The notes beneath the pieces are model-generated. The model was given only the letters and a program-made list of their open reading frames with translations, was not told the DNA's origin and did not search any database. A stretch of DNA of 64,000 nt, taken from contig CAMDHZ010000003.1 of NCBI GenBank assembly GCA_945898275.1, positions 1 through 64,000 of the forward strand. The letters are read 5' to 3'. Below, piece by piece: positions 1 to 64,000 of the stretch. Source of the stretch: Chitinophaga pinensis (lineage in GTDB: Bacteria; Bacteroidota; Bacteroidia; UKL13-3). Position 1 is the stretch's first letter, and each line of letters starts with the position of its first letter. The position numbers and the translations under genes are program-made.

Positions 1-72
1 AAGTTTACTAAAATTTGTTGCAAAAACAAACTGTTAATTGTAAAATAATATAGGGTAGAATAAATTCTACAA

Positions 73-180
73 ATGCTTCAATATATTGCTACAAAAGGGT
101 TCTGGAGGATTGGTTCAGATAAAAGTATGAGTGGACTTTCATATAAAACCATGAATGTTTATGGAAGAATGCTTTGCTAA
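73..180 (+). CDS. Possible 35-aa small protein (weak)
   Basis: An ATG-started frame of 35 codons ends with TAA at 178-180. The peptide begins MLQYIATKGFWRIG and ends MNVYGRMLC. It has no recognisable domain, signal peptide or membrane segment. In-frame stops lie just upstream, so it is not the tail of a longer gene in this window. A 7+7 inverted repeat sits directly before it. It may be spurious. Confidence 0.15.
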   Translation: MLQYIATKGFWRIGSDKSMSGLSYKTMNVYGRMLC

Positions 181-203
181 TTTATGCATTTTTTTTAGGC
201 GCT

Positions 204-268
204 TCTGTGAAAATCTGTGCTATCTGTGAGCCACCTTATTTCTCACAGATAGCGCAGATTTTCACAGA
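204..268. repeat. 27-bp-stem hairpin repeat
   Basis: Bases 204-230 and 242-268 are inverted copies that match at 26 of 27 positions, separated by 11 bases. Each arm is itself built from repeated TCTGTG units. The long, nearly perfect stem and the internal repetition resemble the dispersed intergenic hairpins seen in many Bacteroidota genomes. No flanking T-run makes it a classic terminator. Confidence 0.7.
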
Positions 269-350
269 TTTTAAGTTATACTTACAAAGGTCGGCGAGGC
301 GTCCGTGGAGAATTTTCTTTCAAAGTAATTCCCACGCTTGCTAGAAGGTT

Positions 351-420
351 CGACTCCTTCGGAATCGTATATCCTCTTTGGGCATTACATTTCTATTAAG
401 GTAAGACTCCTAGCGGAGTC
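351..420. repeat. Two related GACTCC hairpins
   Basis: CGACTCC (351-357) pairs with GGAATCG (361-367) with one G-T wobble. GACTCC (405-410) pairs perfectly with GGAGTC (415-420) around a TAGC loop. The two hairpins share the GACTCC-GGAGTC core and sit about 50 bases apart, which suggests two members of one short palindromic repeat family. Confidence 0.5.
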
Positions 421-502
421 GGTTTGATACAAACAAATTTTCTAGTAAATTGCAAGATGCCAAATGCCAGAAGCTAGTCGCTAAAGGCCAGCAGCAATTA
501 TT

Positions 503-964
503 TCAACAAAGTCCAAACTGGGTAAAGTGGTGCGTAAAGTGCTTGCTTTGAAATAAGTGCCACTCCTCTTTATTTAGCGGACCAAACACAGGATGTGCGA
601 TGTTTTCTCCTTGGTAGGTTTCGTAAAAACTAATAAATATCTCCACCTCTTTTTTCAATGCGGCAACGGCTAACTCAAGACTTTCAAATTGATGTGGAAG
701 TTTTCCTTCTGGCAAGAAAGGCGCTGCAAAGCCCTTCTTTAAAGGTGCAGTGCCTAATAACATCAAGTTTTTAACGCGCTCTACTTTATCTTCTGGCGTA
801 ACCACAGATATTGGTAGTTCTCCCCTGGCTATTCTCAAAGGAAGCATCAAATGTTCAACCATATTTTGGGCAGACATGATGCCCCAAGCAGCTGGTGTTT
901 CTGGCTTTAAACTTGAAAGTAATTGCCAGATATTATCTGAAGGAAATGCTAAAAAACCTTCCAT
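503..964 (-). CDS. DinB-superfamily protein, DUF1569-like
   Basis: This 153-aa protein has the make-up of a DinB/DUF1569-like four-helix bundle. A histidine lies in the first helix region (MVEHLMLPL, about residue 38), and a C-terminal HFTHHFTQFG segment follows a HPVFGPLNKEEW motif that is typical of the DUF1569 group. Histidines in these places usually bind a metal ion. DinB-like proteins include thiol-dependent transferases, but the substrate here is unknown. It is the last gene of a minus-strand run, three bases after the lipoprotein gene at 968, so it is probably co-transcribed with it. Confidence 0.7.
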   Translation of the reverse strand: MEGFLAFPSDNIWQLLSSLKPETPAAWGIMSAQNMVEHLMLPLRIARGELPISVVTPEDKVERVKNLMLLGTAPLKKGFAAPFLPEGKLPHQFESLELAVAALKKEVEIFISFYETYQGENIAHPVFGPLNKEEWHLFQSKHFTHHFTQFGLC

Positions 965-967
965 AGG

Positions 968-1522
968 TTAAGGATTAATTGCTATAATTCGGTAGCCACC
1001 TTTTTTCATTTTGAACCAAATTTGCCCATCACTGCCAATCATCGCACCTTTTTCATCTCTATAAATTGCCAATGGGTCTTGGTCTAAAACAGCTTCAACA
1101 AAATCGGGCATGAAAATAGAATCAAAATTCTTTAAGAAAGCTTCTTTTGTCTTATAATTTCTTAGAGGGAAATCTATTTTATTGGCAATACTCGCTTTGT
1201 TTCTGTCTAATACATCCAACTGAAAATTCTTAAAGAAAAGTATAAAGTTTTTTGCATTTGGGAAATTGGCATCATCCCAACTGGTGGCAATGCTGCTATC
1301 AAACAAAAGTTGAGGTTTGTGCTGATAAGGGTTTGGAAGGGTATAATCAATAACCTTTGCGTCTAGCCCAGGAATTTCTCCATCGTAGTTATTAATAACT
1401 CTTGCTTTAACCACTTCAGTTGTATCCTCTTTTGGTTCAATAACAATATGAGGCACATCTTCTTCGCAAGAATATAGGCCCAATGCTAATAAGAATAGTA
1501 CTACTAAAGAATTTATTTTCAT
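968..1522 (-). CDS. Lipoprotein of unknown function
   Basis: The 184-aa product starts with a lipoprotein signal peptide: MKINSLVVLFLLALG followed by the lipobox LYSC with the lipidated cysteine at residue 19. The rest is periplasmic or surface-exposed and has no domain I recognise. The ATG overlaps the purB stop by four bases (ATGA), which indicates translational coupling to purB, although a metabolic link is not obvious. Acidic residues directly after the cysteine (CEED) fit the charged export signal known for surface lipoproteins of this phylum; that reading is an inference. Confidence 0.75.
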   Translation of the reverse strand: MKINSLVVLFLLALGLYSCEEDVPHIVIEPKEDTTEVVKARVINNYDGEIPGLDAKVIDYTLPNPYQHKPQLLFDSSIATSWDDANFPNAKNFILFFKNFQLDVLDRNKASIANKIDFPLRNYKTKEAFLKNFDSIFMPDFVEAVLDQDPLAIYRDEKGAMIGSDGQIWFKMKKGGYRIIAINP

Positions 1523-2862
1523 ATGCCAGTATAATTATGCGGACTGATTTTTAACAATTCATCCTTCACTTCGTCGCTTAGGTTCGAACCAAAGATAAAT
1601 GTTTTTATAGATTCTTTTGTAATTGCTTGGTTTGTGCGCGTTAAATCTTTTAAAGCTTCGTAAGGCTTTTCATAGCCTTCTCTTCTTAAAATGGTTTGAA
1701 TGGCCTCGGCAACCACTGCCCAATTTTGCTCTAAATCTGCTTCTAATTTTGGTTCATTTAACAACAACTTGCCCATACCTTTTAAAAGAGATTGGTAAGC
1801 AATTAGCATATGACCCAATGGAACACCTAAGTTCCTTAAAACGGTGCTATCTGTTAAATCTCTTTGCAACCTAGAAACGGGGAGTTTTTCAGACAAATGA
1901 ATAAGGAGGGCATTGGCAATTCCCAAATTACCTTCTGCATTTTCAAAATCAATTGGATTAACTTTATGGGGCATTGCGCTTGAGCCAATTTCGCCTTCTT
2001 TAAGCTTTTGCTTGAAATAATCCATGGCCACATATTGCCACACGTCTTTCGAAAAGTCTAGTAAAATGGTATTGATGCGTTTATAGTTATCAAATAGGGC
2101 TGCAAGGTTATCATAATGCTCTATTTGGGTAGTTGGGTGCGAACGTTGCAAGCCTAATTGTTTGCAAAAATCATTACCAAAATCTACCCAGTTTATTGAA
2201 GGATAAGCTACGTGGTGTGCATTAAAATTTCCAGTGGCACCTCCAAATTTTGCGGGATATTGCAGCAAGCTTAATTGCCTTAATTGCTCTTCTAACCGAG
2301 CCACAAAAACTTGCCATTCTTTCCCTAAACGCGTTGGAGAAGCTGGCTGGCCGTGGGTTCTAGCCAACATTGAAATATTTTCCCAATCCTTTGCTTGCTG
2401 CTGCATTTGGTTCAAAACACTTTCTAAAACAGGCATTACGGCTTGGTTCCAACCCATGCTTAATGACATTGGAATTGCAGTGTTATTGATGTCTTGGGAG
2501 GTTAATCCAAAATGCACAAACTCGGCATATTTGCCTAAGCCCAACTTTTCTAAGGCTACTTTTAGAAAATATTCTACAGCCTTAACATCATGGTTGGTAA
2601 CCTTCTCTTTGTCTTTTATCCATTGTGCATCTTCCAACCCAAAATGGGTATATAAATTTCTTAAGGCTAACTTATGTTCCTCTGTAAGAACATTAGCTAA
2701 TTGGGGCAAAGGCAATTCGGCCAAAGCAATAAGGTATTCAACCTCTACCCAAACCCGATATTTTATTAAGGCAAATTCACTAAAAAATGCTGATAAAGTT
2801 GCAGTTTGTTTGTGGTATCTGCCATCAACAGGACCGATAGCTGTTAGTGCATTTAATTCCAT
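1519..2862 (-). CDS. purB: Adenylosuccinate lyase
   Basis: The 447-aa protein matches the E. coli PurB type in length and in its start (MELNALTAIGPVDGRY). It cleaves SAICAR and adenylosuccinate, releasing fumarate, in purine synthesis in the cytoplasm. The fumarase/lyase signature GSSAMPHKVNP lies at residues 293-303 and contains the catalytic serine. The ARTHGQ motif holds the general-acid histidine at 170. It lies 18 bases after the rseP start side and overlaps the downstream lipoprotein gene, so it sits inside a minus-strand operon. Confidence 0.97.
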   Translation of the reverse strand: MELNALTAIGPVDGRYHKQTATLSAFFSEFALIKYRVWVEVEYLIALAELPLPQLANVLTEEHKLALRNLYTHFGLEDAQWIKDKEKVTNHDVKAVEYFLKVALEKLGLGKYAEFVHFGLTSQDINNTAIPMSLSMGWNQAVMPVLESVLNQMQQQAKDWENISMLARTHGQPASPTRLGKEWQVFVARLEEQLRQLSLLQYPAKFGGATGNFNAHHVAYPSINWVDFGNDFCKQLGLQRSHPTTQIEHYDNLAALFDNYKRINTILLDFSKDVWQYVAMDYFKQKLKEGEIGSSAMPHKVNPIDFENAEGNLGIANALLIHLSEKLPVSRLQRDLTDSTVLRNLGVPLGHMLIAYQSLLKGMGKLLLNEPKLEADLEQNWAVVAEAIQTILRREGYEKPYEALKDLTRTNQAITKESIKTFIFGSNLSDEVKDELLKISPHNYTGI

Positions 2863-2880
2863 CTTTAGCTAATTTTATCG

Positions 2881-4233
2881 CTAACAATTACAATTTGGCG
2901 CTGCTGCAGCAGTATTTGTGATGAGTCCCCAAATATCATTTCCAAATATTAATACCATCAAGGTTAGCAAAGTTATCATTCCAAAATATTGTGCCTTTTC
3001 TAAAAACGATTCACTTAAAGGCCGTCCTAATACAATTTCGAATAACAAAAACAAAACATGTCCGCCATCCAAGGCAGGAATTGGAAGGATGTTCATAAAT
3101 GCTAATCCTAACGAAATTAAGGCAGTGAACAACCAAAAGCGTTTCCATACTACTTCTGATCCAAAAAACTTGGCTATCCCAATAGGTCCTTGAACAGCTT
3201 TGTTAACGGCAATATCTCCTTTGAAAATTTTACCCCAACCTTTTATTTGTGCATCAATGTTTTCTACCGCTTTGTTAATTCCTAGCGGAAACGACTCGAA
3301 GAAACCATATTTAACTTCTTCGTATTCAAAATCTTTGGAGTCTATTCCAATGCCAATAGCACCGCAACCATCCACCTCGCAAGGAAGATTAAGGTCTTTG
3401 CCTTCTCTGCTAACTAATAAGTTCACCTTTGAACATTTCTTTTCTTTAATGTAAGCTTGAAACTGATCTAGGTACTCAAAATTAAAACTATCCACTTTGG
3501 TGATAATATCGCCTTTTTTCAATCCTGCTTTTTCAGCATTAGATTTTTCTCCGACAGCTCCTACAAAAAAATGAAGTCGCGGTCTAAAGAAATCTGTTTT
3601 ATTATCGCCAAACTTCTTGATAAAATCATCTGGCAATTTCACTTCTGCAATTGCACCTGCACGTTCAACTTTATAAGAAACACCTTCACTTAAGATGTGT
3701 TTGATTTGCAGCGCATCTTCAAACCTTACAATAGGTACATCATTTACAGAAACCAATTTATCGCCTACTTGAAAGCCGTATTCTTTAGCCAATTCAGAAG
3801 GAACTATTCCTGCTTTAAGGGAGTCATTTTTAATAAATTTATCGCCATATCCATAGCTAATCATGGCAAAAATGATAATGGCGGCAATTACATTTACTAC
3901 TACACCACCAACCATAACAATTAATCTTTGCCAAGCTGGTTTGCTTCTAAACTCCCAAGGTTGTGCAGGTAGCTTCATGGCTTCTTTGTCCATGCTTTCG
4001 TCAATCATTCCAGCAATTTTCACATAACCTCCTAAAGGCAACCAACCAATACCCCACTCGGTATCGCCGCGTTTAAAAGAGAATAGCTTTACATCCCAAG
4101 CATCAAAAAACAAATAGAACTTTTCTACTTTTATACCAAAGGCACGTGCTGCTATATAATGCCCAAACTCGTGCAAAATCACCAATATCGAAATGGCCAA
4201 AATTAACTGGCCTGCCATTACCAATGCTTCCAT
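2881..4233 (-). CDS. rseP: RIP metalloprotease RseP (site-2 protease)
   Basis: This 450-aa polytopic membrane protease has the zinc-binding HEFGH motif at residues 21-25 in its first membrane segment. A C-terminal PALDGGH motif supplies the third zinc ligand. The central periplasmic part looks like two PDZ domains: one around the segment QVGDKLVSVNDVPI and one around AGLKKGDIITKVDSF. Family members cut membrane-bound regulators and signal-peptide remnants. Its position next to dxr is common in bacteria. The C-terminus ends in an unusual Ala-rich and Cys-containing tail (PNCNC). Confidence 0.95.
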   Translation of the reverse strand: MEALVMAGQLILAISILVILHEFGHYIAARAFGIKVEKFYLFFDAWDVKLFSFKRGDTEWGIGWLPLGGYVKIAGMIDESMDKEAMKLPAQPWEFRSKPAWQRLIVMVGGVVVNVIAAIIIFAMISYGYGDKFIKNDSLKAGIVPSELAKEYGFQVGDKLVSVNDVPIVRFEDALQIKHILSEGVSYKVERAGAIAEVKLPDDFIKKFGDNKTDFFRPRLHFFVGAVGEKSNAEKAGLKKGDIITKVDSFNFEYLDQFQAYIKEKKCSKVNLLVSREGKDLNLPCEVDGCGAIGIGIDSKDFEYEEVKYGFFESFPLGINKAVENIDAQIKGWGKIFKGDIAVNKAVQGPIGIAKFFGSEVVWKRFWLFTALISLGLAFMNILPIPALDGGHVLFLLFEIVLGRPLSESFLEKAQYFGMITLLTLMVLIFGNDIWGLITNTAAAAPNCNC

Positions 4234-4271
4234 TCAAAAATTATTATAAATATTACCGCAATAATAGCGAT

Positions 4272-5423
4272 TTAAGGCAATAAACTTTTCGCAAAGTTTC
4301 GGGTTTCAGTATCGGTTAATACATAATCAATTAAGCTTGGTTGTTTAATAAAACTAACAGATTGCATGCATTTTTCGTTTATCTCAGCTATTTGTAAAAA
4401 CTTAATTTTGTCTTTCAAAAAGGCTTCTACAGCTATTTCATTGGCAGCATTTAATATACAAGCCATATTGCCACCTTGGGCCATGGCTTCATAGGCCAAG
4501 GCTAAGTTTCTAAAGGTATCGGTATCGGGTTGTTCAAAGGTTAAATTGCCATATTTAGAAAATGACAATCGCTCAAAAGATGCGTTGATGCGGTCTGGGT
4601 AGAAAAAAGCATAATGAATGGGCAACTTCATGTCTGGCAATCCCATCTGTGCTTTGATGCTGCTGTCTTTAAATGTCACCATACTATGGATAATCGATTG
4701 CGGGTGCACAACAACTTCAATGTCTTCTCCTTTTACCCCAAATAGCCATTTGGCTTCAATTACCTCCAAGCCTTTGTTCATGAGGGTAGCAGAATCAATG
4801 GTAATTTTCGCGCCCATCGTCCAATTTGGATGCTTTAAAGCTTGAACCTTTGTTATTTCTAAAAGTTGCTCTCTTTTTTTGCCTCTAAATGGACCACCAG
4901 AAGCAGTTAATATTATCTTCTCAACACTATCAGGGTTTTCCCCCACAAGGCATTGAAAAATCGCAGAATGCTCAGAATCTACAGGAATTAAATCTGTTCT
5001 ATGTTCTGCGCACAATTGTGTAATCAACTCCCCTGCCACTACCAAAGTTTCTTTGTTGGCCAAAGCAATTCTCTTTTTATTCTGAATTGCAGCAACAGTT
5101 GGCTTCAAACCACTATAACCTACCATAGCAGTAAGCACAATATCTGCTGAGGTAACACCCATTAACTCTTCAATGGATTTATTGCCAGCATATACTTTAA
5201 TGTCATGAGGTTGCAGTGCATCTTTCACCTCCAAGTATTTAGATTCATCAGCAATCACCACATGGTTTGGCTTAAACTCTAATGCTTGTTTTATCAATAA
5301 ATCACTGTTGCTATTAGCAGTTAAAACCTCAACTTCTAGCTTCTCAGATTGTTCCTTTATGACCTCTAAAGATTGCGTACCGATGCTACCTGTACTCCCT
5401 AAAATGGCTATTTTCTTCTTCAT
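4272..5423 (-). CDS. dxr: 1-deoxy-D-xylulose 5-phosphate reductoisomerase
   Basis: The 383-aa enzyme carries out the NADPH-dependent second step of the non-mevalonate isoprenoid pathway. The N-terminal nucleotide-binding motif is GSTGSIGTQSLEV at residues 9-21. The metal-binding PVDSEHSAIFQ, the TASGGPFR loop, the flexible-loop segment KHPNWTMGAKITIDSATLMN and NKGLEVIEA are all present. The length is normal for the family. It sits between rseP and the GH3-like gene; the upstream GH3 stop is only two bases away, so the three are likely one transcript. Confidence 0.97.
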   Translation of the reverse strand: MKKKIAILGSTGSIGTQSLEVIKEQSEKLEVEVLTANSNSDLLIKQALEFKPNHVVIADESKYLEVKDALQPHDIKVYAGNKSIEELMGVTSADIVLTAMVGYSGLKPTVAAIQNKKRIALANKETLVVAGELITQLCAEHRTDLIPVDSEHSAIFQCLVGENPDSVEKIILTASGGPFRGKKREQLLEITKVQALKHPNWTMGAKITIDSATLMNKGLEVIEAKWLFGVKGEDIEVVVHPQSIIHSMVTFKDSSIKAQMGLPDMKLPIHYAFFYPDRINASFERLSFSKYGNLTFEQPDTDTFRNLALAYEAMAQGGNMACILNAANEIAVEAFLKDKIKFLQIAEINEKCMQSVSFIKQPSLIDYVLTDTETRNFAKSLLP

Positions 5424-5425
5424 CG

Positions 5426-6925
5426 TTAATTATTCAAATAAGCTTGCAGGTGTTCTGCAATTTCTCTAGTGTTTGAAAGCCTTGGCACTTTGTTTTGACC
5501 GCCCAATTTACCTTGCGATTTCATATACTGAATGAAGGCATTTTTTTGCAAAGGCTTAATTTTTAAAGGTTGCAAGATGTTTCCAGCAAGCAAGTCTTTG
5601 TAATAAATATTCTTTTCTTGTAACAATAAATCTGTGCGACGAGCCAATGCTGCTAAATCTAAAGGAACTTCTTCAAATGCCACAAACCACTCATGGTAAG
5701 GTAAGCCGCCTTCTGGTGGATTTACTTGTGGTGCAACGGTAAACTCAATAATTGAAATACCCATTTCATTAGCTGCAGTTAATAAAGCATATTCTACTTC
5801 TTCGCCAATAACATGCTCACCAAAGGCCGAAATAAAATGTTTGATCCTACCTGTTACTTTAATTAAATATGGATTTTTTGAAACAAACTTAACGGTATCT
5901 CCAATATTGTATGCATATAAACCTGCATTTGTGGTAATGATTAAGGCATAGTTTACATTTAATTCAATTTCAGCTAAGGTATACCGCCTTGGATTTTCAG
6001 AATAAAAATCTTCTGTTTTTATGAACTCGTAAAAAATCCCATTGTTTAACAGCAATAAAAGCCCTTCTGCATTTTGCGAATGTTGGTAGGCAAAGAATCC
6101 TTCCGAAGCAGGATAAGTTTCAAGCGTATCAACCTTTCTTCCAATACTAGCCTCTAATTTGGCTCGGTAAGGTTCAAAATTAACACCTCCATATACAAAC
6201 AAAGAAAAATTTGGAAACTGCTCCCCTGCTCTTTTCCCAGTTTGCTCATAAATCTTATCAAAATACATTTGCACCCAAGGTGGAATGCCACTGATGAGGG
6301 TCATGTTCTCTTTTAAAGTTTCATTAGTAATAGCCATCACTTTTTGCTCCCAATCTTCAATGCAATTGGTTTCGTAGCTTGGCATTTGGTTTTTCCTTAA
6401 ATAAGCCGGCACATGATGGTTCACGATGCCACTAAGCCTGCCAGTATCTACACCTGATTTCTTTGTCAAAACTGGACTTCCAGACAAAAAGATAAGTTTT
6501 CCGTCTAAAAATTCTGCCTTCCCGGTTTCTGCTATGTAGCAAAATAATGCGTTTCTAGCACTATTGATATGAAAAGGGATAGAATCTTTAGTGATGGGTA
6601 TATATTTTACACCACTTGTGGTACCAGAGGTTTTGGCAAAATAAAGAGGCTTTCCTGGCCATAAAACATCTTTTTCTCCATCCACTACCCTATCGATATA
6701 GGTTCGTAAACCTTCGTAATCCTTTACAGCAACTTTGTTCGTATAATCAACATGGCTTTTAATGGAAGCAAAGCCGTGGTCTATTCCAAATTTTGTATTA
6801 GCAGCAGTAGTCAGTATTTTTTTGAACCAAAACTCCTGCCACTCAATTGCTTGATTACTTTCCTTTAAGATTTTATTTCTAAAATATACAGCCAAAGGCT
6901 TAGCCAAAATAGATTTTAAACCCAT
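5426..6925 (-). CDS. GH3 auxin-responsive-promoter family enzyme
   Basis: The 499-aa protein belongs to the GH3 branch of the adenylate-forming superfamily. The phosphate-binding motif YFAKTSGTTSG appears about residue 90, followed by GVKYIPIT. Other conserved segments are YPASEGFFAYQ and the hinge region IKVTGRIKHFISAFGEH. Plant GH3 enzymes join acyl acids such as jasmonate to amino acids; bacterial members are common in Bacteroidota but their substrates are unknown. It lies two bases upstream of the dxr start and two bases after the gene at 6928, indicating co-transcription. Confidence 0.9.
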   Translation of the reverse strand: MGLKSILAKPLAVYFRNKILKESNQAIEWQEFWFKKILTTAANTKFGIDHGFASIKSHVDYTNKVAVKDYEGLRTYIDRVVDGEKDVLWPGKPLYFAKTSGTTSGVKYIPITKDSIPFHINSARNALFCYIAETGKAEFLDGKLIFLSGSPVLTKKSGVDTGRLSGIVNHHVPAYLRKNQMPSYETNCIEDWEQKVMAITNETLKENMTLISGIPPWVQMYFDKIYEQTGKRAGEQFPNFSLFVYGGVNFEPYRAKLEASIGRKVDTLETYPASEGFFAYQHSQNAEGLLLLLNNGIFYEFIKTEDFYSENPRRYTLAEIELNVNYALIITTNAGLYAYNIGDTVKFVSKNPYLIKVTGRIKHFISAFGEHVIGEEVEYALLTAANEMGISIIEFTVAPQVNPPEGGLPYHEWFVAFEEVPLDLAALARRTDLLLQEKNIYYKDLLAGNILQPLKIKPLQKNAFIQYMKSQGKLGGQNKVPRLSNTREIAEHLQAYLNN

Positions 6926-6927
6926 CC

Positions 6928-7344
6928 TTACAACTTCTTACTCGCCCTAGCTAATACATCCTTTAACTTAATATTCTTAAGTAAATTTACCGCAACAGTG
7001 CGAATTCCGGTTTTTACATTACCCATTTTTAGCATATTAACTGCCGACTCCAAAATAGTTCCAGCTTGCTTGTTTAAGGCATTTTGGTTCAAACCATTTA
7101 ATTTTGAATCTACAATATTAATGGCAAGTGAATCCCCAAATAACTCAGACTTAACATTTGCCAAGTTGTACTTTTTCTTCAACTGCGCATCCAAATTTGA
7201 AAGTGCAGTTGCTTGTAAAGTCTTATTAGAAGGCAAAGCAACTTTATTTGCTCCTTTATTGATTTTATCTAAAGAAATCTGACAATAAGCTTGGTTCAAA
7301 CCAAAACCAAATAAGAAAAAAAACAAAACTATTATTCTATTCAT
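6928..7344 (-). CDS. Small secreted protein of unknown function
   Basis: I take the ATG at 7344, giving 138 aa; the longer reading begins at a TTG at 7350. The N-terminus (MNRIIVLFFFLFGFG) is a signal peptide that probably ends near QAYCQ. A cysteine in the cleavage region means a lipoprotein cannot be fully ruled out. The mature part is Leu-, Asn- and Lys-rich, probably helical, and matches nothing I know. Two copies of the dispersed near-palindrome lie inside this short gene (7086-7095 and 7293-7302), both coding Gly-Leu-Asn. Confidence 0.65.
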   Translation of the reverse strand: MNRIIVLFFFLFGFGLNQAYCQISLDKINKGANKVALPSNKTLQATALSNLDAQLKKKYNLANVKSELFGDSLAINIVDSKLNGLNQNALNKQAGTILESAVNMLKMGNVKTGIRTVAVNLLKNIKLKDVLARASKKL

Positions 7345-7364
7345 ATGCAATTATTAGAATCGAT

Positions 7365-8972
7365 TTAAAATAAATTTAACAAGCGGCCAGATGGGTAACT
7401 TATCTCATACTCAAACCTAAGCTTTTGCTCTTGTTTTGGCAACAGCTTTAATTTCCAAGACAGCTTACCACTTTCAGTTTCATGTAAGGCTCCACCAGTT
7501 TGCAATACTTTTACCTCAATTTCTTTATCGGTTGAAACAGGAACCTGATCTAAAACCTCTATTTCTAAAGCATCTGCAGAGGTGTTAACAACTTGAATTT
7601 GCCACAAAGCTTTCTCTCTTTTGGTACCTCCAAAGATAGATTTAGAGGATTGGTCTGAAATTTTTGAACGTTTTACAACTACTCTTTTTTCTTGACCCAA
7701 AGTAAACAACATTGTATCATTTTCTTGCCTACTGATATAGCCTGAACCCGTAAAGCTTCCTTCATAATAAATATTGGCAACAGCGCTAATTTGATTTAAC
7801 AAATCATTGCTTTGAACTGCTGCATTTACAAACAATCCCTCATCCAATTTGGGTACAGTCATTAATTTAAATGCTGCAGGTAATTCAAATCGGGTAAGCT
7901 CCACTTGATGGCTTCTACCGTCTGAGGGAATTGAGTAAGGAACAGAAGTTTCAAAGTTAATACCCGTTGGCGTTCTGTAAATTTCTGGTGGTGCAAAATA
8001 GATTTGGTCTGCATTTGCAACACTATCTGTCATTTCCATCAGCATTGGTGCTTTCATTCTTGAGCCGCCATAAGATCCTTCCATAGTTTTATAAACTCTT
8101 GGCTGCTCAAATCTTAAAAAATAAGGCTCCAAGGTTGGCATTACAGCTTGCGAATGAACATCTACATCCGAAACCGTAAGCTTTACTCCTTGCCAGTCTT
8201 CTCCGCTTGATTGTTTAATATTTGCTTTCAATACAAAGGCAATTGGCGCTCCAATTTTACTTACTCTCACATCATAAATTGGTTCCCAGCTTACCTCAGA
8301 AACCATATAACGCAAGGCTACTTGAGCATTAACAATGGCCTTTTCTACCATAACGTTTGCAATCACCTCTTGGTTCAAACTTAACTTGCCTTGGGTGTAT
8401 TGTGCTAATAATTGTGACAAAGCATCAGCTTGTTTAATCAAGTTTATTTCGGTTTGAGCCAAACGTAATTTGCTGTTTTTAAATTCAGCTAGTTTTGCAC
8501 TGTAGATTCCTAAAACATCTTCCAACTCATCTGCTTTTAAGCCATTTGCCCCACCAATCTGTTTATTGCTTAATAACAAATCCCTTTGCAATTGAATGCT
8601 TTCTAAATCGGCTTGAACCAAAAACAAGTCATTGTTTAATCGCTCCAAGGAATCTTCCAACAATTGAATTTCTTGTGGTTTAGCCTCATTTTCACTGCCT
8701 ACTTTCTTTGTAGAAACCGATTGAATCACCACACCAGTTGGTACTATTAATTCAACCGAATTTTCTAACAACAAAGGAGATAATTTTCCAAAAACCAATT
8801 GGTATGTTCCTGGACCTAAATTTAAAGTACTCGTTCTTTCTACCAAGGCTTGGTTAAAAAAAACATTGACCTGCTTTATTTTACTATCAAAATCTAGGCG
8901 ATGTTGCGCTGATGCTTGCAAAACAAACACAAGCATAAAAAGCATTATTACTCGGCTATTCTTCATAATCAT
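7365..8972 (-). CDS. Secreted MuiA-like protein (DUF4140/DUF4139)
   Basis: The 535-aa product has a signal peptide ending at ASAQ. The N-terminal section (residues about 25-125) looks like DUF4140, a helical and probably coiled-coil middle follows, and the C-terminal 330 residues look like DUF4139. The KQEQKLRFEYEISYPSG ending is typical. This is the family called mucoidy inhibitor A, whose biochemical role is unknown. ATG codons at 8972 and 8966 are both possible starts; the second (MKNSRV) gives a cleaner signal peptide. The 40-base gap from the upstream carboxylase gene leaves co-transcription possible. Confidence 0.85.
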   Translation of the reverse strand: MIMKNSRVIMLFMLVFVLQASAQHRLDFDSKIKQVNVFFNQALVERTSTLNLGPGTYQLVFGKLSPLLLENSVELIVPTGVVIQSVSTKKVGSENEAKPQEIQLLEDSLERLNNDLFLVQADLESIQLQRDLLLSNKQIGGANGLKADELEDVLGIYSAKLAEFKNSKLRLAQTEINLIKQADALSQLLAQYTQGKLSLNQEVIANVMVEKAIVNAQVALRYMVSEVSWEPIYDVRVSKIGAPIAFVLKANIKQSSGEDWQGVKLTVSDVDVHSQAVMPTLEPYFLRFEQPRVYKTMEGSYGGSRMKAPMLMEMTDSVANADQIYFAPPEIYRTPTGINFETSVPYSIPSDGRSHQVELTRFELPAAFKLMTVPKLDEGLFVNAAVQSNDLLNQISAVANIYYEGSFTGSGYISRQENDTMLFTLGQEKRVVVKRSKISDQSSKSIFGGTKREKALWQIQVVNTSADALEIEVLDQVPVSTDKEIEVKVLQTGGALHETESGKLSWKLKLLPKQEQKLRFEYEISYPSGRLLNLF

Positions 8973-9012
8973 GAAATTTTAGGACACTAACGAAAAACTA
9001 AAATACTATTGC

Positions 9013-10554
9013 CTACAAAGGAATGTTTCCATGCTTTTTCCTAGGTAAATTTACCACTTTGGTTTCAAGCATTTTAAATGCTTTTATCAACTTCGTGCGG
9101 GTTTCCTCCGGCAAAATCACTTCATCCACAAATCCTCTTTCAGCAGCCCGATATGGGTTGGCAAACAAATCTGCATACTCCTTTTCTTTTGCAACTAAAG
9201 CGGCATCTTTATCTTCAGCCAAATCAATATGTCGCTTGAAAATAATTTCTGCAGCACCTTTAGCACCCATCACGGCAATTTCTGCGCTTGGCCAAGCAAA
9301 ATTCATATCTGCACCAATATGTTTACTGTTCATTACATCATACGCACCACCATAAGCCTTACGTGTAATTACAGTAATTCTAGGCACTGTGGCTTCACAA
9401 AAAGCATACAATAATTTAGCACCATTTGTAATGATGGCATTCCATTCTTGGTCGGTGCCCGGCAAAAATCCTGGAACATCTTCAAAAACCAATAAAGGAA
9501 TGTTAAAGCAGTCGCAAAACCTTACAAACCTTGCTGCTTTTTGGCTTGATTTAATATCTAACACCCCCGCCAAGAAAGCAGGTTGATTGGCCACGATACC
9601 AATGCTTTTACCAGCAAGTCTGGCAAAACCAACTACAATGTTTTCTGCAAAATCTTTATGAACTTCAAAGAAACTTGCTTCATCAGCTACCTCATTTATA
9701 ACATCTCTGATATCATAAGGCTGGTTAGCACTTTCTGGAATTATATCTACCAATGCCATCCTGGTTTCATCGGCAGGCGTATACGTTAAGTCTGGCGCTT
9801 TTTCTTCGCAATTTTGTGGAATATAACTCAAAAGCTTTTTAAGCTTAGCAATCCCTTCTATTTCATTTGCTGCAGTTAAATGCGCAACACCACTTTTGGC
9901 AGAATGTACAGAAGCGCCACCAAGGTCTTCACTGCTCACTTCTTCGTGGGTAACTGTCTTCACAACATTTGGACCAGTAACAAACATATAGCTGGTATTT
10001 TCTACCATCATAATATAATCTGTAATGGCAGGGCTATAGACTGCGCCTCCGGCGCAGGGCCCCATAATTGCAGAAATCTGAGGGATAACACCAGAAGCTA
10101 AAGTATTGCGATAGAAAATATCGGCATATCCACCTAAACTTACCACACCTTCTTGAATCCTAGCGCCACCACTGTCATTAAGGCCAATGATTGGAGCGCC
10201 ATTTTTCATGGCTAAATCCATAACCTTACAAATTTTCTCTGCATGGGTTTCAGACAAAGACCCTCCAAACACTGTGAAATCTTGAGAAAAAACATACACC
10301 AATCTGCCGTTAACGGTGCCATAGCCTGTAACAACGCCATCGCCTAAAACCTTTTGCTTTTCCATGCCAAAATCGGCACTGCGGTGCATTACCATAGAAC
10401 CAATTTCTTCAAAACTGCCTTCATCTAAAAAGAAATGAATGCGCTCACGAGCTGTTAACTTTCCTTTTTTGTGTTGGGAAGCAATTCTATCTAAACCGCC
10501 TCCAAGTTTTGCCTCTTCTCTAAGTTGAAGCAATAGTTCTCTTTTATTTGCCAT
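9013..10554 (-). CDS. Acyl-CoA carboxylase carboxyltransferase (PccB type)
   Basis: The 513-aa protein is a propionyl/methylmalonyl-CoA carboxyltransferase beta chain. It has two crotonase-like halves: the first with [13 protein letters not shown] and [12 protein letters not shown] oxyanion-hole glycines, the second with [11 protein letters not shown] and [11 protein letters not shown]. It transfers carboxyl from biotin to acyl-CoA. The ending RKKHGNIPL is conserved in PccB. No biotin carboxylase, biotin carrier or methylmalonyl-CoA decarboxylase gene lies nearby, so whether it acts in a soluble carboxylase or a sodium-pumping decarboxylase is undecided. It starts two bases after the SNF2 gene stop. 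Confidence 0.92.
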
Positions 10555-10556
10555 AG

Positions 10557-13500
10557 TTATTGCAATAATTCCATTATTTCTTCTACATCTATTTGCTTAA
10601 TTATTGAAGCGTCTTCCTCAATAATATTTTCTGCAAGTAATTTCTTTTTTTCCTGAAGTGCTAAAATCTTCTCTTCAACAGTGTCTTTTGTAATAAATTT
10701 ATAGATAAACACATTTTGCGTTTGCCCAATTCTATGCGCTCTATCTATTGCTTGGCGCTCCACTGCCGGATTCCACCATGGGTCAATCATAAAAACATAA
10801 TCAGCTTGCGTTAGGTTCAAACCGAAACCACCTGCCTTTAATGATATCAAGAAAAACGGAACATCCCCTTCTTGAAAACGGTTTACCATTTTTTGCCTTG
10901 CATCATTGGTCATTGAACCATCTAGGTAACAATAGTCAATTTTTTGTGCTTCCATCCATTGCTTGTAAATAGCTAACTGACTCACAAACTGGGAAAAGAT
11001 GAGCACTTTATGACCTTCTGCCAAGGCGGTTTCAGCCATGGCAATAACTTCATTAAACTTGCCACATTCCCCCTCAAATTCGGGGTTCACCAGTTTTGGA
11101 TGATTGGCAATTTGCCTTAGTTTGGTTAAGCCTTGCAATAAAGTAAAATGACTTTTACTCAAACCCAATTCCCTTACCGATTTGATTATCTCGTTTCTAT
11201 AATAAGATTTTACCTTTTCGTACTGTTCTGCTTGCTCTGCGCCCATTTCGCAGTAAACCACTTGCTCCATTTTAGCTGGCAAATCCTTTGCAACTTGGTC
11301 TTTTTTACGCCTTAGAATAAAAGGGTTAATTAAAGCTTTTAACTGCTGCATTTTTAACAAGTCTTTCTGCTTCTCAATAGGGTATACAAATCGCTCATTA
11401 AAAGATTGCAGACTCCCCAACAAACCAGGATTAACAAAAGCCATCTGACTCCATAATTCTTGCACACTATTTTCTATCGGCGTGCCTGTTAATACCAATT
11501 TATTTGTAGCATATAATTGCTTTACTGCCTTAGAAACTTGTGAGTTGGCATTTTTTATGGATTGGCTTTCATCTAAAATGATATAGTTAAATTTTATGGC
11601 CTTAAATATTTCTAAGTCTACCCTAACCGTTCCATAAGTAGATATCACTAAGTCATAGCCAATAAAGTACTTGGCGTTTTTTATTCTATTAACACCTGTA
11701 TAAATTAAGATTTTTAGTCCTGGTGTAAATTTTCTCGCCTCATTAAACCAATTAAACACCAAAGAATTGGGCACAACAATTAAAGAAGTTCTAATGAAGG
11801 TTTGCTTATCTTCCTTAGATTTAATGGTAGAATGGTGGGCAATTCCTCCGTTTTGCAAGTACAGTTCTTTTGCGGTGGCTTGCTTTTTTGTTTCGGTTTG
11901 AACCAAAGGCGAAGGCGAATCAAAAATACTTAATTGAACACCTGTTGCACCTGTTTTTAAAGCATCTTCAAACTCAAAATTTGCATCTTCTGTTTTGCCA
12001 ACACCCGATTGATATAATTCTTTTTCCTTTTGAATTAACGCAAGTGTTTGAATAGTTTTTCCTAAACCCATATCATCTGCCAAACACCCGCCAAACTGAT
12101 TATCTTTTAAAAAGTAAAACCAATCAAACCCTCCTTTTTGGTATGGACGTAAAGTTCCTTTGAAATTCTCGGGCATATCTGTTTCTCTCATTTGCCCATA
12201 GCTTAGCATTTTGCTTAGCTTATCACTTAGTTTTAAATACTTTCCTCCAGAATGGGATAACTCTTCAATTAAACCAATATGATGTTTATCTAAAACAATT
12301 TCTTCTTCGCTGCTGCTAAACTCAAAAATACCAGTAAGGTTACCAAACCACTCTTCTGGAATAATTGCAACCAAACCATTTGGCAAAATAAATTCTCTTT
12401 TGCCTTTTAAAATATACTCCCTTAAGGCTATAAATGAAAAAGAGTACTCGCCAAAACGTGCAATAGCATTTACATCAAACCAATCTTTTCTTTCGCTTAC
12501 TTCTATTTTCAGTTCCCTCGGACCAATGTAAAACCTAGCGCTTTCGCTATTTTGCTTAACAGCTATATTTGCGGCTTGTAGGTCTTCATGCACAGCATTT
12601 AACCAATCTAAAAACACATACTTATTGGCACCTTGTAACCCTAAAAATCCATCATTGGAGGCTTTCTCAATTTTAGCCTTAGCTAAGGTAAAATAAGGCC
12701 CGTGCACATGGGTAAGCCCAATCTCCTCCAAGAACTTTCTTTTACCTTCTTCCCATTTGGTATTTCTCCCAACCCTTTCAAAATGATATCCTGTATCACT
12801 TTTTATAAGTTTAGCTTGAACCAAATTTTCCGATAGATAATCGAAAGTTGCGTTACCATATTCAAACTCTAATTTCAAAGCCACTTCATTTTCAAATAAG
12901 GATTGCATATTTAGAATGCTTTTCCCATCTGGATAAGACGGTTTTATTGCAAAACAATCCGTTTTTACATCGTACTTTTCAACCAATTGCAATACAAATT
13001 TTGAGAGGTAAGTTTCTTCCGATTTCTTAGGAATTTGAATGTATCGTTTATTCATAAATGGCATTAGTTTTTTACCATCTATATTTTTTTCAAAATCATA
13101 AACTACATTTTCTACCATTAACCATGCAGGAGTTTGAGAAATAATCTGTGCTCCCTTATACATAAATTCAACCTTTTGGTTTTTGTACCTTAAAGTTGGG
13201 TAATACCTAATTCCTTCGGGACTGTTTTTAAAATGAAACCAAATATTAGCACGCTCATCTCCAACTGTTAATTTAACAGAGGTTGGATTATTATCATTGC
13301 CTATTTTATAAATTGTTTTTCCTCTTAGCGCATTAAGAACCTTGTTCATTCGTTCCTCAATAAATGGCCTAATAGAATCCTCTATAAGTTCCTTTGAACA
13401 ATATTTCTGAAAAAACTCATTGGTTCTAATTTTGCGCTTTAACTCTGTATTAAATCTTTTAAAGATATAATCATCGTCCACCTCATCCAATAACTTTATA

Positions 13501-13715
13501 AGTTTAAAATCTTCCTCACTAATTCCACTGCTAAAATAATCGGCAGTTTTAGAAAATACCCTTTGGTGTGTTAAAGTATAAGCACCCTTGCCATTTACTT
13601 GAACCACATGAGGCTCTAGCAGCCAACCCAAATAGGGATGCTGATAAAAGGCATATACCAAAGCAAAGGGTTGTGTGTTTACAACTATCAATTCACTACA
13701 CTTTAAGCAGGGCAA
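10557..13715 (-). CDS. SNF2-family DEAD/DEAH helicase-like ATPase
   Basis: This large cytoplasmic protein (up to 1052 aa) has a long N-terminal region typical of bacterial SNF2 proteins and a C-terminal two-lobed ATPase. Motif I is [14 protein letters not shown], motif II is LDESQS, motif III is LTGTPIENS, and motifs V and VI are [11 protein letters not shown] and DRAHRIGQ. Family members move along DNA or RNA polymerase complexes. The gene has no ATG near its start. TTG codons at 13715 and 13691 are the candidates; the second gives an N-terminus ([17 protein letters not shown]) that fits the family better. Confidence 0.92.
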
Positions 13716-13762
13716 GATAGTTCAAAAGCTAAATATGAATCAAATTTTATTCAGCTTATTTT

Positions 13763-14554
13763 TTAATCTAATTCTCCTTTAAAAACTTGATTTGCAGGCC
13801 CCACTAGCCAAATGTCAGAAAAATGGCTAGGTTCAGCCATATAATTAAACCTAATTGTTAGTTCGCCTCCCATTACTTTAATAGTAACAGAATGTTTTCC
13901 CATGGGTAATCCAACAAACTTAGCAGCAGCCAAAGCCACAGCAGTTGCTCCCGTGCCACAACTCAAAGTTTCATCTTCCACACCACGCTCATAAGTTCTA
14001 ATGGTTATATCTTTTAAACCTAACAAATTTGCAAAGTTCACATTAATACCAAATTCGCGATAGTTTGGATTGTATCGAATTGCTTTAGCTAAATCCACGA
14101 TAGGCAACTCTTTTACATTTTCAGATTTAAACTGCACATAATGTGGCGAACCTGTATTTAATTCGTAAACACCTTCCTGTAAGTTAGAAATATGAGTTAC
14201 ATCTATCATTTTCAACGCAACCACTTGAGCGCTTAAATCAATTTTAACTTCATGCAAACCGTCAATTGCTTCAAATACTGCTTCTTCTCCAATGAGACCT
14301 AATTCATGCATAAATTTCCCAAAACACCTACCTCCATTGCCACACATAGAGCTTTCTTGTCCATCACTATTATAATATTTCATATAAGGCATTCCAGCCC
14401 TTTCTTGCAACAAAATCAAGCCATCTGCGCCAATTCCAAACCTACGGTCGCATAAATTTGCAACCAAGGCAATATCCTCCATTGGAAATTTCAAATCTCT
14501 GTCATCTATCATCACAAAGTCATTTCCAGTTCCTTCGTATTTATAAAACTTCAT
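13763..14554 (-). CDS. dapF: Diaminopimelate epimerase
   Basis: The 263-aa enzyme interconverts LL- and meso-diaminopimelate without a cofactor, for lysine and peptidoglycan synthesis. The two catalytic cysteines are visible at C71 in MCGNGGRC and C199 in LSCGTGATA. The N-terminus KYEGTGNDFVMID is the family signature. It lies on the opposite strand from lysA, the next step of the pathway, about 2.5 kb away. It starts five bases after the stop of the membrane protein at 14560. Confidence 0.97.
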   Translation of the reverse strand: MKFYKYEGTGNDFVMIDDRDLKFPMEDIALVANLCDRRFGIGADGLILLQERAGMPYMKYYNSDGQESSMCGNGGRCFGKFMHELGLIGEEAVFEAIDGLHEVKIDLSAQVVALKMIDVTHISNLQEGVYELNTGSPHYVQFKSENVKELPIVDLAKAIRYNPNYREFGINVNFANLLGLKDITIRTYERGVEDETLSCGTGATAVALAAAKFVGLPMGKHSVTIKVMGGELTIRFNYMAEPSHFSDIWLVGPANQVFKGELD

Positions 14555-14559
14555 TCGTT

Positions 14560-15447
14560 TTACTCTCCTAATTTATGCAATTTTCCATCATCAAAAAGAT
14601 GATATTCCATAAAGTTGATATACAAATGATAAACCTTATTTTGACTATCAAAAGTTAAAACAAGGCCTGGTAACTTATCCATATCATACAGCAACAATTT
14701 TTTTCCATCAAAAATATAACCTCTAAAATGCAATTCAGAATCCCAAAACTCCACCAAAAGTTGTCTTTTCAAAGGAACCTCACTTTTTAGAATTTCTTTA
14801 ATTGCTAGAATTTCTAACAAGCTGTCTACAAAAAGACTATCAGTCTGAACACGCAACTCCCCTAATTTTGAATCTATTTCTTCCTTTTCAATTACGCCAA
14901 ACAAGGTATCAGTTACAAAATAATCACCCTTTATTGCATCCTGATCAGCTTCTAAGTAAGGTATCATCTCGCTTCCAATAGAAGGTGTAGATTTTGCAGT
15001 ATCGGTCACTTTGTTTGTGCTATTCTTAAGTTGTATTAAACTACTATCTGCCTTCAAAAGACTATCTAAAGCAATAGTTTTAGCTTTCTTTCCCTTAAAA
15101 ATATTGAATCGTTCAATTAAGGTAGTTCTTTGTTTACCGCTATTTAATTTCTCAGAATATCTAACACTAAAAAAGTAATCTACAATGAGAACAATACATA
15201 ATAAAGAAATAATCGCATATAACCAACCCCATCTTTCTGGTTTTTTAATGAGCAACTCTGGCTCATCATATTCTGCCAAACCATCTTCTATGATTGAACT
15301 CCTGTTCCTTAAATAAAACTCGAAATCCTCATGAAAAGCCATGTCATTATCTAAGCGTTGCTTAAATAATTTTGCCTCTTCAGGTTTCATTTCGTTCCTC
15401 AAGAATTTTTCAAAAAAGTACTGATGCTTGTCGTGTTGAATTTGCAT
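14560..15447 (-). CDS. Single-pass membrane protein, anti-sigma-like layout
   Basis: The 295-aa protein has a cytoplasmic helical N-terminus (residues 1-70), one membrane segment (about 73-91, WGWLYAIISLLCIVLIVDYFF) and a periplasmic C-terminal domain. The N-terminal pattern of short helices with KPEEAKLFKQRL resembles the zinc-less anti-sigma type seen in Bacteroidota, but no sigma factor gene is adjacent. I do not recognise the C-terminal domain. It is transcribed away from the HtrA-like gene, sharing a 149-base divergent region, and is followed by dapF. Confidence 0.55.
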   Translation of the reverse strand: MQIQHDKHQYFFEKFLRNEMKPEEAKLFKQRLDNDMAFHEDFEFYLRNRSSIIEDGLAEYDEPELLIKKPERWGWLYAIISLLCIVLIVDYFFSVRYSEKLNSGKQRTTLIERFNIFKGKKAKTIALDSLLKADSSLIQLKNSTNKVTDTAKSTPSIGSEMIPYLEADQDAIKGDYFVTDTLFGVIEKEEIDSKLGELRVQTDSLFVDSLLEILAIKEILKSEVPLKRQLLVEFWDSELHFRGYIFDGKKLLLYDMDKLPGLVLTFDSQNKVYHLYINFMEYHLFDDGKLHKLGE

Positions 15448-15530
15448 GAAGCCTTGGTTACATCAAAGGCAAAATTGAACATTTAATTGGTAAAATTTTA
15501 GGGTATTTTCTTCCGTTAGACATTATGTTA

Positions 15531-15553
15531 AAAAAAACCTGCCAATTTGCAGG
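15531..15553 (-). terminator. Small hairpin with T-run, read leftward
   Basis: CCTGC (15538-15542) and GCAGG (15549-15553) form a 5-bp stem with a six-base loop. On the minus strand it is followed directly by seven T residues. It lies in the divergent region between the membrane-protein gene and the HtrA gene. It could stop antisense transcripts coming from the right, or act as a leader hairpin on the forward transcript. Confidence 0.3.
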
Positions 15554-15596
15554 GTGGAATAATTTTTGAAAATTTAAACAAAACCAAATAGCAGAT

Positions 15597-17039
15597 ATGA
15601 AAAAATACATTGGAATCTTTGCAATTGCTAGCCTTGGAGGCTTGGCAGCATTGGGCATTCACAGTTTCATACAAAAGGATGAAACTGCAAAATTTACTGA
15701 AAACTATCTGGCAAAATATGCCAGTATTTCAGAAAGCACTAACAGACCAGATTTTGTTGAGGTGGCAGAAATAGTTACCCCAACAGTGGTGCATATTATT
15801 ACAACCGTAAATACAAGTGCTGAAGAAAATGTCGACCCATTTGGCGGTTTTTTTGGCTTTAGCGTTCCACAAGGCCCTAGACAAGGTTCTGGTTCTGGGG
15901 TAATTATCTCTGAGGATGGTTATATTGTTACCAATAATCATGTAATTGATGGCGCGAGCAAAATCACAGTCATTTTAAATGACAAAAGAGAATACGCAGC
16001 AGAATTATTAGGGAAAGACGCAAATACCGACTTAGCCCTATTAAGAATCGACGAAAAAAGTTTACCCTTCTCAGTAGTAGGTAACAGTGACGAGGTTAAA
16101 ATTGGCCAATGGGTTTTGGCAGTAGGCAATCCATTTAACCTAACCTCCACAGTTACTGCTGGTATCGTTAGCGCAAAAGGTCGCGGTTTGAACCTAATAA
16201 GAGACCCTCGTAATCCTGAAACCCAATATGCAATTGAGTCTTTCATTCAAACTGACGCAGCTGTAAATCCAGGAAATTCTGGTGGTGCGCTTGTATCAAC
16301 TGAAGGAAAACTAATTGGCATCAACACAGCCATCGCTAGTCAGACTGGCCAATATGCCGGGTACTCCTTTGCCATACCTTCCAACCTCATGAAAAAAGTA
16401 ATTGAAGATTTAAGAAAATATGGAAGTGTTCAACGTGGCTTGCTTGGTGTTCAAATACAAGACGTAACCAACGACCTGGCAGAAAGGGAAGGCTTAAAAG
16501 AGGTTAAGGGTGTTTTTATTGCTAAAGTTAATGAAAACAGCGCCGCCGAAGCTGCTGGAATAAAAGATAAGGATGTTATAATAAGCATTGATGGGGAGTC
16601 AGTAAAATCCACCAACGAATTGCAAGAAAAAGTTGGAAAGAAAAGCCCTGGCGATAAAGTATTGGTTGGCCTATTGAGAAAAGGGTCAAAACTTGAATTA
16701 AACGTTACCCTTAAAAGCAAAGAAGGTAAAACCACTTTAGAGGTGAAAGAAAAAACTGAAACCAATAAAATATTAGGTTGTGAGTTCGAAAGTATTCCAA
16801 GAGAAGAAAGAATTAAATTAAAAATTTCAAATGGGGTAAGGGTAAAGAAAGTTGGAGAAAGCAGTAACCTCAGAAAAGCAGGAGTGCCAGCAGGTTTTAT
16901 TGTTACAAAAATTGGTGAAACCGCAATTTCTACTGTGACACAACTCAAAGAAATCCTTGAAAACAAAAAAGGAGGAGTACTCTTAGAAGGAATCAACCCA
17001 GACGGCAGCAAAGGCTATTACGGATTTGGGATCCAGTAA
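15597..17039 (+). CDS. HtrA/DegP-family periplasmic serine protease
   Basis: The 480-aa Do-type protease has an N-terminal membrane segment or signal (residues 4-24). Its trypsin-like domain has the triad H115 (TNNHVID), D145 (NTDLALL) and S228 (NPGNSGGAL). A PDZ domain follows at about 270-370, and a second, more divergent one at about 395-475. It degrades or refolds damaged envelope proteins. Length and order match family members of Bacteroidota. A copy of the dispersed near-palindrome (16185-16194) encodes the Gly-Leu-Asn of KGRGLNL within the protease domain. The gene ends just before the hairpin at 17043. Confidence 0.95.
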   Translation: MKKYIGIFAIASLGGLAALGIHSFIQKDETAKFTENYLAKYASISESTNRPDFVEVAEIVTPTVVHIITTVNTSAEENVDPFGGFFGFSVPQGPRQGSGSGVIISEDGYIVTNNHVIDGASKITVILNDKREYAAELLGKDANTDLALLRIDEKSLPFSVVGNSDEVKIGQWVLAVGNPFNLTSTVTAGIVSAKGRGLNLIRDPRNPETQYAIESFIQTDAAVNPGNSGGALVSTEGKLIGINTAIASQTGQYAGYSFAIPSNLMKKVIEDLRKYGSVQRGLLGVQIQDVTNDLAEREGLKEVKGVFIAKVNENSAAEAAGIKDKDVIISIDGESVKSTNELQEKVGKKSPGDKVLVGLLRKGSKLELNVTLKSKEGKTTLEVKEKTETNKILGCEFESIPREERIKLKISNGVRVKKVGESSNLRKAGVPAGFIVTKIGETAISTVTQLKEILENKKGGVLLEGINPDGSKGYYGFGIQ

Positions 17040-17042
17040 GAA

Positions 17043-17106
17043 GTCCATGGTCCATAGTCCATAGAATTGAAATCGGGCTATCGACCATGGACTATGGTCT
17101 ATGGAC
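17043..17106. repeat. Inverted repeat of GTCCATGG/CTATGG units
   Basis: Bases 17043-17064 and 17085-17106 are inverted copies that match at 19 of 22 positions, separated by 20 bases. The arms are built from repeated CCATGG/CCATAG units. A run of T follows the right arm, so it may terminate the htrA transcript. Its repetitive build suggests a member of a dispersed intergenic repeat family. It also explains why a spurious TTG start for lysA (17067) lies within it. Confidence 0.7.
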
Positions 17107-17129
17107 ATTTTTCCTTATTTTCGCGCAAT

Positions 17130-18362
17130 ATGGAAATAGTGAATGGACAATATACCGCTAGTGGTATTGCGCTTACAGAAATTGCAAATGAATTTGGCGC
17201 ACCGGTTTATGTGTATGATGGAAATACCATTGTAAACCAATATAATACTTTAAAACAAGCGTTTGCACCCATTGATATAAAGGTAAAATACGCTTGTAAG
17301 GCACTTAATAATACTGCAATCCTAAAGCTTCTTAAAAAACAAGGCTGTGGACTAGATACTGTTTCTATCAATGAAGTTTTATTAGGATTAAGGGCTGGGT
17401 TCGAACCAAAAGACATCATATTTACGCCAAACTGCGTGAGCATTGAAGAAATTCAAGAAGCTGTAAACTTAGGGGTTCATATAAACATTGATAATATCTC
17501 CATCCTTGAACAATTTGGAACCATCTACGGCAACTCTGTGCCTTGCTGCATTCGAATTAACCCGCATATTCTTGCAGGTGGAAACACTAAAATCTCCACC
17601 GGTCATATAGATTCTAAGTTTGGCATTTCTGTTTATCAATTGCGCCACGTAGTAAGAGTGGTAAAATCTGCCAATATCAAAGTAAATGGCTTACACATGC
17701 ACACTGGCTCTGATATTTTGGATGCAGGTGTTTTCTTAGAAGGTGCAGAAATATTATTTGATGCCGCTAAAGACTTCCCTGATTTAGAATTTGTTGACTT
17801 TGGCTCTGGCTTTAAAGTAGCTTATAAAGAAGGCGATATTACCACAGACATTCAAGAATTAGGAGCAGCCTTATCGGCTAGGTTCTTAGAGTTTTGTGAA
17901 TCTTATGGCAAAAACCTTGAGCTTTGGTTCGAACCAGGAAAATATTTAGTGAGCGAATCAGGTTATTTTCTAGTGAAAGTTAATGTTTTAAAACAAACCA
18001 CTGCTACTGTTTTTGTTGGCGTTGACAGTGGACTAAACCACCTCATTCGCCCGATGCTTTACGATTCTTACCACCATATTGTTAATCTATCAAACCCTGA
18101 AGGAAAACAAAGAATCTATACCGTAGTTGGCTATATCTGCGAAACCGACACCTTTGGTTGGGATAGAAAAATCAATGAAGTGCACGAAGGTGACATCCTA
18201 TGCTTTAAAAATGCTGGAGCTTATGGCATAACCATGAGTAGCAATTATAACGCTAGGTTCAGACCAGCCGAAGTACTTATCTATAATGGCAAAGCCCAAC
18301 TTATCAGAAAAAGGGAAACCATGGAAGACCTCATCAGAAATGAAGTAGATGCCCAAATTTAG
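17130..18362 (+). CDS. lysA: Diaminopimelate decarboxylase
   Basis: The 410-aa PLP enzyme makes L-lysine from meso-diaminopimelate. The Schiff-base lysine is in VKYACKALNN, the phosphate-binding glycines are in GSGFKVAYKEGD, and the substrate-binding cysteine is in ICETDTFG. I chose the ATG at 17130 (MEIVNGQY); an upstream TTG frame runs through the inverted repeat and is unlikely. Two perfect copies of GGTTCGAACC (17398-17407, 17926-17935) lie inside, both encoding Phe-Glu-Pro. Confidence 0.96.
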   Translation: MEIVNGQYTASGIALTEIANEFGAPVYVYDGNTIVNQYNTLKQAFAPIDIKVKYACKALNNTAILKLLKKQGCGLDTVSINEVLLGLRAGFEPKDIIFTPNCVSIEEIQEAVNLGVHINIDNISILEQFGTIYGNSVPCCIRINPHILAGGNTKISTGHIDSKFGISVYQLRHVVRVVKSANIKVNGLHMHTGSDILDAGVFLEGAEILFDAAKDFPDLEFVDFGSGFKVAYKEGDITTDIQELGAALSARFLEFCESYGKNLELWFEPGKYLVSESGYFLVKVNVLKQTTATVFVGVDSGLNHLIRPMLYDSYHHIVNLSNPEGKQRIYTVVGYICETDTFGWDRKINEVHEGDILCFKNAGAYGITMSSNYNARFRPAEVLIYNGKAQLIRKRETMEDLIRNEVDAQI

Positions 18363-18405
18363 CAATAAAGCTTTTTGTATTGAACCCAACTTAAATTAAA
18401 CACAA

Positions 18406-19959
18406 ATGTTCCAACAAACCATTCAACAGGGATATACCCACAAAGGAGAATCTATCACATTAGGTGCAGCCATGCTAAATGGCCAAGCAGATGCCACTTG
18501 CTTGGTTAAATTACCCTTGAAAACCTTTAACCGCCATGGACTCATTGCCGGGGCAACAGGAACAGGTAAAACCAAAACTTTGCAAATGATTGCAGAGGAA
18601 CTTAGCAAAAAAAGTGTTCCTGTTTTGGTAATGGATATCAAAGGCGACCTAAGCGGAATTGCTATACCAGGAACAATTAATGATAAAATTACAGAAAGAT
18701 ACCAAAGCCTTGGACTAGAATGGAATGCGGCTGCCTGTCCAGTGGAATTCCTTACCTTGAACAATGGAAAAGGAACCCGACTCAAAGCAACTGTTTCTGA
18801 ATTTGGACCAATTCTACTTAGTAAAATTCTTGGACTCAATGATACCCAAGGCGGTTTCGTAAGTTTATTATTCAAATACTGCGACGACCATGAACTGCCG
18901 CTTTTAGATTTAAAAGACCTCACCAAAGTAATCCAATATATTTCTAATGAGGGTAAAGCCACCATAGAAAAGGATTATGGAAAAATTAGCACCACTTCTA
19001 CAGGAACCATTCTTAGAAAGGTAATAGAATTGCAACAGCAAGGTGGCGATACCATTTTTGGCGAACCAAGCTTTGATGTGTTAGACCTGATGCGTATCAA
19101 TGAACAAGGACTTGGCTATGTTTCTGTTTTGCGTGTAAATGAGCTTCAAGACAAGCCAAAACTTTTCTCTACTTTTATGTTGTGCTTGCTAGCAGAATTA
19201 TATGCTAAGCTTCCTGAAGAAGGCGATTTGGATCAACCCAAACTTTGTTTATTTATTGATGAAGCTCATTTGATTTTTAATGAGGCCAGCAAAGAATTAT
19301 TAGATCAAATTGAAACTGTAATTAAACTCATTCGCTCCAAAGGCGTAGGTATTTTCTTTATCACTCAAAACCCAACAGATGTTCCAGCGCCAGTATTAAG
19401 TCAGCTTGGCCTAAAAGTACAACATGCCTTGCGTGCGTTTACGGCAGCAGATAGAAAAAGCATCAAACAAAGTGCTGAGAATTTCCCAGAATCTGAATTC
19501 TATAAAATAGATGAAATGCTTACACAACTGGGCATGGGCGAGGCACTAATTACAGGCCTAAATGAAAAAGGTATTCCAACTCCTTTGGCAGCAACCTTAT
19601 TATGCAGCCCAAGCAGCAGGATGAACATTTTAACCGATGATGAAATTGACAGCATTTGCGCTAAATCTGCTATTGCACGTAAGTATAACCAAGATTTAGA
19701 CAGCCATAGTGCTTATGAAATCTTGAACCAAAAATTGCATGAGGCAGCACAAGCTACCGCTGCAACTGAGGCCGCCGAGGAAGCAGAAAAACCCACGAGC
19801 AGAAGTAAAAACGAAAAATCTACTTTAGAAGAAATCATGTCTTCTCCAGTAACAAAACAGGTGGCTCGCACAGCTGCAAATGTTATCACCAGAAGTTTGC
19901 TTGGCGCCTTAGGCATTGGAGGAACTACCAGCAGAAAAAAGAAGAGTTCTTGGTTTTAG
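18406..19959 (+). CDS. DUF853 (HerA-like) ATPase, YjgR family
   Basis: The 517-aa cytoplasmic protein has a Walker A motif GATGTGKTKTLQM at about residue 48 and a Walker B motif LFIDEAHL at about residue 283. The HerA/FtsK-like core resembles E. coli YjgR. An Ala/Glu-rich linker near residue 445 leads to a basic tail (SRKKKSSWF). Members are thought to be DNA- or membrane-associated ATPases of unknown role. It follows lysA by 43 bases and may share its transcript. The gene ends convergently with the secreted hydrolase at 20007. Confidence 0.88.
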   Translation: MFQQTIQQGYTHKGESITLGAAMLNGQADATCLVKLPLKTFNRHGLIAGATGTGKTKTLQMIAEELSKKSVPVLVMDIKGDLSGIAIPGTINDKITERYQSLGLEWNAAACPVEFLTLNNGKGTRLKATVSEFGPILLSKILGLNDTQGGFVSLLFKYCDDHELPLLDLKDLTKVIQYISNEGKATIEKDYGKISTTSTGTILRKVIELQQQGGDTIFGEPSFDVLDLMRINEQGLGYVSVLRVNELQDKPKLFSTFMLCLLAELYAKLPEEGDLDQPKLCLFIDEAHLIFNEASKELLDQIETVIKLIRSKGVGIFFITQNPTDVPAPVLSQLGLKVQHALRAFTAADRKSIKQSAENFPESEFYKIDEMLTQLGMGEALITGLNEKGIPTPLAATLLCSPSSRMNILTDDEIDSICAKSAIARKYNQDLDSHSAYEILNQKLHEAAQATAATEAAEEAEKPTSRSKNEKSTLEEIMSSPVTKQVARTAANVITRSLLGALGIGGTTSRKKKSSWF

Positions 19960-20006
19960 GTTAATCCTTAAACTTGGCTTTCAAGGCAAATAGGCATTGA
20001 TTGCCA

Positions 20007-21320
20007 TTATTGGGTTTTCACAATTTTTCGCATAACCTTACCTTTTTCTAAAGTCATTTCTATATAATAAATGGCAGCAGGTAATTTAGAAATATCTATA
20101 CATTCGGCAATGGTTTCGGTTTGAACCAAGGACCCTTGCGTGTTATAGATTTGGATGGACTTTATAGGATCCGCTTCCAATCCTTTAATTGAGAAAGTGG
20201 ATTGTGCTGGATTTGGAAACAATTGAATGCTTGCTAAATTTTCTATTTCGCGCAATGAATTTGAACCATTACACATTACTTTATTCAATTGGGCCCATAT
20301 TGCATTAGCATAGGTGTTTGGAACCAAACTTCCATCATCGGGGTCGTTACCCATTCTAATAACAAGCAATTTTTTTGAAGGCACAACCATCAAAATTTGT
20401 CCGTTTTTCCCTAGGGCCGCATACATGTCGGCAGGTGCATTGGGGGCCAACATACCGTTAAAAACTAGCTGTGTGCCTGGTAACATATAACTGCTGCTTC
20501 CATTTAACCAAGTTAAATAACCATAAGCCTTGTTTATGGTTTGAGAAGGTCTTGTCATTAGGTTAAAATAATTGGTATCTGTTAACACATCGGTTTGATC
20601 CCATTTTCCTCGGTTCAACAATAACAAGCCATAGCGTGCCATGCTTCTTGTGTTGCTAAAGAACACATTGTTGTAATCAACTTTTAGCCATAACCCAGAA
20701 ATGCCAGTTTTATTGCGAATACTCGAGTTAAAATATTGCTGATAAGTTTGTTGAGTTGCGTTAGAAACAACTTGGTCTAGCAAAGTATAAGGTGCATTAT
20801 GATAGGCCCAACGCTCACCAGCATCTGCCTTGTAAAGCAAACAAGATTTAAGGGTGCAATCTTTGTTAATACCTATTCCATCATCCAACCCACTGGTCAT
20901 AGTAAGTTGATTGCGAATACTAATTAAGCCTTCTTTCTCTTGGTTGAGGCTTGTCCAACCTGAGCCCAAATACTTTGAAGTGGAATCGTTAAGATTTAAA
21001 AATCCTTCTTGCTGGGCAATACCCACAACCATTGCTGTCAAAGTTTTGCCAGCCGAAGCCCAATACCAAGAACTGTCTTGGTTAAAACTCCCAAAATACT
21101 TCTCAAGAACAATCTTGCCATCTACTAAAACCATAAAAGATTTGGTTTGGGTCGACCCTAAAAAATTATACAAAGTATCTATTTTCTCTGTGCACCAACC
21201 CAAGTCTTTTGCACTTAAAGTATCCCAAGTTTTACCCACTAAAGGAGGAAAATATAGGTTTTGGGAAAAAGATTTACCTGCTAAAAACAAACACAAAGTA
21301 AAAAGTAATACTGGTTTCAT
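20007..21320 (-). CDS. Secreted beta-lactamase-family serine hydrolase with T9SS signal
   Basis: The ATG at 21320 gives 437 aa with a clear signal peptide ending KSFSQ; the longer frame starts at TTG. The catalytic SxxK motif is S89-A-G-K92 and the YxN motif is YHN in WAYHNAPYT, as in class C beta-lactamase-like esterases and peptidases. The last 80 residues (LFPNPAQSTFSIKG to the end KIVKTQ) form a type A C-terminal sorting domain, so the protein is probably exported by type IX secretion and placed on the cell surface. The substrate is unknown. Confidence 0.9.
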   Translation of the reverse strand: MKPVLLFTLCLFLAGKSFSQNLYFPPLVGKTWDTLSAKDLGWCTEKIDTLYNFLGSTQTKSFMVLVDGKIVLEKYFGSFNQDSSWYWASAGKTLTAMVVGIAQQEGFLNLNDSTSKYLGSGWTSLNQEKEGLISIRNQLTMTSGLDDGIGINKDCTLKSCLLYKADAGERWAYHNAPYTLLDQVVSNATQQTYQQYFNSSIRNKTGISGLWLKVDYNNVFFSNTRSMARYGLLLLNRGKWDQTDVLTDTNYFNLMTRPSQTINKAYGYLTWLNGSSSYMLPGTQLVFNGMLAPNAPADMYAALGKNGQILMVVPSKKLLVIRMGNDPDDGSLVPNTYANAIWAQLNKVMCNGSNSLREIENLASIQLFPNPAQSTFSIKGLEADPIKSIQIYNTQGSLVQTETIAECIDISKLPAAIYYIEMTLEKGKVMRKIVKTQ

Positions 21321-21449
21321 AGTGCTTTGATTGTTGCAAAGCAAAATAGTTTAAAAAAGTTATAAGTTAATTTGCAATTCACATATTCTTACATTTTTCA
21401 ACAAAAGAAAATATCAAGAGGGCTATGGTTAACTTCGCTCTCATCAACC

Positions 21450-24400
21450 ATGAAATTTTCACATTTACACGTACATACGCAATTCTCACTTTTAGACGGA
21501 GCTGCAGAAATTAGCAAACTTTACAAAAAAGCCATAAGCGACAATATGCCTGCTTTGGCCATCACAGACCATGGCAACATGTTTGGTGCTTTTGAATTTG
21601 TGGCTGAGGCCTACAAACACAAAAATGAAGATGGCACCTTAAAAGTTAAACCCATTGTTGGTTGTGAGTTTTATGTGGTTGAAAACAGACACAAAAAAAC
21701 CTTTACCAAAGACGACAAAGACATACGTTACCATCAACTCATGTTGGCCAAAGATGAAGAAGGCTATAAAAATTTAATCAAGCTAAGTTCGCTAGGTTAC
21801 ATGGAAGGAATGTATTCCAAATACCCACGTATCGATAAAGAGCTTATTTTACAATACCATAAAGGCATTATAGCTACTACTTGTTGTTTAGGAGCCTCTG
21901 TCCCGAAAACGATAATAAAAAAAGGAGAGGCCGCTGGCGAGGCTGAGTTTAAATGGTGGTTAGACTTATTTGGAGAAGACTACTTCATTGAGTTACAACG
22001 CCACGACATTCCAGACCAAAACAAAGTAAATGAAGTACTATTGAGGTTTGCAGAGAAATACAATGTACCAATCATAGCCTCAAACGACTCACATTATGTT
22101 GATCAAAAAGATGCCAACGCCCATGACATTTTGCTTTGCATCAATACTGGTGAAAAACAAAGCACACCCACTGTAAAAGAACTAGATGATGAAGTGAGTG
22201 TGAAAGGTAAACGTTTCGCGTTTTACAACGACCAGTTCTTTTTTAAAACCACAGAACAAATGTCAACCTTGTTTGAAGATATCCCACAAGCGATTGACAA
22301 CACCAATATGGTAATTGATAGGGTAAAAACGCTCGACTTAAAGCGTGATATACTATTACCAAATTATGAGATACCATTAGAATTTTCAAACCAAGACGAT
22401 TACCTTCATCATATTACATATTTAGGAGCAAAAGAGCGATATAAAGACATAACTCCTGAGGTAGAAGAGCGACTCAATTTTGAGCTGCACACCATTAGAA
22501 CCATGGGATTTGCTGGGTACTTTTTAATTGTTTCTGACTTTATTAAGGCTGGTAGAGAAATGGGCGTTTTTATCGGGCCAGGCCGCGGCTCCGCCGCGGG
22601 CTCTGCTGTAGCATATTGTATTGGAATTACTAACATAGACCCCATTAAATACGATCTACTATTTGAACGTTTCTTAAATCCTGATAGAAAGTCGATGCCC
22701 GATATTGATACCGACTTTGATGATGAAGGAAGGCAAAAAGTAATTGACTATGTAGTTCAAAAATACGGTAGAAACCAAGTTGCTCAAATCATAACCTATG
22801 GCACTATGGCTGCCAAAATGAGCATCAAAGACGTTTCACGGGTATTAGATTTACCACTTGCAGATGCTAATTTACTGGCCAAACTTGTCCCTGATAAGGC
22901 AGGAATCCAGTTAAGCCGAGTTTTACATGCCCCATTAGAAGGAGATAAAAGCTTAAGAGATAAGGAAGAATTACAGAGTGAAGACATTGAAAATGTAAAG
23001 AAAATTAGGGAATTCTATGCCAGCGACACCTTACAAGGACGTGTGCTCAAAGAAGCTGAAATTCTAGAAGGTTCTGTAAGAGGAACTGGTGTCCATGCAG
23101 CAGGTATTATCATAGCACCTACAGATTTAACAGATTTGATTCCGGTTGCAGTTGCAAAAGATTCTGAACTATTGGTTACCCAATTTGAAGGAAGTGTGAT
23201 TGAGGATGCTGGCGTAATTAAAATGGACTTCTTGGGCCTTAGAAACCTAACCATTCTAAGAGATGCAATGGTCCTCATTAAACAAAATCATGGGATAGAA
23301 ATTGTTTTAGAAGACATTCCTTTAGATGATGTAAAGACATTTGAACTCTATCAAAGGGCAGAAACTAATGGCACTTTTCAATTTGAAAGTGCGGGCATGC
23401 AAAAATATTTAAAGGATTTAAAGCCCGATAAATTTGATGACTTAATTGCTATGAACGCCCTTTACAGACCAGGGCCTATAAAATATATTCCAAGTTTTAT
23501 TGCACGGAAACATGGCAAAGAAGCTATTGTCTACGATTTGGAAGAAATGAAGGAATACCTTGAACCAACTTATGGTATTACTGTTTATCAAGAGCAAGTG
23601 ATGTTGCTATCGCAAAAGTTAGCCAATTTTACCAAAGGCGATGCAGACGTATTGCGGAAAGCCATGGGAAAAAAGGATCGCTATACCTTAGACAAAATGA
23701 AAGGGAAGTTTATGGAAGGCGCCACCGCTTTGGGACATCCAAAAGATAAACTAGAGAAAATATGGACCGACTGGGAAGCGTTTGCCCAATATGCATTTAA
23801 CAAATCTCACTCTACTTGCTATGCGTATGTTGCCTTTCATACAGGCTATTTAAAAACCCATTTCCCAGAAGAATATATGGCCGCAGTGCTCACCAACAAC
23901 TTGAGCAATATGGAGAAGGTTTCCTTTTTTATGGAAGAATGTAAAAGAATGGGACTAGACGTTTTGGGTCCAGATGTAAATGAATCCGTTTCCAATTTTT
24001 CTGTTAACAAAGCTAAACAACTTCGCTTTGGAATGAATGCAATAAAAGGCGTTGGAGAAGCGGCAGTTGAGGCCATTGTACTTGAAAGAGAAAAAAACGG
24101 TCCTTATGCGAGTGTATTCGATTTAACCAAAAGGGTAAACCTAAAAGCTGTCAACAAAAAAACCTTAGAATCTTTGGCATATGCTGGCGGATTAGATTGT
24201 TTTAAAGGCATCAATCGCGCCCAATACTTTGCCAAAGGAAATGAAGAAATAAATACTATTGAAAAGGCTATACGTTTTGGCAACTCGGTTCAAACCAATG
24301 CCAGTAGCGGCGCGCTTAACCTCTTTGGAGCCGTTTCTGACACCAATGTTCCTGAACCAAGTATTCCTTCTGTGGAGGCTTGGAATTTAATGGAAGAATT

Positions 24401-25028
24401 GAAAGCAGAAAAAGAAATGATTGGCATTTATCTTTCCGGACATCCGCTTGACCCCTACAAATTGGAAGTTGAAAAACTTACCAATTTTAAATTAGTTGAA
24501 TTAAGTGACCTAGCAGCACACAAAGGAAAAGAAGCCAAAATTGCAGGAATAGTAACTTATGCAGAACACAAAGTCTCTAAAAATGGCAAAAATTATGGCA
24601 GCCTAACCATAGAAGATTATTCGGGAAATTACCAAATGGCGCTATTTAATGAAGACTATATAAATAATAGAAAATTTATGGAAGTAGGCTACTTTGTTTA
24701 TATACGTGGTAAAATTCAAAATAGATGGGGCAAAGAGGATGACTTTGAGCTAAAAGTTCAGACCATGGAAATGCTCAATGAGACAAGGAAAAGGTACTTG
24801 AATAAAATAACCCTAATCTCAGAATTAAAGGATTTAACCAAATCTCAATTAACATTTTTGCAAGAATTGCCTAAGTCGAAACCAGGAAATTGCGCTTTAA
24901 ACTTTGAGATTTTAGATACCAATGAGCAATCGAGCATTAAGTTATTATCAACTAAAATTAAGTTTGATCCAATCAACGAAGTATTAACAAGCCTTGACGA
25001 ATTTGGACTGAAATATAAATTTAATTGA
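21450..25028 (+). CDS. dnaE: DNA polymerase III subunit alpha
   Basis: The replicative polymerase is 1192 aa from the ATG at 21450 (MKFSHLHVHTQFSLLDG); a TTG-started extension from 21372 is not conserved. An N-terminal PHP domain carries HVHT and DHGNMF motifs. The palm contains GPGRGSAAGSAV and the catalytic aspartates in PDIDTDFDD. Fingers, a helix-hairpin-helix segment (GVGEAAVEAI) and an OB fold near residue 1000 follow. It is a DnaE1-type enzyme. A dispersed near-palindrome copy is at 24287-24296. Confidence 0.97.
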   Translation: MKFSHLHVHTQFSLLDGAAEISKLYKKAISDNMPALAITDHGNMFGAFEFVAEAYKHKNEDGTLKVKPIVGCEFYVVENRHKKTFTKDDKDIRYHQLMLAKDEEGYKNLIKLSSLGYMEGMYSKYPRIDKELILQYHKGIIATTCCLGASVPKTIIKKGEAAGEAEFKWWLDLFGEDYFIELQRHDIPDQNKVNEVLLRFAEKYNVPIIASNDSHYVDQKDANAHDILLCINTGEKQSTPTVKELDDEVSVKGKRFAFYNDQFFFKTTEQMSTLFEDIPQAIDNTNMVIDRVKTLDLKRDILLPNYEIPLEFSNQDDYLHHITYLGAKERYKDITPEVEERLNFELHTIRTMGFAGYFLIVSDFIKAGREMGVFIGPGRGSAAGSAVAYCIGITNIDPIKYDLLFERFLNPDRKSMPDIDTDFDDEGRQKVIDYVVQKYGRNQVAQIITYGTMAAKMSIKDVSRVLDLPLADANLLAKLVPDKAGIQLSRVLHAPLEGDKSLRDKEELQSEDIENVKKIREFYASDTLQGRVLKEAEILEGSVRGTGVHAAGIIIAPTDLTDLIPVAVAKDSELLVTQFEGSVIEDAGVIKMDFLGLRNLTILRDAMVLIKQNHGIEIVLEDIPLDDVKTFELYQRAETNGTFQFESAGMQKYLKDLKPDKFDDLIAMNALYRPGPIKYIPSFIARKHGKEAIVYDLEEMKEYLEPTYGITVYQEQVMLLSQKLANFTKGDADVLRKAMGKKDRYTLDKMKGKFMEGATALGHPKDKLEKIWTDWEAFAQYAFNKSHSTCYAYVAFHTGYLKTHFPEEYMAAVLTNNLSNMEKVSFFMEECKRMGLDVLGPDVNESVSNFSVNKAKQLRFGMNAIKGVGEAAVEAIVLEREKNGPYASVFDLTKRVNLKAVNKKTLESLAYAGGLDCFKGINRAQYFAKGNEEINTIEKAIRFGNSVQTNASSGALNLFGAVSDTNVPEPSIPSVEAWNLMEELKAEKEMIGIYLSGHPLDPYKLEVEKLTNFKLVELSDLAAHKGKEAKIAGIVTYAEHKVSKNGKNYGSLTIEDYSGNYQMALFNEDYINNRKFMEVGYFVYIRGKIQNRWGKEDDFELKVQTMEMLNETRKRYLNKITLISELKDLTKSQLTFLQELPKSKPGNCALNFEILDTNEQSSIKLLSTKIKFDPINEVLTSLDEFGLKYKFN

Positions 25029-25042
25029 TGCATGACAAATTG

Positions 25043-25071
25043 TTGCATTTTTGGAGATGGCATTTATCTTG
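25043..25071 (+). promoter_or_regulatory. Bacteroidota-type promoter of trxA
   Basis: TTG at 25043-25045 is followed after exactly 19 bases by TATCTTG at 25065-25071. This fits the -33/-7 pattern TTTG and TAnnTTTG known for the primary sigma factor of this phylum. The trxA start codon lies 28 bases downstream, leaving a leader of about 20 bases. Confidence 0.6.
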
Positions 25072-25099
25072 CAAATAATAAAAAGAATAATTTTAAAAT

Positions 25100-25420
25100 A
25101 TGGCAATAGAAATAACAGACAGCAACTTCGAGGAAGTTGTGTTGAAAGCAGACAAACCTGTGTTGGTTGATTTTTGGGCAGAATGGTGCGGACCATGCAG
25201 AATGGTAGGACCAGTTGTTGAAGAGTTGTCCAACGAATATGCTGGAAAGGCAATCATCGGGAAATTAGATGTAGATAGCAATCCTAAAGTAGCAACAGAA
25301 TTTGGAATTATGAGTATACCTGCTTTACTTTTCTTTAAAGACGGAAAAGTAGTAGACAAACAAGTTGGAGCAGTGCCAAAACATGTGTTGGCAAATAAGT
25401 TAAATGCTCAATTGGCTTAA
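25100..25420 (+). CDS. trxA: Thioredoxin
   Basis: The 106-aa cytoplasmic protein has the classic thioredoxin length and the redox-active WCGPC motif with C30 and C33. The cis-proline follows in SIPALLFFK. It reduces protein disulphides. It has its own promoter just upstream and a strong hairpin terminator just downstream, so it is probably a single-gene transcript. Confidence 0.96.
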   Translation: MAIEITDSNFEEVVLKADKPVLVDFWAEWCGPCRMVGPVVEELSNEYAGKAIIGKLDVDSNPKVATEFGIMSIPALLFFKDGKVVDKQVGAVPKHVLANKLNAQLA

Positions 25421-25443
25421 ACTTTAAATTATCACTAATTTGC

Positions 25444-25475
25444 AACAGTCGGCACCAATTGGTTCCGACTGTTTT
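25444..25475 (+). terminator. Rho-independent terminator of trxA
   Basis: AACAGTCGG (25444-25452) pairs perfectly with CCGACTGTT (25465-25473), and the T-run overlaps the 3' arm. The loop region ACCAATTGGT can pair further. It lies 24 bases after the trxA stop codon and ends just before the DUF58 gene. Confidence 0.85.
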
Positions 25476-25480
25476 CATTT

Positions 25481-26377
25481 ATGGCATATACTCTTACTGA
25501 AACAGATTTACTTCAAATCAACAACCTTGAACTTCTTTCAAAGCAAGTAGTAGAAGGTTTTTTAACAGGACTTCACAAAAGCCCTTATCATGGCTTTTCA
25601 GTAGAATTTGCAGAACACAGGTTGTATAATTCTGGCGAAAGCACTCGAAATATCGATTGGAAATTATTTGCCAGAACAGATAAGTTGTTTGTTAAAAGAT
25701 ATGAAGAAGAAACAAACATGCGATGCCAAATTGTAATTGACACTTCTTCTTCCATGTATTACCCATTAAATGGGTTAAACAAATTGAGATTTAGTGTAAT
25801 CGCTGCAGCTTCATTAATTAGGCTGATGAAAGGACAAAGAGACGCTTCTGGTCTAACGCTTTTTAATGAAGACATTTGGTTCCATGCGCCAGCTAAACTA
25901 AACAACACCCATCAAAGGATGTTGTTCGCTAAATTAGAATCTTGCTTGAACCAAATGCAGGAACGAAAAGCTAGCAACATCAGTGTAACTTTGCATAAGC
26001 TAGCAGAAACACTTCATAAAAGATCTTTTATCATCTTGTTTTCTGATATGCTTTCAAATAATAATGAGCAATTGTTTGAAGCCATGCAACATTTAAAATA
26101 CAATAAACATGAAGTTATTTTATTTGATGTTCATGATAAAAACATAGAGTTAGATTTCAATTTGCCTAATAGACCTTATACATTTCAAGATAGCGAAACA
26201 GGAGAGGAACTTAAACTACATCCAAATGCGATAAAAACAATGTATTTAGAACAACTTTCTCAATGGCAAAACAAACTCAGGGTTAAATGCCTACAAAACA
26301 AAATAGACTATTTTGAAATAGCCATTGAAAACAACTTCGACCAAATACTTAATCCATTTATCATGAAAAGGAAATAG
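25481..26377 (+). CDS. DUF58 / von Willebrand A-like protein
   Basis: The 298-aa cytoplasmic protein has the DUF58 core: ESTRNIDWKLFARTDKLFVK (about residues 52-71) and a MIDAS-like DTSSSM motif (about residue 87). In most genomes such genes sit beside a MoxR-type ATPase and BatA/BatB membrane proteins; none are present here, so it stands alone. It follows the trxA terminator, with its start only six bases after it. The stop codon lies within a 13-bp hairpin. Confidence 0.88.
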   Translation: MAYTLTETDLLQINNLELLSKQVVEGFLTGLHKSPYHGFSVEFAEHRLYNSGESTRNIDWKLFARTDKLFVKRYEEETNMRCQIVIDTSSSMYYPLNGLNKLRFSVIAAASLIRLMKGQRDASGLTLFNEDIWFHAPAKLNNTHQRMLFAKLESCLNQMQERKASNISVTLHKLAETLHKRSFIILFSDMLSNNNEQLFEAMQHLKYNKHEVILFDVHDKNIELDFNLPNRPYTFQDSETGEELKLHPNAIKTMYLEQLSQWQNKLRVKCLQNKIDYFEIAIENNFDQILNPFIMKRK

Positions 26378-26406
26378 AATAAAAAGTAACTAATTTATTC
26401 TATTTC
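26371..26406. terminator. 13-bp hairpin between convergent genes
   Basis: Bases 26371-26383 and 26394-26406 are perfect inverted copies of 13 bases with a 10-base loop. The left arm contains the stop codon of the DUF58 gene. The stem is AT-rich and lacks a strong T-run directly after it, but it lies between converging genes and could work as a terminator in both directions. Confidence 0.5.
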
Positions 26407-26418
26407 CCACTAAATATA

Positions 26419-27141
26419 TTATTTTTTAATATCAACATTTGGAATTGGCATATAATCTTCTGGCGCTTCCATAAAAACCGAAGAAGGAGTAACTATTCCT
26501 TGCGCAAAGGCCCATGAAACTAATTGCCCAGAGCCCCTTAATTCAAGCGCCTTTACAATTAACCCTCGATATTTTTCGATACTGGAAGTTTCATAACCCA
26601 TCCTCAAAGCTATTTCCTTTGAGTTATATCCCTTGCATATAAATCGAATTATTTTCAATTCAATCGGACTTAAATGGTATCTCCATCTACTTTCATCTTT
26701 TTGCTTTAATCCTAACTTTTCTGAAAGTTGTTCCCATATTTTAAAGTCTTCCATATCTGAATAAATGCTCACACCTCTCATTAACTTAGGTATGGCATTT
26801 AAATAGCTAGAAGGCTCTTTCCTACAATAGTTTCGGTAACCTAACAGCTGCATTTCTTGATATAGGCTTTTGTAATACCCATGTGATACCATTAGGACTT
26901 TAAAATTTATTTCGAGCGTGCTAATTATTTTTAAGGTATCGAGGCCACTTAATATGGGCATTCGATAATCCATAATTAGTAAATCAAAATCTAATTTTTT
27001 CTCTTGAAGGGCTTGCAAAAAATCTGCACCATTCAAAAAAGAATCGACAACATCAAACTGCGAGTTGGTAGTTAACTCTTCTTGAATAGATAATAGGTCG
27101 AAAGGACTATCATCTACAATTACTGTTCTAAAATTACTCAT
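26419..27141 (-). CDS. LuxR-type response regulator (orphan)
   Basis: From the ATG at 27141 the product is 240 aa. The N-terminal receiver has the acidic pair VDDSP, the phosphorylated aspartate in LLIMDYRMP and the switch lysine in CRKEPSS. The C-terminal helix-turn-helix (LSPIELKIIRFICKGYNSKEIA) is of the LuxR/NarL class. No histidine kinase gene is adjacent. A 19-bp palindrome at 27298-27316 upstream could be its own operator, which is a guess. Confidence 0.9.
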   Translation of the reverse strand: MSNFRTVIVDDSPFDLLSIQEELTTNSQFDVVDSFLNGADFLQALQEKKLDFDLLIMDYRMPILSGLDTLKIISTLEINFKVLMVSHGYYKSLYQEMQLLGYRNYCRKEPSSYLNAIPKLMRGVSIYSDMEDFKIWEQLSEKLGLKQKDESRWRYHLSPIELKIIRFICKGYNSKEIALRMGYETSSIEKYRGLIVKALELRGSGQLVSWAFAQGIVTPSSVFMEAPEDYMPIPNVDIKK

Positions 27142-27297
27142 AAGCAAGGAGGAAATTTTTTTAATATGTTTTTATTTTTAATTAATTGTTAAAACAATTT
27201 TAAGAATTGATGTTCAAAAAGAAAAGTTTTTAATCCTTTTTTCTTTGAAGTTTATCCTATAAACCAGATTGTTACAACCAACACTGATCACTCAAAC

Positions 27298-27316
27298 TTG
27301 AAATGACTCATTTCAA
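27298..27316. promoter_or_regulatory. Perfect 19-bp palindrome, possible operator
   Basis: TTGAAATGA and TCATTTCAA flank a single C, giving a perfect inverted repeat with a one-base centre. It lies about 157 bases upstream of the response-regulator start and just before the terminator of the LruC gene on the minus strand. The size fits a site for a dimeric DNA-binding protein. Confidence 0.4.
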
Positions 27317-27321
27317 ATAAA

Positions 27322-27358
27322 CAAAAAAGCCGCCCATCCAATAACTGAATGAGCGGCT
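27322..27358 (-). terminator. Terminator of the LruC-domain gene
   Basis: Read on the minus strand, AGCCGCTCAT pairs with ATGGGCGGCT (one wobble) to give a 10-bp stem, followed by six T residues. It lies about 40 bases after the stop codon of the gene at 27399 and separates it from the response regulator. Confidence 0.85.
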
Positions 27359-27398
27359 AAAAACACAACCATCTATTTTTTACAAATAACCTACCAAA

Positions 27399-29552
27399 TT
27401 ATTCGTAAATATTTTCACTATTTCTATAACCAGCGTTATTTAAGTACCAATCATTATACTGAGTGCCACCGCTGCTCACCCATGTTGCAAACTTCATATA
27501 GGCAGAATTGATATCAGCCTTTTCTATGGGATAATCAAAAGATGCAGGAACATTTATTGCCCAAGGATATCCTCCATCTTTGCTTACATAAGTTGTTCCT
27601 GAATTAACATTGGTATTGTCTGAATAAGTGCCAAATATCGAAGCAGTTGCTTTGTCTGTAGGTAGCTTTCCAGGTAAGTGAACCTCATATCCTCTTCCAA
27701 AACCTGCAGAGCCATTCCAAATAAATGGATTGTATGAACCTAAACCAAAACTTGCTAAACTTACCGTGCCACTCACATTAAATGAAACATTGTAAGTAAC
27801 AACAGAACTTGTTTGTCCAACTCTTGTATTCCATTGGCTCATTTCTGTGCGCATGTCATTGAAAATAATTAATACCGCTTTTGATTGATCCGATTCCAAT
27901 GTTGCACCACTTACCGAACTTACCTGATTTCTATTTACTGGAAATTGAACACCAAATCCATTGTTAAACGCGCCACCAGTGGCTCTTAAAGTGTAAACTG
28001 CTTCTACTTTAACCACATTGTTTGCAGCATTAGTAATCACATTATAGTTATAACCAATTACTACATCATTCAAATCATAATCACCTTTAGATGGCCACAA
28101 ATCTTCAAAAGCAACAGTCGAAGTTCCGTAATTGTTGTTATAAGCCATGCTTGCATCATTTGGATAATCATCATTGTTGTCTGCTACACCATCATTATCT
28201 GTATCTGTAATAGGTGGAACTCCACTACCAATTGTATTACAAGAAGTAACCGGAATATACAAACCACATGCGGCCAATGCTCCATTATTTATAACTCCCC
28301 AATTTGTTTCAATTCCATTTGCATCACAAAATTGAAGCGCGTGTGTAACGGCACCGCCACCATTAATTATTGTTTTATCTGCAACCTTAACAAGTGAAGT
28401 ATTCAAATATCCCTTTAACAATCCATTAATGGTGATATCGTCTGTTTGCAACATGGCACCATTATACATGCCCAATTCACTACTTCCGTTTAATACTGTT
28501 TCATCGTCTACTCTAATTAATGAATAGTTTTTGATAGCACTATTATTATGCAATTCTTTTTTAACCCACAATCTGCAATTATTAATCAATAATCCATTTC
28601 CATTAACCTTTGTATCATCATTAGTTACTATATAATTGTTGTTAGTTGCGGTTACATTGCCATTAATGTTAAAGCTTTTACCCACACTAACTGAACCATT
28701 GTTTGTGAATGCAGAACCTGAATTAAAATTCAAGTCATCTCCAACAGTCATTGTTCCATGATTAGTAACATTACCTCCTGATGCAAAAGAATTGCTTATC
28801 GTTGCTGTTCCATAATTAGTAAAAGTTGAAGAAGTTCCATTTAAATTAACATTGCCAAAATTTGCACTACCTGTGCTTGTTACAATTAAATTAGAACCAT
28901 TGTTTAAGTTACCATTTTGAACCGTAACATTGCTTCCACAAATTCTAATTGTTCCTCCATTAGAATTAAAGCTTATGGTAATATTATTACCTGTTACGCA
29001 AACCACATCACTAGAATTTATGTTCAAATTTTGATTACTTGTGGTAATAGTTTGAGTGCATCCTGTTGTGCAATCAGGTCCACTAGACTTTCCTAACATT
29101 TTTTTGTTTTCGGTTTGAACCGAAATATTCATCACAACAGTTGTTCCATTGATGTTAACTTTTTCCTCATACTTGCTTTTATCTGGAGCGATTTTAACAA
29201 GGTACAATGATTTAACAAAGGTTGGAATGTTGATGGCAGCTTCAAATGCAGTATTGATTCCTAATGAACCCTCTGCAATTAATACACCTCCTTCAGCTGG
29301 ATTAGCAGTATAAACTTCAACTTTGTGTAATACTTTTTCAAAACGAATGTCAGTAGTGGTCAATCTTAACTTAATATCTTTACTAGTCTCCCATTTAAAA
29401 CCTTCAGGTACTTTGATATCAGTCATTTTTTCGGCACTTACTAATTTGCCATCAAAACTTGGCGATGCTTCTTCATTTACTTTCACTAAATCCTTTTTGC
29501 ATGAAACAGCAAAAATGGATAATGTAGTAAGGATTAAAATTAATTTTTTCAT
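27399..29552 (-). CDS. LruC-domain lipoprotein with beta-helix-like repeats
   Basis: The ATG at 29552 gives 717 aa with a lipoprotein signal (FAVSCKK, cysteine 18). An N-terminal domain of about 130 residues precedes a Gly/Asn-rich region of about 200 residues with short repeats such as TNYGTATI, TNHGTMTVGDDL and TNNGSVSVGKSF, which should form a beta-helix. A calcium-binding thrombospondin type 3-like stretch (TDTDNDGVADNNDD) leads into the LruC domain (GDYDLNDVVIGYNY). It is probably on the cell surface. It ends at a strong terminator and appears to be transcribed alone. Confidence 0.88.
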   Translation of the reverse strand: MKKLILILTTLSIFAVSCKKDLVKVNEEASPSFDGKLVSAEKMTDIKVPEGFKWETSKDIKLRLTTTDIRFEKVLHKVEVYTANPAEGGVLIAEGSLGINTAFEAAINIPTFVKSLYLVKIAPDKSKYEEKVNINGTTVVMNISVQTENKKMLGKSSGPDCTTGCTQTITTSNQNLNINSSDVVCVTGNNITISFNSNGGTIRICGSNVTVQNGNLNNGSNLIVTSTGSANFGNVNLNGTSSTFTNYGTATISNSFASGGNVTNHGTMTVGDDLNFNSGSAFTNNGSVSVGKSFNINGNVTATNNNYIVTNDDTKVNGNGLLINNCRLWVKKELHNNSAIKNYSLIRVDDETVLNGSSELGMYNGAMLQTDDITINGLLKGYLNTSLVKVADKTIINGGGAVTHALQFCDANGIETNWGVINNGALAACGLYIPVTSCNTIGSGVPPITDTDNDGVADNNDDYPNDASMAYNNNYGTSTVAFEDLWPSKGDYDLNDVVIGYNYNVITNAANNVVKVEAVYTLRATGGAFNNGFGVQFPVNRNQVSSVSGATLESDQSKAVLIIFNDMRTEMSQWNTRVGQTSSVVTYNVSFNVSGTVSLASFGLGSYNPFIWNGSAGFGRGYEVHLPGKLPTDKATASIFGTYSDNTNVNSGTTYVSKDGGYPWAINVPASFDYPIEKADINSAYMKFATWVSSGGTQYNDWYLNNAGYRNSENIYE

Positions 29553-29684
29553 TTGGTAGTTTATAGTTTCCCATACCAAACAAACTGACTACCAAAAATC
29601 AAATGTTTGTTTTACAGCACTTTAATAATAAACAAGATTCCCGTTTTGAAACAAAAGCAATTGCCCTTTCCAATAATGAAGCAC

Positions 29685-29715
29685 AAAAAAACCCCGCTAA
29701 CTTTCGCTAACGGGG
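29685..29715 (-). terminator. GAAA-loop terminator upstream of LruC gene
   Basis: Read on the minus strand, CCCCGTTAGC pairs with GTTAGCGGGG (two G-U wobbles) around a GAAA tetraloop and is followed by seven T residues. No minus-strand protein gene ends here, which is the main reason to propose an RNA gene. Confidence 0.85.
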
Positions 29716-29756
29716 CATAGCCATGAAAACCTACTGCAATGTTAATTGCAGAAACC
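29685..29756 (-). ncRNA. Candidate 72-nt small RNA or attenuated leader
   Basis: A promoter pattern on the minus strand (29762-29792) is followed by a perfect 7-bp hairpin CTGCAAT-taac-ATTGCAG (29734-29751) and a 10-bp GC-rich hairpin with a GAAA loop and seven T residues (29685-29715). No coding gene lies between promoter and terminator, apart from a five-codon frame Met-Ala-Met-Pro-Arg that stops inside the terminator stem. It may be a free small RNA or a leader whose terminator controls the LruC gene 133 bases further on. Confidence 0.5.
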
Positions 29757-29761
29757 TATCA

Positions 29762-29792
29762 CAATATTAAGTAGATTTTAAGATAATCCAAA
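29762..29792 (-). promoter_or_regulatory. Promoter of the candidate small RNA
   Basis: On the minus strand TTTG (29789-29792) is followed after exactly 19 bases by TAATATTG (29762-29769), one mismatch from TAnnTTTG. The expected start of transcription is about 29756. Confidence 0.5.
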
Positions 29793-29871
29793 TTTTTTCT
29801 TGGTTTTGGTATTTAATTATTTTGATTCAGTCTAACTGAATGATTTTAAGGTATTTTATTTAGGTTTGCAC

Positions 29872-30840
29872 ATGCATTTTTCCTTCCAACACCCTATTGT
29901 TCCATCCAACCATCATTATCATTTTTCCAATAAGGGCTTGTGGTTAGGTTCATGTTTTGCAGAAAACATAGGAAGTAAAATTATTAACTATCAAATTCCT
30001 GCATGGCTCAATCCCGGTGGAATAGTGTTTAACCCTATCTTAATTTTTAAACAAATCAATTTTGCACTCGGTTCAAACAAAAACCATAATGAGTATATTT
30101 TTGAACGAGATAACTTATGGTTTTCTTACTTATATCATGGTAGTGTTTACGACCAAAACAAGCAAGACTTAATAACGAAAATTGAAGCGATAAACACTTC
30201 TCTCTTGCTGGCAATAAAACAATCAAAATACGTAGTAATTACTTGGGGAAATGCGTGGTTGTATCAATTGAAATCAAATCAATTGGACGTTGCAAACTGT
30301 CACAAACAAGCTCAAAATCTCTTTAGCAAACGTTTGGTTCAACCCGAAGAAATTGTAAAAGAAGCAATGAAAACCATTGGCCTTATGCGTGAAATTAACC
30401 CAGACCTTCATGTTATTATCAGTATAAGCCCAGTAAAGTATTTGAGATGGGGAGCGTTTGAAAACAACCTAGGAAAAAGCAGTCTCTTTTTAGCATTAGA
30501 TTTACTTCAAAAAACCATTAAGGATGTTTCATATTTCCCTTCATTTGAAATCATGCAAGACGAACTTAGAGATTACCGCTTTTACAATTTAGATTTTGCC
30601 CACCCAAATGAAATTGCCATAAATTATATTTGGGATAAATTTAAGCATTGGATGTATGATGAACCAACCTTGAATTACTTGCAAGATTTTGACCAACTGG
30701 TGTTAAAAATAAATCACAAAACACTTCATCCAAGTTCATCGCCGCACCAGACATTTTTAAGCAAACTAGCAAAGGAAATTGAAACATTTAAACTAAAGTA
30801 CCCGCAAGTTTCTTTTGATAAAATTTACAAAACGGTTTAA
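29872..30840 (+). CDS. GSCFA-domain protein
   Basis: The ATG at 29872 gives 322 aa; a TTG two codons earlier is less likely. The N-terminal LGSCFAENIGSKI contains the family's name motif, and a C-terminal segment DFAHPNEIAINYIWDKF resembles the Asp-x-x-His ending of SGNH hydrolases. GSCFA proteins are common in Bacteroidota and plausibly act as esterases or acyltransferases; the substrate is unknown. Its last 53 bases overlap the 3' end of nth on the other strand. Confidence 0.88.
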   Translation: MHFSFQHPIVPSNHHYHFSNKGLWLGSCFAENIGSKIINYQIPAWLNPGGIVFNPILIFKQINFALGSNKNHNEYIFERDNLWFSYLYHGSVYDQNKQDLITKIEAINTSLLLAIKQSKYVVITWGNAWLYQLKSNQLDVANCHKQAQNLFSKRLVQPEEIVKEAMKTIGLMREINPDLHVIISISPVKYLRWGAFENNLGKSSLFLALDLLQKTIKDVSYFPSFEIMQDELRDYRFYNLDFAHPNEIAINYIWDKFKHWMYDEPTLNYLQDFDQLVLKINHKTLHPSSSPHQTFLSKLAKEIETFKLKYPQVSFDKIYKTV

Positions 30841-31441
30841 GTCCGCATGCTTCACATTTTGGTGTTCTAGCTAAACAAGTATATCTGCCATGAAGAATTA
30901 GCCAATGGTGGGCTGTAGCAATATATTCATCAGGGATATTCTTTACCAATTGTGTTTCTGCCTGATGAGGTGTTTTTGCATTAGTGGTAAGTCCTAACCT
31001 AGCGCTCACCCTAAAAACATGCGTATCCACTGCCATAGCTGGTTGATGATACACAACACTGACAATTACATTTGCAGTTTTTCTTCCAACACCAGGAAGT
31101 TTCACTAAGTCATCAATGGATTCTGGCACCTTTCCTTCAAAATCATTTACTAGCATATTTGCCATTCCAATTAAATGTTTGGTCTTATTGTTTGGGTATG
31201 AAATACTTCTAATGTATGGAAAAAGGGTATCAAAGTCGGTGTTAGCAAGCTTTTGCGCGGTAGGAAAAACATTAAACAATACCTGTGTAACAATATTCAC
31301 TCGTTTATCTGTGCATTGAGCACTCAAAATAACGGCAACCAATAACTCAAATGGATTATTATAAAGTAGTTCTGTTTCGGCATGTGGGGTATGCGTCAAA
31401 AAATACTGTATAACGGCGGTATATCTTTCCTTTTTGTTCAT
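30788..31441 (-). CDS. nth: Endonuclease III
   Basis: From the ATG at 31441 the enzyme is 217 aa, the usual length. The helix-hairpin-helix LPGVGRKTA contains the catalytic lysine and AVDTHVFRV the catalytic aspartate. The iron-sulphur cysteines are in CLARTPKCEACGLKPFC, with spacing C-x6-C-x2-C-x5-C. It removes oxidised pyrimidines from DNA. Its start shares one base with the stop of the upstream acetyltransferase gene (TAATG), showing coupling. Confidence 0.96.
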   Translation of the reverse strand: MNKKERYTAVIQYFLTHTPHAETELLYNNPFELLVAVILSAQCTDKRVNIVTQVLFNVFPTAQKLANTDFDTLFPYIRSISYPNNKTKHLIGMANMLVNDFEGKVPESIDDLVKLPGVGRKTANVIVSVVYHQPAMAVDTHVFRVSARLGLTTNAKTPHQAETQLVKNIPDEYIATAHHWLILHGRYTCLARTPKCEACGLKPFCKFYQKKLAGTLV

Positions 31442-31893
31442 TAAAGTGTAAGTCTGTACGTTGTCCAACCACTCATTGGTTTTGCGCCAATGCTTTCATA
31501 AAAGTCAATAGCTGATTTATTCCAATTGAGCACACTCCACTCTACCCTGCCATAATCTAGGCTTTTTGCTAATTGAACCAACTCCATTAACAGAGCCTTT
31601 CCATATCCTTTACCGCGAAAGTTTGGTTCAACAAATAAATCTTCTAAATAAATACCTGGCTTACAAACAAAGGTTGAAAAATTCTTGAAGTACAAGGCAA
31701 ATCCAATACAAATCTCATCTTCAAACGCAAGAAGACAGGATGCAACAGAATGTTCGCCAAACAAATATTTTAAAATATTTTCTTCTGTTGCTTTTACTTC
31801 CTCACTAAGCTCCTCAAATTCTGCAATGGCTTTAATAAAATATAGAATTTGTCCTGCATCTGAGGAAGCAGCTTGTCTAATTAGCAAAGGCAT
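31441..31893 (-). CDS. GNAT-family N-acetyltransferase, SSAT-like
   Basis: The 150-aa protein has the GNAT fold. The acetyl-CoA loop is RGKGYGKALL at about residues 96-105, following LEDLFVEPNF. The later segment LNWNKSAIDFYESIGA is typical of the family. The order of motifs resembles spermidine/diamine acetyltransferases, but the substrate is not certain. It starts one base after the stop of the secreted protein at 31895 and overlaps nth by one base. Confidence 0.88.
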   Translation of the reverse strand: MPLLIRQAASSDAGQILYFIKAIAEFEELSEEVKATEENILKYLFGEHSVASCLLAFEDEICIGFALYFKNFSTFVCKPGIYLEDLFVEPNFRGKGYGKALLMELVQLAKSLDYGRVEWSVLNWNKSAIDFYESIGAKPMSGWTTYRLTL

Positions 31894-31894
31894 T

Positions 31895-32419
31895 TTAGTA
31901 AATTAATTTCCCTGGATTGAAATACCCTTTGATCTTTTTAGTAAAGACATCAGATTTCCCTCCTGGCCTAGGTTCTATATCCAATTCTACAACCAATAAC
32001 CATTTGTTTCTTCCTACTTTTTTCCCAGTAATGGTTCCGGTTTGAACCAAACGAGGACCGCTGTCTCTGCAAAAGCAACTTCTTGAATAAATGACTTTTG
32101 CATTAGCAAAATCAGCTTCGTTAAGCACAAATTGATTTCCAGAAATTGGTTTTATTTGAAATTGAATAGATTCTGCAAACTCATCATCTGCAATCGCAAT
32201 TACATCCTTAGCTCTAAAATCAAATTTAAAAACCCAATAATCGCCACTTTCATAGGCGACATCAAAGTATAAACTATCATAAGGCTTTAAAATAATTTGC
32301 TGGTTCGGTTCAAAAACAAACCTTTTAAACTCTGGATTTGAAGGCATTGGTTGCTCTCTATTTTGAGAAAAGCAGGTAAATGCGGTCGTAAGTAAAATGC
32401 TTAGGAATAAAATTCTCAT
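31895..32419 (-). CDS. Secreted protein of unknown function
   Basis: The ATG at 32419 gives 174 aa with a signal peptide ending TCFSQ. The mature protein is mostly beta-rich. It has a Cys-x-Cys pair in SRSCFCRDSGPR that could form a disulphide or bind a ligand. I do not recognise the family. It lies directly before the acetyltransferase gene and is likely co-transcribed. A dispersed near-palindrome copy (32039-32048) encodes Val-Gln-Thr. Confidence 0.65.
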   Translation of the reverse strand: MRILFLSILLTTAFTCFSQNREQPMPSNPEFKRFVFEPNQQIILKPYDSLYFDVAYESGDYWVFKFDFRAKDVIAIADDEFAESIQFQIKPISGNQFVLNEADFANAKVIYSRSCFCRDSGPRLVQTGTITGKKVGRNKWLLVVELDIEPRPGGKSDVFTKKIKGYFNPGKLIY

Positions 32420-32461
32420 GTACAAATAAACAAAAATAAAATTGCTCTTACCTAAAGGTTT

Positions 32462-33682
32462 TTAATCAATTTCAAAGTAGTTTAAATCCTTACTAAACGA
32501 ATCTTTGATGTAAACTGTAGCAACAAACGCAAGTAACAAACATGCCATTCCAACCCAAAAAGCGGCAAACACAACACCATTTGTTTTACTGAGGCTAGCA
32601 AAACTGAGTGTAATTGGAACTACAGCACCACGCACAAAGTTGGGAACAGTATTTGTAACGGTAGACCGAATATTTGTTCCGAACTGTTCGCTTGCAATTG
32701 TAACAAAAAGCGCCCAATATCCTGTTGCAAAGCCAATTCCAAAGCACATATATTTATAATAAACTACGCTTACATGAGTATTAAAGAGATAAACCAACAT
32801 GAGTATTAAAGAAAAGCCTAGGTATAAGAAAACAACTTTCTTCCTACTTCGCATAAATTGGCTGAGTAATCCGCTTATTAAATCACCAACAGAAAGCCCA
32901 AGGTAGGCAAACATTACACTGTCCGCCACGTCAATGCCTTCTAATAACCCATGGGCTTCGGCAAACCTTGGAGAAAGATTAACCAATACGCCAATTGCAA
33001 ACCAAATGGGCAAACCAATAAGAATGCAAGAAAGGTATTTAAAAAACAATGAACTCTTCTTAAACAATGAAAGAAAATTGCCCCGTTTAATATGCGATTG
33101 ATGCAACAAACTTTGATACATGCCACTTTCATATGCCCCTGCCCTTAGCAGCAGGAGGGTAAGACCTAAGCAGCCACCTACAATATAAGTTGTTTGCCAA
33201 CCAAAGCTTTTACCAACCAACCCGGCCACAACAGCTCCTAATGCGCCAAAGGTTACAATTATCATGGTGCCATATCCGCGTTTCTCTTTAGGCATATTTT
33301 CTGCAACTAGGGTAATGCCTGCACCAAGCTCACCAGCTAAACCTATACCCGCAATAAAACGTACTAAAGCATATTGGTCGATGTTAGTTACAAAAGCATT
33401 TGCAATATTGGCAATAGAATATAAGAAAATAGATCCAAACAATACAGAAACACGACCTCGTTTATCGCCTAATATACCCCAAAGCAGGCCACCAATAAGC
33501 ATTCCAGTCATTTGAAGGTTAAAAAGATATATCTCATACTTTTTTAAGTCCTCTCCAAAAAAACCTAAATGTTGAAGGCTTTCTTTTTTTACGACGTTAA
33601 ACACAATTAGATCATAAATGTCTACGAAATAACCAAGGGCCGCAACTACCACTAATAAAACAACTCGTTTGTCCTGCTTCAT
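32462..33682 (-). CDS. Major facilitator superfamily transporter
   Basis: The 406-aa inner-membrane protein has about 12 hydrophobic segments. The signature loop between helices 2 and 3 is GILGDKRGRVSVL, and the helix 4 region reads VRFIAGIGLAGELGAGITL, as in sugar- or organic-acid/proton symporters. The first helix contains VDIYDLIVFN, like the acidic pair of aromatic-acid transporters. The substrate cannot be told from sequence. It lies 42 bases before the secreted-protein gene on the same strand. Confidence 0.9.
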   Translation of the reverse strand: MKQDKRVVLLVVVAALGYFVDIYDLIVFNVVKKESLQHLGFFGEDLKKYEIYLFNLQMTGMLIGGLLWGILGDKRGRVSVLFGSIFLYSIANIANAFVTNIDQYALVRFIAGIGLAGELGAGITLVAENMPKEKRGYGTMIIVTFGALGAVVAGLVGKSFGWQTTYIVGGCLGLTLLLLRAGAYESGMYQSLLHQSHIKRGNFLSLFKKSSLFFKYLSCILIGLPIWFAIGVLVNLSPRFAEAHGLLEGIDVADSVMFAYLGLSVGDLISGLLSQFMRSRKKVVFLYLGFSLILMLVYLFNTHVSVVYYKYMCFGIGFATGYWALFVTIASEQFGTNIRSTVTNTVPNFVRGAVVPITLSFASLSKTNGVVFAAFWVGMACLLLAFVATVYIKDSFSKDLNYFEID

Positions 33683-33756
33683 TTTAGAAATTTCAGGAAA
33701 AATAAGAAAAGTAATCTAAAACAGCAATCAAAGGAGAATCCTGAATTAAGGCTAGG

Positions 33757-34230
33757 TTAAAATAAAAATTTGAGCATTTGACTCAAGTACTTTTCATCCA
33801 CCTCATCAAAATGACAAAGCAACTCACTGTCTACATCCAAAACACCTACGCAGTCATTATTTGAATTGTAGAAAGGTAAAACAATTTCGGAAAGTGATTC
33901 GGCAGAGCAAGCAATATGCCCTAAGAATTGGTGAACATCTGGTACAATAATAACCTCGTTATTTTTCCAAGCTGTTCCGCAAACCCCTTTACCAAACCCT
34001 ATTCGAGTGCAGGCAACAGGTCCCTGAAAAGGTCCGAGAACAAGTTCGTTTTCTTTAACAAAATAAAAACCCACCCACCACCAATTAAAGGTAGTTTTAA
34101 GTGCAGCAACAAAATTTGCTTGGTTAGCCAAAGCATCTTTCTCGCCCTCAAATAAGGCTTTAAGTTGAGGAAGTAAATTTAAATATTTCTCCTCTTTGGA
34201 ATGAGCCTCAAAAGGAAGAAAATTATCCAT
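33757..34230 (-). CDS. Free methionine-(R)-sulfoxide reductase (GAF type)
   Basis: The 157-aa GAF-domain protein matches the fRMsr/MsrC family in length and motifs. The three functional cysteines appear in ACTRIGFGKGVCGTAW (two, ten apart) and HIACSAES, and the C-terminal VGVLDVDSE is a family mark. It reduces free methionine-R-sulfoxide in the cytoplasm. It lies seven bases after the small lipoprotein gene, suggesting one transcript. Confidence 0.92.
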   Translation of the reverse strand: MDNFLPFEAHSKEEKYLNLLPQLKALFEGEKDALANQANFVAALKTTFNWWWVGFYFVKENELVLGPFQGPVACTRIGFGKGVCGTAWKNNEVIIVPDVHQFLGHIACSAESLSEIVLPFYNSNNDCVGVLDVDSELLCHFDEVDEKYLSQMLKFLF

Positions 34231-34237
34231 AAAAGAA

Positions 34238-34465
34238 TTATTTAACAGTTACAGCAGTATCTAATGTTGCTGCAACTGCAGTATCTGCGCTTGGAGCGCT
34301 TTCTTTTGGCTCTGTTACGTTTGCCCTGTTTACTGAATAATCGCTTTTATCTCCTTTATACTCTTGATTGGTTTCCAGTGTGTTTTTAGCTTCTTCAGCT
34401 CCATAATGACAAGCACCAAAGGTCAATGTAAATCCAAGAGTAATTAATACGGCAATTTTTTTCAT
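34238..34465 (-). CDS. Small lipoprotein of unknown function
   Basis: I choose the ATG at 34465, giving 75 aa (MKKIAVLITLG); an ATG at 34477 and a TTG at 34486 are possible longer starts. The lipobox is FGAC with the cysteine near residue 17. The mature part is short, polar and low in complexity, with Lys/Asp/Ala/Thr-rich sequence. A one-base-off copy of the dispersed near-palindrome with its GAAA extension (34480-34493) lies across the upstream start region. Confidence 0.6.
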   Translation of the reverse strand: MKKIAVLITLGFTLTFGACHYGAEEAKNTLETNQEYKGDKSDYSVNRANVTEPKESAPSADTAVAATLDTAVTVK

Positions 34466-34528
34466 TTTTTTATGCATTGTGTTCAAACCGAAACCTAAAC
34501 GGTTTGCGGCAACGAATATATGACTTGC

Positions 34529-35461
34529 TTATTTTAATTCAAATTCTGTGTTACCAATTTTAAACCCTTCGCAATAAAGTTCAGCTTTGTAAAGCCCCTT
34601 TGTGTATTCCGAACCCTTCTCCCAATATATACTTACATTTTGAGGCTCGTTTGTAAATTCAATGGTTTTTTTGGTACTATACAAGGATTCTTCATTTTGG
34701 AAATTAAACGTACCAGAGCCTGCAATTTGGTTGTAAACCGTTGAACCATCTGGCCCAATGATTTTTAAATAAATTTCTTTTTGACCCTTATCAGTAACAT
34801 AGTTTTCATTGAGTAGAAAAGTAATTTTCAACTGACTTAACTGGCTCACACGGATGGTTTCTTTCTCTTTGCCATTAGTTCTTTGCTTTATTCCTGTAAC
34901 ATAAACATTTTGAGTGGTTAACCTTGACCCTGCAACCACTTTATTGCTTAATCTAGCTACATCCATGTTTAGAATTTCATTTTTACTTTTCTGCTTTTTA
35001 ATATCGGTTTTAAGGTTGTTGTTTTCCTCGCCAAGACTAATAATAACGGAGTTCAATGAATCAATTTGGCCGATGTACTTCTTCTTATAATATCTTAATA
35101 AATCTAATTCATCATTTGCCTTTTCTAACTCTGCCTTAGTTAAATTCCCCTTTCTTAAAATTGACTCTATACGCTCTGCAAATTGCTGTAACGAATCATT
35201 TTTTTCTCTTAAAAACTGGTCAAGTTCAGAATTTTTTCCTTTGTAAATGGTTAACATAGAATCTGTTTCAAGCAACTCAACTTCCAAAGCCATTCTAGTA
35301 GAATCTGATTGAAACAACTCTACCTTTTTTTCTGAAAGGTTTTTATCAGTTTTAAAATAAGTATAGGTAAAAAACCCAAGGAGCAATATTAAAATTACAT
35401 TTAATACTGATTGGGCAATAACAATGATTCTATATCTTTTGATTTTTTTCTCTTGTTCCAT
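34529..35461 (-). CDS. Single-pass membrane protein with long coiled coil
   Basis: The ATG at 35461 (MEQEKKIKRYRIIV) gives 310 aa. A short basic cytoplasmic tail and one membrane segment (about residues 10-33) are followed by a periplasmic coiled coil of roughly 130 residues rich in Leu, Glu and Lys. A C-terminal beta-rich domain of about 120 residues ends the protein. I know no function. The same layout occurs in many uncharacterised Bacteroidota envelope proteins. It diverges from rfbC across a 103-base gap. Confidence 0.6.
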   Translation of the reverse strand: MEQEKKIKRYRIIVIAQSVLNVILILLLGFFTYTYFKTDKNLSEKKVELFQSDSTRMALEVELLETDSMLTIYKGKNSELDQFLREKNDSLQQFAERIESILRKGNLTKAELEKANDELDLLRYYKKKYIGQIDSLNSVIISLGEENNNLKTDIKKQKSKNEILNMDVARLSNKVVAGSRLTTQNVYVTGIKQRTNGKEKETIRVSQLSQLKITFLLNENYVTDKGQKEIYLKIIGPDGSTVYNQIAGSGTFNFQNEESLYSTKKTIEFTNEPQNVSIYWEKGSEYTKGLYKAELYCEGFKIGNTEFELK

Positions 35462-35564
35462 TTTGCAAAAATACATTTTGATTTGTAACGGCAAACTATC
35501 ATTTTTATCATTACACATTTATATTTCGTAATGTATTTGTTATAATTGTTGCAAATAATCTATT

Positions 35565-36107
35565 TTGAAAACATCTAAAATATTCATGGAAGGGCCTTTG
35601 GTAATTGAGCCCAGAATTTTTAATGACCCTAGGGGCTATTTTTATGAAAGCTATAATTCGGACATTTTTAAAGCAGCAGGAGTAGAGGCTGTTTTTGTGC
35701 AAGACAACCAAAGTTTATCACATAAAGGAGCCACAAGGGGGTTACATTTTCAGGCACCTCCCTTTGAACAAGGCAAATTAGTAAGAGTTGTGCAAGGTGC
35801 TGTAATAGATGTAATTGTAGACATAAGAAAATCATCTCCCACCTACGGAAAAAGTTATTCAATAGAACTTTCAGACATAAACCACTTAATGCTTTGGATT
35901 CCACCAGGTTTTGCCCACGGATTTGAAACCCTTCAAGATAAGACAATTTTCTTATACAAATGTACTAATGTTTATCACAAAGAAAGCGAAGGCGGACTAT
36001 TTTGGAATGACCCAGCTTTGGAAATAAATTGGCAATCGGAAAACCCTATAGTTTCTGAAAAAGACCAAATATTACCCTTATTAACAGACTTTGTTAGTCC
36101 ATTTTAA
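35565..36107 (+). CDS. rfbC: dTDP-4-dehydrorhamnose 3,5-epimerase
   Basis: The 180-aa cupin enzyme epimerises dTDP-4-keto-6-deoxyglucose on the way to dTDP-rhamnose. The active-site histidine is in TRGLHFQ and the catalytic tyrosine region is KCTNVYHKESEGG. The NDPRGYFYESY motif is typical. The TTG at 35565 gives a family-like N-terminus; an ATG at 35586 would shorten it by seven residues. No rfbA, rfbB or rfbD is nearby, so the rest of the pathway lies elsewhere. Confidence 0.92.
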   Translation: MKTSKIFMEGPLVIEPRIFNDPRGYFYESYNSDIFKAAGVEAVFVQDNQSLSHKGATRGLHFQAPPFEQGKLVRVVQGAVIDVIVDIRKSSPTYGKSYSIELSDINHLMLWIPPGFAHGFETLQDKTIFLYKCTNVYHKESEGGLFWNDPALEINWQSENPIVSEKDQILPLLTDFVSPF

Positions 36108-36117
36108 ATTTAAAAAA

Positions 36118-37068
36118 ATGGAAAATTCACATATTGACCCTGAAGTAATTGCCCTCATTAACCAATTAAAAGAAAAATATGAGGTAAACGCTCAAGATTT
36201 TAAGGCCTATTTAGAAGGATTGGTATATCAAGATTATACTAGCTATTGGGATTATATCATGGTAGATACTTTGCTTAGTTTACAAAAACCTAAAACTAGC
36301 ATTCCAGACGAAGAAATCTTCATCATGTATCACCAAATCACTGAGCTTTATTTCAAATTAAGTATTCATGAAATAAAGCAATTAGCAAATAAAAAGGGAA
36401 CATTAACAGCAGAATTTTTTGCAACAAGAGTTGCTAGAATTAACGCCTATTTTAAAAATCTCACTCATTCATTTGAAATTATGGTGAATGGCATGGAAAA
36501 AGAGCAATTTTTAAAATTCAGAATGAGCCTTTTACCAGCAAGTGGATTTCAAAGCGCGCAATACAGAAAAATTGAAATTTGCTCAACTCATTTCTACAAT
36601 TTGCTAGATAAAGAACAAAGGCCAAATTACACTGAACAATCTGAAATTGTAAGCATGTTTCCACATATTTATTGGAGAGCTGGTGCAACTGAAATAGAAT
36701 CTGGAAAAAAAACACTTACCCTCACCCAATTTGAGCAAAAATATAATGAAGAATTAGAAAGATTAGCGATTGAATACAAAGACAAAAACTTAAAAGTGCT
36801 TTTTGACTCCTTGCCTGGGGAAGAAAAGACTAATTCAAAATTGATTTCTGAATTAAAGAATTTGGATCAAAACGTAAACGTAAATTGGCCATTAGTGCAT
36901 TATAAATCAGCTGTAAGGTACCTTCAAAAACAACCAAATGACGTTGCAGCAACTGGGGGAACAAATTGGCAGAAATATTTACCTCCAAGATTTCAAAAAC
37001 GTATTTTTTTTCCAGAACTTTGGTCAGACGAAGAAATCAACGAGTGGGGTAAAAGTGGTTTAATGTAA
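36118..37068 (+). CDS. Tryptophan 2,3-dioxygenase family protein
   Basis: From the ATG at 36118 the protein is 316 aa. It has the haem dioxygenase motifs: FIMYHQITELYFKL near residue 66, FRMSLLPASGFQSAQYR near residue 135, and a late histidine segment HYKSAVRYL followed by ATGGTNWQKYLP. The enzyme opens the indole ring of tryptophan to give N-formylkynurenine. No other kynurenine-pathway gene is nearby. It follows rfbC by ten bases and probably shares its transcript. Confidence 0.93.
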   Translation: MENSHIDPEVIALINQLKEKYEVNAQDFKAYLEGLVYQDYTSYWDYIMVDTLLSLQKPKTSIPDEEIFIMYHQITELYFKLSIHEIKQLANKKGTLTAEFFATRVARINAYFKNLTHSFEIMVNGMEKEQFLKFRMSLLPASGFQSAQYRKIEICSTHFYNLLDKEQRPNYTEQSEIVSMFPHIYWRAGATEIESGKKTLTLTQFEQKYNEELERLAIEYKDKNLKVLFDSLPGEEKTNSKLISELKNLDQNVNVNWPLVHYKSAVRYLQKQPNDVAATGGTNWQKYLPPRFQKRIFFPELWSDEEINEWGKSGLM

Positions 37069-37079
37069 TCAAAACAGTC

Positions 37080-37523
37080 ATGAAAATTAGTTTTCTTTTA
37101 GCCTTTATTCTATTTTTTTTCGGGTTGAACCAAACAAAAGCGCAAACCTTCAACTTAGAAGTTGGAGATTGGGTAATGATTGGCGATTGTAAGAAGGGAG
37201 CTCAAAACTTTGACTTTATAGACGAGTATGCAAGAACCCTGCCTTTAGACACTTCAGGCATTGAGAAATCAACTGGAGAAGGTTTATTAGATGCATTTTT
37301 TAACGATAAAAGTATTGACGCACATAGGTTGCCTTGTATACATGCTGGAAAGAAATACCAGATTGCCGCTTTTCATACATTTGAAGTAGAAGACAAAACA
37401 GATAAAAACAAGAAGCTTGAACAGCAAGTGATGTTGCTTTATTCTGGCTATTCACAAACTATATTTTGGGTAATGGTTGAAGAAGCATTAGGAGCAAAAG
37501 AAATTGCTTTAATAAGTCATTAG
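37080..37523 (+). CDS. Secreted protein of unknown function
   Basis: The 147-aa product has a signal peptide (MKISFLLAFILFFFG) ending near TKAQ. The mature protein contains two cysteines about 60 residues apart (GDCKKG and LPCIHAG) that could form a disulphide. I recognise no domain. It lies 11 bases after the tryptophan dioxygenase gene, so it is probably co-transcribed, and its last four bases overlap the corA stop on the other strand. A one-mismatch copy of the dispersed motif (GGGTTGAACC, 37122-37131) lies in its signal-peptide region. Confidence 0.65.
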   Translation: MKISFLLAFILFFFGLNQTKAQTFNLEVGDWVMIGDCKKGAQNFDFIDEYARTLPLDTSGIEKSTGEGLLDAFFNDKSIDAHRLPCIHAGKKYQIAAFHTFEVEDKTDKNKKLEQQVMLLYSGYSQTIFWVMVEEALGAKEIALISH

Positions 37524-38455
37524 AATAAATTTTTCTTTCGAAAGAAAAATACGCCAATTACACTCAATACTACTGCTATCAAAGAAACAAACCAAAATGC
37601 ATGTGGGTTTTCCTGAAAAGGAAGCGGCACATTCATTCCATAAATACTCGCCACTAAAATTGGCAGCGATAAAATGATGGTTACAGAAGTTAAATAGCGA
37701 ATTGTAATGTTAAGATTGTTTGATATTATGCTAGAGTGTGCACCCATCATATTGCCTAAGATATTAGTGTAAATCTTGGCCATTTCTTTGGCTTGTCTAG
37801 TTTCAACTGTTAAATCCTCAATCAATTCATTTTCTTCATCAATGGTTTGTTGATTAAGATTAATTCTTTTCAATCGCCCCATCATAAGTTCATTACTATT
37901 AAGAGAGGTGTTAAAGAATACCAAGGTTTTTTCCAACTTCAGCAATTCTAACAATTCGATATTTCTAGTACTTCTATGAAGCATTTTTTCAATATCGTCA
38001 ATCTTATTATTAATCCTCTTTAAGTATTTTGTAAACATTAAAGACGACTTTAAGAAAAGTTGAATCACAAACCTTTCTCTCAAAAAGGTAAAAAATCCTT
38101 TTACTTTATTATCGGCAAAAAACCTTATCAATTCATTTGGTCGACTGCAAATTGTAAGTATCAAGTCTCTTTTAAGCACTATACCTAGCGGGATAGTAGA
38201 ATATGGCAAATCAGAATCTAAATCATTTTCGCATGGAATTCTTAAAATAATAAGAAGGGCATTTTTGAGGTTTTCAACACGTGGACTTTCATCTGGGTCT
38301 AATGGATCTGAAAATATTTCAGGTGGCAACAAGAGTTTTTTTGAGAGAAAATCTAGTTCCGGCAAAGTTGGACTTACAACATTTACCCAGCAATCCTTTT
38401 CTGGACCTTCGATTTCTAGCAAACTCTGATAATTTGATTTAAAGTATTGAATCAC
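37520..38455 (-). CDS. corA: CorA-type magnesium/divalent-cation channel
   Basis: The 311-aa protein has a large cytoplasmic N-terminal domain with a long helix and two C-terminal membrane segments. The GMN selectivity motif (YGMNVPLPF) lies between them at about residue 274. The short basic C-terminus (RKKNLF) is usual. It moves magnesium into the cell. It starts with GTG at 38455. It converges with the secreted-protein gene on its left and diverges from the GldLM-like operon on its right. Confidence 0.95.
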   Translation of the reverse strand: MIQYFKSNYQSLLEIEGPEKDCWVNVVSPTLPELDFLSKKLLLPPEIFSDPLDPDESPRVENLKNALLIILRIPCENDLDSDLPYSTIPLGIVLKRDLILTICSRPNELIRFFADNKVKGFFTFLRERFVIQLFLKSSLMFTKYLKRINNKIDDIEKMLHRSTRNIELLELLKLEKTLVFFNTSLNSNELMMGRLKRINLNQQTIDEENELIEDLTVETRQAKEMAKIYTNILGNMMGAHSSIISNNLNITIRYLTSVTIILSLPILVASIYGMNVPLPFQENPHAFWFVSLIAVVLSVIGVFFFRKKNLF

Positions 38456-38563
38456 TTTTCAAAGCTAAATAATTATAGGAGGATTTTCTTTAAAAATGAA
38501 AGCAAGTAGCAAGTACCAAAAAGACATTAAAAGATTTTTTTTAGCAAAATTTGTTGAAGCTTT

Positions 38564-38594
38564 TTTGGGATGTTTAATAAATTGTGTATAATTG
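38564..38594 (+). promoter_or_regulatory. Promoter of the GldLM-like operon
   Basis: TTTG (38564-38567) is followed after exactly 19 bases by TATAATTG (38587-38594), one mismatch from the phylum consensus TAnnTTTG. The predicted transcript starts near 38600, which leaves a leader of about 100 bases before the ATG at 38700. Confidence 0.6.
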
Positions 38595-38699
38595 GTAATT
38601 AAATAAAACAAAATCTAACCCAGTCAAACGTAATTTATGGATTTCAAATTATGGGGGAAAGCGGTAAAGTCGAATATATTTGACAGATTGAAATATTAT

Positions 38700-39227
38700 A
38701 TGAAAAAACTATTTATACTATTTTGCATAGTAATTCCTATCATCGGAAATGGGCAGACCATTACTGAAAATCCAATGAATCAGGAAATTCAAACATTAAA
38801 GCGCGAGTTAAAGCGTTCAAAATCTAATTTATTTGAGGCAAATAAAAAAATAACTGACCTCGAAAATAAGCTAACCGAAATTTCTCAACTTCTTATTCTT
38901 TCAATTGACAGTTTAAACAAAGTTAATATTGAAACAAAAGCAGATGTTAACAGAAATTTTGAAGTTCAAGCACAAAACGAGCGAGCAGTTAACCTAGCTT
39001 TAGATGGTTTTCAAAAGAAATTTGAGGAGCAGAATAGAACTATGGAAGGTGTAAAGGCTACTTTGGAAAAACAATGGAATCAACAATTGATTATTTATTT
39101 AGTATTGTTGTTGCTAGCTGCAGCGGGTGTATTTTTTGGAATTAGAATTAGTAATAATCAAACAATAGAAAAGTACCAATCAACTTGGGACAAATTTAAT
39201 GAATATATAATTAAGCGTAATAATTAA
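38700..39227 (+). CDS. Signal-peptide, coiled-coil, membrane-anchor protein
   Basis: From the ATG at 38700 the product is 175 aa; an earlier ATG at 38637 would add 21 residues that spoil the signal peptide. A signal sequence (MKKLFILFCIVIPIIG) leads to a periplasmic helical region of about 110 residues with coiled-coil character. A C-terminal membrane segment (LIIYLVLLLLAAAGVFFGI) and a short charged cytoplasmic tail end it. It is the first gene of the GldL/GldM-like operon, four bases before the GldL-like gene. It has no match I recognise and may be an accessory or plug-like part of the motor. Confidence 0.65.
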   Translation: MKKLFILFCIVIPIIGNGQTITENPMNQEIQTLKRELKRSKSNLFEANKKITDLENKLTEISQLLILSIDSLNKVNIETKADVNRNFEVQAQNERAVNLALDGFQKKFEEQNRTMEGVKATLEKQWNQQLIIYLVLLLLAAAGVFFGIRISNNQTIEKYQSTWDKFNEYIIKRNN

Positions 39228-39231
39228 TCAA

Positions 39232-39723
39232 ATGGCTAATAAATCTAAAGGAAAACTAAATTTAATTACCTTCTTTTACGGCTTTGGTGCAGCTGTAGTT
39301 TTAGTTGGATCCATGTTCAAGTTTGTGGATTGGGACTTTGCCAATGAATTGTTCATTGCAGGTTTATCTATTGAAGTTCTTGTTTTTTTAGTATCGGCGT
39401 TTGAAAGAACTCATGAGGATACCGAATACGAGTGGGAAAGAGTTTTTCCGCAGCTAGCTAAAGAAGGGGAAGATAAAGCAGATATTGCGCATTACAATAC
39501 TGCTATGAATCAGTTTGGTTCAACATTAAATGAATTATCAGAGCAAATTTCTGGCTTAAATAAAGCTATAGGTAGTATTAAAGATGAAATGGCTCAAAAT
39601 GCAAGTGCAAGTAAAGAAATGCATGAAAAAATGCAAGGATTTAACAAGCAAATTGGAGAGCATAATGAACATATGGAAAAAATAAATTCCAAGTACAGAG
39701 ATTTCTTATCCGGAGCTAAATAA
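39232..39723 (+). CDS. GldL-like motor stator protein
   Basis: The 163-aa protein matches GldL, the inner-membrane proton channel of the gliding/type IX secretion motor. The first helix, FFYGFGAAVVLVGSMFKF, resembles GldL's AYGxGAAVVIVGALFK. The second, AGLSIEVLVFLVSAFE, keeps E48, which corresponds to the channel glutamate of GldL (E49 in Flavobacterium johnsoniae, from memory). The segment YEWERVFPQLA matches GldL's WTLVYPELA. A long cytoplasmic coiled coil follows. It is shorter than normal GldL and has no GldK, GldN or SprE neighbour, so I read it as a paralogue. Confidence 0.85.
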   Translation: MANKSKGKLNLITFFYGFGAAVVLVGSMFKFVDWDFANELFIAGLSIEVLVFLVSAFERTHEDTEYEWERVFPQLAKEGEDKADIAHYNTAMNQFGSTLNELSEQISGLNKAIGSIKDEMAQNASASKEMHEKMQGFNKQIGEHNEHMEKINSKYRDFLSGAK

Positions 39724-39728
39724 GGGCT

Positions 39729-41129
39729 ATGGCCAGAACAATTACAATTTCAAAATCAAAAGCATTAAATTTCAAGAGGCTTGCCTTTTTGTATTTGATA
39801 TTTTTTATTTTCTTTTTTCAATCGTCTCCAGGAGAATTTGTGGTGCATTTTCAGCCCTTGTCAAAAACTCAAAGAACATTAAACACTCAACTAAGAGAAA
39901 GGTTAGATGCGGTAGAACCTATTGAGCAACAAGATTTTAATTTAAAAACGAAATCAATTGAAACATTAAACTTTTTAGACAGTTTAGAAATTCATTATTT
40001 AAAATTTAGTGAAGGGAAGACAGAAAGAAACTCATGGCTAAAAGAGCAAAAATATACGAAGCATTATATAACTAGAGATAAAATTGGAAACGCCATAAAT
40101 GATAAGCTGATGTTGCTTGTAACAGCTTTCCCTGAAAGTTACAAACCTAAACTGATTATAGACTTAGGAATAACTAATGAAGAAAGAATTGGATCAGTAA
40201 AATTTCCAAATAGATTTTTAAAGGAGGCACCAAATGGCACAGTAGGAGCAATAATTGCGCACCTAAAATTAGTGGTGCTCACCCAAACTTTACAATATTT
40301 CAAAAAGGAAATGTTGAATGCGAAGTTGGTAAATGTTTCTACAGCTTCAGACTCTGCATTACTTCAAGGATATAAAAGTAATTATTATGTTGGAGAAGAA
40401 GTAGTATTTGACTTCTTTTCTAGAGATTCAATTGAACCAATTATTTCTATAAATAATGAACGAATTAAACCTATAGTAAATGGTCGTCATTTTCTTGTTT
40501 ATTGGAATCCAAATCTACCTGGTGATTATGAATTAAAAGCCGCTGTAGACGAGGAAGGAATAACTCATTTGTTAAGTGTTGTAAAACCAGCATTAAGGTT
40601 TCTTGAAACCGAACAAGAAATTGCAGCCTATTTAAGCGAGCCATTATATTTAACATTTGATTTAAATGGTCTTGAAAAAATAAAAGACCTTAGGTTTGTT
40701 TCAAAAGGGGCTAAAGTTCAACGTAATGGCAATGTATTGACAATTACCCCTGAGTTCGAAGGAAGGTTTGAAATTGATATGCTTTCTGGGGAAATTTTAT
40801 TAGACAAAAAATCGGTGTATGCACTTAAAGGAAATCCACCAAGAGTAGCCCCTAAGGATATCGCTGGAAGAGAAACTCAGTTAAAAACAGCGCACTGTTT
40901 AGAAAGTACAAACCTAAATTGGCAAGTACTCAATTTTAATATGACACTCTGCTACCCAAATGGACGCAAAGTAGAAATGACTAGCAATACCCGTTTCTTA
41001 AGAAATGAATTAAGAACATTGGAAAGAACAGCCCCAGCTGGAAGCACATTGCTTTTTCATCATATTAGGTTAATCAATAAGAATGGCGTAAGCACAATTA
41101 TGGGAACTCCTATTTTTATAAATAAATAA
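39729..41129 (+). CDS. GldM-like protein 1 (asparagine at the Arg site)
   Basis: The 466-aa product has one N-terminal membrane helix (about residues 17-31) and a large periplasmic part, as in GldM. The C-terminal segment (FNMTLCYPNGRKVEM, then APAGSTLLFHHIRLINKNGV) matches the GldM C-terminal domain. Aligning on the tyrosine Y22, the residue eight before it, arginine 9 in GldM, is N14 here. GldM dimers pass motor torque through the periplasm. It is six bases after the GldL-like gene, and its stop overlaps the next gene's start by one base (TAATG). Confidence 0.8.
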   Translation: MARTITISKSKALNFKRLAFLYLIFFIFFFQSSPGEFVVHFQPLSKTQRTLNTQLRERLDAVEPIEQQDFNLKTKSIETLNFLDSLEIHYLKFSEGKTERNSWLKEQKYTKHYITRDKIGNAINDKLMLLVTAFPESYKPKLIIDLGITNEERIGSVKFPNRFLKEAPNGTVGAIIAHLKLVVLTQTLQYFKKEMLNAKLVNVSTASDSALLQGYKSNYYVGEEVVFDFFSRDSIEPIISINNERIKPIVNGRHFLVYWNPNLPGDYELKAAVDEEGITHLLSVVKPALRFLETEQEIAAYLSEPLYLTFDLNGLEKIKDLRFVSKGAKVQRNGNVLTITPEFEGRFEIDMLSGEILLDKKSVYALKGNPPRVAPKDIAGRETQLKTAHCLESTNLNWQVLNFNMTLCYPNGRKVEMTSNTRFLRNELRTLERTAPAGSTLLFHHIRLINKNGVSTIMGTPIFINK

Positions 41130-42499
41130 TGGCTCAATTTGAAAGGATAACACATAGTAAAAATTTGCGATTCAAGCTCATCAGCATGATGTACATTATA
41201 TTTTTTGTGCTCGCTGTAATGCAAATTCCAACTTCTTGGTTAGTTGTTACGCAACCAATGCATACTTATTTAAATCGAGCGAAGGCAAACTTAGAGGAAC
41301 CAACTCTAAATGAAATAAATACTAATATAATTGAAGTTACAAACTCTTTTAAAGAAGCTCTTGGAATGAACCAAGCTAGCAAAAAAAAGCAAGAGTTAAA
41401 GGCGTACGTGATTACAGATGACTTTTTTATTAATCAAGACAACGGTAAAATTTTATTTGCTGAACTATTAAAGTTAAAGAAGTGGGCCATTAATTTTCCT
41501 GAAAATAGCAAAACCAATAGACTATTTAACTCCCTTTTTAGTTATGATTTAAAGATTGGCCTTCAAGAAGAAAATGCAGATAAATGGACAAAAAATAAAT
41601 TTAAGCATGTTCCAGCAGAACTAGCCTTAACTTTAATGGAAGAGCTAAAGGTGAGGGTTTTATTGATGGCCCAACAAGGAAAAGTGCCAGAAGATATAAA
41701 AACAGAACCTTCTCTTAGTTTAATGACAAAATACACTAGTATGCGCGTTGGTGACTCAGCAGCATTAAATGTAAAGGGGGATAAATTAGAAAGTGTTAGT
41801 GTAACAAGGGATGAGAATTCTGTGGATGAGTTTATCCAGTTAAAAGATGGCTTAGTATTTAAACCAAAATATGCAGGAAATTATAGGATAAATGTTAAAG
41901 GAAAAAGAAAGTCTGAAAGTTTGGATATTTCTGTGTTGCCAGCTGGCTTTCCAAAAAAACAATCTTTGCCACTTAGAATTTGTTATAAAGGGGTAAATTA
42001 TACGCAAACTTTACCTTTTAAAGAGCCTGGAATGGTTGTTTCAGCTAATGCGGATAAAAACGCAAAAATTGATTCTGAAATTGGCTTGTTATCATTTAGC
42101 CCAAATAAAGAAGGCTGGTGTGCCATTGAAATTAAGTCTAACAATGGAAATGCAATTTTCTTTGACTCTGTTTTTGTAAAGCCATTACCTGATCCAAAAA
42201 TATTGGTACAAGGTTTACCCTCAAATACAATTGGCCGAAAAAGATTATCTCAACTTAAAGAACTAATTTTAACAGCTAAACATCCTTCATTTAAGGAAAA
42301 TGGTGCCTTCCAAATTTTAGCGTTTAATGTAAAGAAAATAGGTTCAGAAAATACTAGCTACCCTTCAACCGGTGATAAAATAATAGTTTCTGAAAAAGAA
42401 ATAGATGGTCTAAATTATATTTTAGTTTATGACATTCAAATTAGGATTGGAAAAGAAACCAAAAAACTGGATCAAACTTTAGTGATTCAAATCAATTAG
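41129..42499 (+). CDS. GldM-like protein 2 (arginine kept)
   Basis: The 456-aa protein is a second, divergent GldM. The N-terminus (RFKLISMMYIIFFVLAV) aligns with GldM's RQKMINLMYLV without gaps, and R14 occupies the place of the conserved arginine. The C-terminal section PLPDPKILVQG followed by NTIGRKRL corresponds to GldM's PDPxAKVxGKxxGTI region. It shares little sequence with the GldM-like protein just before it beyond this pattern, so the two are old paralogues or distinct subunits. It is translationally coupled to the first copy. Confidence 0.8.
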   Translation: MAQFERITHSKNLRFKLISMMYIIFFVLAVMQIPTSWLVVTQPMHTYLNRAKANLEEPTLNEINTNIIEVTNSFKEALGMNQASKKKQELKAYVITDDFFINQDNGKILFAELLKLKKWAINFPENSKTNRLFNSLFSYDLKIGLQEENADKWTKNKFKHVPAELALTLMEELKVRVLLMAQQGKVPEDIKTEPSLSLMTKYTSMRVGDSAALNVKGDKLESVSVTRDENSVDEFIQLKDGLVFKPKYAGNYRINVKGKRKSESLDISVLPAGFPKKQSLPLRICYKGVNYTQTLPFKEPGMVVSANADKNAKIDSEIGLLSFSPNKEGWCAIEIKSNNGNAIFFDSVFVKPLPDPKILVQGLPSNTIGRKRLSQLKELILTAKHPSFKENGAFQILAFNVKKIGSENTSYPSTGDKIIVSEKEIDGLNYILVYDIQIRIGKETKKLDQTLVIQIN

Positions 42500-42501
42500 T
42501 T

Positions 42502-44535
42502 ATGAAAAGAATTTTTACCATATTATTAGTTTTAATTACCCTTACGAATCTTAGTGTTTCTGCTCAGGATACTTTAGTAATTGAAAAAGTAAAGAAAGTA
42601 AATAAAAACCAAACACTTACCATTCTTGCTGGTACAACTGTAGTTTTTAAACCTGGTGCTATGCTTTGGGTTGAAGGAAGTTTGTCTTTTGAAGGAGAGA
42701 AAAATAAGCCAATTATATTTAAATCGTTATACCCAGAGAATCCAGGAATCGGAATAATAATTAATGGTAATGCGCCCGCCTCTAACATTGTTATTAAACA
42801 CACAGAGTTTGCAAACATAGCTAGGCCTATTAGTTTTGAGCCCTTTTGGTCTAGAAAAAGAGTCACCTTAGATAGGTTAAAAATACATGGTTCTTCTTTT
42901 AAAGAAGCTGTTATTTTTGTTGCTAATCCTTTAATTGATTTAAAATCAGAACCTATTCAATTTAAGTTAACAAATAGTGAGTTTTACAATAATCAATCTG
43001 GAATACTCATTGAAAATGCTGGGATCAAAGGGATACAATATGAATTAAATAGCCTCCTTTTTCAACAAAATAGTATCGCAGGAAATGACCCAAGTCTTGG
43101 AATTTTGCATCTTAACATTGGCCAACCTTATGCACAAGACAACCTCAAATTAGGCAATTTGGCTTTTCATGAAAATAAAGCTGGTACTACACCTATAGGT
43201 TTATCATTAAGTGGAGATAGAGCTGAAATTAATGCAAAAGGGCTTTATAGTTCAGCTAGTGAAAGACCTGTATTTGATTATCAATCAGACCCTAGATTAC
43301 CATCACTTACCTCAGAAAACTTAAATTTAAAAGATTGGCCTGAAGACTTTTGCTATATAGATTACATCAAGCATACCTCCCAAACCATTTTAGCACTTGG
43401 CTCTAAAAGTTGCGCTATTTCAAAGATTTTAGATTCAATGGGTAATTCATTAACCTTTATCCAGGCCTTCAAAATGGATTCATTATTCATTAATTATTCA
43501 GATGGTATTGCCAAAACTATGGTTATGAATAATGGGCTATTGGTTGATATCCCTTCACCCTCAGATATCAATTTGGATAGTCTTTATAAGAAGCGTTATA
43601 TAGAGGATAGAGAAAAACCAGATTCCCTCATTATTAAAGAAGACAAAAAAACCTTTCCTTCTTATGAAATCGGAGCTTGGGGTGGTTTAGCATTTTATAT
43701 TGGTGACATTAAACATAAATTTGGCATTCCTGGAACCTATGAATGGTCGGGTGGCCTATTCTTACAATACAACAGAAATCCAAGTTGGTCTTATAGAATG
43801 GCTTATTATAGAACAAACATTGGCATGCATGATCCAACTGCTCCACTTCAGGTTTGGCAAAGTTCTCCGACCTTTATAAATCAAAATGGCAATATAGAAA
43901 TGCAACAATCTTGGGCATTAAATTTTTTAACCAAAATGCAAATTTTAGATTTTGAAGCCATTTATTACTTTGCCCCTAAACACAACTATAGCCATTCTTT
44001 AGATAAAAACATAAAAGGGAAATTTGTTCCTGGATTTGGTTTTGGTGCAAGTTTTATGAAATATGACCCTTTTAGAAATGTTGTTTATAGCAGAGACAAA
44101 GGGGAGGCATCATTTGTTGAATTAAGGCCTTTAGGCACCGAGGGACAAAACTTCCTTCCAAATAAAAAGAAATATAATAGCTATACGATGAATATTAATG
44201 CTTCATTTCAATTGGCTTATTTATATAAGAACTTCAGGTTTAGGTATGAAATTAAAGCTAGCTTATCTATGTCTGATTATCTTGATGATTATGGGCAAGG
44301 CTTTACCTATGGTGGAGACTATCAAAAATGGCTAGATAGCGCTCCTGATGAGAACTTAGGGTATGATAAAACGAAAAATCGTGAAATTACCTTGGAAAAT
44401 TCTTTTCCAAACATTAATAATTCTTACAGAAGAACCACCAACCTCCTTCCGGATATGTTTTTCTCACAACACATTGGAGTAAGTTACGATTTGAGTAACC
44501 TTATTGGAAAAGTAAAGCGTTTGAAGGCTAAATAA
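42502..44535 (+). CDS. Beta-helix plus outer-membrane beta-barrel protein
   Basis: The 677-aa protein has a signal peptide ending VSAQ. Residues about 25-290 show parallel-beta-helix features (TILAGTTVVFKPGAMLWVEGSL, then repeated short strands), as in pectate-lyase-like surface proteins. Residues about 385-677 look like an outer-membrane barrel: YEIGAWGGLAFYIGDIKH and YNRNPSWSYRMAYYR, of the type found in DUF6089 proteins. It is two bases after GldM-like protein 2. I infer it is the outer-membrane partner that the motor acts on. Confidence 0.7.
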   Translation: MKRIFTILLVLITLTNLSVSAQDTLVIEKVKKVNKNQTLTILAGTTVVFKPGAMLWVEGSLSFEGEKNKPIIFKSLYPENPGIGIIINGNAPASNIVIKHTEFANIARPISFEPFWSRKRVTLDRLKIHGSSFKEAVIFVANPLIDLKSEPIQFKLTNSEFYNNQSGILIENAGIKGIQYELNSLLFQQNSIAGNDPSLGILHLNIGQPYAQDNLKLGNLAFHENKAGTTPIGLSLSGDRAEINAKGLYSSASERPVFDYQSDPRLPSLTSENLNLKDWPEDFCYIDYIKHTSQTILALGSKSCAISKILDSMGNSLTFIQAFKMDSLFINYSDGIAKTMVMNNGLLVDIPSPSDINLDSLYKKRYIEDREKPDSLIIKEDKKTFPSYEIGAWGGLAFYIGDIKHKFGIPGTYEWSGGLFLQYNRNPSWSYRMAYYRTNIGMHDPTAPLQVWQSSPTFINQNGNIEMQQSWALNFLTKMQILDFEAIYYFAPKHNYSHSLDKNIKGKFVPGFGFGASFMKYDPFRNVVYSRDKGEASFVELRPLGTEGQNFLPNKKKYNSYTMNINASFQLAYLYKNFRFRYEIKASLSMSDYLDDYGQGFTYGGDYQKWLDSAPDENLGYDKTKNREITLENSFPNINNSYRRTTNLLPDMFFSQHIGVSYDLSNLIGKVKRLKAK

Positions 44536-44716
44536 ATTTAGATAACTTTTCCAATAATACATATTGTTATGCTTCCATAAGTTTGGAATCCGTTTAACTT
44601 TAGGTTTTCCCCATAAAGGTTTTGTGTTGTCCCAATGTGACAGTTAATTTTATAGGATATTGATAAACATTATAAAAATAAAGCGTAAAACTCGACGAAC
44701 TTTTTAATAAACTCAA

Positions 44717-45823
44717 CTAAGGATTGCTATCAACTTTAAACTCTCTTCCATCTAATAAAATTTCGCAGAATCTATTTCTGATGATGCTATCAATAATTAT
44801 AGTATCAATTTTTTCTCCAAAAAATCTATTATATTTCTTTAATTGAATTGCCAGAAATACTTCTGAAGGATGGAATCCGTCCATAAAATAGGCATCATTA
44901 ATATCATAATCACGAGGACTTTCAGTCTTAATATATGGTATCCCAAATCTTTCTAGAATTCTTGGCATATAAATAGTTGTAAAACGAAAGAAATCGGATT
45001 GACTCTTAATCTTACCAAATAGATCAAACGATTCATCTGTAAATGGTGGCAAATAGACAATAATCCGTTTTCCGTTATCAATTGCTTTTCGAATTAGTGC
45101 CACTGATTCAATAAAAGCTGTTGTATCTATTGGCGAATTTTCAAACTTTAAGGTAGAAGATTTTTTGATTCTTTCATTTATTGGCGGGTCCTCTGTATCA
45201 ACAAATTTCCCCTCTTTAAGCAGTATCCTTATTCGTTTATCTGAAATTTTCATGCTGCCATCAAACCTAAATCCCCCGTTTGATATTTGTGCATTAACAC
45301 CAATATGTTTTGTATTTCTAGGTTCTAAGTAATCTGTCCAAATCTCATCAATTCTAGAAACGGGGTTATACCGTAATTTAAGGAGCGTATGAATTTCACT
45401 CAAATTATCGGAATTTGAATATTTCATATAATTTTCCTTGTACCACCACGAATCAATACCAATAAATATTAAATCACTTGTTACTTCACTATCTAAAAAT
45501 TCAATTAGGTCATTATTATTTTGAATCAACCCTCCCGCATTATAAAATTTACCTTTGAAATAACTTCCCTTAATTTGCATCACTCTACTTGACCCAATTA
45601 TCAATGTTTCTGCGTTGGATTGCTTTATTCCGTAAGTCTTATAAGTTTTGAAACTTTGGGACAGGTATTTACGTAAAAACAAGCTTTTATCACTTTCCTG
45701 CGACTTAAAGACGGTTTTAACCATTACAGATTCTTTCAGTTCGTACATTAAATATTCGTATCCACCAAAAAGAACAAATAAGGGAATAGAAAATAAAAAC
45801 ACATTAGATAAGAACTGCTTCAT
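44717..45823 (-). CDS. SGNH-hydrolase-like membrane-anchored protein
   Basis: The 368-aa protein has an N-terminal membrane anchor (about residues 5-27) and a periplasmic SGNH-type domain: a GSSRV block (LIIGSSRVMQIKG, about residue 75) with the likely nucleophile serine, and a C-terminal DGFHPSEV block with the Asp-His pair. It is three bases after the MBOAT gene. Such MBOAT plus SGNH pairs move acyl groups across the membrane and onto polysaccharides, as in alginate or peptidoglycan O-acetylation. The exact acceptor is unknown. Confidence 0.75.
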   Translation of the reverse strand: MKQFLSNVFLFSIPLFVLFGGYEYLMYELKESVMVKTVFKSQESDKSLFLRKYLSQSFKTYKTYGIKQSNAETLIIGSSRVMQIKGSYFKGKFYNAGGLIQNNNDLIEFLDSEVTSDLIFIGIDSWWYKENYMKYSNSDNLSEIHTLLKLRYNPVSRIDEIWTDYLEPRNTKHIGVNAQISNGGFRFDGSMKISDKRIRILLKEGKFVDTEDPPINERIKKSSTLKFENSPIDTTAFIESVALIRKAIDNGKRIIVYLPPFTDESFDLFGKIKSQSDFFRFTTIYMPRILERFGIPYIKTESPRDYDINDAYFMDGFHPSEVFLAIQLKKYNRFFGEKIDTIIIDSIIRNRFCEILLDGREFKVDSNP

Positions 45824-45826
45824 TGA

Positions 45827-47275
45827 TTAAAATTGAAAATAAATAAATTGTTGTTCCTTACCACCAAACCAAATAATTGCAAAAATTAAACAATAATAAA
45901 AAAACAATCTAATTGGCTTGTTTAATATGTTCTCTATTCGTTCTAAGGCATGTTTACCCTCTCTTCCCAGCCATTCTATTAAAACAAATGAAATTAAAAA
46001 AAATGAAACCTTCATTCCATTGAACGAATTTGGAAATGTGAGTTTATAGGAGTCATTAAAAGAGAAAATTCCATTTATATATTCAAATGCATCACCAATA
46101 TTTTCAGCTCTAAAAAAAATCCAAGCAAAAACAGATAAAGCAAATGTAAATACTATAAGCAAAAACTCCTTCAAATTAGGCAATAACTTCCCTGAAGCTA
46201 CAACACTAATATGGGCTCTATTTTTGTTAAAAAAAAGAATGGGTAAATAGTAAACTGCATTTAAAAATCCCCAAACCAAAAAAGTCCAATTTGCACCATG
46301 CCAAAACCCACTTAATAAAAATATAATGAAGATATTTCTAACTTTATTCCAAGACCCACCCTTACTTCCACCTAAAGGAATATAAACGTAATCTTTAAAC
46401 CATGAGGAAAGTGAAATATGCCATTTCCTCCAAAACTCAGCAATGTCTCTTGAAAAATAAGGAAAATCAAAATTCCTTAATAGTTCAATACCTAATAACC
46501 TAGAAATACCTAATGCTATATCTGAATACCCCGAAAAATCACAATAAATTTGAAAAGCAAATAAAATAGCTCCTACAATAAGCGTAATGCTCGAATAATA
46601 CATTGGATTATCAAATACTAAATTAACTAGCTCAAAGCAATTATCAGCAATAACAATTTTCTTAAACAATCCCCATAAAATTTGTCTTAAACCATCAATT
46701 GAATTGGCAAAATTAAATTTACGAGAAGATTTTATTTGAGGAAGCAAATGTGTGGCTCTTTCTATTGGGCCTGCAACTAGCAAGGGAAAATAACATACAA
46801 ATAAGGAATAATCTACTATATTTTCTTCAGGCTTTATTTTATTATTAAATACATCAATTATGTATGACAACCCATGAAATGTATAAAAAGATATGCCTAT
46901 CGGTAATATTACATTAATAGTGATTGGATCAACTGTAAAACCAACTTTAGAAAACAAAGCAGAAAATGATTCAGAAAAAAAATTAAAATATTTAAAAACA
47001 CCTAAGAAACCAAGATTTATAATAATACTAACCCAAAACCAAATCTTCTTAGTTTTAAGTTGTTTCGATTTAAAAATCTTCAACCCAATGAAATAATCTA
47101 AAAAAGTTGAAAACATCAATAAGAAAACAAATCTCCAATCCCAGCATGCATAAAAAAAATAGCTGGATGAAAGTAATAATCCATTCTGTATTTTTATATT
47201 TCTATTAAACACAAACCAATAACAGGCAAAAACAATCGGAAAAAAAAACGCGAAATAGCTAGTACTAAATAACAT
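45827..47275 (-). CDS. MBOAT-family membrane O-acyltransferase
   Basis: The 482-aa inner-membrane protein has about ten hydrophobic segments and the MBOAT hallmarks: FWRKWHISLSSWFKDYVYIPLG around residue 280 and the catalytic histidine in GFWHGANWTFLVWG around residue 318. It resembles AlgI/DltB proteins that transfer acyl groups through the membrane. Its own promoter lies at 47338-47367, so it and the SGNH gene may be one unit separate from the sugar genes to its right. Confidence 0.92.
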   Translation of the reverse strand: MLFSTSYFAFFFPIVFACYWFVFNRNIKIQNGLLLSSSYFFYACWDWRFVFLLMFSTFLDYFIGLKIFKSKQLKTKKIWFWVSIIINLGFLGVFKYFNFFSESFSALFSKVGFTVDPITINVILPIGISFYTFHGLSYIIDVFNNKIKPEENIVDYSLFVCYFPLLVAGPIERATHLLPQIKSSRKFNFANSIDGLRQILWGLFKKIVIADNCFELVNLVFDNPMYYSSITLIVGAILFAFQIYCDFSGYSDIALGISRLLGIELLRNFDFPYFSRDIAEFWRKWHISLSSWFKDYVYIPLGGSKGGSWNKVRNIFIIFLLSGFWHGANWTFLVWGFLNAVYYLPILFFNKNRAHISVVASGKLLPNLKEFLLIVFTFALSVFAWIFFRAENIGDAFEYINGIFSFNDSYKLTFPNSFNGMKVSFFLISFVLIEWLGREGKHALERIENILNKPIRLFFYYCLIFAIIWFGGKEQQFIYFQF

Positions 47276-47337
47276 TGGTTCGAAAAATATTTTTAATATT
47301 ATTATCTAAATTTAAATGGGCTAGCATTTCAAAGCGT

Positions 47338-47367
47338 CAAGTATAAATAATTTTAAATACAAAACAA
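47338..47367 (-). promoter_or_regulatory. Promoter of the MBOAT/SGNH pair
   Basis: On the minus strand TTG (47365-47367) is followed after exactly 19 bases by TATACTTG (47338-47345), one mismatch from TAnnTTTG. The MBOAT start codon lies about 60 bases downstream. The 151-base gap between the aminotransferase and MBOAT genes has no other clear signal. Confidence 0.5.
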
Positions 47368-47426
47368 TCTTTTTTGCTTTAAGTTCCAATTCACACCATT
47401 CAATAGTTTGATGCAATCTAACGTAT

Positions 47427-48554
47427 TTAGAATTCTAAAATATTATCTACAATGTATTTTTGTTGGGTCTCTAATAAATTACTATGCATAGGTAATGAAA
47501 GCACCTGATTTACCAAATTATTTGATATAGAAAAGTTATCTGTTTCATTATACCAATTTTTATAGGCCCTCTGTTGATGAACACATAAAGGATAATAAAC
47601 CATAGTTGGAATCCCCCTTTCTTTTAGGAATTCTTTTAAAAGGTTTCGATTTGAACCTAATTTGCCGGTTAGTTTTATCGTATATTGATGAAAAACATGG
47701 GTGGAATTATTACCAATAAACGGGCAAATAATATCACCATTGTCTTTTAATAACTCATTATAATAATTCGCAGCCTTTTGCCTTGCCGCTGTATATGAAT
47801 TTAAATGAGGCAATTTGGCTAATAAAATCGAAGCCTGAATAGTATCTAACCTAGAGTTTACGCCTACACAATCATGGTAATATTGCACTTTTTGCCCATG
47901 GTTGCAAATCATTCTTATCTTTTCAGCCAATTCATCACTATTCGTCATTATGGCACCTCCATCACCAAAACAGCCTAAATTCTTACTCGGAAAAAAACTT
48001 GTAGTTCCTATGTCCCCTATACAACCCGCAAAAGCTGTGCTGCCATTTTTAAAAGTATATTGAGCACCTATTGCTTGAGCAGCATCCTCAACTACAAATA
48101 AATAGTACTTTTTTGCAATTAGTAAAATTTCTTCCATATTGGCACATTGGCCAAATAAATGAACAGGAATTATGGCTTTTGTATTCGGGGAGATTTTTGC
48201 TTCAATTTGACATATATCAATACAAAAAGTATCTGGATTTACGTCAACAAGCAGTGGTTTTAAACCTAATAAAGCTACGACTTCTGCAGTTGCGACATAT
48301 GTGAAAGTTGGAATAATAACTTCATCACCAGCTTTTAGCCCTAAAGCCATTAACGCAATCTGTATGGCATCTGTTCCATTGCCACATGAAATAACATGCT
48401 TTACATTTAGAAAAGTGGCAAGCGCAATTTCAAATTCATTAACCTTTTGTCCCTTAATAAATGCTGAAGATTGAATAACTTCAAGAATTGCAGTATCAAT
48501 TTCAGTTTTGATTTTCTCATACTGCGACCTAAGGTCTACCATTTGAATTTTCAT
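47427..48554 (-). CDS. DegT/DnrJ/EryC1 aminotransferase, WbpE-like
   Basis: From the ATG at 48554 the PLP enzyme is 375 aa. The start (IQMVDLRSQYEKIKTEID) and SCGNGTDAIQIALMALG resemble WbpE, which makes the 3-amino group of UDP-GlcNAc3NA. The internal-aldimine lysine is in FFPSKNLGCFGDGG. With the WbpB-like oxidoreductase (50926) and WbpD-like acetyltransferase (50344) it would complete three steps to a diacetamido uronic acid. Its start overlaps the upstream glycosyltransferase stop by four bases. Confidence 0.88.
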   Translation of the reverse strand: MKIQMVDLRSQYEKIKTEIDTAILEVIQSSAFIKGQKVNEFEIALATFLNVKHVISCGNGTDAIQIALMALGLKAGDEVIIPTFTYVATAEVVALLGLKPLLVDVNPDTFCIDICQIEAKISPNTKAIIPVHLFGQCANMEEILLIAKKYYLFVVEDAAQAIGAQYTFKNGSTAFAGCIGDIGTTSFFPSKNLGCFGDGGAIMTNSDELAEKIRMICNHGQKVQYYHDCVGVNSRLDTIQASILLAKLPHLNSYTAARQKAANYYNELLKDNGDIICPFIGNNSTHVFHQYTIKLTGKLGSNRNLLKEFLKERGIPTMVYYPLCVHQQRAYKNWYNETDNFSISNNLVNQVLSLPMHSNLLETQQKYIVDNILEF

Positions 48555-49567
48555 AATATTTGATTCAAGGTATTCAACACTACCATATCTGGGCGCACAT
48601 GAGCATGGTAATAGGCATTGTTGCGCAACATCATACACTTTAAACGAGTTGGATCATCCTTTAATATTTTTATAGCGTCAACCAATTGGTCTTCATTGGA
48701 AAAAGGAAGATAATTTTCATTTGCAACAAACTCTCCTGGTAATTGGTATTTTAACTTTTCTGTAACAATACCACGAGAATGTGAAACAAACTCTGCAAAT
48801 TTCCAACCAATCGATTGATGTAACCCCTCAGTGGCAATACAAATATTCGAAGATTTAATAAGCGATAGAAATGATTTCTTGGTGGTTAGTTTTTTTGACA
48901 AAACTAAGTCTGGGGCAATACTTTTTGTATATTCATCTTCCACTAAACCTCCAATAAAATCATACTTAAATTCTTCCTTACAACGTCTCAAATATCTAAT
49001 TCTACCTTCATTCATTTCTTTACGAGAGGCTTGATAAAAAGAATTAGAAGTATCCTTTGGATCATATAATTTTGCAACAAACAAAACTGATGAATTTTCT
49101 GCCACAAATGGCGGAAATTCTATATCAAATAAATCAGCATAATTATTAGTTCCTTTGCTTAATTTTTTAATCAACCGGTTTAATTTAAAATTAAAATTAT
49201 TGACAGTTTCGAAAGTATTCTCTACTGGAAAATTTAAACCCAATGGAAGAACGGAAAAATTTGATTTTACAAGTTGGTTTAATTCTGGAAGATAACTTCG
49301 TTTGAAGTAATAATCTGGATTAAATGATTTTATAAAATAGTCAAGGTTTTCTTCAATAGTTCCATTTATCCAATTCAAACCATCAAGGGTATCATAAACT
49401 ACTTTTATTTTGTTATTAATTAATACTTCAATAACTGGTTTATTTTTTATTCCTTTAAAAGGAATCCATTCCAAATTCACAATTCTCATTTTGCTTAATA
49501 AATGGAAGCCTTCATAGATTTGTGATAGATGGGCGGAGTTAAGATAGGGGATTTTTACATGAATCAT
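48551..49567 (-). CDS. Probable glycosyltransferase
   Basis: The 338-aa cytoplasmic protein lacks a clear family signature. Its C-terminal half has features of GT-B enzymes: a conserved region CIATEGLHQSIGWKFAEFV, where an acidic residue binds the sugar nucleotide, followed by IVTEKLKYQLPG. It sits between the FkbM methyltransferase and the WbpE-like gene. By position it adds a sugar to the polysaccharide repeat unit. The exact linkage is unknown. Confidence 0.6.
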   Translation of the reverse strand: MIHVKIPYLNSAHLSQIYEGFHLLSKMRIVNLEWIPFKGIKNKPVIEVLINNKIKVVYDTLDGLNWINGTIEENLDYFIKSFNPDYYFKRSYLPELNQLVKSNFSVLPLGLNFPVENTFETVNNFNFKLNRLIKKLSKGTNNYADLFDIEFPPFVAENSSVLFVAKLYDPKDTSNSFYQASRKEMNEGRIRYLRRCKEEFKYDFIGGLVEDEYTKSIAPDLVLSKKLTTKKSFLSLIKSSNICIATEGLHQSIGWKFAEFVSHSRGIVTEKLKYQLPGEFVANENYLPFSNEDQLVDAIKILKDDPTRLKCMMLRNNAYYHAHVRPDMVVLNTLNQIL

Positions 49568-49584
49568 GTTAGAAATAATTCAGA

Positions 49585-50334
49585 TTAATCAATTTCATTG
49601 TTAATTATTATGGTATTTTCACCACTAACTTCATAAGAATAATCCTTTAATGAGTTATTTAACGCAGTAAAAAATGTCTTTGCACATCCAGCAAGCATCC
49701 AATCGTGTAATTCAACAATAATCATTTTTGATCGTTTAAAAATCTCCACATAATCCTTACTAAACAATTGCTTTTCGCTTGATTCTATATCTAACTTTAA
49801 AACATCAATTCGCTTTAAATCATAAATTTGGATAATATCACTTATGGAAATAGCATCAATTGTTCCATTTTGTTCATCCTCTTCAACAATCATCCCCCAC
49901 TTTCCTTGGTCATATTTGTCCAAAACATTCAATTTTGTTTTATGACTCCACAAACCAGAATTTACTAAAAAAACGTTCTCGTATGCCTTTAAATTTTTGC
50001 TTAGTTGAATAAAATTTTCAGAATCAGGCTCGATGCAAATAATTTTAGCATCTGGAAATCGATTCTTTAGCTTAATGGCAAACAAGCCAATATTTGAACC
50101 AGCATCAATTATAACTTTTGGTTCAAACCCAAATTTTAAATTGTATTCATTATACAAAAAAATTTGCTCAAAAACAGCAAAATCACTTGTCCCCAATCTA
50201 AGATTAATAGGATGTTTTATGGAAGGCAATCTAATACTGCCCTTATTACTGAAAAAGACATTTGTAAAAACTTTAAATCCATAAAAAGGGCCAAAGCTTA
50301 AACATAATCTTAACAGAACTATTAACTTTCTCAT
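49585..50334 (-). CDS. FkbM-family methyltransferase
   Basis: The 249-aa protein has an S-adenosylmethionine-binding motif IIDAGSNIGLFAIKL at about residue 75 and the acidic CIEPDSENF strand that follows it. The DVLKLDIESSEKQL motif marks the FkbM family, which methylates hydroxyl groups of sugars and polyketides. In this setting it probably methylates a polysaccharide residue. It follows the acyltransferase gene at 50344 by nine bases. Confidence 0.88.
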   Translation of the reverse strand: MRKLIVLLRLCLSFGPFYGFKVFTNVFFSNKGSIRLPSIKHPINLRLGTSDFAVFEQIFLYNEYNLKFGFEPKVIIDAGSNIGLFAIKLKNRFPDAKIICIEPDSENFIQLSKNLKAYENVFLVNSGLWSHKTKLNVLDKYDQGKWGMIVEEDEQNGTIDAISISDIIQIYDLKRIDVLKLDIESSEKQLFSKDYVEIFKRSKMIIVELHDWMLAGCAKTFFTALNNSLKDYSYEVSGENTIIINNEID

Positions 50335-50343
50335 TGTTTTTTT

Positions 50344-50913
50344 TTACTTTACAAGATTACCATTTATTACGTGATATAACACATCTGTCTCAGGACATTT
50401 AGCAACGTTATTTTCATCAAAAACCAATTTGTGCCCATTTTCAGAAACCCATCCAACTTGCCTACCTGGATTTCCGACCACTAATGCATAATCCTTTACC
50501 TCCTTGGTAACCACAGCACCTGCACCAATCATTGCAAACTTCCCAATTTCAATTCCGCAAATGATAGTAGCATTTGCACCTATACTTGCTCCTTGCCTAA
50601 CTAAAGTCTTTTTAAATTCTTCTTTGCGATTAATAAAGCTGCGAGGATTTATCACATTTGTAAAAACCATTGATGGGCCTAAAAACACATCATCTTCACA
50701 AATCACTCCGGTGTAAATGCTTACATTGTTTTGTACTTTCACATTTCGTCCCAAAATCACATTGGGGCTAACAACTACATTTTGTCCTATGTTGCATTCC
50801 TCGCCAATTTCCGAATTTGCCATAATATGAGAAAAGTGCCAAATCTTGACTCCTTTTCCAATTTTACATGGACCATCAATAATGGCGGTTTCATGGCAGA
50901 AAAACTCGTTCAT
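50344..50913 (-). CDS. Left-handed beta-helix N-acetyltransferase, WbpD-like
   Basis: The 189-aa enzyme consists of hexapeptide repeats (for example IGKGVKIWHFSHI, IGQNVVVSPNVI, VQNNVSIYTGVI). Its length and the motifs TNVINPRSFI and VVGNPGRQVGWVSENG match WbpD/WlbB, which acetylates the 3-amino group of UDP-GlcNAc3NA-uronic acid. It lies next to a WbpB-like oxidoreductase, which strongly supports this role. Confidence 0.88.
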   Translation of the reverse strand: MNEFFCHETAIIDGPCKIGKGVKIWHFSHIMANSEIGEECNIGQNVVVSPNVILGRNVKVQNNVSIYTGVICEDDVFLGPSMVFTNVINPRSFINRKEEFKKTLVRQGASIGANATIICGIEIGKFAMIGAGAVVTKEVKDYALVVGNPGRQVGWVSENGHKLVFDENNVAKCPETDVLYHVINGNLVK

Positions 50914-50925
50914 AAGCTTACTATT

Positions 50926-51939
50926 TTACTTATTTCCAGATTCGTAAATTCTAGATATGATATCAACAACCTTTAGGCCTTCCACTGCATTTGCAGCTAT
51001 TTGCTCGTTACCGTGTAATACCTTTACAATGTTTTCAATCACAAAATGATGGTTTGCTGCACTACCACTAAAAGCCCCATAGTGATTTGCTAAAACTTTT
51101 GTATCAAATTCTGGCAATACATAGTCAGATACATGGCAGTAATCTATTGTATTCATATATTGGCCACCTATTTTAAAACTGCCTTTCTCTCCTATCACAA
51201 CCATGCTACTTTCAAGGTTTTTGTCCCATACAGAAGTTGTATAATTAATAGAGCCCAACCCTCCCCTTTCAAATTCAAAATTTACTAAACCAGTATCTTC
51301 AAAGTCTATCTGATTTACATGTGTTAAATTTGCAAACTTTGCTTGAATATTTTTTATGTCACCAAAAACCCAATAAAGAATATCAATAAAATGCGAAAAT
51401 TGTGTAAATAAGGTGCCGCCGTCCAAGTCTTTAGTGCCGCGCCAACCGCCAGTTTGGTAATATCGTTCATCTCTATTCCAAAAGCAGTTCATGCCCACAT
51501 AAAGTATTCCACCAATCTTTTGAGCATCTACCATTTCTTTCATCCACTTTACCGACGGTGAATATCTGTTTTGCTTTACAATGAAAACTTGCTTCTGATG
51601 AACATTAGCAGTTGTGATTAATTGTTCCCCTTCTTCAACAGAAATGCACATAGGCTTTTCTATTAAAACATGCATTCCATTTTCTATGCAAAACTTAGCT
51701 ATTGAGGCATGTAATCCGTTTGGCAAACAAATGCTTGCGACGGTAGAACTAGATAAATTACCAAGTGATTGTAAGCAATCTTTTAAATTTGTCCAATGCC
51801 TAATGGTGCTTGGCACTTTATTTTCTACCTCAACTACACCCAATAACTCGCAGTTCCTATTTTCTAAAATTAACTGAACATGTCTGTAACCAATATGTCC
51901 ATAACCTATGACAATAAAATTTACCTTTTCTTCTTTCAC
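50926..51939 (-). CDS. Gfo/Idh/MocA oxidoreductase, WbpB-like
   Basis: The 337-aa enzyme has an N-terminal NAD-binding fold (VIGYGHIGYRHVQLI) and the EKPMCISVEEGE motif with the conserved lysine. The GGWRGTKDLDGGTLFTQFSHFIDIL segment in the C-terminal domain is typical of WbpB/WlbA, which oxidises UDP-N-acetylglucosaminuronic acid at C3. It begins with GTG. A TATAATTG box lies just upstream but too close to the start for a normal leader. Confidence 0.88.
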   Translation of the reverse strand: MKEEKVNFIVIGYGHIGYRHVQLILENRNCELLGVVEVENKVPSTIRHWTNLKDCLQSLGNLSSSTVASICLPNGLHASIAKFCIENGMHVLIEKPMCISVEEGEQLITTANVHQKQVFIVKQNRYSPSVKWMKEMVDAQKIGGILYVGMNCFWNRDERYYQTGGWRGTKDLDGGTLFTQFSHFIDILYWVFGDIKNIQAKFANLTHVNQIDFEDTGLVNFEFERGGLGSINYTTSVWDKNLESSMVVIGEKGSFKIGGQYMNTIDYCHVSDYVLPEFDTKVLANHYGAFSGSAANHHFVIENIVKVLHGNEQIAANAVEGLKVVDIISRIYESGNK

Positions 51940-51957
51940 GTATTTCCAATTATAAAC

Positions 51958-51988
51958 AAAAAATCCCGAAACAAGTATGTTTCGGGAT
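51958..51988 (-). terminator. Strong terminator inside the polysaccharide cluster
   Basis: On the minus strand ATCCCGAAAC (51979-51988) pairs perfectly with GTTTCGGGAT (51963-51972), followed by six T residues. It lies 20 bases after the stop of the PglE-like gene. It divides the cluster into two transcription units, or limits expression of the WbpB-WbpE part. Confidence 0.85.
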
Positions 51989-52008
51989 AGATTAAGTTAA
52001 AAATCAAA

Positions 52009-53142
52009 TTAGGCAAAGCATGCCTTAATTGCATTCACCACAGCGTTTAACTCTTGTGTTTCTAGGTTTGATCCAGAAGGCAAACACAATCCATTTTCAA
52101 ATAATTTTTCAGCTACTTTATTTCCATAAAAGGGGGAGTTTTCAAATATAGGTTGCATATGCATTGGCTTCCAAAGCGGTCTACATTCAATATTAAGTTT
52201 TTCTAAGGAAATTCTAATGTCTTCTCTTGTAATTCCATTTGTTTTGCTTGGGTCAACCAAAATACAACTCAACCATCTATTTGAAAAAAATCCATTTGGT
52301 TCAAGCAGAAAACTTACACCTTTTAATTCAGCTAATTCATTTTGGTAAAAAGCATGATTTTCTCTTCGCTTTTGAATACGCGCTGGTAGAACTTCCATTT
52401 GTCCCCTTCCAATACCTGCGCAAATATTACTCATTCTATAATTATACCCAATATGGCTATGCTGATAATGCGGTGCATTGTCTCTGGCCTGAGTGGCTAA
52501 AAATCTTGCTTTAGAAACATGAGCCTCAGTTGAAGAAATCATTGCACCACCGCCAGAGGTAGTTATGATTTTATTCCCATTAAAAGATAACACACCAATC
52601 TCTCCAAAGGTTCCGCATTGTTTTTGGTTTATGCTTGAACCAAGCGCCTCAGCTGCATCTTCAATGATTGGAATCTGAAATTCGTTTGCAACTTTTATAA
52701 TCTCATCCATTTTAGCCGGCATTCCATATAAATGCACGGGAAGAATAGCTTTGGGCTTCTTTCCCTTTTTAAGACGATCCTCAATAGCAATTCTTAATTG
52801 AACTGGACACATGTTCCAAGTTTCATTTTCAGAATCTACGAAAATTGGGGTTGCACCTTGGTAAACAATTGGGTTAGCTGAGGCACTAAAGGTAAAGCTT
52901 TGACAAATCACCTCATCATCATGCCCAACACCTAATAGAATTAATGCCAGATGCAATGCAGAAGTCCCTGAACTCAATGCTGCAGCATAACCGGTTTTGG
53001 TAAATTCTACTATGTCTTTCTCAAATCCATCTACATTTGGACCAAGTGGTGCTATCCAGTTAGTGTCAAAGGCTTCTTTGACAAATTTAAATTCATTACT
53101 CCCCATATGAGGTGAGGAAAGCCAAATTTTTTTATTCTGCAT
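52009..53142 (-). CDS. DegT-family aminotransferase, PglE-like
   Basis: The 377-aa PLP enzyme starts IWLSSPHMGSNEFKFV and FDTNWIAPLGPNVDGFE, which is the hallmark of the aminotransferases that make UDP-4-amino-6-deoxy-GlcNAc (PglE). The cofactor lysine is in LSFNGNKIITTSGGG. It lies next to a PglD-like acetyltransferase with an 11-base overlap and in the same cluster as a PglC-like transferase. The PglF-type dehydratase needed first is not in the window. Confidence 0.9.
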   Translation of the reverse strand: MQNKKIWLSSPHMGSNEFKFVKEAFDTNWIAPLGPNVDGFEKDIVEFTKTGYAAALSSGTSALHLALILLGVGHDDEVICQSFTFSASANPIVYQGATPIFVDSENETWNMCPVQLRIAIEDRLKKGKKPKAILPVHLYGMPAKMDEIIKVANEFQIPIIEDAAEALGSSINQKQCGTFGEIGVLSFNGNKIITTSGGGAMISSTEAHVSKARFLATQARDNAPHYQHSHIGYNYRMSNICAGIGRGQMEVLPARIQKRRENHAFYQNELAELKGVSFLLEPNGFFSNRWLSCILVDPSKTNGITREDIRISLEKLNIECRPLWKPMHMQPIFENSPFYGNKVAEKLFENGLCLPSGSNLETQELNAVVNAIKACFA

Positions 53143-53743
53143 AACTAATCTTTTTTATACAATTTCCAGGTACACCAACTATTACCGAACCTGATTCAAC
53201 ATCTTTTGTAACTACTGCTCCTGCTCCAATTTTACTCCAAGCACCAATTTTTACACCCGGTAAAATCACAGCACCAGTTCCTATCAAAACGCCATCTTCA
53301 ATCACTGCATTTCCAGAAATATGAACACCTGGCATAATAGAAACAAAATTACCAATTTTAACATCATGCCCAATGGTACAAGCTAAATTTATAATCACAA
53401 AATCACCTATTTCAATGTCAATGGTTAGAATATTTCCTTTGCAAACAATATTCCCAGTTCCTAATTGTACCTGATTTAATTGCACATCTGAACTAACAAC
53501 ATTTACGGACTCAGGTAAAATATCCTTAACAATTTTTTTTCTGGTTGCTGGGTCTGCAATAGCAATAGTACATTTTCGGTTTGAACCTAAACTTCTACTT
53601 ACGGGCAGATTATAAATTAATTTTTTATTAGTATAATCATCTATAAAACCTTCGATTTTGTATCTAGCTTCAAAGGTTTGCAATAACGCCCAAACTTCTC
53701 GACCAAACCCACCAGCACCATAAATCCAAATAGGTTCAAACAT
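53132..53743 (-). CDS. Sugar O/N-acetyltransferase, PglD-like
   Basis: The 203-aa protein has an N-terminal Rossmann-like part (WIYGAGGFGREVWALL) and a C-terminal left-handed beta-helix of hexapeptide repeats, the layout of PglD. PglD adds the second acetyl group in di-N-acetylbacillosamine synthesis; the histidine in IGHDVKIGNFVSI corresponds to its catalytic base. A dispersed near-palindrome copy is at 53578-53587. Confidence 0.88.
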   Translation of the reverse strand: MFEPIWIYGAGGFGREVWALLQTFEARYKIEGFIDDYTNKKLIYNLPVSRSLGSNRKCTIAIADPATRKKIVKDILPESVNVVSSDVQLNQVQLGTGNIVCKGNILTIDIEIGDFVIINLACTIGHDVKIGNFVSIMPGVHISGNAVIEDGVLIGTGAVILPGVKIGAWSKIGAGAVVTKDVESGSVIVGVPGNCIKKISYAE

Positions 53744-53746
53744 AAT

Positions 53747-54805
53747 CTATTTTAACAACTCAGATTCTTTCATTAAGATTGGCAAAGAATCAACGTCTCT
53801 AAGGAAAATTAACCCTTCAGTAAACTCATACATTTTAAAGTTCCTATCAAAGGTAGCATCTTGGTCTAATAATCTAATGGTATCCTCGGCAAAGTTGGCC
53901 CCTCCAGCTGCAAAACATTGTGTAAAAGCAACATGCCTTACATTTACTTCAGTAATATAAGGTGTCCCATTTGCGTCTTCTTTAAAATCTACAGTGAAAA
54001 ATCCTTGTGGTTCTATACCGATTTTCTCAAATAAATGGTTCATAGCCATTTCTGCAAGCGCAACCAATTTGGGTTCATTTAACAATCTACCAAAAGAAGT
54101 ATTTCCAGTAATCCCCGAAGGAGAAACTTTGGCCATGATATAATTTACCCTCTCACCACAAGCAGCCCTTAGTAATTTCCCTTTATCATATAAAAGTTTG
54201 CAAGCTAGATTTCTTCCAGGTAAGTAGGTTGAACCTATAAAAGTTTTCACTCCAGGGTTGATTTGAATCCAATTCTTAAGAGAGTCTTCACTATCAATTA
54301 AAAGTGATCCAAGACCGCTTGTGCCGCTGGTACTTCTTACCCAAAAATTGTTCTTTAACTTTTCAAAAATTGGACTTAAATCAACGATAGACCTTTCAAA
54401 CTCGATAGAAACTGGCACTAGACCAAGTGGTTCAAGCATATCTGTCATTCTTGCTTTGTCCACTAAGAGTGCTGCAATTTCTGGATGAGGCAAAAATGCA
54501 GGACAAGGCAATTTACCTTCCATTTGTCTTTTGCTCCATTCCAGTACTTCCAACTCAGGTAGGATCACTGCGTAATCTATTTGATGTTCCTTTACAATTT
54601 TTTCAATAACCTCCCAATAATTAGCATCTGTGCATCTTGGCACAACATAACCCTTGCTAAATAGGTCGGTTTGATATAGCCCAATCGAAAGCGGATTGAT
54701 ATCAGTCGCAATTATTTCGAAGCGCTTATAAAAACTATATTTTTTTAAAGCAATTGCAAAGCTTCTAGGGGTTGGACCACCAACACCGGTCATTAATATT
54801 TTCAT
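53747..54805 (-). CDS. ATP-grasp ligase-like protein
   Basis: The 352-aa protein resembles the carbamoyl-phosphate-synthase-like ATP-grasp group found in polysaccharide clusters. The N-terminal Rossmann-type segment is MTGVGGPTPRSFAIALKK. The ATP-binding region includes WVRSTSGTSGLGSLLID, and metal-binding residues appear in FFTVDFKEDANGTPYITEVN. It may couple an amino acid or similar group to a sugar. It overlaps the acyltransferase gene by four bases (ATGA). Confidence 0.8.
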   Translation of the reverse strand: MKILMTGVGGPTPRSFAIALKKYSFYKRFEIIATDINPLSIGLYQTDLFSKGYVVPRCTDANYWEVIEKIVKEHQIDYAVILPELEVLEWSKRQMEGKLPCPAFLPHPEIAALLVDKARMTDMLEPLGLVPVSIEFERSIVDLSPIFEKLKNNFWVRSTSGTSGLGSLLIDSEDSLKNWIQINPGVKTFIGSTYLPGRNLACKLLYDKGKLLRAACGERVNYIMAKVSPSGITGNTSFGRLLNEPKLVALAEMAMNHLFEKIGIEPQGFFTVDFKEDANGTPYITEVNVRHVAFTQCFAAGGANFAEDTIRLLDQDATFDRNFKMYEFTEGLIFLRDVDSLPILMKESELLK

Positions 54806-55863
54806 TTAAACTCAAACTTAGATTTCAATTTCAAAAAGGGCTCTTCAATCAATTTATAACTAGTAAATGCAAAAATTATAGTTCCAAAAAAAACTATAAA
54901 AAACCCTGGAATTAATTTTGAGGGATAAATTCTGTCCATTAAGTTCATTACTAATAAATGCCAAACATAAATTCCATAACTTATTTTACCAAGAAACTGA
55001 AAGATCAAATTTTCCAATACCCTTTTGACAAATTTGGAATTACCATTATTTAAAGTCCAAATTATTACTCCACCAAACAGCAAACCCCAGAATGTATGTT
55101 TAAATGTTTCTTTTATAATGGTATTTGAGAATATCTCAAGAATTCCAACGCCAAGGACAGCTAATAATATAATAGCCAACAATTTAAATTTAACAAATTT
55201 CCCCAAATAGCCTTTTGATTCCAAAATCGCTATAAATCCTCCAAAAACTAATTGGTCTAACCTTGTAAATGTAAAAACATTGATTTCGAATTCATTTAAC
55301 ACCATAAAGAATCTAAGTACATGTGTAACCAAAATAAACACTAGACTAGTCCAAACTAAGGTATTCAAGTTGCGTTTTAAAGTAAAGTAAACAACTGCAG
55401 GCCAAATTAGATAAAAGTGTTCTTCTACTGCTAATGACCAATAATGTTGGGGTCCTAACATGTCCCAATTAAAAGTCCTTGCGATATTCTGCATATAAGT
55501 TAAATGATATTTAAAACTATACAATGTTTCAAAAAATGAAAATTTTAAATAGTATGAGGTAAAAATTAAAAAACAAAAAAGAGCAAAATAGTACAATGGA
55601 AAAATTCTAAGGGTTCTTCTTATGTAGAAATTTTTAAAGTAGTGTTTATCAGAAGTCGAATTTAAAAGAATTCTTGTAATTACAAAACCTGACAAAACGA
55701 AGAAAAATGAAACACCAGAATGCCCTAAGTTAAACAATTTTATGAGCACTGGGTTTGTTAACCCTCTCGCTTCAGAGAAATAATGTCCTAGAACTACTGC
55801 TAAAGCAGCAAATGCTCTATATGCATCCAATGATTTAAAATATTTTAATTTTTCCATATGCAT
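54802..55863 (-). CDS. Acyltransferase family 3 (OafA-like) membrane protein
   Basis: The 353-aa inner-membrane protein has about ten membrane segments and the family's early motifs LDAYRAFAALAVVLGHYF (with the histidine) and GVSFFFVLSGFVITRIL. Members add acetyl or other acyl groups to lipopolysaccharide, capsule or antibiotics. ATG codons at 55863 and 55857 are both possible starts; the first directly follows the stop codon of the PglC-like gene (TAAATG). Confidence 0.9.
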   Translation of the reverse strand: MHMEKLKYFKSLDAYRAFAALAVVLGHYFSEARGLTNPVLIKLFNLGHSGVSFFFVLSGFVITRILLNSTSDKHYFKNFYIRRTLRIFPLYYFALFCFLIFTSYYLKFSFFETLYSFKYHLTYMQNIARTFNWDMLGPQHYWSLAVEEHFYLIWPAVVYFTLKRNLNTLVWTSLVFILVTHVLRFFMVLNEFEINVFTFTRLDQLVFGGFIAILESKGYLGKFVKFKLLAIILLAVLGVGILEIFSNTIIKETFKHTFWGLLFGGVIIWTLNNGNSKFVKRVLENLIFQFLGKISYGIYVWHLLVMNLMDRIYPSKLIPGFFIVFFGTIIFAFTSYKLIEEPFLKLKSKFEFK

Positions 55864-56469
55864 TTAATTATTTCCATCAAAAGGCATCATAGGTCTTTCG
55901 TTACTTTGATTCACGCCTTCTCGAATGATTACCTTTAAAAATGTTTTCCAAAGTATTTTCAAATCTAAAAAAAAACTCAAATGAGACACATAATAAACAT
56001 CATGCTTAAATTTCTCATGCCAAGGAATTGAATTGCGCCCACTTACCTGAGCCAAGCCAGTTATACCTGGTTTTGCTAAATGGCGTTTACGCTGTTCTTC
56101 TGAATATAATGGTATGTATTTAAACAACAATGGTCTAGGTCCAACTAAACTCATGGAACCTAATAAGACATTAAACAATTGAGGAAGTTCATCGATGGAG
56201 GAACTTCTAATAAATTTACCAAATGGTGTTAAGCGAATATTATCTGGCAACAATTTCCCATTAGGATCCTTTTTGTCATTCATCGACTTAAATTTAATCA
56301 CTTTAAAAGGTTTTTCCTTTTGTCCTGGACGTTCTTGAAAGAAAAAGGGTTTGCCATCATTTAAATAAATAAGTACCACCCAAGTTATCAATATAATTGG
56401 AGAAAGCAATAACAACACCAACAAACTGATTACAATATCTAATACACGCTTTCCAAATAACTTATACAT
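55864..56469 (-). CDS. Initiating sugar-1-phosphate transferase, PglC-like
   Basis: The 201-aa monotopic membrane enzyme has one re-entrant N-terminal helix (about residues 10-35), the FKVIKFKSM motif, the catalytic Asp-Glu pair in SSSIDELPQLFNV, and the LVGPRPLL and PGITGLAQVSGRN motifs. It places the first sugar phosphate on undecaprenyl phosphate to start the repeat unit. Together with PglD- and PglE-like genes it suggests a bacillosamine-type first sugar. Confidence 0.93.
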   Translation of the reverse strand: MYKLFGKRVLDIVISLLVLLLLSPIILITWVVLIYLNDGKPFFFQERPGQKEKPFKVIKFKSMNDKKDPNGKLLPDNIRLTPFGKFIRSSSIDELPQLFNVLLGSMSLVGPRPLLFKYIPLYSEEQRKRHLAKPGITGLAQVSGRNSIPWHEKFKHDVYYVSHLSFFLDLKILWKTFLKVIIREGVNQSNERPMMPFDGNN

Positions 56470-56470
56470 A

Positions 56471-57478
56471 TTAACTAACTTTCAATAAAGATTTCAAGCC
56501 TTGTTTTGCGGGTAATTGCCAAAGCAATTTACACCAATCATGATTTCCTTCAATTAATCCTGGCCCCTTTTCAGTAATTACAATATCCCAACCAATGGAG
56601 CGATTTTGAGGGTGCTTTAATGCCGCTTTAGTTACCATTTCAATAGTTTCTTTCCAAAAAGGCACCTGAAATCCAATCAATTCAACCTTTGTAATGGGAT
56701 GTTGTGCTTCATCTGATTTTGTAATGTCACTATACACGCCAACGCCATTTATTTTACCTGAATTTGGATCAATGGGTGAAGCCATATTTCCTGCTGCTAA
56801 GTTATCAACTTTTGAATTAATAGAAATCCTTTGTCTACATCCTAGAATTTCCACTTGATTGTTTTCGTTCAATTGAGTGAAAATTCTAACTGTATTTACC
56901 GCGCTTGGAGATAATGATTGAATGGCAGGATGCTGAATAATAAACTCTTCAACCAAATCAAAAGAACTTTCTTCTAGATATTTGACTAAAGATTCAGCAG
57001 TAAATTCATTACAACTTCTAATTTCTACATCTGCTCCACATTTGCCATCTGCAACTTTAAACACCAATTTATTAGAAGGTGTATTGAGCATTTCTTGAGC
57101 CAAATTTGCATTTTGATTCAATGAGGTTAAATCTGAAACTTTATGAACAAAAAACTCTCTATACTTATGGTAAAACTGCCGCTTATCATCCAAAATATCT
57201 CTGGCTCCTTTTGGATTCATTTTAAGTTGATACTCATACATATGCCCTGTACCAGCCCACTTCTTTTTCTCATCACTATTTTTTTCAAAAAACCTAAATT
57301 GAAAATACTCTAAAATTGAGATATTATAAACAATAGAATTATAAAAAATAGATATCCAAATCTTTAACGAACTATTTCCATTGGTAGCTTTTAAATAAGC
57401 AATGAACTTATTTAGCAACTCAGAATTTAGTTTTTTAAAGTAATATCCTAGATAAACAAAGCGCCACAAATATTTCAT
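56471..57478 (-). CDS. Sugar-transfer-associated ATP-grasp protein
   Basis: The 335-aa protein matches the family of ATP-grasp proteins found with sugar transferases. Its key segments are FKVADGKCGADVEIRS (ATP-binding lysine region), SAVNTVRIFTQLN, GWDIVITEKGPGLIEGNHDW and a final WQLPAKQG. The ligand is unknown. It lies between the deacetylase-like gene and the PglC-like gene, with gaps of three bases and one base. Confidence 0.85.
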   Translation of the reverse strand: MKYLWRFVYLGYYFKKLNSELLNKFIAYLKATNGNSSLKIWISIFYNSIVYNISILEYFQFRFFEKNSDEKKKWAGTGHMYEYQLKMNPKGARDILDDKRQFYHKYREFFVHKVSDLTSLNQNANLAQEMLNTPSNKLVFKVADGKCGADVEIRSCNEFTAESLVKYLEESSFDLVEEFIIQHPAIQSLSPSAVNTVRIFTQLNENNQVEILGCRQRISINSKVDNLAAGNMASPIDPNSGKINGVGVYSDITKSDEAQHPITKVELIGFQVPFWKETIEMVTKAALKHPQNRSIGWDIVITEKGPGLIEGNHDWCKLLWQLPAKQGLKSLLKVS

Positions 57479-57481
57479 ATT

Positions 57482-58606
57482 TTATTTTTTTTCTCCAATG
57501 AGTTTTCCAAGGTCACCTGCTCCAACAAACTCAACATCAGGCCACTTCTTAATTATCTTTTTCAATAATTGCCCTAATGCATTTAAACCAATTTCTCGGT
57601 TTTTTTCTTCAATCAACCCACAGAAATTAACTCTGTGAGAACTAATTACAGCAGGTCTGTTCCATCTAAAGGCTGCTTCTATTTGAATCAATGCAAATGC
57701 TACCCAATCTATACCTCGGTCTTCAGTAGGTTCAAACACCACATTTCTAACAACAGATTTTATTCCACCTTTATTTACTTTTCCTGTATAACTGAAGGCC
57801 TTTTTATATTTTCCAAAACCTAAATGAATAGATTGAAATGAAGCTCCATCAATAAATCGAATGCCTTTATTATATAAAGTTTCATAGTGCATTGGATGAA
57901 TGTTGTAAGAAGGAGGTGTAAAACAGGTTGGGTTCAAACCGAAAACCTTTTTAAAACTCTCAATCCCTGATTCCAAAATCTCAGTAAAACTTTCATTTTC
58001 TCTAACATCCCAAAAGTCAAATGCTGCTAAATTACTGATAGTAGAATAGCCTGAATTATCAATACCAGCATAAGAATTGTTTTTCAAGGCGGTTAGCACC
58101 TCTGCATCATTTTGCCGCATTTTCTCTTCAAGCACTTTTATATGCAAATGTTCTCTTCCATGATATTGAGGAGCCATTAAACCTCCGTCAATTCCTTCTC
58201 TCCATAAATTCCAAGTTTTGGTATAATTTTCAGGATCTATGTCTGCCTTTTTTTGATAGGTTCGAACCAAATCTTCTCCAACAAATTTTGTATAGTTATT
58301 TTGTCTTAATGCTTCAAAATTAATATTACAAGGCACACTAAAAGGTGTAAACACTGCAGGTTTCCCTTTGGTATCTTTAACCGAATCAAGTATGTGAAAA
58401 AGAGCTTCCAAATCGGCAGTTGTTTCTAGGGTATCATATTTATCAAATCTATTGTGGCATTTGATACCAGCCGCATCCAAGTTTTGTCTTGCAAGCTTAG
58501 AATCAATTCGAATATTACCGTAATCATCAACCGAAAAAACAATCAACTTTCTATTGGTTTTCCATCCAACTATGTTCTTAATATCTTGTTTTATTGCACC
58601 AAACAT
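57482..58606 (-). CDS. Polysaccharide-deacetylase-like protein
   Basis: The 374-aa protein has an early double aspartate (VFSVDDYGNIR, about residue 28) and a later histidine motif (QYHGREHLHI, about residue 145), which resemble the metal site of NodB-like or YdjC-like deacetylases. It has no signal peptide, so it would act in the cytoplasm. Its start shares one base with the stop of the upstream glycosyltransferase (TAATG). Two copies of the dispersed near-palindrome lie within it. Confidence 0.65.
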   Translation of the reverse strand: MFGAIKQDIKNIVGWKTNRKLIVFSVDDYGNIRIDSKLARQNLDAAGIKCHNRFDKYDTLETTADLEALFHILDSVKDTKGKPAVFTPFSVPCNINFEALRQNNYTKFVGEDLVRTYQKKADIDPENYTKTWNLWREGIDGGLMAPQYHGREHLHIKVLEEKMRQNDAEVLTALKNNSYAGIDNSGYSTISNLAAFDFWDVRENESFTEILESGIESFKKVFGLNPTCFTPPSYNIHPMHYETLYNKGIRFIDGASFQSIHLGFGKYKKAFSYTGKVNKGGIKSVVRNVVFEPTEDRGIDWVAFALIQIEAAFRWNRPAVISSHRVNFCGLIEEKNREIGLNALGQLLKKIIKKWPDVEFVGAGDLGKLIGEKK

Positions 58607-59754
58607 TATGCTAAGTATTTTTGAATAAATAAATCTGCATTACTTCTTTTAAAATTTTCGGAAGCCTTAACAGCGTTTTGGGACATTTCAACTGCCAATG
58701 TCTGGTTTTCCGCCAAGTCGCGAATAAATTCAGCTGCTTGATCCAATTCGCTTTCAGAAAAACACTTCGCATGTCTAAATTTATTTGCATAGTCTTGTAA
58801 TTCAGAATCATTTGATGCAATATATAAAGATGGAATCCCATAACTCATAATATTATAAGACTTGCTAGGAACACTCCCCTTTGATGTAAGTTCGTCTAGT
58901 ATAACAACACCTAAATCTGCTGCAGATAAAGAATATGGAAACATTTCATCGGTCTGAAAAGATAAGAAATTACAGTTAGGAAGATTTTTCTCCTTTACTA
59001 GTTTTTGAAGATGAGGAACCCTTGGGCCTCTTCCTATAATTTGAAAGACTAATTTATCATTATCCTTGAGCTTTTCTGCAAGCTCTACAAGTACTTCTAC
59101 TTTATGGGTTAGTCCAATATTTCCAGAATACTGTACAACAAATTTACTTTGAAGATTGTGTTTCTCAAGAAATGGGTTTGTGTCTTTGCTAGACTTTTCT
59201 GCCGATTGAAAAATAGACCAAATCGGTTGAATTATAAGCTTATCCCTTGATACATATTTAGAAAGTAAATCAGCCATTCTTTCACCTATTGTGAAAATTT
59301 TATAAGCCTTTCGAAACGACTTAAAATTTAACCACGCCCAAACCCTATAAAACAAACTTTCTTCCTTTAATCCAGTAATTTTAAATACATCTGGGTAAAC
59401 ATCCCAAATTAACATACTGAATTTATTTTTTACTAGCAGGTTTAGGAGGTAACCCATTGGAGGGAGCGAAACAAAAAATACTTCATACTTTCTGAATCTA
59501 AAAGTAAGCATCCAAAAAATTTTCCAAAGGGCCAGCAAGTATGAGAGCATCTTTTTACTTGCTGGTCTTTCAACCCAATGGTTAATTTTAACAAGTTTTA
59601 TATTTTCATTTAATTCTTCACCTTGAACGTGGACGCTTCCTGTAATTAGTGCAACTTCTTCAAAGTTTTTAGCAAAAGCATTACAAAGTCCAATTGTTAA
59701 ATAATTAGAGGCCTGATTAAAAATAACAATTTTTCTGCTCGACTTTTGAGTCAT
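58606..59754 (-). CDS. Glycosyltransferase family 4 protein
   Basis: The 382-aa GT-B enzyme has N-terminal and C-terminal Rossmann domains joined near residue 200, where QYSGNIGLTHKVEVL begins the nucleotide-sugar-binding half. The later IGRGPRVPHLQKLV and KSYNIMSYGIPSLYIA segments are typical of this group, including WbuB-like fucosamine transferases. The donor sugar is not certain. It lies five bases after the gmd stop and is coupled to the deacetylase-like gene. Confidence 0.88.
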   Translation of the reverse strand: MTQKSSRKIVIFNQASNYLTIGLCNAFAKNFEEVALITGSVHVQGEELNENIKLVKINHWVERPASKKMLSYLLALWKIFWMLTFRFRKYEVFFVSLPPMGYLLNLLVKNKFSMLIWDVYPDVFKITGLKEESLFYRVWAWLNFKSFRKAYKIFTIGERMADLLSKYVSRDKLIIQPIWSIFQSAEKSSKDTNPFLEKHNLQSKFVVQYSGNIGLTHKVEVLVELAEKLKDNDKLVFQIIGRGPRVPHLQKLVKEKNLPNCNFLSFQTDEMFPYSLSAADLGVVILDELTSKGSVPSKSYNIMSYGIPSLYIASNDSELQDYANKFRHAKCFSESELDQAAEFIRDLAENQTLAVEMSQNAVKASENFKRSNADLFIQKYLA

Positions 59755-59759
59755 AAGAT

Positions 59760-60923
59760 TTACTCTGCTTGCTTTAAAACTTTATGCCCAGTTTTAAGCA
59801 AATGAAGATCTCTTATAAATAATTTCACATCAGAGTTTACCATTTCTTTCACAAGTGCTTTTAAGTCGTATTTAGGCTTCCAACCAAGTTTAGTTTGAGA
59901 TTTGGTTGGGTCTCCAAGCAGCAATTCTACTTCTGTTGGTCTAAAATATCTTGCGTCTACACGAACCACGACGTCTCCAACTTCTGGCAATTTGTTCGCA
60001 GAACTGAAATCTCCCAAATTAATCATTAACAATTCCTTATTGATAGATGAAATTGTTCCAATTTCTTCAATTCCTTCTTTAGAGAAAATTACATCAATTC
60101 CAACCTCAGCAAAAGCCATACGAATAAACTCTCTAACTGGAGTAGTTATTCCGGTTGCAATTACAAAATCTTCTGGTGTTTCTTGTTGCAAAATACGCCA
60201 CATTGCCTCAACATAATCTTTAGCATGTCCCCAGTCTCTTTGTGCATCTAAGTTGCCCATAAACATGGTTTTTTCTAAACCTAAGGCTATTTTAGCCACA
60301 GACCTGGTAATTTTTCTAGTTACAAATGTTTCTCCCCTAAGTGGCGATTCGTGATTAAATAAAATTCCATTGCATGCAAACATATTATATGCTTCGCGGT
60401 AATTTACTGTAATCCAATAGGCATACATTTTCGCAACTGCATAAGGAGAGCGTGGGTAAAATGGCGTTGTTTCTGATTGAGGAACTGCTTGAACAAGCCC
60501 ATAAAGTTCTGATGTGGAGGCTTGGTAAATTTTTGTTTTCTTCTCCATTTTCAAAAGTCGAACTGCCTCTAAAATACGCAAGGTACCAATTCCATCAGCA
60601 TTAGCAGTGTATTCTGGAGTATCAAAAGACACCTTTACATGACTCATGGCAGCTAAATTATAAATTTCATCAGGCTGTGTTTCTTGAATGATTCTGGTAA
60701 TATTCATAGAATCTGTCATATCACCATAATGCAACTTTAATCGCAAATCAGTATCATGTGGGTCTTGATATAAGTGGTCAATTCTATCAGTATTAAATAA
60801 AGATGCGCGACGTTTAAGGCCATGAACCATATAGCCCTTTTCAAGCAACAACTCTGCTAAATAGGCACCATCTTGTCCAGTAATTCCTGTGATGAGTGCA
60901 ACTTTTCTTTTTTCTGTATTCAT
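59760..60923 (-). CDS. gmd: GDP-mannose 4,6-dehydratase
   Basis: The ATG at 60923 gives 387 aa; a TTG-started extension overlaps the fcl gene and is unlikely. The Rossmann motif is [14 protein letters not shown]. The catalytic residues lie in STSELYG and in [13 protein letters not shown] (Tyr-x-x-x-Lys). It forms GDP-4-keto-6-deoxymannose, which the neighbouring fcl product converts to GDP-L-fucose. The two genes are 10 bases apart. Confidence 0.96.
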
Positions 60924-60933
60924 AGAATAAATT

Positions 60934-61878
60934 TTATTTATTTTCAATAACAACTTTTTTATATTTTTCTATATTGGAGACAAACCAATCATATGTTTTT
61001 GCGATTCCAATTGATAACTGAATTTCTGGATTCCAACCTAAGGCCTTTATTTTAGAATTGTCCATTAATTTTCTAGGAGTTCCATCTGGTTTTGAGCTAT
61101 CCCAAATGATTTCGCCTTTGTGGCCAACTACTTTTTGAATTAGGTGAGCTAATTCTTTAATGGTTAAATCTTCGCCATACCCTACATTATACAAATTTTC
61201 TGCAGCAATCCCATTCATCATAAATACAACAGCTTTTGCCAAATCATCAACATGAAGAAATTCACGCATAGGGGTACCCGAACCCCATAAGGTAACTGGT
61301 GAATTGTCTTGCTTGGCTTCATGAAACTTTCTGATCATGGCTGGCATAACATGAGAGGTTTCTAGGTCAAAATTATCATAAGGGCCATATAAATTAGTAG
61401 GCATTAAACTTATAAAATCTCTTCCATACTGCTTTCGAATTGATTCACATGCCTTTACTCCACTAATTTTAGCAATAGCATACCATTCGTTTGTTTCTTC
61501 AAGTGGCCCTGTTAATAGATAATCCTCCTTAATGGGTTGAGTTGCATACTTTGGATAAATGCAAGAGCTTCCTAAAAAGATGAATTTATTTACATTAAAC
61601 TTTACAGCGGCATCAATCAAATTATTTTGAATTAGCATGTTTTCCATTAAAAACTGATAGGGATATTGGCTATTGGCTAAAATTCCCCCAACCCTTGCAG
61701 CTGCATCAATTACAACCTCTGGCCTTTCAGTTTTAAAAAAATTATTTACTTGAATTTGATTTCGTAAATCAAGCTCTGAACTATTTCGAAATATTAAATT
61801 ATTATATCCAATTTTTTCTAACTCCCGCAGTATAGATGAACCTACCATTCCTTTATGACCAGCAACGAATATCTTCAT
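60934..61878 (-). CDS. fcl: GDP-L-fucose synthase
   Basis: The 314-aa enzyme (also called WcaG) epimerises and reduces the gmd product to GDP-L-fucose using NADPH. The cofactor motif is [14 protein letters not shown]. The GSSCIYPK block and the Tyr-x-x-x-Lys in [11 protein letters not shown] form the active site. It directly precedes gmd and follows the large glycosyltransferase by ten bases. Confidence 0.96.
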
Positions 61879-61888
61879 GAATTTAAAT

Positions 61889-64000
61889 TTATTTACTTAA
61901 TAATTCTTTATACAAATTAACATACTTAAGAAACTGTAGGTTTTGGTCAAAATGTGCGATTGCTCTATCCCTACATTCAGCAATATATTTAGATTTTCCA
62001 GATTCAACAACGGTGACAATTGATTCTTTAAAATTTAAAATATCTCCCTTTTGATGAACATATCCTGTATTCGCGTCAGTTGCCTCAGGGCTTCCTCCTG
62101 AATTATAGGTAATCACTGGCGTTCCACAAGCAATTGCCTCAATATTAGTAGTTGGAAAAGTATCCATGTAAGTCGGATTAATAAATACCTTAGCAAACGA
62201 ATACCATTTAACTAACTCAGCCAAATTCTTAGTTCTAGGAATTTTAATGACATTTTTTGGGAGTTTAAATTTTGAATCATCTATTAGACCTATTAAAACA
62301 ATCTTATAATTTTCAGGTAACAATTCTGAAATTTTAACAATATCATGTATTCCCTTAGCAGTTGTCCAAATATTAGCAACACCTAAAACGACATTGTATC
62401 CTTCTAAATTTTGAGAAATTTCAAAATCAACTAATTCATTGGATGAAAGTGGTTTGAATAGACTTAAATCGATTCCATTGTTAATTGTAAGTATGCTATT
62501 TTCTTTTAAAAACGACCTATTTAGCTGATTTTGAAGCCAATAAGATGGAGCAACGATAGTCATATTCTTAATTGAATTAAATATTTTTTTCTTATCGTTA
62601 TAATTAATGTAAGAATTGTCCATCAAAATACTGCGAGGATATTTTTCCTTTTTGGGGCATGCTTGGCAATGTGTTGTCCATTTTAAACATGAAATATCTT
62701 CATAATGCGCACAATGACCTGTAAACGCCCAGCAATCATGCTGAGTCCAAACTACCTTGATATCATTTTTTTTTAAATATGAAAATAATACACCAATATG
62801 GATGTAATACCCATGAAGGTTATGCAAATGAACAATCTTAGGTTTAATTTTCTTTATTTTAAAAATAAAGAACTTAGTCGAAATATAAGACCCGAACCCA
62901 TGTCTATCAAACAAAATAGATTTAAGACCATGAAGGTATGCATCAAGTAAATTATTCGTTCGAAAAACATTTTTGCTTTTTCTATTAGTATCTCCTCTAC
63001 CAAATGCGATAAAATTCGAATATCCATGTAATGAAGCTAAATCAGCAATGCTTTTTGTTATTTGACCGGTACTTCCACTATTAAAACTTGCATTTATATG
63101 CAATACATTTTCTGACGCTTTTGTCGAATTTTTCTCGAAAACATCTAAGAAATCATAAGCAAATTTTATTATGTTCTCGTTATAGTTAAGATTATAAGCA
63201 TACTTCTCAGCTTGGAAATTTTTCAATTGACTTGCCAACTCAACAAAGTCGTCAGGTTTAAAAAAAGAAATCCCCAAATTTAATTGTTCTCTATGAATGG
63301 AAATGTCAGAAGCAATTACTGGGACGTTAAGAGATTTAGCATCCTCAATTGATGTACTCCACCCCTCAAATTTTGATGGTTGTATCAAAGCTTGAGCATA
63401 CTTAATAAGTGCAAGTTGCTCATTTCTTGGAATTAAACCAGTAATTATCAAATTAGGAAAAAGGTAATTTTCTTTTATAAAAGACTCTAAATATCCAAAA
63501 AAATCATTATTACCATAAACCGAAGTATTTCCAGTAATTATAACGAGTATTTCAGGAAAATCGACCTTCAATTCCTTTAATGCTTTAAGTATAACTAAAT
63601 GATTTTTATGCTTCAAAAATTGATTACATACGATAAAATAAGGCCTATTTATCTCATACTTTTGAAGAATTTCTCTTCCAAATTCCACTGGGTCATTAAT
63701 CGAGGAAAATCTAACCGTATGAATTTTTAAAGATTCTGGAATACTATAATTTTCTACGAAATGCTTTTTTACATCATTGCTAGAAACAATCAGGTTCGAG
63801 GCATTTTTGATTAAAAAACTAATCCTTAATTTCCTAAGAAATAGTCGTTTTTTTTCAAAAAACTCTGGAAAAAAAGCATGTTGTAAATCTGGAATCCATG
63901 CTGCAACTATCAAATTTGAATTTATTTTCTCCTTTATTGGATAATCATTAATTGCGTAAATACCATCCAATTCAAATTTCTTTGAAATAGGCTCATAAAA
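61889..64000 (-). CDS. Tandem glycosyltransferase, runs off the window
   Basis: The reading frame stays open to the right edge, so the true start lies outside; about 703 codons are visible. It contains two GT4-like halves. The first ends near the segment SKFEGWSTSIEDAKSLNVPV. The second starts at LHINASFNSGSTGQITKSI, has the acceptor region VWTQHDCWAFTGHCAH, and ends with NPTYMDTFPTTNIEAIACGTPV. Each half keeps the acidic donor-binding motif (EGWSTSIEDA; TFPTTNIEA), so both may be active. It is the most upstream visible gene of the gmd-fcl unit. Confidence 0.85.
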   Translation of the reverse strand, partial: FYEPISKKFELDGIYAINDYPIKEKINSNLIVAAWIPDLQHAFFPEFFEKKRLFLRKLRISFLIKNASNLIVSSNDVKKHFVENYSIPESLKIHTVRFSSINDPVEFGREILQKYEINRPYFIVCNQFLKHKNHLVILKALKELKVDFPEILVIITGNTSVYGNNDFFGYLESFIKENYLFPNLIITGLIPRNEQLALIKYAQALIQPSKFEGWSTSIEDAKSLNVPVIASDISIHREQLNLGISFFKPDDFVELASQLKNFQAEKYAYNLNYNENIIKFAYDFLDVFEKNSTKASENVLHINASFNSGSTGQITKSIADLASLHGYSNFIAFGRGDTNRKSKNVFRTNNLLDAYLHGLKSILFDRHGFGSYISTKFFIFKIKKIKPKIVHLHNLHGYYIHIGVLFSYLKKNDIKVVWTQHDCWAFTGHCAHYEDISCLKWTTHCQACPKKEKYPRSILMDNSYINYNDKKKIFNSIKNMTIVAPSYWLQNQLNRSFLKENSILTINNGIDLSLFKPLSSNELVDFEISQNLEGYNVVLGVANIWTTAKGIHDIVKISELLPENYKIVLIGLIDDSKFKLPKNVIKIPRTKNLAELVKWYSFAKVFINPTYMDTFPTTNIEAIACGTPVITYNSGGSPEATDANTGYVHQKGDILNFKESIVTVVESGKSKYIAECRDRAIAHFDQNLQFLKYVNLYKELLSK

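Follow-up and report, generated by a model that had tools for sequence, protein, structure and literature searches.

Does the intergenic stretch at 29685-29792 of the window (the whole 64,000-nucleotide stretch of DNA that was analysed) carry a gene of its own, or does it belong to one of the two divergently transcribed protein genes that flank it? The neighbours are a GSCFA-domain gene on the plus strand (29872-30840; PF08885, E 1.7e-71) and, outside the RNA, an LruC/DUF4842 lipoprotein gene on the minus strand (27399-29552; PF16130, E 3.6e-51). An earlier note on this DNA had proposed either a free small RNA or a leader that ends early and so controls the lruC gene. As judged from the sequence, the stretch is a real, conserved, and uncatalogued small RNA gene of about 74 nt. 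We consider it likely that its product is a free small RNA (sRNA) which acts in trans by pairing with mRNAs, and that its promoter differs by lineage.

All elements of the RNA gene were found on the minus strand (29792-29685). A putative Bacteroidota promoter of the sigmaA type (29762-29792) consists of TTTG (29792-29789), a spacer of 19 nt, and TAATATTG (29769-29762), and agrees at 9/10 positions (p 0.0018 vs. shuffles). The pattern TTTG-N19-TAATATTG alone is not rare in this AT-rich window (7 seen vs. 2.95 expected); a promoter of this type with a terminator (stem of at least 8 pairs, T6) no more than 120 nt behind it is found a single time in the window and is absent from all 60 block-shuffled windows. 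The position of the promoter predicts a 5' end with the unpaired segment UAGGUUU (29752-29758), which holds the first of two AGGUUU copies. Hairpin 1 follows (CTGCAAT-TAAC-ATTGCAG, 7 bp, 29734-29751), and then an open linker (29717-29733; UAGGUUUUCAUGGCUAU / TAGGTTTTCATGGCTAT), which is mostly unpaired in the fold and is the candidate pairing seed. The linker contains the second AGGUUU copy and UUUUCAUGG (29729-29721). An intrinsic terminator with 11 pairs and a GAAA loop (29691-29716; GCCCCGTTAGC-GAAA-GTTAGCGGGGT) leads into a U run at the predicted 3' end (29685-29691); together with this run, the terminator (GCCCCGTTAGC-GAAA-GTTAGCGGGG) extends over 29716-29685. When folded as a 76 nt RNA (29760-29685), the sequence reaches -28.5 kcal/mol (z -4.75), which is equalled by 0 of 200 shuffles; hairpin 1 of the window alone is unexceptional compared to shuffles (p 0.10). 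The promoter, the 7-bp hairpin, and the GAAA terminator had been named in the earlier note and are all present. Its statement that no protein gene covers the stretch also holds, as no plausible coding frame was found across 29685-29792. By sequence, the gene has its own promoter and terminator and contains no coding sequence.

The RNA is single-copy in its own genome, where only one of the 19 matches listed is full length; with one copy in the genome, a repeat or mobile element was rejected. Clear matches were found in at least six further genomes among 60 relatives (E 8.5e-54 to 1.0e-7, among the matches listed), and four weaker matches, which were inspected, are not homologs. A covariance model built from the seven carrier sequences gives 87.8-99.6 bits for these carriers, with a next best match of 45 bits among 64 family genomes. 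In 295 class-wide genomes, it gives at most 45 bits for all except G000 (the genome of the window), G005, and G008. An exact-pattern scan of named genomes (GGTTTC-N10-26-GTAGGTTTTCATGG) returned 25 stretches, 6 of which are the same six relatives and 19 of which lack the terminator hairpin; two matches from Flavobacteriaceae have no second hairpin. No such RNA was found in the 11 viral-contig stretches with the exact 16-base linker.

Conservation of the hairpins in relatives, which the earlier note had proposed as a check, is borne out: the carriers are 7 of the 19 genomes of the genus (G000, G002, G003, G005, G008, G013, and G017), with the RNA at the same locus. The six relatives are all metagenome-assembled (e.g., Bacteroidetes bacterium B1(2017), H1_MAG_00011, E1_MAG_00012, and Tobar12.5m-G26). 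In 10 of the 12 non-carriers, an unfiltered search of the GSCFA neighbourhood gave nothing above 21.4 bits; the other two (G010 and G016) are incomplete, with no GSCFA gene detected. With 12 of the 19 genomes giving no match, the RNA is dispensable. A second match of the model in the genome of the window (G000:C37:465-538, 33.6 bits), which also occurs in G008 and G005, is an ordinary terminator without the linker. The other weak model matches whose DNA was inspected look like generic terminators or chance matches, save where UUUUCAUGG recurs. A match of 45 bits (G029:C17) has TTTTCATGG and a terminator but is located at a different place and has no AGGUUU copies.

GGUUUCUG and CAGUAGGUUUUCAUGG are identical in all seven carriers, as are the 5' segment GGTTTCTG and the linker segment CAGTAGGTTTTCATGG, and each carrier has AGGUUU or GGUUU on both sides of hairpin 1. 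The neighbouring GSCFA proteins of G002, G003, and G013 are only 38-40% identical to that of the window. Across the seven sequences, 96.8% of the cells are paired and 8 of 18 pairs are changed on both sides, values which were reached by 0 or 1 of 500 shuffles; slid versions gave 28.6-50.8%. The terminator contributes 5 of its 11 pairs (with 100% of the cells paired) and hairpin 1 contributes 3 of 7, the counts for this helix being too low because an alignment gap in G005 is misplaced (by eye, CTGTCGC-TTTTA-GCGGCAG is fully paired). RNAalifold, when run unguided, returned the same structure, with 6 two-sided-change pairs by its own count. The terminator has G-U pairs at columns 51-64 in 6 of the 7 sequences, so that only the minus strand fits.

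A FastTree tree computed from GSCFA and the nth-like protein, in which mid-tree branch supports are partly low (0.515-0.684), places G000, G008, G005, and G017 in one clade, with the carriers G003, G013, and G002 standing among non-carriers. Because carriers are scattered in the tree and the place of the gene is constant, this suggests that the RNA gene is old and was lost several times.

A putative sigmaA-type promoter precedes the RNA in G000, G008, G005, and G017 (8-9/10 positions; p 0.0018, 0.004, 0.036, and 0.014, respectively). Sigma54-type sites precede it in the other carriers: TTGGCACGCTGCTTGTA in G003 (12/13 consensus positions, 0/5000 shuffles), TTGGCATAAAACATGCG in G002 (10/13, p 0.0006), and a weaker sigma54-like site in G013 (8/13, p 0.074), in which GG-N10-GC is retained; as the consensus was applied after the sequences had been seen, these p values are only guides. 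The sigma54-like sites stop 11-12 bases short of GGTTTC and agree with the sigmaA boxes in the 5' end that they predict; rpoN, the gene for sigma54, is present in all 19 genomes of the genus. It seems that the promoter type has been exchanged, with sigma54 in some lineages, and that the predicted 5' end has been kept. Such an exchange in front of an unchanged predicted start is in keeping with an sRNA gene that is independent. Sigma54 promoters of Flavobacterium psychrophilum are associated with envelope stress, gliding, and exported proteins in the available part of PMC9723704. In G002 (L092, minus strand), the sigma54-like promoter has the palindrome CATTGATTATCAATG upstream of it, at a distance of about 60 bases from the RNA; this palindrome could be an activator site.

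In the reading which we prefer, the RNA would start near 29758 and would end at the intrinsic terminator (29691-29685). Transcription would proceed from the sigmaA-type promoter in the lineage of the window and, seemingly, from sigma54 promoters in others; as the promoter type differs by lineage, the conditions of its synthesis would vary between lineages and its product would not. It would then act in trans, with its open segments pairing with mRNAs, namely the two AGGUUU copies beside hairpin 1 and above all UAGGUUUUCAUGG. Hairpin 1 would separate the two copies and shield the 5' side, and the terminator would shield the 3' end. Pairing at an mRNA start region would block initiation, and this region is the most likely site because the linker complements CCAUGAAAACCUA and so contains an anti-start-codon. 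GibS and FopS are Bacteroides sRNAs which bind start-codon regions through open seeds (PMC7366714 and PMC11697453, as far as these are available). By analogy, base-pairing with mRNA start regions through the linker would be the most likely mode of action, and the pairing mechanism is plausible.

In target searches, which were short of full genome-wide scope, we found no convincing mRNA target. CCATGAAAACCTAC with up to 2 mismatches was not clearly commoner than the reversed control among the matches listed, and CATGAAAACCT at real gene starts did not recur between genomes among the loci read. Duplex energies at 167 ORF starts gave no preference for the 19 lruC genes (p 0.55). Three copies of ACCATGAAAACCTGGGATTACC (in G000, G005, and G017) lie within what we take to be the mnmA coding sequence, not at its start.

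That these searches gave no target would agree with a free RNA which does not pair with mRNAs. The AGGUUU copies and UUUUCAUGG would then be sites for an RNA-binding protein, which is titrated or delivered. AGGUUU or GGUUU is doubled around hairpin 1 throughout, and binding of a protein by the doubled AGGUUU would explain the conservation equally well. Moreover, UUUUCAUGG is common to unrelated 3' ends, as would be expected of a shared protein rather than of a shared mRNA target. We know of no such protein for AGGUUU or UUUUCAUGG, and this counts against protein sites. So does the pairing with mRNAs that is described for Bacteroides sRNAs with open conserved segments in the available parts of PMC7366714 and PMC11697453. 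We thus consider it rather unlikely that the RNA serves a protein in place of mRNA pairing.

The gene order in the carriers bears on two further readings, which connect the RNA to lruC. Its place beside GSCFA is constant, with lruC present or absent on either side. The order is fullest in G003 (GSCFA (divergent), lruC, RNA, lruC). G013 and G002 have only the upstream lruC, with none downstream of the RNA; G017 has a 43-residue DUF4842 remnant upstream and no downstream lruC; in G000 and G008, lruC is found only downstream. The contig of G005 ends about 350 bases past the RNA, which leaves the downstream gene out of view. The remnant of G017 (L089:2607-2732) matches PF16130 with E 3.7e-11; here, lruC decayed and the RNA stayed. 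Genomes of the genus have 0 to 11 DUF4842/LruC matches each, and at the GSCFA locus the genes can stand in tandem (three copies in G018). Carriers have 6-11 such matches, save the fragmentary G017 (1 remnant), and some non-carriers have equally many.

According to the first of these readings, the RNA is a 3'-end module (hairpin, UUUUCAUGG, terminator) which stabilises or ends transcripts and is a remnant of the 3' end of an upstream lruC. The RNA indeed begins about 100-110 nt behind an lruC gene in G003, G013, and G002 and comes after the DUF4842 remnant in G017, and similar modules occur elsewhere directly behind rpsT, phasin-like, and OmpA-like genes. However, the preceding gene is divergent in G000, G008, and G005, where the RNA has its own promoter. 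Promoter-like sites are found before the RNA in all lineages, if weakly in G013, and GGUUUCUG in the 5' part shows no more variation than the linker. A mere 3'-end module is thus quite improbable.

The second reading makes the RNA an attenuator leader for the lruC gene behind it. While lruC follows the RNA on the same strand in G000, G008, and G003, and the terminator sits 139 nt ahead of the lruC ATG in the window, no lruC is found downstream in G013, G002, and G017. In the fold, no antiterminator was seen, and the minimum-energy and centroid structures each contain both hairpins. In addition, the lruC genes own a shared upstream element, TTCAAAAYGGGA, which is common to those behind the RNA. 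In the window, the lruC gene's own element (TTCAAAACGGGA, 29639-29650, minus strand) is located behind the terminator of the RNA, and the same element precedes lruC in G008 and G003. G005 has the element, too, with no gene start found behind it in the available stretch. Far from the RNA, TTCAAAAYGGGA is also present ahead of other SCKK-lipoprotein genes, at a distance of 117 nt, and it appears to be a common regulator or promoter element. The early-ending lruC leader of the earlier note is thus highly improbable, and its alternative proposal of a free small RNA is favoured: the structure is conserved, promoter-like sites exist in every lineage (weak in G013), and the RNA persists without an adjacent lruC. 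As a separate observation, LruC/SCKK-type lipoprotein genes of several genomes have TTCAAAAYGGGA 86-117 nt ahead of them (L087:18234, L090:8185, L185:93, L204:83, and L189:3552).

A very short peptide, MAMPR (minus strand) or MKTYC... (plus strand), has next to no chance: both frames exist in the window, and the five-codon frame of the earlier note is among them (ATG GCT ATG CCC CGT TAG on the minus strand, extending into the terminator stem), but its length and residues vary in relatives (5 codons in G000, G005, and G017; 2 in G013 (MV-stop); longer in G003 and G002), and the plus frame, of 15-25 codons elsewhere, is only 6 or 7 codons long in G005 and G002.

Some of the weak model matches had TTTTCATGG ahead of a terminator. 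Among 395 class genomes, 43 have TTTTCATGG with a loose terminator pattern behind it, at 45 places in total when overlapping rows are merged; 22 of these places have a stem of at least 6 pairs at the U run. The control word TCATTTTGG, which has the same dinucleotides, gave 22 such places, each in a different genome, and the stem is present at 2 of them (Fisher p 0.0012). In a reduced set, which excludes the RNA of the window (3 rows) and a further 8 rows whose group or place was already known before testing, the ratios are 11/34 vs. 2/22 (p 0.056), and at least one of these 11 (G400) is within a long open frame. The places read include 3' ends of genes which, from our own reading of the translations, we take to be rpsT, rplQ, rpmA, phasin-like, and OmpA-like. 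A hairpin ends at most about 12 bases before the word in the genus of the window, in family f2, at the phasin-like, rpsT, and OmpA-like genes, and in G227; no hairpin was found directly before the word in G121, G426, G088, G281, G174, and G184. The combination of hairpin, UUUUCAUGG, and terminator was observed directly behind unrelated genes at rpsT (L046, L049, and L280), OmpA-like (L279), and phasin-like loci (L068, L069, L072, and L278) and in G227 (L269).

Three genomes of family f2 (G264, G146, and G379) carry a free intergenic element with a hairpin of different sequence, (T)TTAGGGCGTTTTCATGGCTGTT, and a terminator (L075:1493-1575, L274:1518-1602 (minus), and L275:1472-1558). GGTGACYT is found about 34-35 nt before this hairpin in all three. 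The element is possibly a distant relative of the RNA of the window with yet another promoter type.

We regard it as conceivable, if doubtful, that the RNA is a branch of a class-wide Bacteroidia module (hairpin, UUUUCAUGG, terminator) with one common partner and one post-transcriptional network. The module would occur as free sRNA genes (in the genus of the window, and in f2 with UUAGGGCGUUUUCAUGGCUGUU between hairpin and terminator) and also as mRNA 3' ends (rpsT, phasin-like, OmpA-like). The common partner of the nine-base word would be start codons as CCAUGAAAA, or one RNA-binding protein. Because there was one control word and the test word was chosen afterwards, the class-wide module is only a lead, not a result.

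The window has no match in Rfam 15 at the gathering threshold; among nine weak matches at E up to 10, the best by bits is PyrR (19.6 vs. a threshold of 54). Qrr of Vibrio and GlmY/GlmZ are sigma54-dependent sRNAs behind -24/-12 promoters. The apparent likeness is restricted to this promoter and to the G003 and G002 copies, the copy of the window being of the sigmaA type, and no kinship is claimed. Like FopS and GibS of Bacteroides thetaiotaomicron, as described in the available parts of PMC11697453 and PMC7366714, the RNA of the window is intergenic and has its own promoter, an open conserved segment, and a terminator hairpin. Start-region pairing, a feature of GibS and FopS, is proposed for it by analogy. 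The promoter type differs between GibS and FopS, as it does among the carriers. A further trait by which the FopS/GibS group is recognised is the binding of an RbpB-type RNA-binding protein. Unlike FopS, which has 14 copies, the RNA occurs once, and unlike in both, its proposed seed lies between two hairpins, with a second short copy at the 5' end. The window had no Rfam match to FopS or GibS; the FopS structure is reported as deposited (PMC11697453, available part), and its model may be absent from the copy searched. Rfp18 of Flavobacterium psychrophilum is likewise a conserved intergenic sRNA of a Bacteroidota genus with a strong predicted structure, in a species with both sigma54 (-24/-12) and sigmaA promoters; it differs in that pairing is predicted via its third stem-loop, the comparison being by description only (PMC9723704, available part). 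6S-flavo, Flavo-1, Bacteroid-trp, Bacteroidales-1, and Bacteroides-1 are structured Bacteroidota RNAs, too (PMC2864571, available part), and none of them matches the window at gathering scores or is among the nine weak matches. In the literature searched, no paper was found that describes this RNA or motif, and searches for the words UUUUCAUGG, TTTTCATGG, and CCATGAAAA gave none on a Bacteroidota RNA among the matches listed. The RNA is of a known kind, but its family is represented neither in Rfam 15 nor in the literature searched.

The host is uncultured, and the RNA belongs to freshwater Bacteroidia. To our knowledge, few small RNAs of Bacteroidota have been described outside Bacteroides and Flavobacterium. 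Little is yet known in Bacteroidota about RNA chaperones and about how targets are chosen, and if the UUUUCAUGG module should prove true class-wide, it would offer a direct handle on post-transcriptional regulation in this phylum. For the RNA itself, near-frozen open segments combined with an exchangeable promoter at the same start would point to a regulator which has been rewired and whose output has been kept.

Follow-up and report, generated by a model that had tools for sequence, protein, structure and literature searches.

The stretch of DNA that was analysed (the window, 64,000 nucleotides) carries at 39232-44535 a second, non-canonical GldLM cassette, which encodes a GldL-like protein, two GldM-like proteins designated here M1 and M2, and a PorG-like outer-membrane protein. 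With the CC gene included, the cassette consists of five genes, all on the + strand, at window positions 38637-44535. The CC protein (38637..39227), which opens the cassette, has a signal peptide, a periplasmic coiled coil and a C-terminal membrane helix, and its true start is probably the ATG at 38700. The GldL-like ring protein of 163 aa (39232..39723) has two membrane helices and a short coiled-coil tail, and its codon at 39373..39375 specifies E48, which is invariant among the aligned homologues and is the counterpart of the channel glutamate E49. M1 (39729..41129; 466 aa) and M2 (41129..42499; 456 aa) are open reading frames identified by profile comparisons as GldM-like axle proteins, the first without and the second with the motor arginine. 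M1 begins with MARTITISKSKALNFKRLAFLY and M2 with MAQFERITHSKNLRFKLISMMY; the residues of concern here are N14 of M1 (AAT, 39768..39770) and R14 of M2 (CGA, 41168..41170). The last gene (42502..44535) encodes an outer-membrane protein with a signal peptide, a repetitive periplasmic part that is probably a beta-helix, and a C-terminal PorG/DUF6089-like barrel. Comparison of the neighbouring DNA in relatives showed that the order CC-GldL-M1-M2-OMP is kept wherever the contig is long enough.

A CC homologue was found immediately 5' of GldL in 17 of the relatives' loci, with the C-terminal membrane segment and the tail conserved. The tail is W.EFNEYIIKR-like, and CC was found in paired cassettes only; the protein could be an anchor or a regulator of the motor. 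Beyond the cassette, the window carries at 44717-47275 an MBOAT O-acyltransferase gene adjoining one for a membrane-anchored partner, in a DltD-like layout. This pair borders a probable surface-sugar gene cluster that runs on towards 63970.

Neither gldK, gldN nor porP lies beside the cassette, as judged from the gene content of the window, so that the contiguous gldKLMN arrangement of the type IX secretion core operon is lacking here (K and N are missing). A porP-gldK-gldL-gldM-gldN operon of the ordinary type is located on another contig of the same genome. Its GldM is encoded by a single-copy gene, begins with MAGGKLTVRQKMINMMY and has Arg9 and Tyr17. Because the ordinary operon resides elsewhere in the genome, the window cassette represents a second motor and not the secretion core.

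Relationship of the cassette proteins to GldL, GldM and PorG

The cassette GldL matches Pfam GldL_N (E=2e-23) and the NCBIfam GldL model (96 bits; cut-off 68.3), as well as the GldL entries 7sau and 6ys8 in the PDB. Residues Y16, K30, E48 and E58 are invariant in an alignment of 18 homologues, so the conserved channel residues of GldL-like ring proteins are present. On these matches we regard the GldL assignment as firm. Each genome has one cassette GldL gene.

M1 and M2, as single sequences, score below the Pfam and NCBIfam cut-offs, being too divergent. When profiles were compared with hhalign, M1 aligned with canonical GldM over its full length with a probability of 95.7% (E 9e-9), and M2 likewise with 96.5% (E 9e-10), so that homology to GldM extends across the whole axle protein. 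Against solved GldM chains the M2 profile gave weak E-values (0.03-0.05); in these alignments R14 of M2 falls on residue 9 of the F. johnsoniae GldM chain in 6ys8 and on residue 8 of 7saz. AlphaFold2 models of three sequences were of low confidence (pLDDT 44 for M1, and 52) and served only to show the layout of helices and strands and as a weak check of the fold. With the poor M1 model, the best nine PDB fold matches were all GldM or PorM chains. Matches of the M2 model to Ig/Fn3 folds were set aside as a generic beta-sandwich likeness. Weak class-level matches to the M1 profile in four genomes (G230, G307, G163 and G036) proved to be small exported proteins and not motor proteins.

GldL searches of 395 class genomes and of selected families turned up an additional, short GldL in families f30, f34, f38 and f53. 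In 13/13 cases examined, the next gene encodes a single GldM-like protein that has the arginine, and a large outer-membrane protein usually comes after it where contigs permit. The single-GldM proteins match the NCBIfam GldM model over their full length (110 bits) and Pfam GldM_1st, 3rd and 4th; in hhalign comparisons they aligned with M1 at 98.9%, with M2 at 99.3% and with canonical GldM at 100%. By their profile matches they are unmistakable GldM proteins, and they bridge M1 and M2 to the family. They share with the window cassette the short GldL, the divergent GldM, the large beta-helix/PorG-like protein and the gene order; they differ from it in having one GldM, always with the arginine, and the CC gene was not seen there.

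Cassettes at L105-L110, L099 and L164-L169 make up a broader family in which a second GldL-GldM cassette lacks GldK/GldN and usually ends with a large beta-helix/PorG-like outer-membrane protein. This family may represent a reduced motor related to that of the type IX system. In one of its members (L110, genome G249) the cassette GldL gene is broken by an in-frame TGA and the adjoining GldM gene is intact. We also observed, at L100:2643-4178 and L103:4438-5793, tandem small exported proteins that carry the GldM D3-D4 signature (e.g. MNAVYIGLDNPISVAVDG) and have no GldM membrane helix.

The barrel of the cassette outer-membrane protein matches NCBIfam PorG with E=1e-8, and scores among its relatives reach 128.7 bits (cut-off 130), in the sister cassette of G139. 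The protein resembles PorG in this C-terminal barrel and differs in having an additional N-terminal domain of about 380 aa, in which one relative gave a weak match to the right-handed Beta_helix model. PorG is bound to the GldK ring through a disulfide bond of its C-terminal tail (PMC12635249). A conserved C-tail cysteine is absent from the 14 outer-membrane protein sequences, so the PorG-GldK disulfide cannot form in the same way.

The arginine position in M1, M2 and canonical GldM

The preliminary description of this DNA held that the first GldM-like protein has N14 and the second R14, in ungapped register up to Y22, and we confirmed both reading frames, the codons and the register. In each protein residue 14 lies eight residues ahead of Tyr22, and a profile-profile alignment of M1 with M2 places N14 opposite R14 without gaps; the gap-free register excludes the possibility that the asparagine is an alignment slip.

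The distribution of the two residues was examined in 64 genomes of the family (the search at the level of the order covered the identical 64). M1 was found in 21-22 of them. Among 21 readable M1 N-termini, the residue is Asn in 15, Ser in 4 and Thr in 2, and Arg or Lys in none; the corresponding M2 residue is Arg in 21/21 readable N-termini. The preliminary description had named the lack of a consistent difference between homologous pairs as grounds for giving up its proposal, and the difference is present in all 20 genomes in which both N-termini are readable. An arginine eight residues before the helix tyrosine is thus always found in M2 and never in M1, a split that is far beyond chance. 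Two details of the earlier account required revision: the contrast is between Arg and a small neutral polar residue (N/S/T), not strictly between R and N; and its "silent arginine" is a misnomer, given that M1 has no arginine at that position at all. The codons vary (AAT/AAC, AGT and ACA in M1; five different Arg codons in M2), which indicates that the constraint acts on the amino acid. Lys is one base change from AGA/AGG, yet it is absent from M1. A search of the genome contigs with the cassette GldL returned only two near relatives, both pond MAGs (G008 and G007), and all carriers known by name are uncultured MAGs.

One could envision that M1 remains a drive subunit in which K16/K17 or the N/S/T side chain replaces the arginine, so that both subunits would be active with different chemistry. 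K16 is invariant in M1, and N, S and T are able to hydrogen-bond a carboxylate. If these nearby basic residues (K16, K/R17) carried the charge, as they might, this would count against an axle with one drive site. The objection is weakened because M1 shares K16 with M2 and with canonical GldM (as K11 in the latter), where it coexists with the arginine and so is no substitute, and because position 17, often K/R, is Leu in two M1 proteins (L041 and L042). We consider a driving M1 very improbable.

Canonical GldM served as a control. Class-wide, 46 matches, three of them repeats, yielded 43 genes, and the arginine is present in 43/43. Every examined locus gave a match; therefore, none of the canonical loci was missed for want of the arginine. 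In two genomes the canonical operon (L143 in G064 and L144 in G100) contains a tandem pair of gldM genes, each with the arginine. A general tendency of duplicated GldM to lose the arginine is excluded, since these tandem copies keep it.

Origin and maintenance of the M1/M2 pair

In a maximum-likelihood tree, M1 forms one clade (support 100), M2 forms another (100), and the two are sisters (SH-aLRT 94); M1, M2 and the single-GldM form together are split from canonical GldM (99). That M1 and M2 are sisters hangs on two long stems and could be an attraction artefact. When either M1 or M2 was removed, the other still grouped with the single-GldM form rather than canonical GldM. The simplest history would be one duplication of an arginine-bearing single GldM, with subsequent loss of the arginine on the M1 stem. 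Judged from these sequences, arginine is the ancestral state. Pairs occur in this order and in one MAG of f53 (G465, locus L163 on an 8.9-kb contig), which carries an M1/M2 cassette of the window type; this pair reflects either horizontal transfer or a binning error. No other M1/M2 pairs were detected in two overlapping samples of 395 genomes each, one drawn from the class and one from the phylum.

When the window was compared with its nearest relative, dN/dS was 0.04 for M1, 0.06 for M2 and 0.02 for GldL. The value for M1, together with its intactness in all complete contigs, excludes the possibility that it is a decaying pseudogene; by these measures M1 is under strong purifying selection and is kept. 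Its best-conserved part is the membrane region, with a mean majority-residue frequency of 0.84 as compared with 0.56 elsewhere, from which it follows that the M1 helix retains a partner under tight constraint. In 16 of 18 genomes the stop codon of M1 and the start codon of M2 overlap (TAATG in 14, the window included, and ATGA in 2), and the remaining two have a 1-nt gap. This overlapping or 1-nt spacing suggests that M1 and M2 are probably made in equal amounts. Among contigs long enough for both, neither gene was found standing alone.

These observations bear on two other roles for M1. One hypothesis is that an M2 R/R homodimer works in the GldL ring and M1, having lost its motor role, is an accessory membrane-anchored arm outside it, functioning as an anchor or as an adaptor to the outer-membrane protein. 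M2 has every motor residue and could form such a homodimer alone, which counts against a mixed axle. In addition, M1 and M2 differ in the conserved motifs of their C-terminal halves and may bind different partners. A helix with no position inside the ring should drift, however, and that of M1 is conserved more strongly than the rest of the protein and retains Y22, K16 and the GldM register; the close 1:1 coupling of the genes also suggests equal amounts. We think that this role is unlikely. Alternatively, two homodimers might share GldL, with active M2/M2 motors and inactive M1/M1 brakes, anchors or decoys. A single GldL gene could serve both, and inactive paralogues that tune active ones occur in other protein families. 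An M1/M1 axle without a docking arginine would nevertheless be a dead motor present 1:1 with a live one, and the failure to find either gene alone also speaks against this arrangement, which we regard as improbable.

The numbers of aromatic residues in the 11 positions after the tyrosine also differ, averaging 4.6 in M1, 1.2 in M2 and 3.1 in the single form, and the mean of M1 and M2 is close to the value of the single form. This pattern, noticed post hoc, weakly suggests that a bulky helix packs against a slim one in a space formerly filled by two equal helices.

A putative motor with a mixed axle

We propose that the cassette encodes a second GldLM-type proton motor with a built-in M1/M2 heterodimer as its axle, in an obligate 5:1:1 assembly with one drive arginine, and we put the probability of this reading at about 0.62. 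A heterodimer fits the single GldL gene, the translational coupling, the inseparability of the genes, the conserved M1 helix and the asymmetry of aromatic and small residues. The ring would consist of five GldL-like subunits, and the axle of one M1 helix and one M2 helix. The M2 arginine alone would dock on the GldL glutamate E48, and the small neutral polar residue of M1 would pass the glutamates without docking. The periplasmic arms of M1 and M2 would reach the PorG-like outer-membrane protein encoded by the neighbouring gene and act directly on its periplasmic part, in keeping with the lack of a GldK/GldN ring in the cassette.

In the GldLM structure, GldM Arg9 reportedly pairs with the GldL channel glutamate; if so, the M1/M2 axle would have a single docking site. 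Flavobacterium requires the GldL glutamate, whose protonation state governs the helix contacts (PMC8986121; PMC9127263). According to the turnstile model of 5:2 motors, an axle with two equivalent sites advances in steps of 36 degrees and passes ten ions in each turn (PMC9389320). With one axle site, the same model gives five ions per turn and steps of 72 degrees. A 5:1:1 assembly with one drive site per axle would hence undergo five and not ten docking events per turn. Our tentative suggestion, which we hold to be slightly less probable than its opposite, is a one-armed 5:2 motor that takes five 72-degree steps with approximately five protons per turn, rather than ten 36-degree steps, the two-fold functional symmetry of the axle being broken.

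Like the canonical GldLM motor, the cassette has a ring protein in which the channel residues Tyr, Lys and Glu do not vary, adjacent genes, and a GldM-type axle with one membrane helix, a helical D1 and beta domains. It differs from the canonical motor in having two axle genes with the arginine in only one, in lacking gldK, gldN and porP, in the length of GldL (163 aa versus about 264), and in ending with a PorG-like protein that has an added repetitive domain. Another system with one ring protein and two different axle paralogues, AglQ and AglS, is AglRQS of Myxococcus xanthus (PMC9389320). It belongs to the unrelated MotAB family, to which the GldL/GldM family has no clear sequence homology, and AglQ and AglS both keep the ion-binding Asp, with no split into active and inactive subunits (PMC9389320). 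The cassette proteins do not have the MotA/MotB homology and the Asp in both axles that characterise AglRQS; the ring protein matches GldL, and the axle proteins match GldM. Whether AglQ and AglS form hetero- or homodimers has been raised as an open question (PMC9389320).

In the part of the open-licence literature reached by full-text search, paired GldM proteins of this kind are apparently undescribed. The retention of an active and a disarmed axle subunit across deep divergence would constitute a natural experiment on the need for both sites and on heterodimeric axles, and the cassette, whose GldLM-like motor is not tied to the secretion ring, may offer a simpler complex for purification. 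The lineage is a group of uncultured Bacteroidota in which the axle gene was duplicated and the motor probably runs on a mixed axle bearing one drive arginine rather than two.
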